The translations under genes and the position numbers were made by a program. Of a stretch of 37,901 bases of DNA, positions 1-37,901 are shown piece by piece. The notes under the pieces are model-generated. The model was not told the origin of the DNA and searched no databases. It worked only from the letters and a program-made list of their open reading frames with translations. The stretch's first letter is position 1. Each line of letters opens with the position of its first letter. Origin of the DNA: Solobacterium sp. (GTDB lineage Bacteria > Bacillota_I > Bacilli_A > Erysipelotrichales > Erysipelotrichaceae); assembly GCA_017543025.1 (NCBI GenBank), contig JAFYGX010000240.1:1-37901 (forward strand). The letters are read 5' to 3'.

Positions 1-1215
1 AAACTTCATATCCATCCGGATGATGATACTGCCCGATTGTTCCGGGAACTGACAGAGTGCTATTCGGAGGCTTGTTCCTATATCTCGGAATATGTCTTTC
101 ATCATGGTTTTATACTCAACTTCATGCTTCTTCAGGAAGAACTGTATGACGAGATCCGTGCCAGATTTGGACTAAAATCTCAGATGACAATCTCTTCCTT
201 TAAGACAGTGGCTGCACGATATAAAACTGTACGGGAACAGCTTCAGAGAAACCCATTCAAGTATCAGGATGAAGATGGTAAATGGATTTATATCTCACGG
301 ACACTTGAATGGCTTATGAAGCCGATCGTTTTTTCCAGACCGCAGGCTGATCTTGTGAGAGGGCGGGATTACAGTTTCGTTGACAACGGAACCATGATTT
401 CAGTCAATACCCTCGGTAAACGAGTCAGGGTTTCATTTGATGTGCCGGAATACTTCGAAAAATATTTTGAAAACGGTGCGACATGGTCGTTCGGCACTGC
501 GAAACTCGTATCTCTTAAAAACGAATGGTATCTGCACATCTCTGTAACGAAGACGATTTCGGATGAACCGGATACTATCAAGCCGGATCATGTTGTTGGA
601 ATTGACAGGGGATTGAGGTTTCTGGTTACCGCCTATGATGAAAAGGGAAATGTTGAGTTTGTCAGTGGTCAGGATGTTATGCGAAAGAGACAGACATTGA
701 ATAATGTCAGAGCTGAACTCCAGTCAAAAGGTACAAAATCTGCGAAACGCGCATTAAAACGTATCTCAGGACGAGAGAACCGCTGGATGTCTGATGTAAA
801 CCATCAGATTTCTAAGACACTCGTGAACAGATACGGCAGCAATGCGCTGTTTGTGATCGAAGACCTGACAGGCGTCAGTTTTGATGAACAGAATCTTTCT
901 CATCACAAAGCAAAAGGCCGGAACGAACTTCGTTCCTGGACATTCTATCAGCTTGAACAGTTTCTTACGTACAAAGCGGTTGAAGCGGGCTCATATGTGA
1001 TCAAAGTACCTGCTGATTACACCTCCCAGAGATGTCCGAAATGCGGACGTATCCACAAGGAGAACCGGAATCATGACACGCATGAATACATCTGCGATGC
1101 ATGCGGGTATAGAAGCAATGATGACCGTGTCGGTGCAATGAACCTTTACACACTTGGAACGCTGTATGTATCAGGTGACAGCAATCCTCGCTTTGGACCT
1201 CGTAAGATAAATTAA
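1..1215 (+). CDS. tnpB: RNA-guided endonuclease TnpB / IS605 OrfB (5' partial)
   Basis: TnpB is the omega-RNA-guided DNA nuclease of IS200/IS605 elements. The frame is already open at base 1 and reads KLHIHPDDDTARLFREL, which matches the usual TnpB N-terminus, so only a few residues are missing; the TTG at 37 is not a real start. About 404 residues are visible, close to full length. The RuvC-like triad looks intact: Asp in GIDRGL (604-606), Glu in FVIEDLTG (859-861), and Asp in NDDRVGAMNL near 1120-1125. A zinc finger sits between the last two motifs, with CPKCG and CDACG pairs. The element appears coding-competent. It could be a domesticated derivative, but the complete active site argues against the nuclease-dead TnpB-like repressors. 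Confidence 0.93.
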   Translation, partial: KLHIHPDDDTARLFRELTECYSEACSYISEYVFHHGFILNFMLLQEELYDEIRARFGLKSQMTISSFKTVAARYKTVREQLQRNPFKYQDEDGKWIYISRTLEWLMKPIVFSRPQADLVRGRDYSFVDNGTMISVNTLGKRVRVSFDVPEYFEKYFENGATWSFGTAKLVSLKNEWYLHISVTKTISDEPDTIKPDHVVGIDRGLRFLVTAYDEKGNVEFVSGQDVMRKRQTLNNVRAELQSKGTKSAKRALKRISGRENRWMSDVNHQISKTLVNRYGSNALFVIEDLTGVSFDEQNLSHHKAKGRNELRSWTFYQLEQFLTYKAVEAGSYVIKVPADYTSQRCPKCGRIHKENRNHDTHEYICDACGYRSNDDRVGAMNLYTLGTLYVSGDSNPRFGPRKIN

Positions 1216-1441
1216 ACATGTTTCTGTCGGGTATATCCTGACGGAATGAAAAAACGGGTTTTGTCAATAACCCGGCGATGCGGCCACAGTCCTCTGTACC
1301 GAGGGAGGCGATGCTAAGCATAAGCCAGGAGCACGGCCTCGTGCTGTGACGTCAGGACTGGCTGAGTGAGCTGCAAACTCTATAACCATTAAGGGATACG
1401 CGAAGCTTTGGCAAGCCTCGCCCCTTTATGGGGCGGGGTAA
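1150..1441 (+). ncRNA. Predicted omega (right-end) RNA of the TnpB element
   Basis: In IS605-type elements the guide RNA scaffold overlaps the 3' end of tnpB and runs to the element's right end, where flanking DNA supplies the guide. The sequence after the tnpB stop has the expected density of hairpins: GTCGGG/CCTGAC near 1226-1242, CGGGTT/AACCCG near 1255-1275, AGCACG/CGTGCT near 1330-1346, and a nine-pair stem with one G-U at 1416-1438 (CCTCGCCCC, loop TTTAT, GGGGCGGGG). The 5' limit is a guess. If the scaffold ends near 1441, its guide would be the leader of the WYL gene. RNA sequencing would settle both ends. Confidence 0.5.
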
Positions 1442-1459
1442 TTGACCCGGAGGCAACCA

Positions 1460-2437
1460 ATGAAACCTGTCAACCGTGAAAAAGAAACCATTCTGCTGAT
1501 CCTGCAGGAGTTATCCATTCACAGTGATGAAGCGCACCGGCTGTCCATGCCGCAGATTCTCGCCATGCTCGAGAGCGCCGGATACCCCGCAAGCCGCAAG
1601 ACGGTTTACAGCTGTCTGGAAGTGCTCAGAGACCGCGGTTATGCAATCCGGTTTTCCCGTTCCGGAGGCATGCAGGGCTACTGGCTTGAGCGTAAATATA
1701 CGCCTGCCGAGATTCTCTTTCTTCAAAATGCCGTCGCCGAATCCGTTTCGCTTTCCCCTGCCGAAAGCACTGCACTGATCGGAAAGCTGGATGCGGAACT
1801 AAGCATCGCTCAGCAGGAACTGCTGGAAGATACCAGCCTGTTCGCAGGCAAAACCGATAACGATCAGGTTCTTTCTTCGATCGGCATTCTGCTTCAGGCA
1901 ATCCGCAGCGTGCATACCGTGCTGTTCCACTACTATGATCTTTCCATTACCCAAAAAAAACAGTACCGGAAGAATCAGGGGACATATGAAGCGCTTCCGG
2001 CTGCGATTCTTTCCTACAGCGGCCGTTATTACTGCGTTCTGTATTCGCTTCATCATCATTCCTTTGCCAATTACCGGATCGACCGGATGAGCGGCCTTGC
2101 GATCGGCAGACGCTGTGATCCGGTACGCTTTGACCGGGAATCCTGGATCCGTTCTTCCTTCATGATGTACCGCGGCGAGCCGGATCTGATTCTTCTGAAA
2201 TGCGATCATTCGCTCGCTTCTGCCGTCTTTGATCAGTTCGGCAGGGATATCCTGATCACTGAGATCGAAGCAGACAGCTTCACGGTTGCGGTAAGAAGTT
2301 CGATCAGTCCGACCCTGATCTCATGGATTCTGATGTTCTATGACCGGATCGAAGTGAAGCGACCGAACGAGCTGATACTGGAACTTCAGAAAATTGCCCG
2401 TTTCGTGCTGAAAACCTATTCCAAAGATTTACAATAG
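1460..2437 (+). CDS. WYL-domain transcriptional regulator (HTH + WYL)
   Basis: The 325-residue protein has an N-terminal winged-helix region (about residues 1-75, including an SRKTVYSCLEVLRDRGY recognition-type segment). A WYL-type ligand-binding domain follows at about 150-220, recognisable from FHYYDL, then YYCVLYSLHHHSFANYRIDRM, with the usual arginine/tyrosine pattern. WYL regulators sense nucleic acids or nucleotides and often control defence or DNA-damage genes; the target here is unknown. ATG 1460 is chosen over the in-frame TTG at 1442 because GGAGG (1449-1453) lies six bases before it. It forms an operon with the sirtuin gene 21 bases downstream. The IS right end abuts its ribosome site, so its native promoter has probably been displaced. 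Confidence 0.85.
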   Translation: MKPVNREKETILLILQELSIHSDEAHRLSMPQILAMLESAGYPASRKTVYSCLEVLRDRGYAIRFSRSGGMQGYWLERKYTPAEILFLQNAVAESVSLSPAESTALIGKLDAELSIAQQELLEDTSLFAGKTDNDQVLSSIGILLQAIRSVHTVLFHYYDLSITQKKQYRKNQGTYEALPAAILSYSGRYYCVLYSLHHHSFANYRIDRMSGLAIGRRCDPVRFDRESWIRSSFMMYRGEPDLILLKCDHSLASAVFDQFGRDILITEIEADSFTVAVRSSISPTLISWILMFYDRIEVKRPNELILELQKIARFVLKTYSKDLQ

Positions 2438-2458
2438 AGAAAAAAGGAGGCCTGATTC

Positions 2459-3193
2459 ATGAGTGCATTGAACGAAAAGATCCAGGAGCTTCAGACCATC
2501 ATCGACAATGCAAAACACATCGTTTTCTTCACCGGAGCCGGCGTCAGCACAGACAGCGGAATACCTGATTTCCGCTCTCAGGACGGACTCTATCACCTCA
2601 GATACAAATACCCTCCGGAAGAAATTGTCTCTCATCATTTCTTCGTCGAACACCCGGAAGAATTCTGGGAGTTCTACCGGGATAAGATGCTGAATCTGGA
2701 CGCAGAGCCGAATCTGACGCACCGGTTCATGGCGGAATGCGAAAAAGCCGGCAAGTCGCTTGGCGTGGTTACGCAGAATATCGACGGGCTTCATCAGAAA
2801 GCCGGCTCAAAGAAAGTATATGAGCTGCACGGAAGCGTACTGCGCAATTACTGCGAACGCTGCGGTACATTCTATTCTGCCGAATTCATCCATGACTGTC
2901 CCGGTATCCCGCACTGTGAAAAAGACGGTGCAGCCATCAAACCGGATGTCGTCCTCTATGAGGAAAGTCTCAGCCAGCCGGTATTAAACGGAGCGATCGC
3001 CGCAATCCGCAGCGCGGATGTGCTGATCGTACTCGGCACCTCTCTTGTCGTCTATCCGGCAGCCGGACTGATCAATTATTTTTCCGGCAAACATCTTGTC
3101 CTGATCAACCGTTCCGTCACTCCGTATGATTCCAGTGCAGATCTTCTGATTCAGGCAAGTTTTGCGGATGTATTCCCCCATCTTCATGTCTGA
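2459..3193 (+). CDS. NAD-dependent protein deacylase, sirtuin family
   Basis: This Sir2 enzyme removes acyl groups from lysines using NAD+, giving nicotinamide and O-acyl-ADP-ribose. The 244-residue length fits a cytoplasmic CobB/SrtN-type protein. NAD-binding motifs are GAGVSTDSGIPDFRS (about 26-40), TQNIDG (105-110) and GTSLVVYPA (193-201); the catalytic base is His124 in ELHGS. The zinc ligands are Cys132 and Cys135 plus Cys147 and Cys153. The second pair is spaced five apart instead of the common two, so zinc geometry may differ slightly. AAAGGAGG lies eight bases before ATG 2459. It follows the WYL regulator by 21 bases and the two are likely co-transcribed, ending at the terminator at 3214-3247. 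Confidence 0.93.
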   Translation: MSALNEKIQELQTIIDNAKHIVFFTGAGVSTDSGIPDFRSQDGLYHLRYKYPPEEIVSHHFFVEHPEEFWEFYRDKMLNLDAEPNLTHRFMAECEKAGKSLGVVTQNIDGLHQKAGSKKVYELHGSVLRNYCERCGTFYSAEFIHDCPGIPHCEKDGAAIKPDVVLYEESLSQPVLNGAIAAIRSADVLIVLGTSLVVYPAAGLINYFSGKHLVLINRSVTPYDSSADLLIQASFADVFPHLHV

Positions 3194-3213
3194 AATCACC
3201 TGCTGAACATCTG

Positions 3214-3247
3214 AAAAGGCATCTGCCGCACGACAGATGCCTTTTTT
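3214..3247. terminator. Bidirectional terminator between sirtuin and LRR/DUF5648 genes
   Basis: A perfect stem AAGGCATCTG / CAGATGCCTT with an eight-base loop is flanked by TTTTTT on the plus strand and TTTT on the minus strand. It sits between the convergent 3' ends at 3193 and 3275 and can serve both. Confidence 0.9.
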
Positions 3248-3274
3248 CCATTCTGCAGTATTCTTCTTTCCTGT

Positions 3275-4495
3275 TCACTTTTCGCAGGCGAAGAAGCTGA
3301 CGCCTTCGTATTTCCATCCCATTCCCTGCAGCACATTTACTTCCTTTTCACTTGCCGTATAGTGATGCATTCCGGTTTTTGCATTCGGGTTGTAGAGCCG
3401 GTATACCGAAACACTCTTCGCATCGTCGGAATACCACGCAATCCCTTCTGCGATCCACCCGAGCCGGATCAGAAACGCCCGTTCGATCTCGCTGCCGGTA
3501 TAATGATGATCTCCCGCATTCGGATTATACAGACGGAAGATCGGCTTACTGGAAATCAGCGGCGCATAGAATGCGACGCCTTCATACTTCCAGCCGCTCT
3601 GCACAAGCATCTCACGTTCTTCGATTGCCGGTGTATAGAAGTGTTCACCGGTATTCGGATTGTACATCCGGTATAAGCTGACTTTCATGGACAGACCCTG
3701 ATAGTGAATCTCTGCGGATGTAAGACAGTCATTGCCTTCCCAGACCGTAACTTTCGTCCAGGACTGATCATCCGACCCATAGTTCACATCCTTCAGCAGA
3801 AAACAGTTGTAAAACGCAAACGCACCGACCTCTTTCAGCGAAGAAGGAAGCGTAACGGTACAGATCCGGAAAAACCGGTTCCTCTCCTGCGGCTGTCCGG
3901 TCGCAAACAGATAGGAAGGCACCCGGAGCACGCCTTCACCGAATACCACTTCCACGCCTTCTTCCGCACCGGAATGATAGAATACAGAACTCTGCCAGTC
4001 AATCAGCGGAAGAATCGATTCCGCAGGCAGATCTTCCAGATAGGTGGATCGAACAGTCACTTTCTTCAGGGAACCGCATTCCGCAAAGGCGCCTCTGCCA
4101 ATCAGCTTCAGTGATTTCGGGAGCGTAACTTCTGTAATCGAAGATCCGCGGAACGCATCTTTTGTAATGGAAGTAACCGGATGGGAATCGATCACTTCCG
4201 GTATCACAGCGATCTCACCGCCGCTGTATCCGGTAATTGCCGCACCGCCTGCCGCATCAATCTGATATTCATACCCCTGCTCATCCGTCAGCTGTTCCAG
4301 TTCAGCTGCTTCTTCCGCAGTCTCATCTTCTTCCTCAATCACTTCTGTCTCCGCTGTCTCTTCTTCCGGCGGCAGCTCTGTTTCTGCTTCTTCTGCAGGT
4401 ACATCTTCCGGCTGTTCTTCCGCATAAGCAGGAACCCAGCTGATTGTGCTGAATGCCAGGATGGCACTTACGAATACTTTGGAAAATCGCATCAT
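3275..4495 (-). CDS. Secreted BspA-type LRR protein with three DUF5648-like repeats
   Basis: The 406-residue predicted secreted protein starts with a signal peptide (MMRFSKVFVSAILAFSTISW, then a likely AYA cut before EEQ). An acidic Glu-rich segment follows (about 29-75), then two or more BspA-like leucine-rich units (for example SITEVTLPKSLKLIGRGAF), and finally three C-terminal repeats beginning YRMYNPNTGEHFYT, FRLYNPNAGDHHYT and YRLYNPNAKTGMHHYT. BspA-type LRRs usually mediate adhesion; the DUF5648-like repeats have no established function that I know of, and wall or glycan binding is only a guess. GGAGGG lies five bases before ATG 4495, so the in-frame TTG further upstream (4513) is rejected. 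It is a monocistronic member of the four-paralogue cluster. No LPXTG anchor is present. Confidence 0.85.
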   Translation of the reverse strand: MMRFSKVFVSAILAFSTISWVPAYAEEQPEDVPAEEAETELPPEEETAETEVIEEEDETAEEAAELEQLTDEQGYEYQIDAAGGAAITGYSGGEIAVIPEVIDSHPVTSITKDAFRGSSITEVTLPKSLKLIGRGAFAECGSLKKVTVRSTYLEDLPAESILPLIDWQSSVFYHSGAEEGVEVVFGEGVLRVPSYLFATGQPQERNRFFRICTVTLPSSLKEVGAFAFYNCFLLKDVNYGSDDQSWTKVTVWEGNDCLTSAEIHYQGLSMKVSLYRMYNPNTGEHFYTPAIEEREMLVQSGWKYEGVAFYAPLISSKPIFRLYNPNAGDHHYTGSEIERAFLIRLGWIAEGIAWYSDDAKSVSVYRLYNPNAKTGMHHYTASEKEVNVLQGMGWKYEGVSFFACEK

Positions 4496-4563
4496 GAAAA
4501 CCCTCCGTATCAACTTTATCAGAAAAGACTGCTGAGAAACATGCTGTAGATGAACAATCTCAG

Positions 4564-4593
4564 AAAAAAGTACGGTTTTTTTACCGTACTTTC
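4564..4593 (-). terminator. Rho-independent terminator of the pseudopeptidase gene
   Basis: On the minus strand GAAAGTACGGT, an A-rich loop and ACCGTACTTTTTTC form a ten-pair stem followed by T residues, 18 bases past the stop at 4611. Confidence 0.9.
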
Positions 4594-4610
4594 AAATTGT
4601 CCAAGCAGTA

Positions 4611-6953
4611 TCATCCAACGCGTTTGCAGGTATAGAATCCGATGCCCTCATACGACCAGCCAACTTTGACAAGCTGGTCACGCTCTGTTTCATAAACCGT
4701 GTAATGATGAGAACCCGCACCGGTTGCGTTCTTATTGTACAGACGATAGGTCGGCACAGCATTTTCATCTGTCTTATCGGATGCGTACCAGCCGATGCCC
4801 TCATAGTTCCATCCTAATTTAATCAGATTCTCTTTTTCCGCTTCCTTCATCGTGTAATGATGATCTCCCGCATTCGGGTTATACATCCGGTAGACCGGAA
4901 TATCTGTCTTAGTCTTCACCGTAAATCCGATCCCCTCATAATTCCATCCTTTGGACACCAGATTCTTCCGCTCTTCAATACTCTTGGTATAGAAATGTTC
5001 ACCGGAATTCGGATTATAGAGCCGGTACAGGAACATCTTGCCCGGTTCCGGAGTCGGTTCGGGTGTCGGAGCCGGGGTCGGGGAAGGCGTCGGAGCCGGG
5101 GTCGGCTTATCACCAACTGTGGTATAGATGCGCATCCGAAGATCCGATTCAAGATGAGCTGTCGATTCACCGGCTTTCACATCTGCACCCGGGCCGCTCA
5201 GTGCTCCGGTATAGCTGATCGAACCGAGTGCTTCGGTTTTTTTCATTTCGGTCAGAACCTTGATATTCCCTGTCTTTTCATAAGTCACTGTCAGAGTTAC
5301 AGGTTTGCCTGATGCTTTGAACGGCTTGTCCAGCGGCAGAGAATAGAATCCCTGAAAGATTGTCTGCTGTGCGGCAGCCGCAGTATTTGTCCCGTCTGTG
5401 ACAGTCGCGGTAACCTTCAGATTAACGGATCCGGTTTCCACACCGATCGCCTGAATCGTCTCGCCTTCTGTTACATTGAAGGTCTGTGAAACAGTTACGC
5501 TGCCTTTGTCGCTGTAGGTATAAGTACCGGTTGGAACCGGAACCTTATCATAGGAATAGACATAGCTGTAAAGATCTGCTGAGGCATCATATGCAGTGAA
5601 GTAGGAATTCTTCGCAAGACTTGCGTCCAGATAGGAAAGCCAGAAGTACCCGTTCAGTCCTTCTCCTTCCAGTCCTCTGCTGTTGCGTACCAGCCATGCG
5701 CCGTCTTCTTCCGGCTGACACCCTTCCGTAAACTTCTCCTTTGAAAAGGTATCATCCCAGCCGACGAGCATGATATCTTCGACGGTAAATTTCGCCGCAT
5801 CCGCAGTCGGGGCCTCGCCATAGAATGCGTTGGTAAGCGCGTTATAGCGCACTTTATATTCCTTCGTGGCACTCTTGTAGTTATTCGGCTTGATCAGAAG
5901 CGAAGCCGTCACTGCCCCATGGTCCATGATCATCTGCTTCACATAGTTTCGATCCGCGGCTTTCGGGCTGATGAGATACGCACCGGTCAGCTGTGCCGCA
6001 TTGGAAGAAACCGCATATTTATCATCCGGCCTGAAACCCGGCCCCTTCTCCAGCGGTAGTTCCGATTCATAGACCGGTCCCACCATATTGGCAAGCATCC
6101 GGTAAGCGCGCTTTCCGTTGCCGATATTCGAGAGATACGTCTGGGCACCGCTGTATTCGATCTTATCTCCGGCATGATTGCCTTTGGGATCGGTGTAATC
6201 ATGCGAGGAAAAATAAGCCAGCTGCAGTTCTGAGTAATCAATCGTTTTTTCTGCTTTCTTATCATGGATCAGATCTGCTTCCATGGCGCCGATTGCCGCA
6301 TAGCTCCAGCCAAGCTTGTCATAATTCTGATTGCGTACAACCGGAAGATTTGGCCGGTTATCATAGGACACTCCGGGTGCCGCATACAGAAGCCCGTTAT
6401 CTTCCGGTGACTCGATTTCAAACTCCTCATCCGTCACTGCGCTTTCATCAAGGCCTTCAATGACTTCTCCGATAAACAGAATGATATGCGGAATCTTAAC
6501 CGCTTCGTTTACGGTATAACCTTCAAAAACCGGCGCAAAAACGTACTGATCTGCTTCGGCTTCATAATCCTGCAGGCAGTTCCATGTCACATTCACCCTG
6601 GTCCAGCCGGTTTCCGCAAGCACTTCAAGTGTCTGTGGAAGCGATGAAAGAAGTTCTTCCAGCGCCGGCTTTTCAGAACGGATGAGGTCTGTCATTTCCG
6701 GCGAACGGATTTCAAGAATCTGCGTTCCTTCTTCCGAAGCGACTTCCTGCAGCTCAGATTCGGTTTCTTCTTCCGGTTCTTCACTTTCTTCCGCGGATTC
6801 TTCCGGAAGTGTTTCTTCTGCAATCTCGCCGTCAGGCGTTTCTCCGCTTTCTTCCGCGATTACAGCCGCATTGCCTGTCAGAGCAGACAGCGAAAGCGCA
6901 GCTGCCAGAACCGCATGCGATACTTTTTTCTGATAAAAAAATGAATCATTCAT
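4611..6953 (-). CDS. Secreted papain-fold (C1A) pseudopeptidase with DUF5648-like repeats
   Basis: The 780-residue protein has a signal peptide (cut near AVIA|EES), a Glu-rich stretch, a beta-rich region, a C1A peptidase domain (about 195-480), a jelly-roll-like region, a PTPAPTPSPTPAP linker (about 622-645) and three C-terminal repeats (YRLYNPNSGEHFYT, YRMYNPNAGDHHYT, then a GSHHYT unit). By alignment to its neighbours the catalytic Cys is Gly215 (DKLGWSY against GSCWTF) and the catalytic His is Glu392 (VEDIMLVGWDD against DHAVMLVGWDD). Asn424 remains, but the following Trp is Arg (NSRG). It should not cleave peptides. The frame is intact over 2.3 kb, so it is kept as a protein, perhaps as a binding or regulatory decoy. 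The start ATG 6953 has GGAAGG 13 bases upstream, a loose spacing. Confidence 0.88.
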   Translation of the reverse strand: MNDSFFYQKKVSHAVLAAALSLSALTGNAAVIAEESGETPDGEIAEETLPEESAEESEEPEEETESELQEVASEEGTQILEIRSPEMTDLIRSEKPALEELLSSLPQTLEVLAETGWTRVNVTWNCLQDYEAEADQYVFAPVFEGYTVNEAVKIPHIILFIGEVIEGLDESAVTDEEFEIESPEDNGLLYAAPGVSYDNRPNLPVVRNQNYDKLGWSYAAIGAMEADLIHDKKAEKTIDYSELQLAYFSSHDYTDPKGNHAGDKIEYSGAQTYLSNIGNGKRAYRMLANMVGPVYESELPLEKGPGFRPDDKYAVSSNAAQLTGAYLISPKAADRNYVKQMIMDHGAVTASLLIKPNNYKSATKEYKVRYNALTNAFYGEAPTADAAKFTVEDIMLVGWDDTFSKEKFTEGCQPEEDGAWLVRNSRGLEGEGLNGYFWLSYLDASLAKNSYFTAYDASADLYSYVYSYDKVPVPTGTYTYSDKGSVTVSQTFNVTEGETIQAIGVETGSVNLKVTATVTDGTNTAAAAQQTIFQGFYSLPLDKPFKASGKPVTLTVTYEKTGNIKVLTEMKKTEALGSISYTGALSGPGADVKAGESTAHLESDLRMRIYTTVGDKPTPAPTPSPTPAPTPEPTPEPGKMFLYRLYNPNSGEHFYTKSIEERKNLVSKGWNYEGIGFTVKTKTDIPVYRMYNPNAGDHHYTMKEAEKENLIKLGWNYEGIGWYASDKTDENAVPTYRLYNKNATGAGSHHYTVYETERDQLVKVGWSYEGIGFYTCKRVG

Positions 6954-6994
6954 GTTTCAATGTATTCCTTCCTTTCCCGAAAAACGATACCTCT

Positions 6995-7000
6995 ATTATA
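6995..7000 (-). promoter_or_regulatory. -10 box of the pseudopeptidase gene
   Basis: The minus strand reads TATAAT 41 bases before the ATG at 6953. No good -35 is visible at 16-18 bases. The downstream leader resembles that of the 12429 paralogue (TATAATAGA ... GTTTTT ... GGGAA). Confidence 0.5.
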
Positions 7001-7025
7001 AAGTTTCTCCGGTAATACCGAGCAC

Positions 7026-7054
7026 AAAAAAGCGCAGCCTCTGTCAGCTGCGCT
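7026..7054 (-). terminator. Terminator of the 7084-9369 peptidase gene
   Basis: Stem AGCGCAGC / GCTGCGCT with an eight-base loop, followed on the minus strand by TTTTTT, about 30 bases past the stop. Confidence 0.9.
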
Positions 7055-7083
7055 TTATTCTGGTTATTCCATTCCGGGAATTG

Positions 7084-9369
7084 TTACCTGCAGGCGTAGA
7101 AACCGATGCCCTCATTCTTCCAGCCGGACGCTACCAGACTGTCACGCTCCGCAGTGCTCTTCGTATAATGATGCGAGCCTGTGGTTGCGCTCGGATTAAA
7201 CAGACGGTACATCGGTATGGACTTCGCATCATCCGCATACCAGCCGATGCCCTCGTATTTCCATCCGGTAGAAACCAGGCTGTCCCGTTCCTTTGCGTTT
7301 GACGTATAGTGGTGATCTCCGGAATTCGGGTTGTAGAGCCGGTACATCGGTGTACTGGACTTCTTCGCCGCTTTGAATCCGACACCTTCATACTTCCAGC
7401 CTGCATTCACAAGCGTCGTCCGCTCATTCATATTGCCGGTATAGAAATGTTCTCCGTTTGACGGATTATACATCCGGTACATATTCACCGTATCCGAAGT
7501 CGGAGATGGTTCCGGCGTTACCGTCGGCGTCGGCGTCGCACCTTTGGTTGTATAAAGCCTCATGCGCGCATCACATTTATAAGTAGCCCCGTTAATCTTA
7601 CATCCGGGTCCGCTCATCGCTGCGGTAAACCTGATATTTCTGGAACTGGCGCTGCCAATACCTTCCGTAACTACGCGAACAGAGCCGCTGCCTGTGTAGG
7701 TAATTGTAAGCGTCACTTTCTTTTTCTCTGTCACATTGATCGCATGTGACAGCGGCACCGAATAGAAGCCCGTATGCGTTGTCTTTTTAACCGCTGTGGA
7801 AACGGTGGAACCGTCGGAGACAGAAATCTCGACATTCAGATTCTGGGAACCTGTCTCAAAGCCGACCGCCCGGATCACTTCACCTGCATCCACCGTGTAC
7901 TCCTGTGTGACGGCTGCGGTTCTGCTGAACCGGTAGGTACGGTTCGGAAGCGGTACGGAATCATAGGAATAACAGTAGTTGTACAGTGTTTTGGTCACAT
8001 CATATGCCAGAACATTGGCAGAGTTCAGAAAACCCTTGTCATAATAGGAAAGCCAGAAATAACCGCGGATACTGTCACCCTGCTCGCCCCAGCTGTTGCG
8101 GACCAGCCATGCGCCGTTGCCGGCCGGCCGGCAGCCTGCGGTAAAATTGCTGGCAGGGAAATTATCATCCCAGCCGACGATCATTACCCGGTGATTCGTA
8201 TCATTCAGCTGACTGTAGAAGCAGTTGTTCTTCTTGTTGTATCTCACCTTATATAACTTACCGGTCTTCTTGCTTCTCCAGTTTCCGGTTCTTGCCCACA
8301 TGGAAGCGTTGACTGCACCGTGATCGCGGATCGCTTCCTTGATACTGACTGTATCTTTCGGGCTGATCAGATATGCGCCAACCGTCTGTGCCACGTTGGA
8401 AGAAACCGCATATTTCATATCCGGAACCAGAGTGTAGCCAGCAGAATACGGAACATCGGTTTCATTGACCGGACCGACATTGTTCGTCAGTGCACGATAT
8501 GCCATCGATGCAGTTCCGCCGTTGCTGAGATAGCTCGGGTTCTTGCCTTTATAGGCAGCGGTATCGCCTGTGTGGTTGTTCTTCGGATCGGTATACGTAT
8601 GAGCAGTGAAATATGCAAGCTGCAGTTCCGACAAATCGATCGACGAATTCGCAAGTCCGTCATGAATCATATCTGCTTCCAGAGAATCGATGTTCGCAAA
8701 GCTCCAGCAGGCACCTTCTTTACCCTGATTGCGCACTGCAGGAAGCGCAGCTCTTGTATCAAATTTCGAAGGAAGCGATGCGCCGAGCAGATCATCATCC
8801 CGCTGCAGTACTTCGAGTTCGTAATCCAGTTCCTCTTCGTCCTCTTCTTCCGAAACAGGACCGTACAGGCCGTCTCCGACAAAGAGATACATGAGCGGAA
8901 GTTCCGCATCTTCGCTTACCTGATATCCTTCAAATTCCGGATAGAATTCAAACTGTTCGTCATCCTGTTCGTAATCTTCCATGCATTCCCATGTGACAGG
9001 AACGTCCAGCCATTCTCCTTCATCCGTTTCTGATCCGCTTACACGGACACGCAGCACTGCTGGAAACATCGCCTTCGCTTCCGCAAGCGAGGGTTTTTCT
9101 TCTGCCTCAAAGTCTTCCGTTTCCGGTGCTTCAATCTCCCGGATCAGGCCTTCACCTTCTGTCAGTTCGGCCATCTCCGTCTCGGTTTCCGGCTCTTCCG
9201 GAATTTCCTGTGGAGCTTCTTCCGGCATTTCTTCCGATGCCAGTTCCTCTGCAGCAGTTTCGTCTTCCGGATTCTCAGCAGTTTCTTCCGCAAGCACAGA
9301 GACACTGCCCGCAAACGTACTGAGCGAAAGAGTCAGTGCCAGAAGTGATTTCAAAATTGTTCCGCTCAT
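7084..9369 (-). CDS. Secreted papain-family (C1A) cysteine peptidase with DUF5648-like repeats
   Basis: The 761-residue predicted extracellular peptidase has a signal peptide (cut near VLA|EET), a Glu-rich segment (about 28-75), a linker or propeptide-like region, and a C1A domain (about 200-470). The active site is complete: Gln in VRNQGKEGACWSF, Cys221, His393 in NHRVMIVGWDD and Asn425 in VRNSWGEQGD. A beta-sandwich-like region, a short TPTPTVTPEPSP linker and three C-terminal repeats follow (YRMYNPSNGEHFYT, YRLYNPNSGDHHYT, YRLFNPSATTGSHHYT). Bacterial relatives digest host or dietary protein; the substrate here is unknown. AAAGGGG lies six bases before ATG 9369. It has its own promoter (9428) and terminator (7026). 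Confidence 0.92.
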   Translation of the reverse strand: MSGTILKSLLALTLSLSTFAGSVSVLAEETAENPEDETAAEELASEEMPEEAPQEIPEEPETETEMAELTEGEGLIREIEAPETEDFEAEEKPSLAEAKAMFPAVLRVRVSGSETDEGEWLDVPVTWECMEDYEQDDEQFEFYPEFEGYQVSEDAELPLMYLFVGDGLYGPVSEEEDEEELDYELEVLQRDDDLLGASLPSKFDTRAALPAVRNQGKEGACWSFANIDSLEADMIHDGLANSSIDLSELQLAYFTAHTYTDPKNNHTGDTAAYKGKNPSYLSNGGTASMAYRALTNNVGPVNETDVPYSAGYTLVPDMKYAVSSNVAQTVGAYLISPKDTVSIKEAIRDHGAVNASMWARTGNWRSKKTGKLYKVRYNKKNNCFYSQLNDTNHRVMIVGWDDNFPASNFTAGCRPAGNGAWLVRNSWGEQGDSIRGYFWLSYYDKGFLNSANVLAYDVTKTLYNYCYSYDSVPLPNRTYRFSRTAAVTQEYTVDAGEVIRAVGFETGSQNLNVEISVSDGSTVSTAVKKTTHTGFYSVPLSHAINVTEKKKVTLTITYTGSGSVRVVTEGIGSASSRNIRFTAAMSGPGCKINGATYKCDARMRLYTTKGATPTPTVTPEPSPTSDTVNMYRMYNPSNGEHFYTGNMNERTTLVNAGWKYEGVGFKAAKKSSTPMYRLYNPNSGDHHYTSNAKERDSLVSTGWKYEGIGWYADDAKSIPMYRLFNPSATTGSHHYTKSTAERDSLVASGWKNEGIGFYACR

Positions 9370-9427
9370 TCAATACCCCTTTCCCTTCTAAAAATGGTCT
9401 GAGTCATTTTTCAGAAAAACTATCTGT

Positions 9428-9433
9428 ATTATA
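9428..9433 (-). promoter_or_regulatory. Extended -10 promoter of the 7084-9369 peptidase gene
   Basis: The minus strand reads TGATATAAT, a perfect -10 with a TG extension, giving a leader of about 50 bases. The -35 is weak (TTTATA at 17 bases). Confidence 0.55.
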
Positions 9434-9457
9434 TCAGTCCGAACTTTACCTATAAAA

Positions 9458-9484
9458 CAAAATCCGCTTCATTTTCAGATTTTG
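9458..9484. other. AT-rich hairpin upstream of the peptidase promoter
   Basis: CAAAATC and GATTTTG flank 13 bases. On the minus strand the stem is followed by TTTTATA and could be a weak terminator that insulates the promoter at 9428. It also covers the -35 area, so an operator role is possible. No other evidence. Confidence 0.3.
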
Positions 9485-9515
9485 TCTTACCATCCTCTCC
9501 AACTGCACGGATTGA

Positions 9516-9656
9516 ATCGGAATACCATGCAGGCACAGGGTTTCGAACAGCAGAAACCGCATTGACAGCCTTGAGGAAGAATTTGCGAAACGGCATCTCA
9601 GAATCTGTGACCCGTTTCTGAACCATTACAGGGAATTAGGCGGAACCGGATACTGA
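9516..9656 (+). other. Possible gene relict (46 open codons without a start)
   Basis: The plus strand stays open from a TGA at 9513 to a TGA at 9654 and reads with protein-like composition (SRNRIDSLEEEFAKRHLRI, then a short tail ending GGTGY). It lacks an ATG, GTG or TTG start. A plus-strand terminator follows at 9683 with no other plus-strand gene nearby. Together these hint at the 3' remnant of a lost gene. I do not recognise the family, and chance is not excluded. Confidence 0.2.
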
Positions 9657-9682
9657 TCAGAAATTATTCCATCTTTACTCAC

Positions 9683-9718
9683 AAAACAGCAGAAGCAGCA
9701 GGAAATTCTGCTGTTTTT
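9683..9718 (+). terminator. Orphan plus-strand terminator
   Basis: AACAGCAG / CTGCTGTT stem with a 15-base loop and a run of five T on the plus strand. No intact plus-strand gene precedes it within 6 kb. The flanking AAAA could also give weak minus-strand function. Confidence 0.6.
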
Positions 9719-9766
9719 CTGTTTGCCGAAGCATATACCGCACATACGGTACGCCTGCATCAACTG

Positions 9767-9799
9767 AAAAGCGCCAGCCGCTGTGTTTCAGGCTGACGC
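9767..9799 (-). terminator. Terminator of the 9835-12429 peptidase gene
   Basis: On the minus strand GCGTCAGCC pairs with GGCTGGCGC (one G-U) and is followed by TTTTC, 36 bases past the stop. Confidence 0.8.
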
Positions 9800-9834
9800 G
9801 ATTGCAGTTTTTTCAGATTCTTCTTATATCGGTA

Positions 9835-12429
9835 TTATCTGCAGGTATAGAACCCGATGCCTTCATACTTCCACCCCGCATCAATGAGATTCTGTTTTTC
9901 CGTTTCATTGCTGGTGTAATGATGCGAACCGGTAACCGCATTCGGGTTATACAGACGATACTGCGCAACTCCCCTGTTGTCATCCGCATACCAGCCGATG
10001 CCTTCATACTTCCAGCCGGAAGCGATCAGACTGTCCTTTTCCTGCTCGCTGCGGGTGTAATGATGATCCCCGGCATTCGGGTTATAAAGACGGTACATCG
10101 GCGTATCGGAACTCAGTGGACTGCGGAATCCCACGCCTTCATACTTCCAGCCTGCATTCACCAGATTCTCACGTTCTTCCGTGCTCTTTGTATAGAAATG
10201 CTCGCCGCTGTTGGGATTATACATGCGGTACATCACTCTCGTTTCAATCCAGTTTGCCCGGTAAGTCCGGTTTCCGGTGCTTCCGGTTTCAATCCGGACA
10301 CTCCGGTTGTCATTTCCTTCGAGATCGGTTCCCGACCAGCCAAGGAAGGTATAGCCTTTTTTCTGCGGATTGAGCAGTGTGATCGGATCCGACTCGACAT
10401 TGTACTCTTCCGGGTTTTTGTCCGACACGCTTCCCCCATCGAGATCATAGCTGATCGTATAGGTGATCGGTTTTCCCTCTGCTGTGACCGTGAGATTCTT
10501 TGCGGGCATTTTGAACGGCACTTCGCTTATTTCGCTCCAGTGATCTACTTCATACCCCGTTTTGCAGGTCGCTTCCGGTTCAACCTCCGCTTCAAACAGA
10601 TAGGTGCCGCTTCCGCTCACGGATTCGATGCATTTACCGGCCTGGAAGACTGCCTGATAGCTGTTTCTGGTATAGGAATAGGTTACCGTTTCCTTTCCCG
10701 ACTCACTGATTACCACACTCTGTGCCTCCGGTGACGTAAATCCTTCCTGATCCCGCACCATCGGCGTTACTTCCGTGCCTGGCGTAAGCGTATAGAATTT
10801 CACTTCTTCAAACGTTTCAAATACGCCTTTTTCCATCGTTTCCTTCTGATGAACTGCAGTTCCGTAGATGCCTTCGCCGTCTTTCGTAAACAGCTTGACA
10901 CGGGCGTCCTTTTCATAATGTTTCGAGTTCAGGGTAAATCCCGGCCCGCTTGTCGCTCCGGTATATTCGATGCCTTTTTTTACGCTCGTGCCGTTGCCTT
11001 CCGCAAGAATGACAATCTCTGCACCTGATTCTGATTCCACGTGCAGCGAAACCGTCACATTTTTCCGTTCACTGATATACAGCGGCTTGTTCAGCACAAT
11101 TGTATAGAACCCGGCATACGATGTATGGACTGTTCCGGCTGCCGGTTCCTTCCCGTCGCTTACTTCCGCCGTCACATCAGCGTCAGCGCTGCCGATCTCA
11201 AATCCGATCCGTTCAATCCACTCATTCCCGTCCACGATATACGAAGTCGAAAGATCTGCCTTGCCGGTCTTAACCCGATATACCGTACCGGGATACGGCA
11301 CCGTATCGTAGGAATAACAATGATCCGCAGTTTCCTTCGTACCGTCATATGCCGCAACCGCAGACTTATTGACACCGGAATCTTCATAGGAAATCCAGAA
11401 ATACCCGTTGAAGCATTCGCTGTCTTTTCCCCAGCTGTTGCGGACCAGCCATGCGCCGTTTTCCTTCGGCTGCAAATCCGTGTTGAACTTCGTCCTATCA
11501 AAGTTATCGTCCCATCCCACCAGCATCACCGCATGGTCGGTCGAAGGTTCTTCACTGTAATAGTAATAGCAGTTGTTTGCTTTGTTATAGTACCGGTCTC
11601 TATCAAGCACATGCATTGCGGCTGCCACCCCGCCGTGTTCCCTGATCGCATGTTTGATGCCGTCCCGATCGGCTGCGGGAATCATAAAGGCATTTGTCAG
11701 CTGCACCGCATCGCTGCTTACCGCATACTTCATATCCGGAACAAGCGTCTCTGCCTGGTCATACGGAACATCGCTTTCGTTTACAGCGCCAACCATGCCG
11801 GCCATTGCCCGATAGGCAAAGATCGCGTTGCCGCCGTTGTCCAGATAATGCCTGGTACCGGTGTAATTAATCTCATCTCCGGTATGATTGCCCTTTGGAT
11901 CCGTATAGTTATGCGCGGTGAAATAGCCCAGCTGAAGTTCGGACAGATCGATTTCCTCTTTCCCGTAAACTCCGTCATGAATCATATCCGCTTCCAGCGC
12001 CCCGATCGAGGCAAATGTCCAGCAGGAACCGTACGGACTCTGATTCCGTACCTTCGGAAGCCCGCTTCGGGCGTCATACGCCGGTTCCAGCGGTTCACTG
12101 AACAGAAGCTCGCTGTTCCGCTGTGATTCCGGCACTTCATATTCCGGCTCCAGATCAATATAGGTCAGAAGCGATTCATCAATCACCTCTTCGTCTTCCG
12201 ACTCTTCCGGCTGTTCTTCTTCAGCCGCTTCCCCCGTTTCTTCCGTAACTTCTCCGGTTTCCTCTTCAGCCTGCGGTTCTTCTGTTTCTTCTGTTTCTGC
12301 AGCTTCTTCCGCTGTTTCAGTTATCGGTTCTTCCGTTTCTTCCGCAATCACAGGAAGCTCTGCAGCGGATACTGCCAGCCCGAATGCGAGAAGTCCACGG
12401 GCAATTCTGCCTTTGAACGTTGCTTTCAT
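9835..12429 (-). CDS. Secreted papain-family (C1A) cysteine peptidase with InlB-type and DUF5648-like repeats
   Basis: This 864-residue protein is the largest paralogue. It has a signal peptide (cut near VIA|EET), a Glu/Thr-rich acidic segment (about 30-85), and a C1A domain (about 115-380) with a complete site: Cys136 in YGSCWTF, His299 in TDHAVMLVGWDD and Asn331 in VRNSWGK. A beta region follows, then beta-grasp-like repeats (about 545-725) ending in an InlB/Listeria-Bacteroides-type unit (ISYDLDGG ... GYTFLGWSG ... YRANW), and three C-terminal repeats (YRMYNPNSGEHFYT, YRLYNPNAGDHHYT, YRLYNPNAVTGSHHYT). The InlB-type block is absent from the other paralogues. GGAGG lies four bases before ATG 12429. 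Predicted extracellular protease with surface-binding modules. Confidence 0.92.
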   Translation of the reverse strand: MKATFKGRIARGLLAFGLAVSAAELPVIAEETEEPITETAEEAAETEETEEPQAEEETGEVTEETGEAAEEEQPEESEDEEVIDESLLTYIDLEPEYEVPESQRNSELLFSEPLEPAYDARSGLPKVRNQSPYGSCWTFASIGALEADMIHDGVYGKEEIDLSELQLGYFTAHNYTDPKGNHTGDEINYTGTRHYLDNGGNAIFAYRAMAGMVGAVNESDVPYDQAETLVPDMKYAVSSDAVQLTNAFMIPAADRDGIKHAIREHGGVAAAMHVLDRDRYYNKANNCYYYYSEEPSTDHAVMLVGWDDNFDRTKFNTDLQPKENGAWLVRNSWGKDSECFNGYFWISYEDSGVNKSAVAAYDGTKETADHCYSYDTVPYPGTVYRVKTGKADLSTSYIVDGNEWIERIGFEIGSADADVTAEVSDGKEPAAGTVHTSYAGFYTIVLNKPLYISERKNVTVSLHVESESGAEIVILAEGNGTSVKKGIEYTGATSGPGFTLNSKHYEKDARVKLFTKDGEGIYGTAVHQKETMEKGVFETFEEVKFYTLTPGTEVTPMVRDQEGFTSPEAQSVVISESGKETVTYSYTRNSYQAVFQAGKCIESVSGSGTYLFEAEVEPEATCKTGYEVDHWSEISEVPFKMPAKNLTVTAEGKPITYTISYDLDGGSVSDKNPEEYNVESDPITLLNPQKKGYTFLGWSGTDLEGNDNRSVRIETGSTGNRTYRANWIETRVMYRMYNPNSGEHFYTKSTEERENLVNAGWKYEGVGFRSPLSSDTPMYRLYNPNAGDHHYTRSEQEKDSLIASGWKYEGIGWYADDNRGVAQYRLYNPNAVTGSHHYTSNETEKQNLIDAGWKYEGIGFYTCR

Positions 12430-12479
12430 CCTTCCTCCCCTGTTCCTTTTTCTGTTCCCAAAAAACAGTATCGGCTTCT

Positions 12480-12517
12480 ATTATAACCTGCGATCGGTTC
12501 TGCGCCTGCCCGCAGGC
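12480..12517 (-). promoter_or_regulatory. -10 box with palindrome over the -35 region, 12429 peptidase gene
   Basis: The minus strand has TATAAT at 12480-12485, about 50 bases before the ATG. At 12504-12517 a perfect palindrome GCCTGCCCGCAGGC covers the -35 position, where no consensus hexamer is seen. A factor binding there could repress or activate. It may instead be part of adjacent terminator-rich DNA. Confidence 0.4.
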
Positions 12518-12519
12518 AG

Positions 12520-12551
12520 AAAAAAACGGGCCGTTTCTGACCCTGGCCCGT
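12520..12551 (-). terminator. Terminator of the CarD-like gene
   Basis: Stem ACGGGCC / GGCCCGT with a 12-base loop, followed on the minus strand by seven T, 26 bases past the stop at 12577. Confidence 0.9.
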
Positions 12552-12576
12552 CCGAAATCTGCCGCTGACTGACGGT

Positions 12577-13092
12577 TTATTCCGGTTTGATCCCTGCTTT
12601 CCGGATATCGCTGACTGCTTTTTCAAAGTATGCTTTTGATTCTTCATAACTCATCTGAAGGGCAACCGAAAGCTCGGAATAAAGAAAGTTCTCCGCTTTT
12701 TCCAGATACTCCGCATCGATACTGGCAAGCTTCTTATGGTTCCTCATCCGCTCATCATTGCGGAGATAGGATGTTTTAATGATACAGATGAGTTCTTCCA
12801 GCGAATCGCCTTTCATTAACGCGGCATACTGACTTTTCATATTCGCCGGCTTTGATTCGAGCGTTTCAATCGCCGACGCATTCCGGATCAGCTCCTCGAT
12901 CTGTTCCTTCGTTACCAGATCTCTGAGATGGCCTGCTTTATTGGATACGGGCACCTGCATGGTAACAGAATCATCCGTACTGTTATAAGGCACGAGGATA
13001 TAGCACATCTCACCGGTAAAATCGCTCTTTTTTCTGCCTTTGACCCTGCATACATCTCTGCGGAACACGACGATATCATCGACATTATACAT
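12577..13092 (-). CDS. CarD-like transcriptional regulator
   Basis: The 171-residue protein opens with MYNVDDIVVFRRDVCRVKGR, the typical start of a CarD/TRCF RNA-polymerase-interacting domain (about 1-60). A helical C-terminal region follows (about 70-165), matching CarD family size. CarD proteins bind the RNAP beta subunit and stabilise the open complex at promoters. ATG 13092 is chosen over an in-frame upstream ATG at 13122 because AAAGGAGG lies nine bases before it and the family motif starts there. Promoter at 13127 and terminator at 12520 make it monocistronic. Confidence 0.88.
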   Translation of the reverse strand: MYNVDDIVVFRRDVCRVKGRKKSDFTGEMCYILVPYNSTDDSVTMQVPVSNKAGHLRDLVTKEQIEELIRNASAIETLESKPANMKSQYAALMKGDSLEELICIIKTSYLRNDERMRNHKKLASIDAEYLEKAENFLYSELSVALQMSYEESKAYFEKAVSDIRKAGIKPE

Positions 13093-13126
13093 GCGCTTTT
13101 TCCTCCTTTTTTCGCTAATCATAGTT

Positions 13127-13132
13127 ATTATA
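13127..13132 (-). promoter_or_regulatory. Extended -10 promoter of the CarD-like gene
   Basis: The minus strand reads TGCTATAAT (TG extension plus perfect -10), 34 bases before the ATG at 13092. The leader starts close to the AAAGGAGG ribosome site. Confidence 0.55.
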
Positions 13133-13218
13133 GCACAGAATGCCCATTAATTAAAATTACGAATTATTTCACAAGCGATGATTTTATCACTGTATTCAGC
13201 ACTTATATGCGGGTACGT

Positions 13219-14442
13219 TTAAACAATCTGCAGAATGAAGAGCTTCAGATAAGAGGTTTCGGGAACCCCGGCCAGAACCGGATGGTCCATCGACGCATGG
13301 CGCTGTTCCACAATCCTGATCCGTACTCCCGCTTCCATTGCCGCTTCTTCCAGCATCTGCTGAAACGCCGCATCCAGCATGAAATGCGAACAGGAGGCCG
13401 TCACCAGATAGCCGCCGCGCGGCAGCAGGCGCATCGCAGACGCATTGATCCTGCGGTATCCGTTTCTTGCGGCGTGAACGGTACTGCGGCTTTTCGTAAA
13501 TGCCGGCGGATCGAGAATGATCATGTCATACTTCTTCGGCTCATTGCGAAGTCTGTCCAGCAGTTCAAACACATCCGAACAGACAAAGTCCATCTTCTCG
13601 CGAAGCCCGTTGCGTTCCGCATTCCGCTCTGCCATGGCCAGCGCGCTCTCTGAGATATCTGCCGCCGTCACATGCACAGCGCCCGCCTTCGCCGCATTCA
13701 ATGCGAAGCTTCCTGTATGCGTGCAGGTGTCCAGAACCGTTCTTCCTTCCGCAATTCTCCAGATTGCCTTCCGGTTATATTTCTGATCGAGAAAGAACCC
13801 GGTCTTCTGTCCGTTTTCAACATCCACTTCATACTGAATGCCGTTTTCCGTAATCACGGTCACCGCAGACGGATCCGGTTTCGGGCTGCAGTCCGCCCAG
13901 CCCTTATATAACGGAAGGCCCTCCTTCCTGCGCAGTTCCCCTTCATTGCGCTCAAAAATACCGCGCACCGGCTCTCCTTTTTCCTGCAGGAAGTCCATCA
14001 TTGCCTGATATATCACCTGTTTGCGCTGTTCCATTCCATAGGAGAGAATCTCGCAGACAAGCAGGTCATTATAGCGGTCTGCCGTTACTCCCGGCAGTCC
14101 GTCCGCTTCTCCGTGAATCAGCCGGCAGGCAGAAACATCCTCTTTCATCACGGTATAGCGGTATTCCATCGCATACCGGACACGCCGCACAAAAAACGCA
14201 TCCCCGAATGTTTCATTCGCATTCATATCCAGCAGACGGATCCGTATCCTCGAATGTTCACTGTACAGCCCCGTTCCAAGATAGCTGCCTTTCAGGGAAA
14301 ACACATCGATCAGACTGCCGTTTTCAATTCCTTCCGGACAATTCGTAATCTCATCTTCAAAAACCCACGGATGTCCTTTTTTCAGGGAAGCCTCCTGTTT
14401 TTTCGTCACAGTGGCAGACGGAAAATTTCTCTTCTGTTTCAT
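13219..14442 (-). CDS. Class I SAM-dependent rRNA methyltransferase, RlmI-like
   Basis: The 407-residue protein has an N-terminal PUA domain (about 8-80, KKGHPWVFEDEI). A middle RlmI-type region follows, then a Rossmann methyltransferase domain with VLDTCTHTGSFALNA (SAM motif I), ILDPPAFTKS (motif IV) and TASCSHFM carrying the candidate nucleophile Cys. The family makes m5C in 23S rRNA (m5C1962 in E. coli RlmI); the exact base here is inferred. ATG 14442 follows GAGG by seven bases; the GTG at 14454 is rejected. It is divergent from the MBOAT operon. I see no convincing terminator between its stop and the CarD promoter. Confidence 0.9.
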   Translation of the reverse strand: MKQKRNFPSATVTKKQEASLKKGHPWVFEDEITNCPEGIENGSLIDVFSLKGSYLGTGLYSEHSRIRIRLLDMNANETFGDAFFVRRVRYAMEYRYTVMKEDVSACRLIHGEADGLPGVTADRYNDLLVCEILSYGMEQRKQVIYQAMMDFLQEKGEPVRGIFERNEGELRRKEGLPLYKGWADCSPKPDPSAVTVITENGIQYEVDVENGQKTGFFLDQKYNRKAIWRIAEGRTVLDTCTHTGSFALNAAKAGAVHVTAADISESALAMAERNAERNGLREKMDFVCSDVFELLDRLRNEPKKYDMIILDPPAFTKSRSTVHAARNGYRRINASAMRLLPRGGYLVTASCSHFMLDAAFQQMLEEAAMEAGVRIRIVEQRHASMDHPVLAGVPETSYLKLFILQIV

Positions 14443-14485
14443 CTTTACCCTCACCGGTGCAATCGTATCATCTGTGATCGTCTTT

Positions 14486-14500
14486 CGGAAAGCGTTTCCG
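14486..14500. promoter_or_regulatory. LacI/CcpA-type operator-like palindrome in divergent intergenic region
   Basis: CGGAAAGCGTTTCCG is a perfect 15-base palindrome around a central C. Its AAAGCGTTT core resembles cre sites and other LacI-family operators, but the outer bases differ from the cre consensus. It lies 25 bases upstream of the MBOAT -10 box and 44 bases upstream of the methyltransferase start. Confidence 0.35.
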
Positions 14501-14522
14501 CCTGTTTTTTCCGGTTGGTTAT

Positions 14523-14531
14523 TGATATAAT
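14523..14531 (+). promoter_or_regulatory. Extended -10 promoter of the MBOAT operon
   Basis: TGATATAAT, with the -10 at 14526-14531, leaves 20 bases before ATG 14552, so the leader would be only about 13 bases long and has no Shine-Dalgarno sequence. The -35 match is poor. Confidence 0.5.
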
Positions 14532-14551
14532 AGGCCTCGGATTTTCATTCT

Positions 14552-15949
14552 ATGGTATTCAGCAGTCTGACATTTTTATTTGCATATCTTCCGATCGTGC
14601 TTGCGGTCTATTTTCTTGTTCCGATGCGCTGGCGCAATCTGGTGCTGCTGATCGTCAGCCTGTTTTTCTATGGCTGGGGCGAACCTGTCTATGTGATGAT
14701 CATGATCGCCTCAATCATCATCAACTGGCTGTTCGGCAACCGGATCGCACGTTTTCGGGAAACAGACCGGCAGAAGGCAAAGCATGCGCTGATCCTGTGC
14801 ATGGTATTCAATCTTGCGCTGCTCGGCTTTTTCAAATATTACGACTTTTTCGCAGAGAATCTCAGTCATCTCGGGCTGACCTTTCTTCACCCGCTGCGGC
14901 TGGGACTGCCGATCGGCATCTCGTTCTATACATTTCAGACCATGTCCTATCCGATCGATCTGTATCGGTTCGATACCGATCCGCAGAAGAGCCTTGTCTC
15001 TTTCGGCGCTTATGTATGCATGTTTCCGCAGCTGATCGCCGGGCCGATTGTCCGCTATACGGATATCGCAAAACAGCTCAATCACCGTCAGATCACCGGC
15101 GAAATGTTTTATGAAGGCGTACAGCGCTTCATGGTCGGCTTATGCAAGAAAGTACTGCTCGCAAACAACGCCGGTCAGGTCTACGAATCAATCGCCGCCC
15201 TCCCCGCTGCTTCTCAGAGCGCGCTCACCGCATGGATCGGCGCCATCTGCTATACGTTTCAGATCTATTATGACTTCTCGGGCTATTCCGATATGGCGAT
15301 CGGTCTTGGCAAAATGCTCGGCTTTGATTTTCTGGAAAACTTCAACTATCCGTATATCTCCAAGTCTGTTACCGAATTCTGGCGCCGCTGGCATATGTCG
15401 CTGTCCTACTGGTTCCGCGATTATGTTTACATTCCGCTCGGCGGCAACCGATGCGGCTTCCGCCGCCAGATCATGAATATCATGATCGTCTGGCTGCTGA
15501 CCGGATTCTGGCATGGCGCATCGTGGAATTTCATTCTCTGGGGCGTCCTCTACGGAATTGTACTGATCTTTGAAAAGCTGTTTCTCCTGAAGCATCTGCA
15601 GAACGCACCCGGATGGATCGGACATGTCTATACGATGCTGATTGTCATTCTCAACTGGGTAATCTTCGCCAATACCGATATCCGGAGCGGACTTCGCTTC
15701 ATCGGCGCAATGTTCGGCGCAGCCGGCTCCTTTGCGAACGGATTTACGCTGTATTATGTGCGCGACAACATCACGCTGCTGCTGTGCTGCGCGTTTGGTG
15801 CTACCCCGTTTGTACGGGACAGATTCCGCAGCCTGAAAAAAGGAAATTCCGAACTGTTCGTTCCGGTGCTTACCGTGCTCGGACTTGCGGCATGTACCGC
15901 GTTTATTGTGGACGCCTCGTACAATCCGTTCCTTTACTTCCGGTTCTAG
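14552..15949 (+). CDS. MBOAT family O-acyltransferase (AlgI/DltB-like)
   Basis: This 465-residue polytopic membrane protein belongs to the AlgI/DltB branch of MBOAT enzymes, which pass acyl groups from the cytoplasm to extracellular glycans or teichoic acids. The invariant active-site histidine is His321 in TGFWHGASWNFILWG; a second conserved block is FWRRWHMSLSYWFRDYVYIP. About ten hydrophobic segments run through the sequence, starting at residue 4. There is no ribosome site; see the short-leader promoter at 14526. The DHHW protein encoded 20 bases downstream is the usual extracellular partner in such acylation systems. The substrate polymer is not identifiable. Confidence 0.92.
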   Translation: MVFSSLTFLFAYLPIVLAVYFLVPMRWRNLVLLIVSLFFYGWGEPVYVMIMIASIIINWLFGNRIARFRETDRQKAKHALILCMVFNLALLGFFKYYDFFAENLSHLGLTFLHPLRLGLPIGISFYTFQTMSYPIDLYRFDTDPQKSLVSFGAYVCMFPQLIAGPIVRYTDIAKQLNHRQITGEMFYEGVQRFMVGLCKKVLLANNAGQVYESIAALPAASQSALTAWIGAICYTFQIYYDFSGYSDMAIGLGKMLGFDFLENFNYPYISKSVTEFWRRWHMSLSYWFRDYVYIPLGGNRCGFRRQIMNIMIVWLLTGFWHGASWNFILWGVLYGIVLIFEKLFLLKHLQNAPGWIGHVYTMLIVILNWVIFANTDIRSGLRFIGAMFGAAGSFANGFTLYYVRDNITLLLCCAFGATPFVRDRFRSLKKGNSELFVPVLTVLGLAACTAFIVDASYNPFLYFRF

Positions 15950-15969
15950 AAAAAGGATAACGTTCACCT

Positions 15970-17079
15970 ATGAAACGCAAATTAAGGAAAAGTTTTCTTT
16001 CATCGCTTACGATTGCCTGCTTTCTTGCCTACATCGGTATTCTGACCGTTCTGAATCTCCTTGCGCCCAAAGCATCCGTCAGCTGGAACGAAAACCGCAC
16101 GCTGGCAAAAGCACCCGAGCTTTCCGTACAGCATATCTTCGGCGGAAAATTTGACGATGACTTTGAATCCTGGTTCAGCGATCACTTTGTATTCCGTGAC
16201 TTCTGGATTGAACTGAAATCCGGCCTTCGAAGAGCTTCCCTTGCCATTGAAAACAACGATATCTACTACGCTGCAGGCGACCGGCTCGTCGGACGCTTTG
16301 CACAGGTGGATGAAACCACACTGAATTCCAATATCGATCAGGTCAACCGCTTTGCGCAGGACCATCAGCTGCGGCCGTACGTCATGCTGGTGCCCACTGC
16401 TGCCTATGGCGCACAGGACACCCTGCCATTTGGCTCAGAGGACATCGATCAGCCTGCTCTGCTTGCGAAGATCTATGCCTCGCTGAACGAAGCAGAGCCG
16501 ATTGACTGCGCCATGCCTGTCGACGCTTCGCTCTATTACCGGACAGACCATCACTGGAATGAAGCAGGTGCCTATCTTGGCTACCAGGCAATCTGCCGCA
16601 GTGCGCTTGGCAAGGAACCGGAAGACTTTGTCTATGAGCAGGTCAGTGACGGATTTACCGGTACAATGTATTCCAAATCCGGTGCTTTCTGGACAGCACC
16701 CGATCCGATTGTAAAGATCACGCCGGTTCAGCCGGTTCAGGCGGAAGTGACCGTCGATGACGGTACCGTTCTGGAAGGTGTTTACAGTCCGAAACGGCTG
16801 GAAGAAAAAGACAGATATACCTATTATGTCGACGGCAATCACGCAAGAGAAGATATTCACACCGATATCGGAAACGGAAAGAAAGCAATCCTGATCAAGG
16901 ACAGCTATTCACATATTCTGGTTCCGTATCTCATCTGTGAATATGAAGATCTGACGCTGATTGACCTGCGTTATTATCACGCCCCGGCAAGCGATCTGCT
17001 GGAAGGAGATCCGGATGTATACTTCATCTATTCGCTTGACAGCTTCGCTTCCGACCCGAACCTTGCGTTCCTGAGGTAA
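15970..17079 (+). CDS. DHHW family protein, AlgJ/AlgX/DltD-like acylation partner
   Basis: The 369-residue protein has one N-terminal membrane segment (about 10-32) and an extracellular SGNH-like domain. The family motif DHHW is at 193-196 (YYRTDHHWNEAGAY). A VPTAAYGAQDT stretch and a KDSYSH motif (about 303-308) near the C-terminal third supply the likely catalytic Ser. DHHW proteins act with MBOAT transporters to O-acetylate exopolysaccharide or wall polymers. It follows the MBOAT gene by 20 bases and precedes the RlmCD-type gene by four, so co-transcription is very likely. The spacing of the AAAAGG ribosome-like site is long (about 13). Confidence 0.87.
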   Translation: MKRKLRKSFLSSLTIACFLAYIGILTVLNLLAPKASVSWNENRTLAKAPELSVQHIFGGKFDDDFESWFSDHFVFRDFWIELKSGLRRASLAIENNDIYYAAGDRLVGRFAQVDETTLNSNIDQVNRFAQDHQLRPYVMLVPTAAYGAQDTLPFGSEDIDQPALLAKIYASLNEAEPIDCAMPVDASLYYRTDHHWNEAGAYLGYQAICRSALGKEPEDFVYEQVSDGFTGTMYSKSGAFWTAPDPIVKITPVQPVQAEVTVDDGTVLEGVYSPKRLEEKDRYTYYVDGNHAREDIHTDIGNGKKAILIKDSYSHILVPYLICEYEDLTLIDLRYYHAPASDLLEGDPDVYFIYSLDSFASDPNLAFLR

Positions 17080-17083
17080 ACCT

Positions 17084-18505
17084 ATGAAACTTGAAATCCG
17101 GAAAACCGGAATCAACGGTGAAGGAATCGGCTACCTGAATCAGAAGCCGGTTTTCATTCCCGGCACATTTCCCGGCGATATTGCGGAAATTGAACTCCTT
17201 GAAGAAAATGAGCGTTATGCAAAGGGCAGAAAGAAGCAAATCATTTCTCCTGCTTCCTGCCGGAGAGACTCTGCCTGTCCTGCCCCCTGCGGAAGCTGTC
17301 CTCTGATCGAAATGAAATATCATGAACAGCTGAATCAGAAACGGCTCCTGTTAACCGAAGCCTTATGGAAATACGCCCATGTGCGGGAAGAATTTGTCCG
17401 TGACATCCGTCCTTCTTCCGCTGTGCTTTATTACCGCAGCTCCTTCAAGCTTCCTGTGAAGGAAGTCGACGGCCGCCTCTGCACCGGCATGTATAAAACC
17501 GGCACCAACATCTTCGTGCCGATCGAAGACTGTCCGGTTCATGACAGAAAGCTGGAGCAGCTGCGCAAGACCGTGCTTGCCATTCTCAGAGAAGAACATA
17601 TTTCCGCCTATGACAGCGGACACGGCCTGCGCTATCTTGTGATGCGGAGAATTGAGCCTGTCGTTACGATCGCACTGATCACCGGCAGAGACCAGCTGCC
17701 GGAAACACTGATCCGCAAGCTTTCCTTACTTCCGGAAGTGGAATCCATCGTGCAGTCCGTCAATACCGAACGCAATACCCCGCAGATCTTCGGCTCCGCA
17801 TCAGCTGTGCTCTATGGCAGTGAAACCGTGACCGTGCCGTTCCATGGGTTTCAGATCCGTCTGTCACCCGAATCCTTCTTCCAGCTGAATCTTTCCCAGG
17901 CGGAAGCGCTGTATCAGACCGCTGCCGATAAGGTAGATCCATGCGGCGTTCTGGCGGAATGCTATTGCGGCGTGGGCGTCATGAGCCTCATGGTAAAAGA
18001 CAAGGCAAGAAAGGTATTCGGGTTTGAAGCGGTGCCTCAGGCAATTGAGAATGCAAATGAAACTGCAGCGCTCAACCGCGTCCCGAACCTGACCTTCCGG
18101 TGTGCGGATTCCGCTCAGGGGCTGAAAGCACTGTCCGCGGAACGGGAGGTGGATATTCTGCTTGCCGATCCGCCGCGATCGGGAATGGATGATGCGATGA
18201 TCGACGCGATTCTGAAGTCAGGCGTAAAGAAAATCATTTACGTCTCCTGCAGCCCTTCGACCCTGGCAAAGAATATCCGTGATCTGAAACAGGAATTTGA
18301 GCTGAGAACCGTCATCCCATTCGACCTGTTTCCCAATACACCGCATGTGGAATCCGTTACGGTTCTCACGCGCCGCGGCACAAGCGACCGCACCCCTTCC
18401 AGGCGCCGCCGCAGAAACCGCTCCGCTTCCACAAAACAGACAAAGTCAGATCCGCAGAAAAAACAGACCAGAAAAAAGGAAAACAACAATGAACATATCC
18501 TATGA
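17084..18505 (+). CDS. 23S rRNA (uracil-C5)-methyltransferase, RlmCD/RumA type
   Basis: The 473-residue protein has an N-terminal TRAM domain (about 1-55) and four iron-sulfur ligand cysteines (CRRDSACPAPCGSC plus Cys in EDCPVHD). A C-terminal SAM domain carries AECYCGVGVMSLM, LADPPRSGMD and the nucleophile Cys389 in YVSCSPSTLAKN. The family makes m5U747/m5U1939 in 23S rRNA; in Gram-positives one enzyme can do both. An unusual basic tail (about 430-473, rich in Arg and Lys) extends past the normal C-terminus and its coding end overlaps the next gene by 17 bases. It starts four bases after the DHHW stop. Confidence 0.92.
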   Translation: MKLEIRKTGINGEGIGYLNQKPVFIPGTFPGDIAEIELLEENERYAKGRKKQIISPASCRRDSACPAPCGSCPLIEMKYHEQLNQKRLLLTEALWKYAHVREEFVRDIRPSSAVLYYRSSFKLPVKEVDGRLCTGMYKTGTNIFVPIEDCPVHDRKLEQLRKTVLAILREEHISAYDSGHGLRYLVMRRIEPVVTIALITGRDQLPETLIRKLSLLPEVESIVQSVNTERNTPQIFGSASAVLYGSETVTVPFHGFQIRLSPESFFQLNLSQAEALYQTAADKVDPCGVLAECYCGVGVMSLMVKDKARKVFGFEAVPQAIENANETAALNRVPNLTFRCADSAQGLKALSAEREVDILLADPPRSGMDDAMIDAILKSGVKKIIYVSCSPSTLAKNIRDLKQEFELRTVIPFDLFPNTPHVESVTVLTRRGTSDRTPSRRRRRNRSASTKQTKSDPQKKQTRKKENNNEHIL

Positions 18506-19400
18506 AAAAAAAACCGGCCGGCTGAGCCTGACGCTTCCGGAAGAAACGGAAGCGATGCCGCTGACAGAATTTCTTGAACAGCTTCATATTTCCCGCCCGA
18601 AACGCTTCGAGCTCTTTCAGACACACGCCCTGACGCTGAACCGGACAGACGCCGCTCCCTCTGACATCCTTCATGCCAGAGACCGGCTGGACTTCCGTCT
18701 GGAAGCACAGGAAGTCGATTACGCTCCGGCAGAACGGGAAGCCCGCGTCATCTATGAAGATGACTTCGTGTATATCGTACATAAAGACCCTGGAATCATC
18801 GTTCATGATCCGGATGATCCGACCTGCCTTGCGTCCATGGCGGCTGCGTATCAGCTCTCGCACGGCATCAGCAGCCCGGTGCGTTATATTCACCGTCTTG
18901 ACAGAGAAACCACAGGCCTTGTACTGTTTGTCAAGATTCCCCTTCTGCAGGGGTGGTATGACGCGCAGCTGGAAGAAAAGAACATTCAGCGGGATTACCT
19001 TGCGGTCACTGCCGGAAAAGGCCATGCCGGGCAGAAGCTTACCTACAATCAGAAAATCGGCCGGGACCGTCATGTGAACGGCAGATACCGGTTCTCTTCC
19101 ACCGGAAAAGAAGCGCTTACGAAAGTAACGGTTCTTGACCGAAAGAAAGATTTTCTGCTCATGCGCTGTCATCTGCTCACCGGACGGACGCATCAGATTC
19201 GCGTTCATCTGTCCGGCAACCGTCATCCGATCATCAACGATCCGCTTTACGGAATTCCTTCAGAGAAATTCCGCAATATGTGCCTGTGGGCAGATACCAT
19301 CACATTCTCCAATCCGTTCAGTGAAGAAGTGACATCAGTTCACGATCGCTTCAATCCGGACTTCAGTCTCTTTTCTTCCGCCGTACACAGACTGCGCTGA
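18489..19400 (+). CDS. RluA family pseudouridine synthase
   Basis: The 303-residue protein has an S4-like N-terminal segment (about 15-60) and a RluA catalytic domain. Asp138 in YIHRLDRETTGLVLF is the catalytic residue; the later GRTHQIRVHL and HPIINDPLYG blocks are also conserved. It converts U to pseudouridine in 23S rRNA or tRNA; the site is not predictable. ATG 18489 begins the conserved part and lies inside the end of the methyltransferase gene (17-base overlap), indicating translational coupling; the much earlier in-frame ATG at 18345 falls within that gene and is rejected. Last gene of the operon. Confidence 0.92.
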   Translation: MNISYEKKTGRLSLTLPEETEAMPLTEFLEQLHISRPKRFELFQTHALTLNRTDAAPSDILHARDRLDFRLEAQEVDYAPAEREARVIYEDDFVYIVHKDPGIIVHDPDDPTCLASMAAAYQLSHGISSPVRYIHRLDRETTGLVLFVKIPLLQGWYDAQLEEKNIQRDYLAVTAGKGHAGQKLTYNQKIGRDRHVNGRYRFSSTGKEALTKVTVLDRKKDFLLMRCHLLTGRTHQIRVHLSGNRHPIINDPLYGIPSEKFRNMCLWADTITFSNPFSEEVTSVHDRFNPDFSLFSSAVHRLR

Positions 19401-19409
19401 AGCTGACGC

Positions 19410-19445
19410 AAAAAAATGGTTCTGCCTCTGCAGAGCCATTTTCAT
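19410..19445. terminator. Bidirectional terminator between RluA and azlD
   Basis: AAAATGGTTCTG / CAGAGCCATTTT stem (one G-U) with a six-base loop, flanked by A- and T-runs on both sides, between convergent stops at 19400 and 19460. Confidence 0.85.
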
Positions 19446-19459
19446 TTTCAGACAGAATG

Positions 19460-19765
19460 TCACAGCGGAAGAAGTTCCGCAATCAGTACGGTCAGACAGC
19501 AGACGACAGCGGTTTTCGGCAGACTTGCATTGTTCCAGGTGAGAAACAGGCCGACCGCAAACGCAAGGATTCCGCTGAACAGCGAACTGGTCGCATAGAT
19601 CATGGTCGGAAAGGTCATGACCGCAAGCGAGACATATGGTACATAATGGAGAAACGACCGCACAAACTGATTCTGAATCGGCTTTCGGATCAGCGTCAGA
19701 GGAATGATCCGGGTCATATAGGTGACCAGGGTCATGATAATGATCTGGATCGTTACACGGCTCAT
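19460..19765 (-). CDS. azlD: AzlD family branched-chain amino acid exporter subunit
   Basis: This 101-residue membrane protein has three to four hydrophobic segments and the AzlD hallmark TYMTRIIPLTLI near the N-terminus. AzlD forms a complex with the larger AzlC to export branched-chain amino acids or analogues. GGAGG lies seven bases before ATG 19765, which overlaps the azlC stop by four bases (ATGA). Length and position are typical. Confidence 0.92.
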   Translation of the reverse strand: MSRVTIQIIIMTLVTYMTRIIPLTLIRKPIQNQFVRSFLHYVPYVSLAVMTFPTMIYATSSLFSGILAFAVGLFLTWNNASLPKTAVVCCLTVLIAELLPL

Positions 19766-20505
19766 TGTTCTTCCTCCTTAACCGGATGCAGAAACGCAGC
19801 CGCTGCAGCGATGCCAACAGTCAGTCCGATCATCCTCACGCCTTCCGAAAGCGCCCGGATACCCGGCAGCACAGTGGAGAGAAAACTCAGCGCAAAGCCT
19901 GCCAGCACCACATTCCGGATCACCGGATTATGTCTTGCCGGGGGAATGATAACTGCCAGAAACATCGCAAACAGCGCTACGGACAGTGCACTGACAATCC
20001 GGGACGGCAGAAGCGCCCCGAACAGAATGCCGAACATCGTGCCGAACGCCCATCCCGGCATCGCAACACTCATCATACCGTAATAATATGCCGGCACCAG
20101 GTATCCTTTCTGCCTGACGCCGAGGGCAAACAGTTCATCCGTAAGCACAAAGCCGATAATCCAGCGATGGATCATCGCTGTTTTCTCCGAAAACTTCTGG
20201 GAAAATGCAGTGCTCATCAGCGTATATCGCGCGTTTGCCGCGAGCACCATCAATGCCGTCTCCAGATAGGAAGCGGCGGCTGCGATCATTGCCGTTCCGG
20301 CATATTCCCCTGCACTGGCATTGTTGAGCAGACTGATCAGAAAGCCCTGCAGCGGAAGTAACCCGGCATTCTTCATCGTAATGCCAAGGGCAAAGGAAAC
20401 CGCAAAATAACCGAGCCCGACCGGAACCGCATCCTTCATTCCCTGCACAAACCACTGACGGCTGCTTTCCGGAGCGTTCGCCGTCTCTTGCCGGAGGGTG
20501 CTCAT
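19762..20505 (-). CDS. azlC: AzlC family branched-chain amino acid exporter
   Basis: The 247-residue polytopic protein has GMKDAVPVGLGYFAVSFALG near the N-terminus and the family segment ASAGEYAGTAM, followed by several transmembrane helices. It is the main subunit of the AzlCD exporter. Its ATG overlaps the patatin gene's stop by four bases and its stop overlaps azlD, so patatin-azlC-azlD form one coupled transcript. Coupling to a lipase is not the usual azl context. Confidence 0.92.
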   Translation of the reverse strand: MSTLRQETANAPESSRQWFVQGMKDAVPVGLGYFAVSFALGITMKNAGLLPLQGFLISLLNNASAGEYAGTAMIAAAASYLETALMVLAANARYTLMSTAFSQKFSEKTAMIHRWIIGFVLTDELFALGVRQKGYLVPAYYYGMMSVAMPGWAFGTMFGILFGALLPSRIVSALSVALFAMFLAVIIPPARHNPVIRNVVLAGFALSFLSTVLPGIRALSEGVRMIGLTVGIAAAAAFLHPVKEEEQ

Positions 20506-21407
20506 CGTTTCAGATATTCCTTCATTGCCCTGGCTGCGTCTTTTGCGTCGCGATACCCAAGCCAGTACAGTGCGCCGAGCTCTTCGACGTCTCCCTCAAA
20601 GCGGGAGATCGTGACCGGACGGCTCGGATACAGAACAAATACCTTTCCGAGTTTTTCCAGCTGCTCAATCCGGTTCAGAAGCAGATTGTAATGCACGGAT
20701 TCCTCATACAGATCGTTTGCCAGCGCCGGATACCGCTTTCCGTATTCCAGATAGGCTGCACGATGTTTCGCCTTCAGCGGCCTGCGATAGGAACGGTCCC
20801 GCGTACGGATAATGATCTTCTTTTCTTCCGGCTGAGCCAGTGCCCAGTCCAGCGGGATCTTCTCGGCAATTCCCCCGTCCAGATACTTCTTTCCGTCAAT
20901 TTCCACCGGCTCTGATACATAGGGAACCGAAGCACTTGCCTGAATCGCCCGGAAGATGTCCGAACACTTTCCTTTTTCCATATATTCCGGCTTTCCCGTT
21001 TCGATATTTGTCACGGTTGCGATAAACCGCCGGTTCGGATTAAAAAACCGCTCCGCATTCAGCGGAATCTCTTTTCCGAGTTCAAAAAACAGATATCTGA
21101 AACCGGTCACCCCATGTTCCTTCAGAACTGCCTTTGAACCGGTATAGCTGGAATCATGCCGGTGAGCGAGATTCAGACGCACGCTGCGGCCGATCTGCCC
21201 GGAAACATAGCTCATGCCGCTCATTGCGCCGGCCGATGTGCCGATCGTCGCAGAAAGATTGATATCCTCTTCCATCATCGCATCCAGCGCACCCTGAGTA
21301 TACATGCCCCGCCAGGCACCGCCTTCAAGAACTGCCAGTCCTTTCGTAATATGCTCACTTGCCTCTCCCTGAGGAAGTTCATCAAATGCACTGTATTGTT
21401 TTGCCAT
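20502..21407 (-). CDS. Patatin-like phospholipase family protein
   Basis: The 301-residue cytoplasmic acyl hydrolase carries LEGGAWRGMYTQGAL (oxyanion loop, about 27-41), GTSAGA with nucleophile Ser58, and DGG with Asp177 completing the Ser-Asp dyad. This is the YjjU/RssA-like bacterial branch (about 300 residues, no signal peptide). Likely acts on phospholipids or other lipid esters. ATG 21407 follows GGAGGG by eight bases; the TTG at 21413 is rejected. It heads the coupled patatin-azlC-azlD run. Confidence 0.9.
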   Translation of the reverse strand: MAKQYSAFDELPQGEASEHITKGLAVLEGGAWRGMYTQGALDAMMEEDINLSATIGTSAGAMSGMSYVSGQIGRSVRLNLAHRHDSSYTGSKAVLKEHGVTGFRYLFFELGKEIPLNAERFFNPNRRFIATVTNIETGKPEYMEKGKCSDIFRAIQASASVPYVSEPVEIDGKKYLDGGIAEKIPLDWALAQPEEKKIIIRTRDRSYRRPLKAKHRAAYLEYGKRYPALANDLYEESVHYNLLLNRIEQLEKLGKVFVLYPSRPVTISRFEGDVEELGALYWLGYRDAKDAARAMKEYLKR

Positions 21408-21443
21408 AACCAAATCCCTCCAGTGTAGTACTGACGTTATCAG

Positions 21444-21452
21444 ATTTTATCA
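21444..21452 (-). promoter_or_regulatory. Possible extended -10 promoter of the patatin gene
   Basis: The minus strand reads TGATAAAAT, with the -10 at 21444-21449, in the 47-base gap after the C_GCAxxG_C_C gene. The patatin operon may thus be transcribed separately or read through from upstream. Confidence 0.35.
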
Positions 21453-21454
21453 GA

Positions 21455-21889
21455 TCAGGAATGTTCCCGTAAGAAAACAGATTCATTTCCTTCTTCTGTT
21501 TCTTCACTGCCTCCGATTACCTGCTCCGCAACGATCGCCGCAGCCTCTTTTACGCACGTATCGCAGTCCGCAAGAACCAATCCTGTATCTGCCCCCTTCA
21601 GTGTCCGGCAGATCGTTGCCCCGCATTTCCGGGCAAAGCGATCGTAAATCGCTTCTGCGTCTTTGAGCAGCGGCTTTCCTTCATACCGGCATAGTCCCAG
21701 CAGAAGTTCCGCTGCCACAAGCGCGCCGCAGGTTCCGTTCATTCCGCCCATTCCGGCACAGAAGGAAGCTCCTGCCTTTTTCAGTACTTCTTCACTCAGC
21801 CCGCTTTCTTCCTGAAATGCACAGAGCACAGACTGTGCGCAATTGAAGCCGGTGTGCTTCAGGTGCACTGCAAGTTCTTCCTTTGTCAT
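21455..21889 (-). CDS. C-GCAxxG-C-C family redox-type protein
   Basis: The 144-residue protein shows the family's cysteine pattern: FNCAQSVLCAF (about 15-25), FCAGMGGMNGTCGAL (about 43-57), a later Cys pair around CGATICRTL, and DCDTCVKEAA near the end. Members are presumed metal- or redox-active, and some accompany selenium or hydrogenase genes; no specific role is established that I can apply here. The C-terminal 25 residues are acidic and poorly conserved in appearance. GGAG lies six bases before ATG 21889. Transcribed from the promoter at 21921-21949. Confidence 0.88.
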   Translation of the reverse strand: MTKEELAVHLKHTGFNCAQSVLCAFQEESGLSEEVLKKAGASFCAGMGGMNGTCGALVAAELLLGLCRYEGKPLLKDAEAIYDRFARKCGATICRTLKGADTGLVLADCDTCVKEAAAIVAEQVIGGSEETEEGNESVFLREHS

Positions 21890-21920
21890 CCCGATCTCCT
21901 TTCGTAAAACACTAATGACT

Positions 21921-21949
21921 ATTGTATTTCCCGCATTTCATATCTTCAA
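21921..21949 (-). promoter_or_regulatory. Sigma-A-type promoter of the C_GCAxxG_C_C gene
   Basis: The minus strand has TTGAAG and TACAAT separated by 17 bases, ending about 31 bases before ATG 21889. Confidence 0.55.
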
Positions 21950-21987
21950 GTGCGGAGAATTCTGTCCTGCACCTTCTGTGTTCCGAG

Positions 21988-21996
21988 TGCTAGAAT
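21988..21996 (+). promoter_or_regulatory. Extended -10 promoter of the EamA gene, probably leaderless
   Basis: TGCTAGAAT ends eight bases before ATG 22005, so transcription should start at or one to two bases before the ATG. No ribosome site fits in the gap (AGTGCGGT). Confidence 0.45.
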
Positions 21997-22004
21997 AGTG
22001 CGGT

Positions 22005-22919
22005 ATGCAAAAAAATAACCGTGCCCTCACCGGTGCCTTTCTCACCTCCCTTGGCGGGATCTGCTGGGGCCTCTCCGGGTCTGTCGGGCAATATCTGTTT
22101 ACTGCAGAACATATGGATGCGCGCTGGCTGGTGCCGGTTCGTCTCGGCGCAGCCGGAATTCTGCTGCTTCTGTACTGTTTCCTGCGATACGGAACGTTTG
22201 TGCTGAAGCCCTGGTGCAGCCGCAGAGACCGGATTGATCTATTGATCTATGGCCTGCTTGGCGTATCGATGTGCCAGTTTCTCTATTTTCTTACGATTCA
22301 GCTTTCTTCTGCCGCGATCGCAACGATTCTGCAGGACCTGTCGCCTGTTCTGATTCTGCTCTGCGAATGTGCCGCATTGAAACGGGCACCATCACGGAAG
22401 GATCTGCTCTGTGTAACGCTGGCACTGGCAGGTGTATTTCTGCTCAGCACGCATGGCAGCCTCACCCATCTTGCAATCCCGCCGGAAGCGCTTGTGACCG
22501 GAATTCTCTCCGCAGTCTGCGTCACGATCTACAACGTTCACCCAAAGCGTCTGCTCTCCGTTTACCCGGTAGTATTACTGCAGGGATGGGCATTTCTGCT
22601 CGGTTCGATTCTGTTTGCGCTGGCATTTCGAAGCTGGACCATACCGGCTGTCATAACCCCGTCGGGGCTTGCCGGAATTCTGTTTGTGATCATCGTCGGA
22701 AATCTGCTTGCGTTTCCCTGCTATATGAGCGGCGTCCGTCTGATCGGTCCGAAAAGAAGCATTCTCTACAGTTTCTTTGAACCGCTTACCGCTGCTGTGA
22801 TCAGTGTACTGTTCTTTCAGCAGCCGGTTCACATTGCGGATGTGTTCGGCTTTTTCCTGATCTTTCTCATGATCATCCTGCTCAGCAGAACACAGGAACC
22901 GTCTCCGCAAGAAAACTGA
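22005..22919 (+). CDS. EamA/DMT family transporter
   Basis: The 304-residue protein has ten predicted transmembrane helices in two EamA-type halves. The first half holds GGICWGLSGSVGQYLF and SSAAIATILQDLSPVLILL; the second carries SILYSFFEPLTAAVISVLFF, the typical RhaT/EamA signature. These transporters export amino acids or other metabolites; the substrate cannot be read. ATG 22005 has no Shine-Dalgarno sequence and sits right after a -10 box, so it may be translated from a leaderless mRNA. The stop codon lies in the 5' arm of the terminator. Confidence 0.92.
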   Translation: MQKNNRALTGAFLTSLGGICWGLSGSVGQYLFTAEHMDARWLVPVRLGAAGILLLLYCFLRYGTFVLKPWCSRRDRIDLLIYGLLGVSMCQFLYFLTIQLSSAAIATILQDLSPVLILLCECAALKRAPSRKDLLCVTLALAGVFLLSTHGSLTHLAIPPEALVTGILSAVCVTIYNVHPKRLLSVYPVVLLQGWAFLLGSILFALAFRSWTIPAVITPSGLAGILFVIIVGNLLAFPCYMSGVRLIGPKRSILYSFFEPLTAAVISVLFFQQPVHIADVFGFFLIFLMIILLSRTQEPSPQEN

Positions 22920-22957
22920 CCCGCTGCCGTAATGAATCCGGCCTGAGTCAGTTTTTT
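22912..22957 (+). terminator. Terminator of the EamA gene
   Basis: AAAACTGAC / GTCAGTTTT outer stem with an inner GCCG / CCGGC pairing, then six T. The 5' arm contains the EamA stop codon. Confidence 0.7.
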
Positions 22958-22980
22958 CTTTGTTTCCGATACCGCTTTGT

Positions 22981-23262
22981 TCAGCCTGCCGGACTGCGTT
23001 TCAGAACGGCAGCGAATATCGCAAGCCAGAGCAGTGCAAGCAGCGGCACACCGATCGCAAACAGCGGTTTTCTTGTCTTGTGATGAAACAGCCGCATGGC
23101 CAGATACGCACCTGCGCCTCCGCCAAAGGCTGCCAGAGCGATCAGTGTTTTCTCCGGTATCCGCCAGGCAGAGCGGACTGCCCGGTATTTATCCACGCCA
23201 TAGAGGACAAATGCCGCAAGATTGATCGCAGCCGCAGCCGCAAGGACAGCGGTTCTATGCAT
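22981..23262 (-). CDS. DUF1294 family small membrane protein
   Basis: This 93-residue protein has three hydrophobic segments and the family features NLAAFVLYGVDKYRA near the N-terminus and a GGGAGAYLAMRLFHHKTRKP block. Function is unknown for the family, which is often found next to DNA-binding or cold-shock modules. ATG 23262 gives the normal family length and overlaps the sbcC stop by eight bases; a longer frame from 23304 would lie inside sbcC. It is the last gene of the sbcD-sbcC run. Confidence 0.85.
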   Translation of the reverse strand: MHRTAVLAAAAAINLAAFVLYGVDKYRAVRSAWRIPEKTLIALAAFGGGAGAYLAMRLFHHKTRKPLFAIGVPLLALLWLAIFAAVLKRSPAG

Positions 23263-26086
23263 AATGAATTTCAACCCGGGAACCGGAAGGCGTTCCGTCT
23301 TCATTCAGCTGCTTGGTAACGATAATCTGATTCGGAATCTGTTTGCGGAGTTCTTCCACATGAGAAATGATTCCGATCAGACGATGGTTTCCGGAAAGCC
23401 GTTCCAGCACGCGGATCGCAATCCGGATCGTCTCCTGATCCAGCGTTCCGAAACCTTCATCGACAAACATCGTATCGATTTCGATGCCCGCCTGACACTG
23501 CACTTCATCGCTGAGACCCAGCGCCAGAGCAAGCGAGGCAAGGAAGGATTCTCCGCCGGAGAGTGAACGGACGCTGCGCTCTTTTCCGGTATAGCGGTCT
23601 GATACGTTCAGTTCCAGCGCTTCATGCCGCTGAAGATCGGATGCCCGGGAACGGATCAGTGCATACTGGCCGTCGGAGAGAAAGTGCAGACGCTGATTCG
23701 CCCGGTCAATGATCCGGTCGAAATAGGCTGTCTGAACATATTCCTCCAAAGTAAACTTTCCCTGATTAACGACACCGGAGTCTGCAGTATCCGCAAGTTT
23801 TGCGACCCATACCCGGCGATCAATCGCATCGGAAAGCACCTTTCCGCACTCATCCAGACGTCTGGATGCCTGCTCATTCAGGCCGATCCGCACCCGCAGT
23901 GTTTCCGTACGGCTCCGCATGGACTTCAGCTCTTCAGAAGCCCGATCACGGTCCGCACGGGCAGTCTGCAACTCAACCACCAGATTCTGCTCTCCTTTAA
24001 TCCCGCCATATACGCCGGTTTCTTCAATTGCCTTCACGATTTCATCCCGGCCAGCCACTGCTTTACTGTAATTCTGCTGTGCCTGTTCCGCTTTCTTTTT
24101 GCGTTCCCGGTAATCCATCTGATAGTTTTCAAGATCGGTGCTGATCGCCTTGTACTGCTTACGGGCAGTCTCTTCCCGGTCAAACGGGAAATCCTTGCGC
24201 ATCTGTTCTGCACTCCGCAGCTCATACTCTGATTTTCCCTTCATCGCTTCGCTCCGGTGCATCAGATCGGTCTGTTTCTGAATCAGCTCATCATATTCCA
24301 TCTGCCGCATCGGCAGTTTCATATTCAGATCCTTCAGACGCTGCGCACGGGTCCGGTAACCGGCAATTTCCGCTTCCGCTGTATCCCTTGCCTTGCTCAG
24401 CAGTTCTTCTCTGCGGCGGATCGAATTCATCGCATCTTCCGACAGCGACGTTACCTCTGCTTCCCGGAATGCGGCTTCCGCTTCCTGTCTGGTCAGGCCG
24501 ATCCGTTCTTTTGCCGCATGAGCACGGCGGGCTTCCTTCTCAGCAGACTCTCTCGCCGCATTCATATTCTCTTCCGCATCATGGAGACGGTTTTCATCCG
24601 GTGTACCGATCGATTTGACTGCCGGATCCGGATGCTCGGTGGAGCCGCAGACCGGACATGGTCTTCCGTCAAACAGCTGTTCCGCAAGGATTCCTGCCTG
24701 GCCGGCAAGATACGCCCCCAGCATGGCGTGGTATTCTTCCGAGAGCCGGTGATACCGTGCATTTTCCTGTTTCAGCTGCTCTACCGTGTCATCATAATTC
24801 TTTACCGCTTCCCGGTAATCGTCATAACGTTCCGCTGCCCGCTGATAGATGACAATCCCGCGGCGGATCTCCCGGACATGTTCTTCCGCTTTCACCAGTG
24901 TTACATCTGTTCCCTTCAGCGAATCCGCTTCCGCCTGTTCCTGTTCAATTGCGAGCCGGGCTTCGGTAATCGCTTCCTCCATCCCCCGGGCTTCTTCCGC
25001 CAGCCGTTCGGACTCTTCTTTTGACTGAACGGAAAGATCACGCAGCCGGTTATATTCATGGAACTTCGGCAGTGACCGCTCAATTCCTGCCAGCGTCTCT
25101 TTCAGACGGCGAATCCGGCCGACTTCCAGCTTGTCCGTCAGTTCATAGAACGATGCATATGCCTGATTGTTCAGCTCCCCAAGCTCCGGCAGACGCGCTT
25201 CCGCCTTTTTATATACTTCAAACAGCTGGAGAATCTGTTCTCCGCGGGCAATCTTCTGATTCAGCTGATTCTGTTTTTCTTCCGTTTCCGCAATCGCCTG
25301 TTCTTTTTCTTTCAGCTCATTCTGATCATTCAGCAGAATATCATGAACCAGCAGGACTGCTTCATACGGCCGTACTTCATCCTTCAGCGAAATCATCGCC
25401 TTTGTTTTTTCAGACAGCGGGCTTTCCGCTTCACACTGAACCGAAGCCATGGCAAGCCCTGCATCATGTTTCAGCTCAGCGATTCTGGACGTCAGACGTT
25501 TTTCATCCCGCCGCAGCGTTTCCTGAATCGTCAGATACGGATCGGTATGAAACAGCTGCCGGAAAATCTCATTGCGACGAAGCGTATCTGCCGTCAGAAG
25601 TTCCAGAAACTTTCCCTGTGCGATCATCGCGATCTGGGAAAACTGATCCGCATCATACCGGAGCAGTTCCCGGATTGCCCGTCCGGTCTGCTTTGGTCCG
25701 TTGGAGATCAGTCCGCGCGGTCCGAACAGCCTTGCCTCCTCGGCATGGTGCACACGCCGTACCGTTCCGTTCGGATTGACATTTTCATAGTCATACTCCG
25801 GACTGCGCTCAATATGATACCGTTCCCCGCCAAATAAAAAATCCATGATGACGTATGTCTTTTCCGATTCCGGCGCATACTGGCTTCTGAGCATATCCAC
25901 GCTTCTGCCTTCCGTGCAGGAACGTCCGTACAGGGCAAAGGTAATTGCATCAAAGATCGCCGTCTTGCCGGCGCCGGTATCACCGGTCACAAGATACAGA
26001 CCGTGATCATTGAATCTTGAAAAATCAATTTCCGTCGGCTCGGAATAGGATCCGAACGCTGAAATACTCAGTTTAACCGGTCTCAT
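23255..26086 (-). CDS. sbcC: Exonuclease SbcC (SMC/Rad50-like ATPase subunit)
   Basis: The 943-residue Rad50-like ATPase pairs with SbcD to process DNA hairpins and protein-blocked ends. Walker A is GDTGAGKT (35-42). Long coiled coils flank a zinc hook with Cys477 and Cys480 in RPCPVCGSTEHP. The ABC signature RSLSGGESFLASLALALG and Walker B MFVDEGFGTLD lie near the C-terminus. ATG 26086 has GGAGGAGAGA just upstream and overlaps the sbcD end by 14 bases. Length is within the family range (about 900-1050). Confidence 0.96.
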   Translation of the reverse strand: MRPVKLSISAFGSYSEPTEIDFSRFNDHGLYLVTGDTGAGKTAIFDAITFALYGRSCTEGRSVDMLRSQYAPESEKTYVIMDFLFGGERYHIERSPEYDYENVNPNGTVRRVHHAEEARLFGPRGLISNGPKQTGRAIRELLRYDADQFSQIAMIAQGKFLELLTADTLRRNEIFRQLFHTDPYLTIQETLRRDEKRLTSRIAELKHDAGLAMASVQCEAESPLSEKTKAMISLKDEVRPYEAVLLVHDILLNDQNELKEKEQAIAETEEKQNQLNQKIARGEQILQLFEVYKKAEARLPELGELNNQAYASFYELTDKLEVGRIRRLKETLAGIERSLPKFHEYNRLRDLSVQSKEESERLAEEARGMEEAITEARLAIEQEQAEADSLKGTDVTLVKAEEHVREIRRGIVIYQRAAERYDDYREAVKNYDDTVEQLKQENARYHRLSEEYHAMLGAYLAGQAGILAEQLFDGRPCPVCGSTEHPDPAVKSIGTPDENRLHDAEENMNAARESAEKEARRAHAAKERIGLTRQEAEAAFREAEVTSLSEDAMNSIRRREELLSKARDTAEAEIAGYRTRAQRLKDLNMKLPMRQMEYDELIQKQTDLMHRSEAMKGKSEYELRSAEQMRKDFPFDREETARKQYKAISTDLENYQMDYRERKKKAEQAQQNYSKAVAGRDEIVKAIEETGVYGGIKGEQNLVVELQTARADRDRASEELKSMRSRTETLRVRIGLNEQASRRLDECGKVLSDAIDRRVWVAKLADTADSGVVNQGKFTLEEYVQTAYFDRIIDRANQRLHFLSDGQYALIRSRASDLQRHEALELNVSDRYTGKERSVRSLSGGESFLASLALALGLSDEVQCQAGIEIDTMFVDEGFGTLDQETIRIAIRVLERLSGNHRLIGIISHVEELRKQIPNQIIVTKQLNEDGTPSGSRVEIHYA

Positions 26087-27263
26087 TCTCTCCTCCCCCG
26101 AACGCCTCTTTGATCACAGAGGCAACATAGTCTTTCTGTTCCTGTGTCATCGCTTCCTCATTGCGCAGCTCATAGAACTCCGCAAAGAGCTGATTGGGTT
26201 CCTTTAAACGCAGTTCACGCACCTGCGTCAGAACGCCTTCATTGATCTCCGTATGCGTCTCCGTCGTACCTTCCAGCCGGACGCGTCCATCCGCATAGGA
26301 GACCGTCATCACATACGGATACTTCTCCTTCAGTACGTTGATCACATTCGGTATTTCTTTTTCTTCCTCCAGCACGATACTGACATACTGATCACTCCAG
26401 CGGTCGATCATCTTCTGATCCATCAGCGAAAGGAAGCTTCCCTTCAGTCTGACCATCGGCCGCAGCGGTTCCAGCGCAACCGTACTGATCCGGATCGAAC
26501 CTTTTTCCCCGAGGTAGATCAGGGTAAAGGAACGTTCCTGTCCGATTTCGGATATCGCATAATTCAGCGGGGCACCGCAGTAGCGGATTGTATTGTCTCC
26601 CACTGCCTGTGCGGTATGCACATGCCCGAGCGCCACATAGTCAAACCCCTTCAATGCCGAGGCACTTACAATTTCACCGGCAAGTGACAGATAATCTTCG
26701 GATCCCTCCGCGGTTACGACCGCTCCTTCAATATACTGATGCGCAATCAGCACATTGCGCTCATTCGGATCTTTGTCTGCCGTGCTTAAGGCATAACGGA
26801 CCGCATCGGTAAATGTATTCGCTTTTCTGCGGGGGTCATCAATATACCGATTGACTGCCTGCGGCGTGACATACGGAAGACACCAGACATGAAGCGGACC
26901 ATACCGGTCCAGCATGTCCACGCATTCCATCTTCCCCTTCCACTTGCCGCATACATGTATATCCATCGCTTCCAGCAGGGACGCGCCGTAGTCGATCAGG
27001 TCCCCGCGGTCATGATTGCCGGCAATCATGAAAACATCGATCTTTGCTTTCATGAGCGAAGAGAGAAATTCATTCAGCACTTCCATTGATTCCGCTTCCG
27101 GAACCGGAGAATCATAAATATCTCCCGCAAGGAAGACCGCATCCACTTCTTTTCTGATTACTTTATCTGCAATCTGGGCAAGAATATGACGCTGATTCTC
27201 AATCATGGAATAGCCGTTCACGACTTTGCCGAGATGCAGATCTGATATATGTGCAATTTTCAT
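26073..27263 (-). CDS. sbcD: Exonuclease SbcD (Mre11-like nuclease subunit)
   Basis: The 396-residue metallophosphoesterase is the nuclease half of SbcCD. Metal ligands are visible as D8 and H10 (ISDLHLG), D48 (LAGDIYD), N83-H84-D85 (AGNHDRGD) and the late GHVH motif. A capping domain fills the C-terminal third. AGGTG lies about nine bases before ATG 27263. It precedes sbcC in the usual order with overlapping ends. Confidence 0.96.
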   Translation of the reverse strand: MKIAHISDLHLGKVVNGYSMIENQRHILAQIADKVIRKEVDAVFLAGDIYDSPVPEAESMEVLNEFLSSLMKAKIDVFMIAGNHDRGDLIDYGASLLEAMDIHVCGKWKGKMECVDMLDRYGPLHVWCLPYVTPQAVNRYIDDPRRKANTFTDAVRYALSTADKDPNERNVLIAHQYIEGAVVTAEGSEDYLSLAGEIVSASALKGFDYVALGHVHTAQAVGDNTIRYCGAPLNYAISEIGQERSFTLIYLGEKGSIRISTVALEPLRPMVRLKGSFLSLMDQKMIDRWSDQYVSIVLEEEKEIPNVINVLKEKYPYVMTVSYADGRVRLEGTTETHTEINEGVLTQVRELRLKEPNQLFAEFYELRNEEAMTQEQKDYVASVIKEAFGGGENETG

Positions 27264-27283
27264 TCTGCGTACACCTGCCTTTT

Positions 27284-27289
27284 ATTATA
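27284..27289 (-). promoter_or_regulatory. -10 box of the sbcDC operon
   Basis: The minus strand reads GATATAATAA, with TATAAT 20 bases before ATG 27263, so the leader is short (about 13 bases). No clear -35. Confidence 0.45.
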
Positions 27290-27330
27290 TCCCTTTGCCC
27301 GCAAAACGATGAAGCCTTTCCGAAAAGCGT

Positions 27331-27358
27331 AAAAAAACCGGCCGCAGTTCAGCGGCCG
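27331..27358 (-). terminator. Terminator overlapping the end of the SGNH hydrolase gene
   Basis: CGGCCGC / GCGGCCG stem with a six-base loop, followed by seven T on the minus strand. The stop codon TGA of the gene falls in the loop region, so the last sense codon is part of the stem. Confidence 0.9.
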
Positions 27359-28833
27359 ATCAGACGGGTAAGAATCATCAGAACACGGCCAACCGGATTA
27401 TTAACCGGTTCTTCAGTCGGAATCGGTTCCGGCTCAGCCGTTGGAACCGGAGTCGGTTCCGGAACTACAGTCGGTTCCGGAACTACAGTCGGTTCCTGCG
27501 TTGCGGTCGGTTCCGGCGTTGCGGTCGGTTCCGGCGTTGCGGTCGGTTCCGGCGTCGGTTCATCGCTCGGAAGCGGAATCTCGGTCGGCGCAACCATACA
27601 TGCGCCATTGACCAGCGTCATGCCGATCGGACAGACACAGGATCTGGTATTTGCACTCCAGTATCCGCCGCTCAGTGTGCAGGCTGTCTCTTCCGGGTCT
27701 TCTGTCGGGACAGGTGCAGGCGTCGGGGTCGGGGTCGGTTTCTGGTCATCTTCCTCTTCCGGAGTCGGTTCCGGGGTTTCTGCCGGTGTCTCCGTCGGCA
27801 CTGCAGAAGGCAGCGGTACATCTGTGATCTGCGGATCCGGGGTCGGTTCAAAGGAAGCGGAAGACGGATCTTCCTGATACTTATCATCGGTCAGCGGATC
27901 AGTCTTGATCAGGCCTTCCGGCACGCCGATGATGCGCGGGATTTCCTTCAGCGGAATCGGCCGGTCATCTTCCGTGATCCAGGTATGTGTGCGGATATAA
28001 TCAAACAGAACTTTCAGGCCTTCTTCCGACAGATGAAGTCCGTCCGCAATCATATATCCGTCTTTCGCATATCCGGTCTTTGGATCCTTCAGCACTTCTG
28101 CCGAGTCGAGAAACTTCCATTCATTGTCCTGACACATCTTCGCAAGTGCATCGTTATATGCATCGATCTGTACCATTTTCACATTGACATAATTGCAGTG
28201 ACGGGAAATCGGCGGAATTGCATTCACAATCACATCCACCGAAGGATATGCTTTCTGAATCTGACGGATCCCATCCGCATACCGGCTGGTAAAATCTTCT
28301 GTCTCCGTTGAAGTGCCGCTCAGATTGTTCGTTCCCATTGTAATGATGACGCGCTCCGGCTGCAGAATCGCAACAGACTGCGGCATCGTAAATCTTCCGG
28401 TTGAAAAATCCATGCACGGGAAATACCCGATTCCATCTACCCCGAGTCCGACTACCCCGATCGTATTCTCAATCGTCGAGAAGGTCTCACTGGTATCTGG
28501 ATTCGTTACGGTCAGAAACCGTGCCGTATTGGAATCTCCGAGAAACAGTGTGCCATGAAGATAATCAGCGCCGCCGTCCGGTGTTTCCTCCAGCACGGTG
28601 CCGTCGTATTTCTTCTTGTCAAGAACGCCCTGGGTGGCGTCATAGGGTTCTTCCGGTCCCTCGTCAGGCACGCTGACCTCCAGATCAGGTCTGCTGTTTT
28701 CGGATTTGGAAAACCTCAGAACCGTGATTGTCATGACAAAAACAACAAGTAATATCAGGCCAAGGGCCGCAACTCCGATCGGCTCAAGGCGATAACGCTT
28801 TCCGCGGAATCTAAAATCGATATGGTCTATCAT
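27349..28833 (-). CDS. Membrane-anchored SGNH/GDSL hydrolase with Pro/Thr/Glu-rich C-terminal region
   Basis: The 494-residue protein has a cytoplasmic N-terminus, one membrane helix (about 20-41) and an extracellular SGNH domain (about 90-290). Its blocks are FLGDSNTARF with Ser101, MGTNN with Asn169, and DGLHLS with Asp264 and His267. Such domains are esterases acting on acylated glycans or peptidoglycan. A long low-complexity tail follows (PTPEPTATPEPTA type), interrupted by a small cysteine unit near 383-412 (CTLSGGYWS ... CVCPIGMTLVNGAC). It ends in a short hydrophobic-basic segment (VGRVLMILTRLIGR). ATG 28833 lies seven bases after a -10 box with no ribosome site, probably leaderless. 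Confidence 0.85.
   Translation of the reverse strand: MIDHIDFRFRGKRYRLEPIGVAALGLILLVVFVMTITVLRFSKSENSRPDLEVSVPDEGPEEPYDATQGVLDKKKYDGTVLEETPDGGADYLHGTLFLGDSNTARFLTVTNPDTSETFSTIENTIGVVGLGVDGIGYFPCMDFSTGRFTMPQSVAILQPERVIITMGTNNLSGTSTETEDFTSRYADGIRQIQKAYPSVDVIVNAIPPISRHCNYVNVKMVQIDAYNDALAKMCQDNEWKFLDSAEVLKDPKTGYAKDGYMIADGLHLSEEGLKVLFDYIRTHTWITEDDRPIPLKEIPRIIGVPEGLIKTDPLTDDKYQEDPSSASFEPTPDPQITDVPLPSAVPTETPAETPEPTPEEEDDQKPTPTPTPAPVPTEDPEETACTLSGGYWSANTRSCVCPIGMTLVNGACMVAPTEIPLPSDEPTPEPTATPEPTATPEPTATQEPTVVPEPTVVPEPTPVPTAEPEPIPTEEPVNNPVGRVLMILTRLIGR
27451..27558 (-). repeat. Six 18-base tandem repeats coding PT/E hexapeptides
   Basis: Six head-to-tail units of 18 bases, such as GGTCGGTTCCGGCGTTGC, encode ATPEPT- or VVPEPT-type hexapeptides in the SGNH protein tail. 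Two unit variants (GGAACTAC and GGCGTTGC ends) show recent duplications of separate units. Copy number is likely variable between strains. Confidence 0.9.
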
Positions 28834-28840
28834 GGTTCAG

Positions 28841-28849
28841 ATTTTACCA
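28841..28849 (-). promoter_or_regulatory. Extended -10 promoter of the SGNH gene, probably leaderless
   Basis: The minus strand reads TGGTAAAAT, with the -10 at 28841-28846 and only seven bases (CTGAACC) before ATG 28833. No -35 consensus. Confidence 0.45.
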
Positions 28850-29018
28850 CATTTGTGTCTCTTTCTGCGGGCAAACTGACTGGTGAACCACTACTTTTGA
28901 GCAGGGGGTGTCTCTGAATCCGAAAGAATTGATATGAACTTCCTCCCGCCCATCCCAAAAATCCGTTTCCTGCCTGTTTCTTCCGTCTGAGAACCGTACG
29001 AACCAGCTGTCCAGACGC

Positions 29019-29055
29019 AAAAAAAGAAGCTCTGTATGAAACTTACAGAACTTCT
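29019..29055 (-). terminator. Terminator of the tRNA-Ser gene
   Basis: AGAAGTTCTGTA / TACAGAGCTTCT (one G-U) with a seven-base loop and then a T-run on the minus strand, 11 bases past the tRNA 3' end. From here to the SGNH start (28834-29018) I see no gene. Confidence 0.85.
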
Positions 29056-29065
29056 TTTCTTCTCA

Positions 29066-29153
29066 CGCAGGAACAGGGATTTGAACCCTGGCACCCTGTT
29101 ACAGGTCTACAAGCTTTCCAAGCCTGCCTCTTCAACCACTTGAGTATTCCTGC
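29066..29153 (-). tRNA. tRNA-Ser, anticodon GGA
   Basis: The minus strand folds as a class II tRNA. The acceptor is GCAGGAA / TTCCTGC, the D arm region TCAAGTGGTTGAAGA, and the anticodon stem CAGGC / GCTTG with loop TTGGAAA, giving anticodon GGA (codons UCC, UCU). A long variable arm follows, and the T arm is CAGGG TTCAAAT CCCTG. The long variable arm and discriminator G fit serine. The 3' CCA is not encoded. Confidence 0.96.
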
Positions 29154-29180
29154 AACTGCTATCCCTCAGACAGCTAATTC

Positions 29181-29208
29181 ATAATACCATAACTTTTAAA
29201 AAGCACAA
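29181..29208 (-). promoter_or_regulatory. Promoter of the tRNA-Ser gene
   Basis: The minus strand has TTGTGC, 16 bases, then TATTAT with a TG extension (TGGTATTAT), about 28 bases before the tRNA. An AT-rich hairpin (29198-29226) that may end the Sel1 transcript overlaps the -35. Confidence 0.5.
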
Positions 29209-29225
29209 TACTTTTTTATGCTTTT

Positions 29226-29864
29226 TCACGCCTCAAACCCTTCGTTTCCCAAATCTTTCGGATAACCGAGGGCGTCTGCGCAGAAATCTGCCCCTTCTTC
29301 TGCCTGCTCCATCAGTGCTTCACTGTCGGAATCACCGGAGTCCATCCGCTGAAGATAGAGATCTGCCGCTGCGTTGTAGAATTCAAGCGCTTTTTCAAGA
29401 TCTTTCGGCACCCCGATGCCTTCCCGCATGATATCACCGACCCGCAGATAAATATCGGCCGCGCCCCACGCATCCATATTCTGAATTGCCTGCTGCAATG
29501 CCGCAAGATAGCAGTTCGCCGCTTTCGCGTTGTCTTTTGTGATAAACGAGGCAAATCCGTCTTTGTAGAAATCGCCGAGCCTGAGTGTTGCCAGCGCATC
29601 ACCTTTTGCGCTTGCGCTTTCATAGCAGTTCAGCGCCGCTTCCTGATCCACCTCTGTTCCGCGCCCTTCTTCATAGCAGTTGCCAAGCCGTCTCAGCGCA
29701 GCGGGGTTCCCAAGATCAGCCGCCTTGCGGTAATACCGGAATGCCTGATGATAATCACACGGGGTCCCGATCCCGCGGTAATACACTTCGCCAAGGGCTG
29801 CCAGTGCTTCATCGGTCTTCATCGTATACTGTGCTTCATTCGAGCTGTTACTGTTTTCTGACAT
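29226..29864 (-). CDS. Sel1-like repeat protein
   Basis: The 212-residue soluble protein has about four Sel1/TPR-like units. Examples are LGEVYYRGIGTPCDYHQAF then YYRKAADLGNPAAL, LGNCYEEGRGTEVDQEAAL, and GDIMREGIGVPKDLEKALEF. Sel1 repeats are protein-interaction scaffolds. There is no signal peptide or membrane segment, so it is likely cytoplasmic. CGGAG lies five bases before ATG 29864. It is divergent, by 197 bases, from the membrane protein/Hsp70-like pair, and a functional link is possible but unproven. Confidence 0.88.
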   Translation of the reverse strand: MSENSNSSNEAQYTMKTDEALAALGEVYYRGIGTPCDYHQAFRYYRKAADLGNPAALRRLGNCYEEGRGTEVDQEAALNCYESASAKGDALATLRLGDFYKDGFASFITKDNAKAANCYLAALQQAIQNMDAWGAADIYLRVGDIMREGIGVPKDLEKALEFYNAAADLYLQRMDSGDSDSEALMEQAEEGADFCADALGYPKDLGNEGFEA

Positions 29865-29887
29865 ACGTTCTCCGTTTCGCGATACCG

Positions 29888-29916
29888 ATTATACGACGTT
29901 TACATGCGGTTTGAAA
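29888..29916 (-). promoter_or_regulatory. Promoter of the Sel1-repeat gene
   Basis: The minus strand has TTTCAA, 17 bases, TATAAT, about 23 bases before ATG 29864. The -35 is weak. Confidence 0.45.
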
Positions 29917-30000
29917 GAAACCTGCAGGTGATTGCCTTCCTTCGGCCCTTCGTGTTGACTCACATCAGAAATCCGGTCTGCTTCTTCCGCCTGCAGTTTG

Positions 30001-30006
30001 TATAAT
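30001..30006 (+). promoter_or_regulatory. -10 box of the membrane-protein/Hsp70-like pair
   Basis: TATAAT lies 55 bases before ATG 30062. No good -35 at 16-18 bases; a TTGACT at 29955 is too far away. The leader carries GGAGATAAGGTG near the start codon. Confidence 0.4.
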
Positions 30007-30061
30007 GGAGAAGACTGAAACGAATCTCTGCAGCCTGGATTGGAGATAAGGTGAAATTATT

Positions 30062-30943
30062 ATGAGCTTACAGGAAATCCTTGAAAAAGACAGGGAGCGC
30101 CTGATCGCATCCCTCAGGCAGGCCGGCACCCCGGAGCGCGCCACAGCGGTCGTTGAATCGGAATATGACCGGCTGCTGTATGAATATAACGAACACTGTG
30201 AAACCGACTATGAGCGCAGATGCGCAGCGATGATTCTGCAGACCGCCCGCATGACTTCTCCCATCATTGACTGTGTCGGCGACACAAAGATCTGGGAAGC
30301 CGGCGGAAAACTGATCAGCGAAGAGAAAAAGAACGTCCGGCTGCCCGCAATACTGCTCATGGCGGGAGGCATCTGTCTGGCCATTGTTTCGATCGCTGTT
30401 CTCGCCGGACCGGAAGAAACACTGAACCGGGTTTTCGAAACACCGGCGATCGCCGTTGCGTTTGCGGCAGGTCTTGTCTGTCTGTTCTTTTCCGGACTGT
30501 TATTTTACAGAACGAAGAAAGCTTCCTACAGCGACAGGCAGCTGAAGGCGGAAAACAGGGTCGATGCGGAGAAGCTCTACCGCACCCTGCACGCGGTGAT
30601 GCTGGTGGCGGACCGGAATATCAATGATGCGGCCGCAGATAAGCGGATTGAAGAAACACAGAAAGAAAAGCAGGCCTCCTCTGCCGGCAGCTCCAGTGAT
30701 CTCTCGCTGTACAGCGATCTGCTCGAGGCACTGAATGCAAAAGACGGAGAATACGCCCTTGATCAGATTTCCAAAGTTCCCTTTTACCTGCATCAGAAAG
30801 GCATAGAAATGATGGATTACAGCGATGAATACCGCAGTTACTTTGATGTGATACCGGGTGAGAAGCGGGAAACGATCCGCCCTGCCCTGCTGAAAAACGG
30901 TCAGCTTCTGAAGAAAGGAATTGTATCTGGAGACTGGGTATGA
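30062..30943 (+). CDS. Two-TM protein of unknown function, partner of the Hsp70-like ATPase
   Basis: I do not recognise this 293-residue protein. It has a charged, helical N-terminal part (1-90), two membrane helices (about 93-115 and 128-149) and a soluble C-terminal half of about 140 residues with a helical segment and a low-complexity QASSAGSSSDL stretch (about 205-216). AAGGTG precedes ATG 30062 by eight bases. Its stop overlaps the start of the Hsp70-like gene by four bases (ATGA), so the two are translationally coupled and probably made in fixed ratio. Both termini should face the same side, likely the cytoplasm, where they could contact the ATPase. Confidence 0.8.
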   Translation: MSLQEILEKDRERLIASLRQAGTPERATAVVESEYDRLLYEYNEHCETDYERRCAAMILQTARMTSPIIDCVGDTKIWEAGGKLISEEKKNVRLPAILLMAGGICLAIVSIAVLAGPEETLNRVFETPAIAVAFAAGLVCLFFSGLLFYRTKKASYSDRQLKAENRVDAEKLYRTLHAVMLVADRNINDAAADKRIEETQKEKQASSAGSSSDLSLYSDLLEALNAKDGEYALDQISKVPFYLHQKGIEMMDYSDEYRSYFDVIPGEKRETIRPALLKNGQLLKKGIVSGDWV

Positions 30944-32856
30944 AGCGTTTTTACGGATTTGATTTAGGCGATGCGGAATCCGCCGTCGCCCTGCTGGAAA
31001 AAAACAGCGATATTCCTCCTTCCATTCTTGAGATAGAAGGCGTGCGCAGTTTCATAACCGCCTATGCGGTGCTTTCTGACGGAACCCTGCTGATCGGCGA
31101 AAACGCCTGCTATGCAAAAGGTGCGAAAAAACGCAGGCTGCGCTTCAAGTCACACTTTCTGAAAGACCCTTCCATTGAAAATGACATCCGCAGTTTTTCT
31201 GCCGGCGTGCTTGGCGAACTGTACGGCAGCGGCGACCTTCTGCGGAATGATGAAGAATCCTGTTTCTATATCGGCTGCCCGGCCGGCTGGAACCGAAACG
31301 ACAGAGAGCGCTACCGCGGTATTTTTGAGCGGGTCGGCTATCCGCCTGTCAAGGTGATTTCCGAATCAAGAGCCGCACTGGTATCCGCCTGTCAGTCCAA
31401 ACACCTTCAGATCGGCTATGATATCCTATCAAGACCGATGCTGGTAGTGGATATCGGTTCTTCCACCACCGACTTTGCCTATATCAATCACGGAAAGGAA
31501 GTGGAGATGCGCACCGGCGGTGAAGTGGCGCTCGGCGGCGGCATCATGGATGAGCTGCTGCTGGAATATGCCGTGGAACATTCCGACAATCAGAAGAAGA
31601 TCCGAAAGATCTTTGAAGAATCGGAGGCCTGGAAAAACTACTGTGAATTCTCCTGCCGCAGAGTCAAGGAAAAATACTATTCCGATCCGGAATATTTCCT
31701 TGATCACGAATGCCGTGACTCGGTGCTGATCCGTCAGACCTTTCCGCCTGTCAGGCTTGTGATTGAAATGAACCGGACGATTGCGGATCATCTGGAAAAC
31801 GGTGCCAGCAGCCGGCTGGACGGTTCTTCCTTTCACGAAGTATTTACTGCTTCCCTTCAGAGCGTGCGGCAGTCAATCAGCGATTCCCTGCCCGATCTTC
31901 TGTTTCTGACCGGCGGTGTTTCAAAGATGCCGGGCATCCGGGACTGGTGCTGTTCGGTATTCCCCGAAGCGATTGTAATCACCGGAGCTGAGCCGGAATT
32001 CGCAGTCGCCCGCGGTCTTTCCTGGACGGGACGCATTGATGAGGAACTGCGGGAATTCCGGGCAGAGATCCAGCAACTCAACGAAACGACAACCGTCGAA
32101 CAGATCGTCGAAGCCCATATCAACGACCTGTACCGGGATATCGTGGAGACCATGACAAAACCGATCATCCGCAATGCGGCTGTTCCGGTCTTCAACCGCT
32201 GGCGCAATGGCGAAATCCGTAAGCTTACCGATACCAATGAGGCACTCGAAAAAGAGATCGCGGTATATCTTCAGACCGATGAAGCCAGAGAACTGATGGT
32301 CACGCCGATCACCGAGTGGCTGAAACCGATTGCCGAGCAGCTGGAAGAATATACCGTACCTATCTGTATCCGCCACAATGTGCCCTATACCGCACTGAGT
32401 CTGAAATCCTATCTGAAGATCAGTGATCTGGATGTGAAGATCAGCGCAAAAGATGTCTTTGCGGTCACTGAGATCACACTGCTGATTGATTCGATTATTT
32501 CCATCATCGTCGGACTTCTGTGCGGCGGCAGCGGAATCGCACTCATCGCAAGCGGGCCGACCGGTATTTTTGCCGGTATGATGATCTCCATTCTCGTACT
32601 TGCCCTTGGCAAGGACAAGATGGAAGAGCTGCTGCTGAAGACTGATCTTCCCCGACCGCTCCGCAAACTCCTGCCGAAAAATACGATCGAATCCCGGCTG
32701 GATGCGATCTCTTCGGAAGTCCGCACAAATCTCTATCACACGCTGGAAAATGAAAAGAATGAGGAGATCAAAACCAGGCTGAGTCAGGAGATCTCCGCCC
32801 AGATCGAAGAATGTCTGACGCGGATGGCGGAAGTCGTTGAGATTCCGCTTGGCTGA
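30940..32856 (+). CDS. Hsp70/actin-fold ATPase with helical C-terminus and membrane hairpin
   Basis: In this 638-residue protein, residues 1-360 look like an Hsp70-type nucleotide-binding domain. The phosphate 1 loop is YGFDLGDAESAVALLE (5-20), phosphate 2 is VVDIGSSTTDFAYI (169-182), and the adenosine motif is FLTGGVSKMPG (322-332). The canonical GIDLGTTNS is altered (FDLGDAES). No DnaK-type beta-sandwich substrate domain follows. Instead there are helices (about 365-470), a hydrophobic hairpin (about 511-557, ALIASGPTGIFAGMM at the turn) and a charged helical end. It should therefore be membrane-bound. Coupled to the two-TM gene upstream by ATGA overlap. Not DnaK; function unknown. Confidence 0.85.
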   Translation: MKRFYGFDLGDAESAVALLEKNSDIPPSILEIEGVRSFITAYAVLSDGTLLIGENACYAKGAKKRRLRFKSHFLKDPSIENDIRSFSAGVLGELYGSGDLLRNDEESCFYIGCPAGWNRNDRERYRGIFERVGYPPVKVISESRAALVSACQSKHLQIGYDILSRPMLVVDIGSSTTDFAYINHGKEVEMRTGGEVALGGGIMDELLLEYAVEHSDNQKKIRKIFEESEAWKNYCEFSCRRVKEKYYSDPEYFLDHECRDSVLIRQTFPPVRLVIEMNRTIADHLENGASSRLDGSSFHEVFTASLQSVRQSISDSLPDLLFLTGGVSKMPGIRDWCCSVFPEAIVITGAEPEFAVARGLSWTGRIDEELREFRAEIQQLNETTTVEQIVEAHINDLYRDIVETMTKPIIRNAAVPVFNRWRNGEIRKLTDTNEALEKEIAVYLQTDEARELMVTPITEWLKPIAEQLEEYTVPICIRHNVPYTALSLKSYLKISDLDVKISAKDVFAVTEITLLIDSIISIIVGLLCGGSGIALIASGPTGIFAGMMISILVLALGKDKMEELLLKTDLPRPLRKLLPKNTIESRLDAISSEVRTNLYHTLENEKNEEIKTRLSQEISAQIEECLTRMAEVVEIPLG

Positions 32857-32889
32857 AGACAGCCGATCCGTCTTTTCAAACATCGCATG

Positions 32890-32918
32890 AAAGAAACGGA
32901 GAGTTCCCGTTTCTTTTT
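32890..32918 (+). terminator. Terminator of the Hsp70-like gene
   Basis: AAAGAAACGG / CCGTTTCTTT with a seven-base loop and a T-run on the plus strand. It lies between convergent stops at 32856 and 32954 and may also act on the MATE transcript. Confidence 0.8.
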
Positions 32919-32953
32919 CGTTTTCCTTATTTCCTTTTTTTCAGGTCCTTCTT

Positions 32954-34324
32954 TCAGGCAAACTCGCGGGTCAGATCACGGATCCAGCCGCCTCTGTAAT
33001 AATAGTAAAGCGCAAACGGCAGCTTCACCGCTTCATCAAGACACATGAGGCAATACACCTGAATCGGCGGCAGCTTCAGCAGAAAGGCACCGATCAGCGA
33101 CAGCGGTACACTGACCACCCACATTCCGAAGAGATCCAGCTTCAGACCGAACTTCGAATCCCCGCCGCAGCGAAAAAACGATGCGATCAGCAGGGTATTC
33201 ATCACCTGGCCCACCTGATAGATACAGCTGATGGCAAGCATCGTCATCAGATAGCCGGAAGCCGTCCGGCTCAGGTTCACAAACAGCGGTACCAGCGGAC
33301 GAACCGCAAACAGCACTGCCCCCTGCAGAAGACTCACCAGAAATGTGAGACGGAAGATGCGCTCTGCCGTTTTCTTTGCCAGCTCCTTCTTTCCGGCTCC
33401 GATCAGTTTTCCGAGCATGATGGAAGAAGCTGCGGAGATTCCGAACCCGACGGTGGTAATGAGGTCTCTTGCCACGGTAACGACGGAATTCGCCGCTACG
33501 ATATCTGAACCAAGATGCCCCATGATCACGCTGTTCATGTTATAGGCAAACGCCCACAGCATGTCATTCACAAGCGCCGGCAGAGAATAATGTGCAAAAT
33601 CCGCAATCAGCTCATTCGGTATATGAAAGATATGTTCGGAATCCGCCGGAAAACAGTTCTGTACCCGGGAATCAACGATGCAGATCAGCAGCTCGATGCC
33701 GCGGGCAATGGCGGTCGCAAGCGCCGCCCCTCTGATTCCCATTGCCGGAAGTCCGGCTGCGCCGAAGATAAGCAGATAGTTCAGAAACACATTGAGCCCT
33801 AATGCGATCACGGATACCCGCATGGAAAGCCTGACCCGTGAACAGCTTTTCATCGCCGCAAGGTAAGGCTGCGAAATTCCGAAAAACAGATAGGATACTG
33901 CCGCAATCCGAAGATACGCCGCTCCTTCTTCCTGCAGCTGCGGCACGTCTGTCCAGATGGACATCACAGCTGCCGGGGCAATCAGCGCCGCAAGCGAAGC
34001 CGCAAGTGAAGCCGCAAGTGAAATCAGAAGACCGATTCCGAAGATTGAGGAAATTGTATTCCGATCTCCTTTTCCCCAGTACTGCGAGGCAAGAATCGTT
34101 ATGCCCGAGTTCAGCCCGAACTGCAGCATCGATAACAGAAACATCACCTGTCCTGCCAGAGAAGCTGCGGAAAGCGCAGTCTGTGAAAGCCTGCCAAGCA
34201 TCAGTACATCTGCCATTGTCACCGATGTTGTAATCAGATTCTGAATCACAATCGGCAGCACAAGACTGCGCAGTTCCTGATAAAAATTCCGGTTTTCCCC
34301 GGTAATCCGTTTCAATCTGTTCAT
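32954..34324 (-). CDS. MATE family efflux transporter
   Basis: The 456-residue protein has twelve predicted helices. Family features include LVLPIVIQNLITTSVTMADV near the N-terminus, GLNSGITILASQYWGKGD, and in the second half IMGHLGSDIVAANSVV and MLGKLIGAGKKELAKK. MATE proteins export cationic drugs or metabolites using Na+ or H+. A (SLAA)3 run near residues 101-112 comes from a 12-base tandem repeat inside a helix. ATG 34324 has GAGG only three bases upstream, too close for a normal ribosome site, and a -10-like box seven bases upstream. Confidence 0.93.
   Translation of the reverse strand: MNRLKRITGENRNFYQELRSLVLPIVIQNLITTSVTMADVLMLGRLSQTALSAASLAGQVMFLLSMLQFGLNSGITILASQYWGKGDRNTISSIFGIGLLISLAASLAASLAALIAPAAVMSIWTDVPQLQEEGAAYLRIAAVSYLFFGISQPYLAAMKSCSRVRLSMRVSVIALGLNVFLNYLLIFGAAGLPAMGIRGAALATAIARGIELLICIVDSRVQNCFPADSEHIFHIPNELIADFAHYSLPALVNDMLWAFAYNMNSVIMGHLGSDIVAANSVVTVARDLITTVGFGISAASSIMLGKLIGAGKKELAKKTAERIFRLTFLVSLLQGAVLFAVRPLVPLFVNLSRTASGYLMTMLAISCIYQVGQVMNTLLIASFFRCGGDSKFGLKLDLFGMWVVSVPLSLIGAFLLKLPPIQVYCLMCLDEAVKLPFALYYYYRGGWIRDLTREFA
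33987..34022 (-). repeat. Three 12-base tandem repeats within the MATE gene
   Basis: GCCGCAAGCGAA, GCCGCAAGTGAA and GCCGCAAGTGAA in a row encode SLAA three times in a membrane helix. Units two and three are identical. Confidence 0.9.
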
Positions 34325-34331
34325 GCGCCTC

Positions 34332-34340
34332 AGTGTATCA
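34332..34340 (-). promoter_or_regulatory. Possible extended -10 promoter of the MATE gene
   Basis: The minus strand reads TGATACACT, with the -10 at 34332-34337, seven bases before ATG 34324. The match is only moderate (TACACT). A TATAAA a little further upstream is an alternative. Confidence 0.3.
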
Positions 34341-34439
34341 CGTTTTATACTTTATCTGTAATTCTGCTGCGCCATCCTGTCCGGCAATGCGCACTGAAAC
34401 CAGCCGGAAGTCAGCCGCAGGCTGCGGAAAGGAGAATCA

Positions 34440-34952
34440 ATGATCCGCTCATTCAATCATCTTTATCCGAAACTGGAGGCAGGGGTATATCTTGCGGAAA
34501 ACGCATCCGTCATCGGCGATGTGCATGTAAAGAAAGGCACAAGCATCTGGTATGGCGCCGTATTGCGCGGAGACTGCGGAGCCATTGAGATTGAGGAAAA
34601 CTGCTCAATTCAGGATAACGTCACAATCCATGAAGCGACCTGCATCGAACGGAATGTGACCGTCGGTCATAACGCAGTGCTTCATGGCTGCCGGATCGAA
34701 GAAAACTGCCTCATCGGAATGGGTGCGATCGTGATGAACGGCGTTCATGCGGGCAGAGGGAGTATCATCGCTGCCGGAGCCCTTGTCCCTAACGGCACCA
34801 TAATCCCGCCCGGAAGTCTTGTGATAGGCGTCCCCGCCAGAATCAGAGGCACCGTTTCAAAGGAACAGGCTGAACATAATCTCAGCTCTGCAGCCCACTA
34901 TCAGGCACTTGCGGCCGCTCAGCTTACTCTGATTGAAGCGCAGGAACAATAA
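34440..34952 (+). CDS. Gamma carbonic anhydrase-like hexapeptide-repeat protein
   Basis: The 170-residue left-handed beta-helix protein has a hexapeptide-repeat core (VIGDVHVKKGTSIWYGAVLRG onward, in six-residue turns) and a C-terminal helix. Putative metal ligands are His64 (VTIHEA), His77 and His82 (VGHNAVLHGC), the pattern of gamma-CA relatives such as YrdA/PaaY. Actual carbonic anhydrase activity is often not shown for this branch. AAAGGAG lies five bases before ATG 34440. Single gene; no clear terminator follows. Confidence 0.9.
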   Translation: MIRSFNHLYPKLEAGVYLAENASVIGDVHVKKGTSIWYGAVLRGDCGAIEIEENCSIQDNVTIHEATCIERNVTVGHNAVLHGCRIEENCLIGMGAIVMNGVHAGRGSIIAAGALVPNGTIIPPGSLVIGVPARIRGTVSKEQAEHNLSSAAHYQALAAAQLTLIEAQEQ

Positions 34953-35250
34953 CAGCAGCTTCCTGTTCCCTGTGCCAGTCCACGCACCGTTCTCTTTCGC
35001 AATTGCCGCTTCGTATGTCTGTCTGAAACAGCAGAGGACATTCTTTCCTGCCGGTTTATCTGATCAGCAGCCGGTCAAAAAAAATGCCTTACAGTCTGAT
35101 CGAACTGACATTGCCTTTAAAGAGCCTGCATTCCCCTGAATTTCTGAGTTGATCTGCTTTCCGTTCTGCCCCTGTCCGGCTTCCTTTCAGCACCTGCATT
35201 TCTGCTTCTGAAGTACAGTCTGTCCGAACATCATAAAAGCATGCATACAG
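34953..35250. other. Intergenic stretch, nothing recognisable
   Basis: The roughly 300 bases between the gamma-CA-like gene and the carB-dapF terminator hold no convincing reading frame, RNA gene or promoter. An AGGAACA / TGTTCCCT inverted repeat around the gamma-CA stop has no T-run. A direct repeat of CCGGC near 35060-35085 is probably chance. Confidence 0.5.
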
Positions 35251-35289
35251 AAAAAACAGCCTTAGCCAGTGTAAACTGATTCAGGCTGT
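35251..35289 (-). terminator. Terminator of the carB-dapF fusion gene
   Basis: On the minus strand ACAGCCT ... AGGCTGT form the base of an imperfect stem, with an inner CAGT / ACTG hairpin, followed by six T, starting 13 bases past the stop. Confidence 0.75.
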
Positions 35290-35301
35290 CTGCTTCATTT
35301 C

Positions 35302-37901
35302 TCAATAACGGAAGGTTCCTTCAAATACAACCGATGCGCCGCCGGTCAATGTGACCCTGCCGTCTTTTACCAGCACCTTCATGTCACCGCCCGGCAGTTT
35401 GACCGTGATATCGCGGCCTTCCATACAGTAACCGCATCGCACAGCCGCAGCTGCCGCTGCACAGGCACCGGTACCGCAGGCAAGCGTCGCTCCGTTTCCC
35501 CTCTCCCATACGCGGATGCGCAGGGTGCAGGGGTCAACGATCCGAACAAATTCAACATTGATGCGGTCCGGAAACAGATCCGCATGTTCGATCAGCGGCC
35601 CGACGGTTTCCAGCGGAATCGTATCGATTTCTTCCCGGAAGATCACACAGTGCGGATTGCCGATCGAGAGACAGGTCACCGGCATGATCTCCTGCGCAAG
35701 CAGCACCGGCGTTTCAATCAGTTCGCTGGCGGTGGTCCTGACCGGAATCACAGAAGGTTCGTAGCTCACTTCACCCATTTCCACAGATGCAGTACCGACT
35801 TTTCCTTCATTGGTATAGACATGCACCGTTTTGTTTCCATCGGCCGTTTCAATTACAAGAACATCCTTGCGCACAATCTCCCGGTCATAAAGATATTTGG
35901 CGATACAGCGAAGATTATTTCCTGCCATCTTTCCTTCTGTTCCGTCCCGGTTGAAGCTTCGCATCTTCGCATCCGCGGTATCTGAATGCTCAATCAGCAC
36001 AATGCCGTCTGCGCCGATGCCGTAATGCGGCTCACACAGCGTTACACAGAGGGACTCCGGACAGGTAATGCGGTCGTCATAGTTTTCAATGAAGATATAA
36101 TCATTGCCGCAGTCATGCATCTTGGTAAACGGAATTGTTTCCGTCTGTTTCCGCATGCGGGTAATGTCAACCAGCTCAGTGTTGTCATTCGTAAACCGGC
36201 TGGCAATCATGTCACAGAGCGCATTGGCCGTATCAACGCTGGTCAGGCACGGGATATTCTCCAGCATCGCTTTCTTATGCAATGCAGTATAATCGCCCAT
36301 TGTCTCGTCCTTGATCGCTCCGGTATAGATGATATAGCTGAGAGTCCCTTCATCCATCAGGTTAACGATCGCATCGCTTTCGGTCGCATTTGGTACCGGC
36401 GTCACCGCAAGTCCCATTGCCGCAATCGTCTCTGCCGTACCGGTTGTCGCATAGAGCTTCATCCCGAGATCATGAAGTTTCTTCGCCACATCCAGAATCT
36501 CCTGATAATCATGGGAATCCACACTGATCAGCACACCGTTATGGCCTTCTTCATGAAGCCTCGGAACCCTGAAGCCGGCAGCTGTCAGACCTTTGAACAG
36601 TGCTTCCGGCAAAGTCCGGCCAATCCCGAGCACCTCACCGGTACTCTTCATTTCCGGTCCGAGAATCGAATTGGCGTCACTCAGCTTCTCAAAGGAGAAT
36701 ACCGGTACTTTCACACAATAATACGGCGGCACCGGGTGAAGCCCGGTCCCGCAGCCAAGCTCCTTCAGCGTCCTGCCAAGCATCACCTTGGAGGCAAGAT
36801 CAACCATCGGAACCCCGGTCACTTTGGAAATATACGGAATTGTCCGGCTTGCCCGCGGATTCACTTCAATCACATACAGTTCTCCGCCGTAGATCAGATA
36901 CTGAATATTGACAAGCCCCTTTGTCTTCATCGCAAGCGTCAGCTGTTCCGACACCGCGATCACCCGCTGACGCTCCCGGTCGTTGAGATTGTATGGCGGA
37001 TATACCGCAATCGAGTCACCGGAATGCACGCCTGCCCGCTCGATATGTTCCATGATTCCGGGAATCAGCACATCCGTCCCGTCCGAAATCACGTCCACTT
37101 CCAGCTCGGTGCCCGGAAGATACTGATCGATCAGCACCGGATTCTCAATGCCCTGCGCCAGAATGCGCTTCATGTATTCAACCGTATCTTCTTCGCTATG
37201 GGCAATCGTCATGTTCTGGCCGCCGATGACATATGAAGGCCGCAGCAGAACCGGATAGCCGATCGCCTCTGCAGCTTCCTTCGCCTCTTCCAGCGTCATG
37301 ACCGCACAGCCTTTCGGCCGCTTTACCTGAAGGCTTTCCAGCAATGCGTCAAACCGTTCCCGGTCTTCCGCAAGATCGATGCTTTGTGCAGAGGTGCCAA
37401 GAATCCGGATGCCTTTCTGGTCCAGAAACGAGGTCAGCTTGATCGCAGTCTGGCCGCCGAACGCCACTACAACCCCGGCCGGCTGCTCCACCTGAATGAT
37501 ATTCCAGACATCTTCCGGACAGAGCGGTTCAAAATACAGACGGTCTGCGGTATCAAAATCGGTGGATACCGTCTCCGGATTGTTATTGACAATGACCACA
37601 TCATACCCGAGCTTCCGCAGCGTCCAGACGCAATGCACGGAAGAATAGTCAAACTCAATCCCCTGACCGATCCGGATCGGACCGGAACCGAGCACCATGA
37701 TGACCTCTTTCCCGCTTCGCGCAAGACTTCTCGCTTCGCATTCCTGATCTACGGATGAGTAGAAATACGGGGTCTCTGCAGAAAACTCCGCTGCACACGT
37801 ATCGACCATCTTATAGCTGAAGGAACAGCCCGGCACTTCACTGACGCCGGCAAGCCGCTTCAGCGCTTCATCCGTATAACCGAGTTTCTTACCCTCACGG
37901 T
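35302..37901 (-). CDS. carB: Carbamoyl-phosphate synthase large subunit (C-terminal half) fused to a DapF-like domain (5' partial)
   Basis: The frame runs off the right edge; the last 21 codons before it read into the conserved CarB middle region (LGYTDEALKRLAGVSEVPG), so the GTG at 37836 is not the start. Counting from 37836, residues 1-380 are the second ATP-grasp unit (LGSGPIRIGQGIEFDYS, NNNPETVSTD, FGGQTAIKL, EVNPRASRTIPYISK). About 420-550 is the MGS-type allosteric domain (GMKLYATTGTAETI). From about 566 to 844 a complete DapF-sized domain follows with no stop or shift (IPFTKMHDCGNDYIFIEN, GNPHCVIF, RGNGATLACGTGACA). DapF Cys787 is present, but the other catalytic Cys is Ala638 (GKMAGNNLRC). 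CarB makes carbamoyl phosphate for arginine and pyrimidines; DapF belongs to lysine/DAP synthesis. Confidence 0.93.
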   Translation of the reverse strand, partial: REGKKLGYTDEALKRLAGVSEVPGCSFSYKMVDTCAAEFSAETPYFYSSVDQECEARSLARSGKEVIMVLGSGPIRIGQGIEFDYSSVHCVWTLRKLGYDVVIVNNNPETVSTDFDTADRLYFEPLCPEDVWNIIQVEQPAGVVVAFGGQTAIKLTSFLDQKGIRILGTSAQSIDLAEDRERFDALLESLQVKRPKGCAVMTLEEAKEAAEAIGYPVLLRPSYVIGGQNMTIAHSEEDTVEYMKRILAQGIENPVLIDQYLPGTELEVDVISDGTDVLIPGIMEHIERAGVHSGDSIAVYPPYNLNDRERQRVIAVSEQLTLAMKTKGLVNIQYLIYGGELYVIEVNPRASRTIPYISKVTGVPMVDLASKVMLGRTLKELGCGTGLHPVPPYYCVKVPVFSFEKLSDANSILGPEMKSTGEVLGIGRTLPEALFKGLTAAGFRVPRLHEEGHNGVLISVDSHDYQEILDVAKKLHDLGMKLYATTGTAETIAAMGLAVTPVPNATESDAIVNLMDEGTLSYIIYTGAIKDETMGDYTALHKKAMLENIPCLTSVDTANALCDMIASRFTNDNTELVDITRMRKQTETIPFTKMHDCGNDYIFIENYDDRITCPESLCVTLCEPHYGIGADGIVLIEHSDTADAKMRSFNRDGTEGKMAGNNLRCIAKYLYDREIVRKDVLVIETADGNKTVHVYTNEGKVGTASVEMGEVSYEPSVIPVRTTASELIETPVLLAQEIMPVTCLSIGNPHCVIFREEIDTIPLETVGPLIEHADLFPDRINVEFVRIVDPCTLRIRVWERGNGATLACGTGACAAAAAAVRCGYCMEGRDITVKLPGGDMKVLVKDGRVTLTGGASVVFEGTFRY

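Follow-up and report, generated by a model that had tools for sequence, protein, structure and literature searches.

The window, by which we mean the whole stretch of 37,901 nucleotides that was analyzed (contig JAFYGX010000240.1 of the Solobacterium sp. assembly GCA_017543025.1), carries at its right-hand end a minus-strand frame, 35302..37899, that is open for 865 codons and whose 5′ end runs off the window. Pfam and NCBIfam profiles place in this frame, in order, the C-terminal half of the large chain of carbamoyl-phosphate synthase (CPSase), CarB, then the MGS domain, a linker, and a domain resembling diaminopimelate (DAP) epimerase, DapF. The Pfam matches are CPSase_L_D1 (residues 65-175), CPSase_L_D2 (179-380), MGS (467-553), and DAP_epimerase (PF01678; 173.9 bits, cut-off 34.7). 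The NCBIfam CarB profile NF003671 covers residues 4-568 with 655 bits, and the DapF profile TIGR00652 covers residues 590-863 with 260.2 bits, above its cut-off of 114.65. The features of the frame are as follows.

36760..37899, minus strand: C-terminal half of CarB (pre-ATP-grasp and second ATP-grasp), residues 1-380, 5′ end off the window
36241..36501, minus strand: MGS-like allosteric domain of CarB, residues 467-553 (PF02142, 43 bits)
36142..36195, minus strand: linker of 18 residues between the MGS and DapF-like domains, residues 569-586 (translation; domain ends from profiles)
35305..36141, minus strand: DapF-like domain of 279 amino acids, residues 587-865 (profiles, predicted model, fold matches)
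35923..35925, minus strand: codon GCA for Ala659 (domain position 73), in the place of catalytic Cys73 (alignment)
35650..35652, minus strand: His750 (domain position 164), in the place of catalytic His159, kept (alignment; role from the available part of PMC3581254)
35500..35505, minus strand: Glu799-Arg800 (domain positions 213-214), in the place of Glu208-Arg209, kept (alignment)
35476..35478, minus strand: Cys808 (domain position 222), in the place of catalytic Cys217, kept (alignment)
35302..35304, minus strand: stop codon TGA (sequence)
35250..35296, minus strand: terminator-like hairpin with a U run, 3′ of the stop (folding; −19.7 kcal/mol, z −2.92)

A preliminary description of this DNA had proposed one uninterrupted frame joining a CarB half, the MGS domain, and a DapF fold of about 279 residues, and both the frame and the two sets of profiles bear this out; a stop or frameshift near position 36140 that would separate the two domains was looked for and none was found. 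The gene was also said to end at its own stop and terminator. The stop is a TGA codon, whereas the terminator is seen by one method only: a consensus scan 3′ of the stop returned no terminator, and folding gave the hairpin with a U run listed above. The predicted model of the DapF-like domain has a pLDDT of 89.6 and a pTM of 0.88, and a fold search with it matched DapF structures; the model of everything encoded in the frame within the window has a pTM of 0.64, and no statement on domain packing is based on it.

CarB is represented in the window by its C-terminal half, the first ATP-grasp half lying beyond the window edge and being present in the full-length relatives P0002 and L011. P0002, a protein of 1343 amino acids from another contig, is 94% identical to the window protein in the DapF region and has an identical architecture. 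Furthermore, the frame continues upstream of the domain in 80 of 80 relatives' loci, by 39 to 1,226 residues, the short extensions being mostly contig-end cuts. Because the same layout recurs on another contig and the frame continues in all 80 loci, a sequencing or assembly slip, or a chance fusion, is ruled out, and the CarB::DapF fusion is real.

To place the fusion among known proteins, we used searches in which candidates had 0.55 to 1.75 times the length of the query, stand-alone DapF thus being left out, and in which the DapF part alone was scored. The window protein gave at least 5,245 fused-length matches among 7,994 candidates scored, and a second fusion, L199, gave 6,474 among 7,267; the two sets may overlap, and the best 120 of each were inspected. 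All of these inspected proteins combine CPSase or MGS domains with PF01678, except P0206, which has PF05544 where the others have PF01678, and 92 of 120 (window query) and 96 of 120 (L199 query) are 1330-1365 amino acids long. Among the matches listed, the source names are mostly "carbamoyl-phosphate synthase large subunit", and a few partial proteins are named "diaminopimelate epimerase". The closest relatives are from Solobacterium and other Erysipelotrichaceae metagenome-assembled genomes (MAGs) of ruminant guts, followed by Clostridia. In the class of genome G017, an open frame of more than 600 amino acids with a match to DapF occurs in 24 of 148 genomes; in the class of G002, for which at least 90% completeness was requested, the fusion occurs in one of 120 genomes, namely G002 itself. 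The reading of the fusion as a rare curiosity was dropped in view of the thousands of fused-length matches. The same matches give no support to the initial view that an unusual fusion attaches a DAP enzyme to CPSase; moreover, in the subfamily of the window the domain is probably not an epimerase. A survey of titles and abstract openings in a library of open-access papers returned no paper on a CarB::DapF fusion or a disabled DapF. The fusion is common, yet apparently undescribed. Longer fusions, with an N-terminal CarA domain (PF00988) before CarB::DapF, were also seen (L018, P0053, P0060, P0065, and P0104).

Haemophilus DapF has Cys73, His159, Glu208, and Cys217 as its catalytic residues, according to the available part of PMC3581254. 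In an alignment to solved DapF structures, the window domain has Ala where these have the first catalytic Cys. Changing the catalytic cysteines of the DapF relative PddB abolished activity, and this enzyme class needs both, according to the text of PMC8225329 available to us. Judged by the alignment, the window domain has one of the two cysteines, with Ala in the place of Cys73 and Cys in the place of Cys217, and for this reason we do not file it as a diaminopimelate epimerase.

The residue at position 73 separates the fusions into types, hereafter Ala-type and Cys-type. Among the best 120 of at least 5,245 matches to the window protein, 119 have Ala and one has Gly at this position, and the best 120 of 6,474 matches to L199 all have Cys. 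The 24 fusions of the G017-class survey (G017 being also locus L024) comprise 12 with Cys, seven with Ala, three with Gly, one with Ser, and one not seen, the fusion of G175, which ends before this position. A scan of relatives' genomes gave Ala in 80 of 80, a count biased by the presence of EGKMAGNN among its six search patterns; both protein searches and the class survey are free of this bias. Frames classed as stand-alone DapF have Cys at position 73 in 94 of 98 cases, and three frames with Ala in this class (L047, L053, and L120) are contig-edge pieces of fused genes. The remaining one of the 98, the DapF-like frame L217 (in G175), has Ser at both catalytic cysteine places.

The remainder of the pocket is kept. 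In 147 de-replicated domains of the Ala group, which was delimited by Ala73, column 73 itself being uninformative for this reason, Asn64, His164, Asn195, Glu213, Arg214, Cys222, Gly223, and Thr224 are present in 147 of 147, Asn162 in 144, and Asn13 in 142. The substrate-contact residues of DapF, which we take to be Asn11, Asn64, Asn157, Asn190, and Arg209, all have their counterparts in the window domain and in 142 to 147 of the 147 Ala-group domains. Fusions with Gly73 or Ser73 also keep the remaining pocket residues. At two neighboring positions the Ala group departs from other DapFs, with Ser or Asp at 10 and Asn at 76.

The gene neighborhoods of the two types differ. For the Ala-type, 57 loci with 8 kb upstream of the domain were sampled, and neighboring genes were identified by an HMM check for L011 and by tblastn for the other loci. 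At least one of argJ, argB, argD, and argF lies near 52 of the 57 loci, argF near 50, and carA near 54, and the operon context is mostly argJ-argB-argD-argF-carA-carB. Five loci (L027, L032, L059, L068, and L072) have carA and no arg genes; in L024, L033, and L040, argF is present and carA was not found. The upstream flank of the window gene lies beyond the window, and the arg-operon position is seen in its relatives; the window protein is apparently an arginine-type CPSase large chain. By contrast, argF was found in none of nine Cys-type loci with flanks, among which L224 ends inside carA. The Cys-type fusion directly adjoins dapL in four of 12 survey genomes (G279, G214, G181, and G156) and is one gene away from it in G185; purF or purC is nearby in G156, G185, and G186, and thrC in G210, G237, and G287. 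The initial idea that the fusion joins pyrimidine/arginine supply to lysine/DAP fits the Cys-type, in view of these dapL neighbors; the Ala-type of the window lies mostly in arg operons. A contig of G199 (L232 1-9000, G199:C102) has the order purF-carA-carB-dapF-dapL, with carB and dapF separate and nearly touching, and this genome also carries a Cys-type fusion. The unfused carB-dapF order is one step from fusion; since its CarB groups with unfused CarBs in the tree, we regard it as a parallel case, not as the ancestor.

A tree of 53 CarB sequences separates the 34 fused ones, as a single clade (100/100), from the 19 unfused ones, which come solely from genomes that also hold a fusion; FA_L064 and U_L250, which had branches of length 10 and were taken as wrong-frame picks, are left out of this tree. 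The CarB sequences thus support a single origin of the fusion. The 15 Ala-type rows from arg operons also form one clade (100/100). In the tree of the DapF domain, the fused rows all lie on one side of a branch with a support of only 49. A second Ala case, L205 (G229), falls among the Cys-type rows, and none of the carA and arg queries matched in its flank. A tree holding all Ala rows together, and with it a single origin of Ala73, was rejected with a p-AU of 0.0025, though for a group chosen after a tree had been inspected. Gly in L192 and in L190/L193 and Ser in L203 likewise occur among Cys-type rows, and from these placements Cys73 was lost at least twice, and about five times on these trees. 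The Ala-type pairs listed have dN/dS values of 0.016-0.180, which indicates purifying selection; the values of the DapF domain are mostly somewhat above those of CarB.

Other routes to meso-DAP were counted in the fusion-bearing genomes, which are MAG-grade and of unstated completeness. The preliminary description had proposed looking for a second, stand-alone dapF. In the relatives' genomes, where this was done, the answer is mixed: a separate DapF is present in 23 of 33 Ala-type genomes, with its cysteines intact in 23 of 23, and absent from 10. In seven of the 23 (G016, G019, G022, G025, G027, G030, and G032), the only separate DapF is of a divergent kind that scores 181 to 227 bits. This divergent stand-alone DapF-like kind (L114-L119, L121, and L122) has the motif GEMCGNGARC in most cases. 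Meso-DAP dehydrogenase (Ddh) occurs in seven of the 10 Ala-type genomes lacking a separate DapF, which leaves three of 33 with neither, these being MAGs of unstated completeness. DapL, searched as the TIGR03542 kind only, is found in 13 of 33 Ala-type genomes; all 13 hold a separate Cys-intact DapF, in 11 cases within 60 bp of dapL. No sampled genome therefore needs the Ala-type domain to epimerize for DapL, a cleaner test than the others, but one with no Ala-only counter-case to fail on. In the Cys-type genomes, DapL is found in 12 of 12 and a separate DapF in three of 12, and the fusion is often the only DapF found. The proposal that Cys is lost wherever a backup DapF exists was reduced to a tendency that depends on the counting: in the class survey, a separate DapF occurs in three of 12 Cys-type and six of 11 Cys-lost genomes (p 0.21), whereas the pooled genomes give p 0.018, or p 0.19 if the seven genomes with only the divergent DapF count as without. 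A CarB match outside the fused gene occurs in 28 of 33 Ala-type and eight of 12 Cys-type genomes.

The explanation that we favor, with somewhat better than even confidence, is that the window protein is an arginine-specific CPSase carrying a disabled epimerase derived from a bifunctional CarB::DapF, which probably serves as a ligand-binding regulatory domain. Its parts differ in strength. From the substitution at position 73, epimerase activity has very probably been lost in the Ala-type domain. That the role of this domain is ligand-dependent regulation is an evenly balanced proposition, and the identification of the ligand as DAP itself is tentative. DAP is the first candidate because the residues taken to hold its far end are unchanged. 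The ancestor would have been a working bifunctional CarB::DapF; once the arg-operon lineage had another route to meso-DAP, the domain may have stopped epimerizing and been retained to bind a ligand, in a position following the allosteric MGS domain. Such a domain would still bind an amino acid in a closed pocket and be incapable of epimerizing it. DAP or a DAP-like amino acid might be bound without turnover and tune carbamoyl-phosphate synthesis for arginine, and, as the domain directly follows the MGS domain, ligand binding could alter the activity or the assembly of CPSase. In its full form, namely that in a large group of gut Clostridia and Erysipelotrichaceae the arg-operon CPSase has a DAP epimerase that is disabled but still binds diaminopimelate, and that carbamoyl-phosphate synthesis is adjusted in this way, the proposal is a possibility that we put forward with some doubt. 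Several observations stand against the favored explanation: Cys222, His164, and Glu213 are kept more strictly than binding would require; the association of Cys loss with a separate DapF is statistically weak; three of the 33 Ala-type genomes have neither a separate DapF nor Ddh; the dN/dS of the domain mostly lies somewhat above that of CarB; and no arg gene was seen near five of the 57 Ala-type loci or near the Ala fusion that arose independently in G229. Of the two roles first suggested for the extra domain, sensing a ligand or tethering an enzyme, the sequence favors sensing, given a pocket kept in the absence of Cys73.

The chief rival to the sensor reading is one-cysteine chemistry, which we consider unlikely, though less so than the other alternatives. 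Here Cys222 would serve as the sole base, alongside His164 and Glu213, in a one-base reaction on an amino acid: an elimination, a dehydration, or a one-sided proton exchange, perhaps close to arginine/ornithine metabolism. The loss affects position 73 only, with Cys222, His164, Glu213, and Arg214 kept in 147 of 147 domains, and the strict conservation of Cys222, His164, and Glu213 exceeds what mere binding needs and therefore speaks for some chemistry. The changes specific to the Ala group at positions 10 (S/D) and 76 (N) flank the site, and 3-hydroxyproline dehydratases are among the related folds. In addition, the available part of a review (PMC8142540) states that glutamate racemases with an active-site Cys-to-Ser change still eliminate chloroglutamates and that DapF itself performs eliminations. 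However, no partner gene was seen beside the arg operons among the named queries, and the unchanged DAP contacts give no hint of a new substrate.

A still less likely alternative is an assembly role, in which the DapF fold does no more than mediate dimerization or partner binding and determines how CPSase oligomerizes, the pocket being a relic of fold constraints. The whole domain is conserved, and E. coli DapF has been crystallized in a regulatory complex with RppH (6d13 and 6vck), a role other than epimerization; but conservation is highest in the pocket, which would be superfluous in a pure scaffold. It is quite improbable that the domain is a working DAP epimerase in which another residue replaces Cys73. 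The nearest Cys by sequence is at domain position 11, and it is present in 125 of 147 Ala-group domains, the remaining pocket being intact. This Cys also occurs in 38 of 63 domains that have Cys73, and it is not invariant; a separate Cys-intact DapF accompanies dapL in each of the 13 Ala-type genomes that have it, and mutating either catalytic Cys abolished PddB activity, as far as the available text of PMC8225329 goes. Finally, the domain could be an inactive epimerase that is retained neutrally, its removal from the C-terminus being harmful to the folding of CarB. This reading would suit the recurrent loss of Cys73 on several branches but is the least credible alternative in the face of dN/dS values of 0.016-0.180 and a near-invariant pocket in the Ala group.

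Compared with known systems, the window domain shares with DapF (TIGR00652 and PF01678) high profile scores, the whole fold, the second Cys, the His, the Glu, and the contact residues, and differs from it in the Ala for the first catalytic Cys and in its fusion to CarB. The match to CarB (TIGR01369 and NF003671) extends to the full architecture in relatives (1375 bits for L011) and to their arg-operon position with carA, whereas about 280 extra residues follow MGS and the fused CarBs form their own clade against the 19 unfused CarBs sampled. The Cys-type CarB::DapF fusions (for example L199, L188, and L191) have the same domain order and belong to the same CarB clade but keep Cys73 (best 120 of 6,474) and lie near dapL, purF, purC, or thrC. 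O-ureidoserine racemase, PddB, CntK, other PLP-independent racemases of the DapF fold, and 3-hydroxyproline dehydratases share the fold of the window domain; the racemases use two cysteines, according to the available part of PMC8225329, and none of the enzymes listed is part of a CPSase.

The shared CarB annotation thus hides both a likely two-activity enzyme (Cys-type) and a likely disabled-epimerase domain (Ala-type), and profile annotation would label both as DapF, so that a meso-DAP route might be ascribed to the Ala-type, which does not provide one. Should DAP bind, this would add a new allosteric input to an enzyme whose regulation is textbook knowledge and, if the proposal is true, would tie arginine supply directly and allosterically to precursors of the cell wall and of lysine. 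The fusions also provide a case of repeated loss of one catalytic residue with the remaining site kept.

Elsewhere in the window, three secreted-looking neighbors on the minus strand (4611-6953, 7084-9369, and 9835-12429) have a C-terminal DUF5648 in common. The products of 7084-9369 and 9835-12429 match papain-family peptidases; that of 4611-6953 has Gly for the motif Cys (KLGWSYA, where the other two read GACWSFA and GSCWTFA) and at 1e-5 matches no peptidase; by its sequence it is likely a dead protease paralogue. A fourth DUF5648 protein, with BspA-type leucine-rich repeats, adjoins the other three (3275-4513, minus strand). On the plus strand, 30940-32856 encodes a protein of 638 amino acids with a weak match to Hsp70-type ATPases (29 bits) and a hydrophobic C-terminal part, preceded by a gene for a 293-amino-acid protein of unassigned kind, and 1-1215, at the window edge, encodes an OrfB_IS605/Cas12f1-like TNB protein of the TnpB kind.
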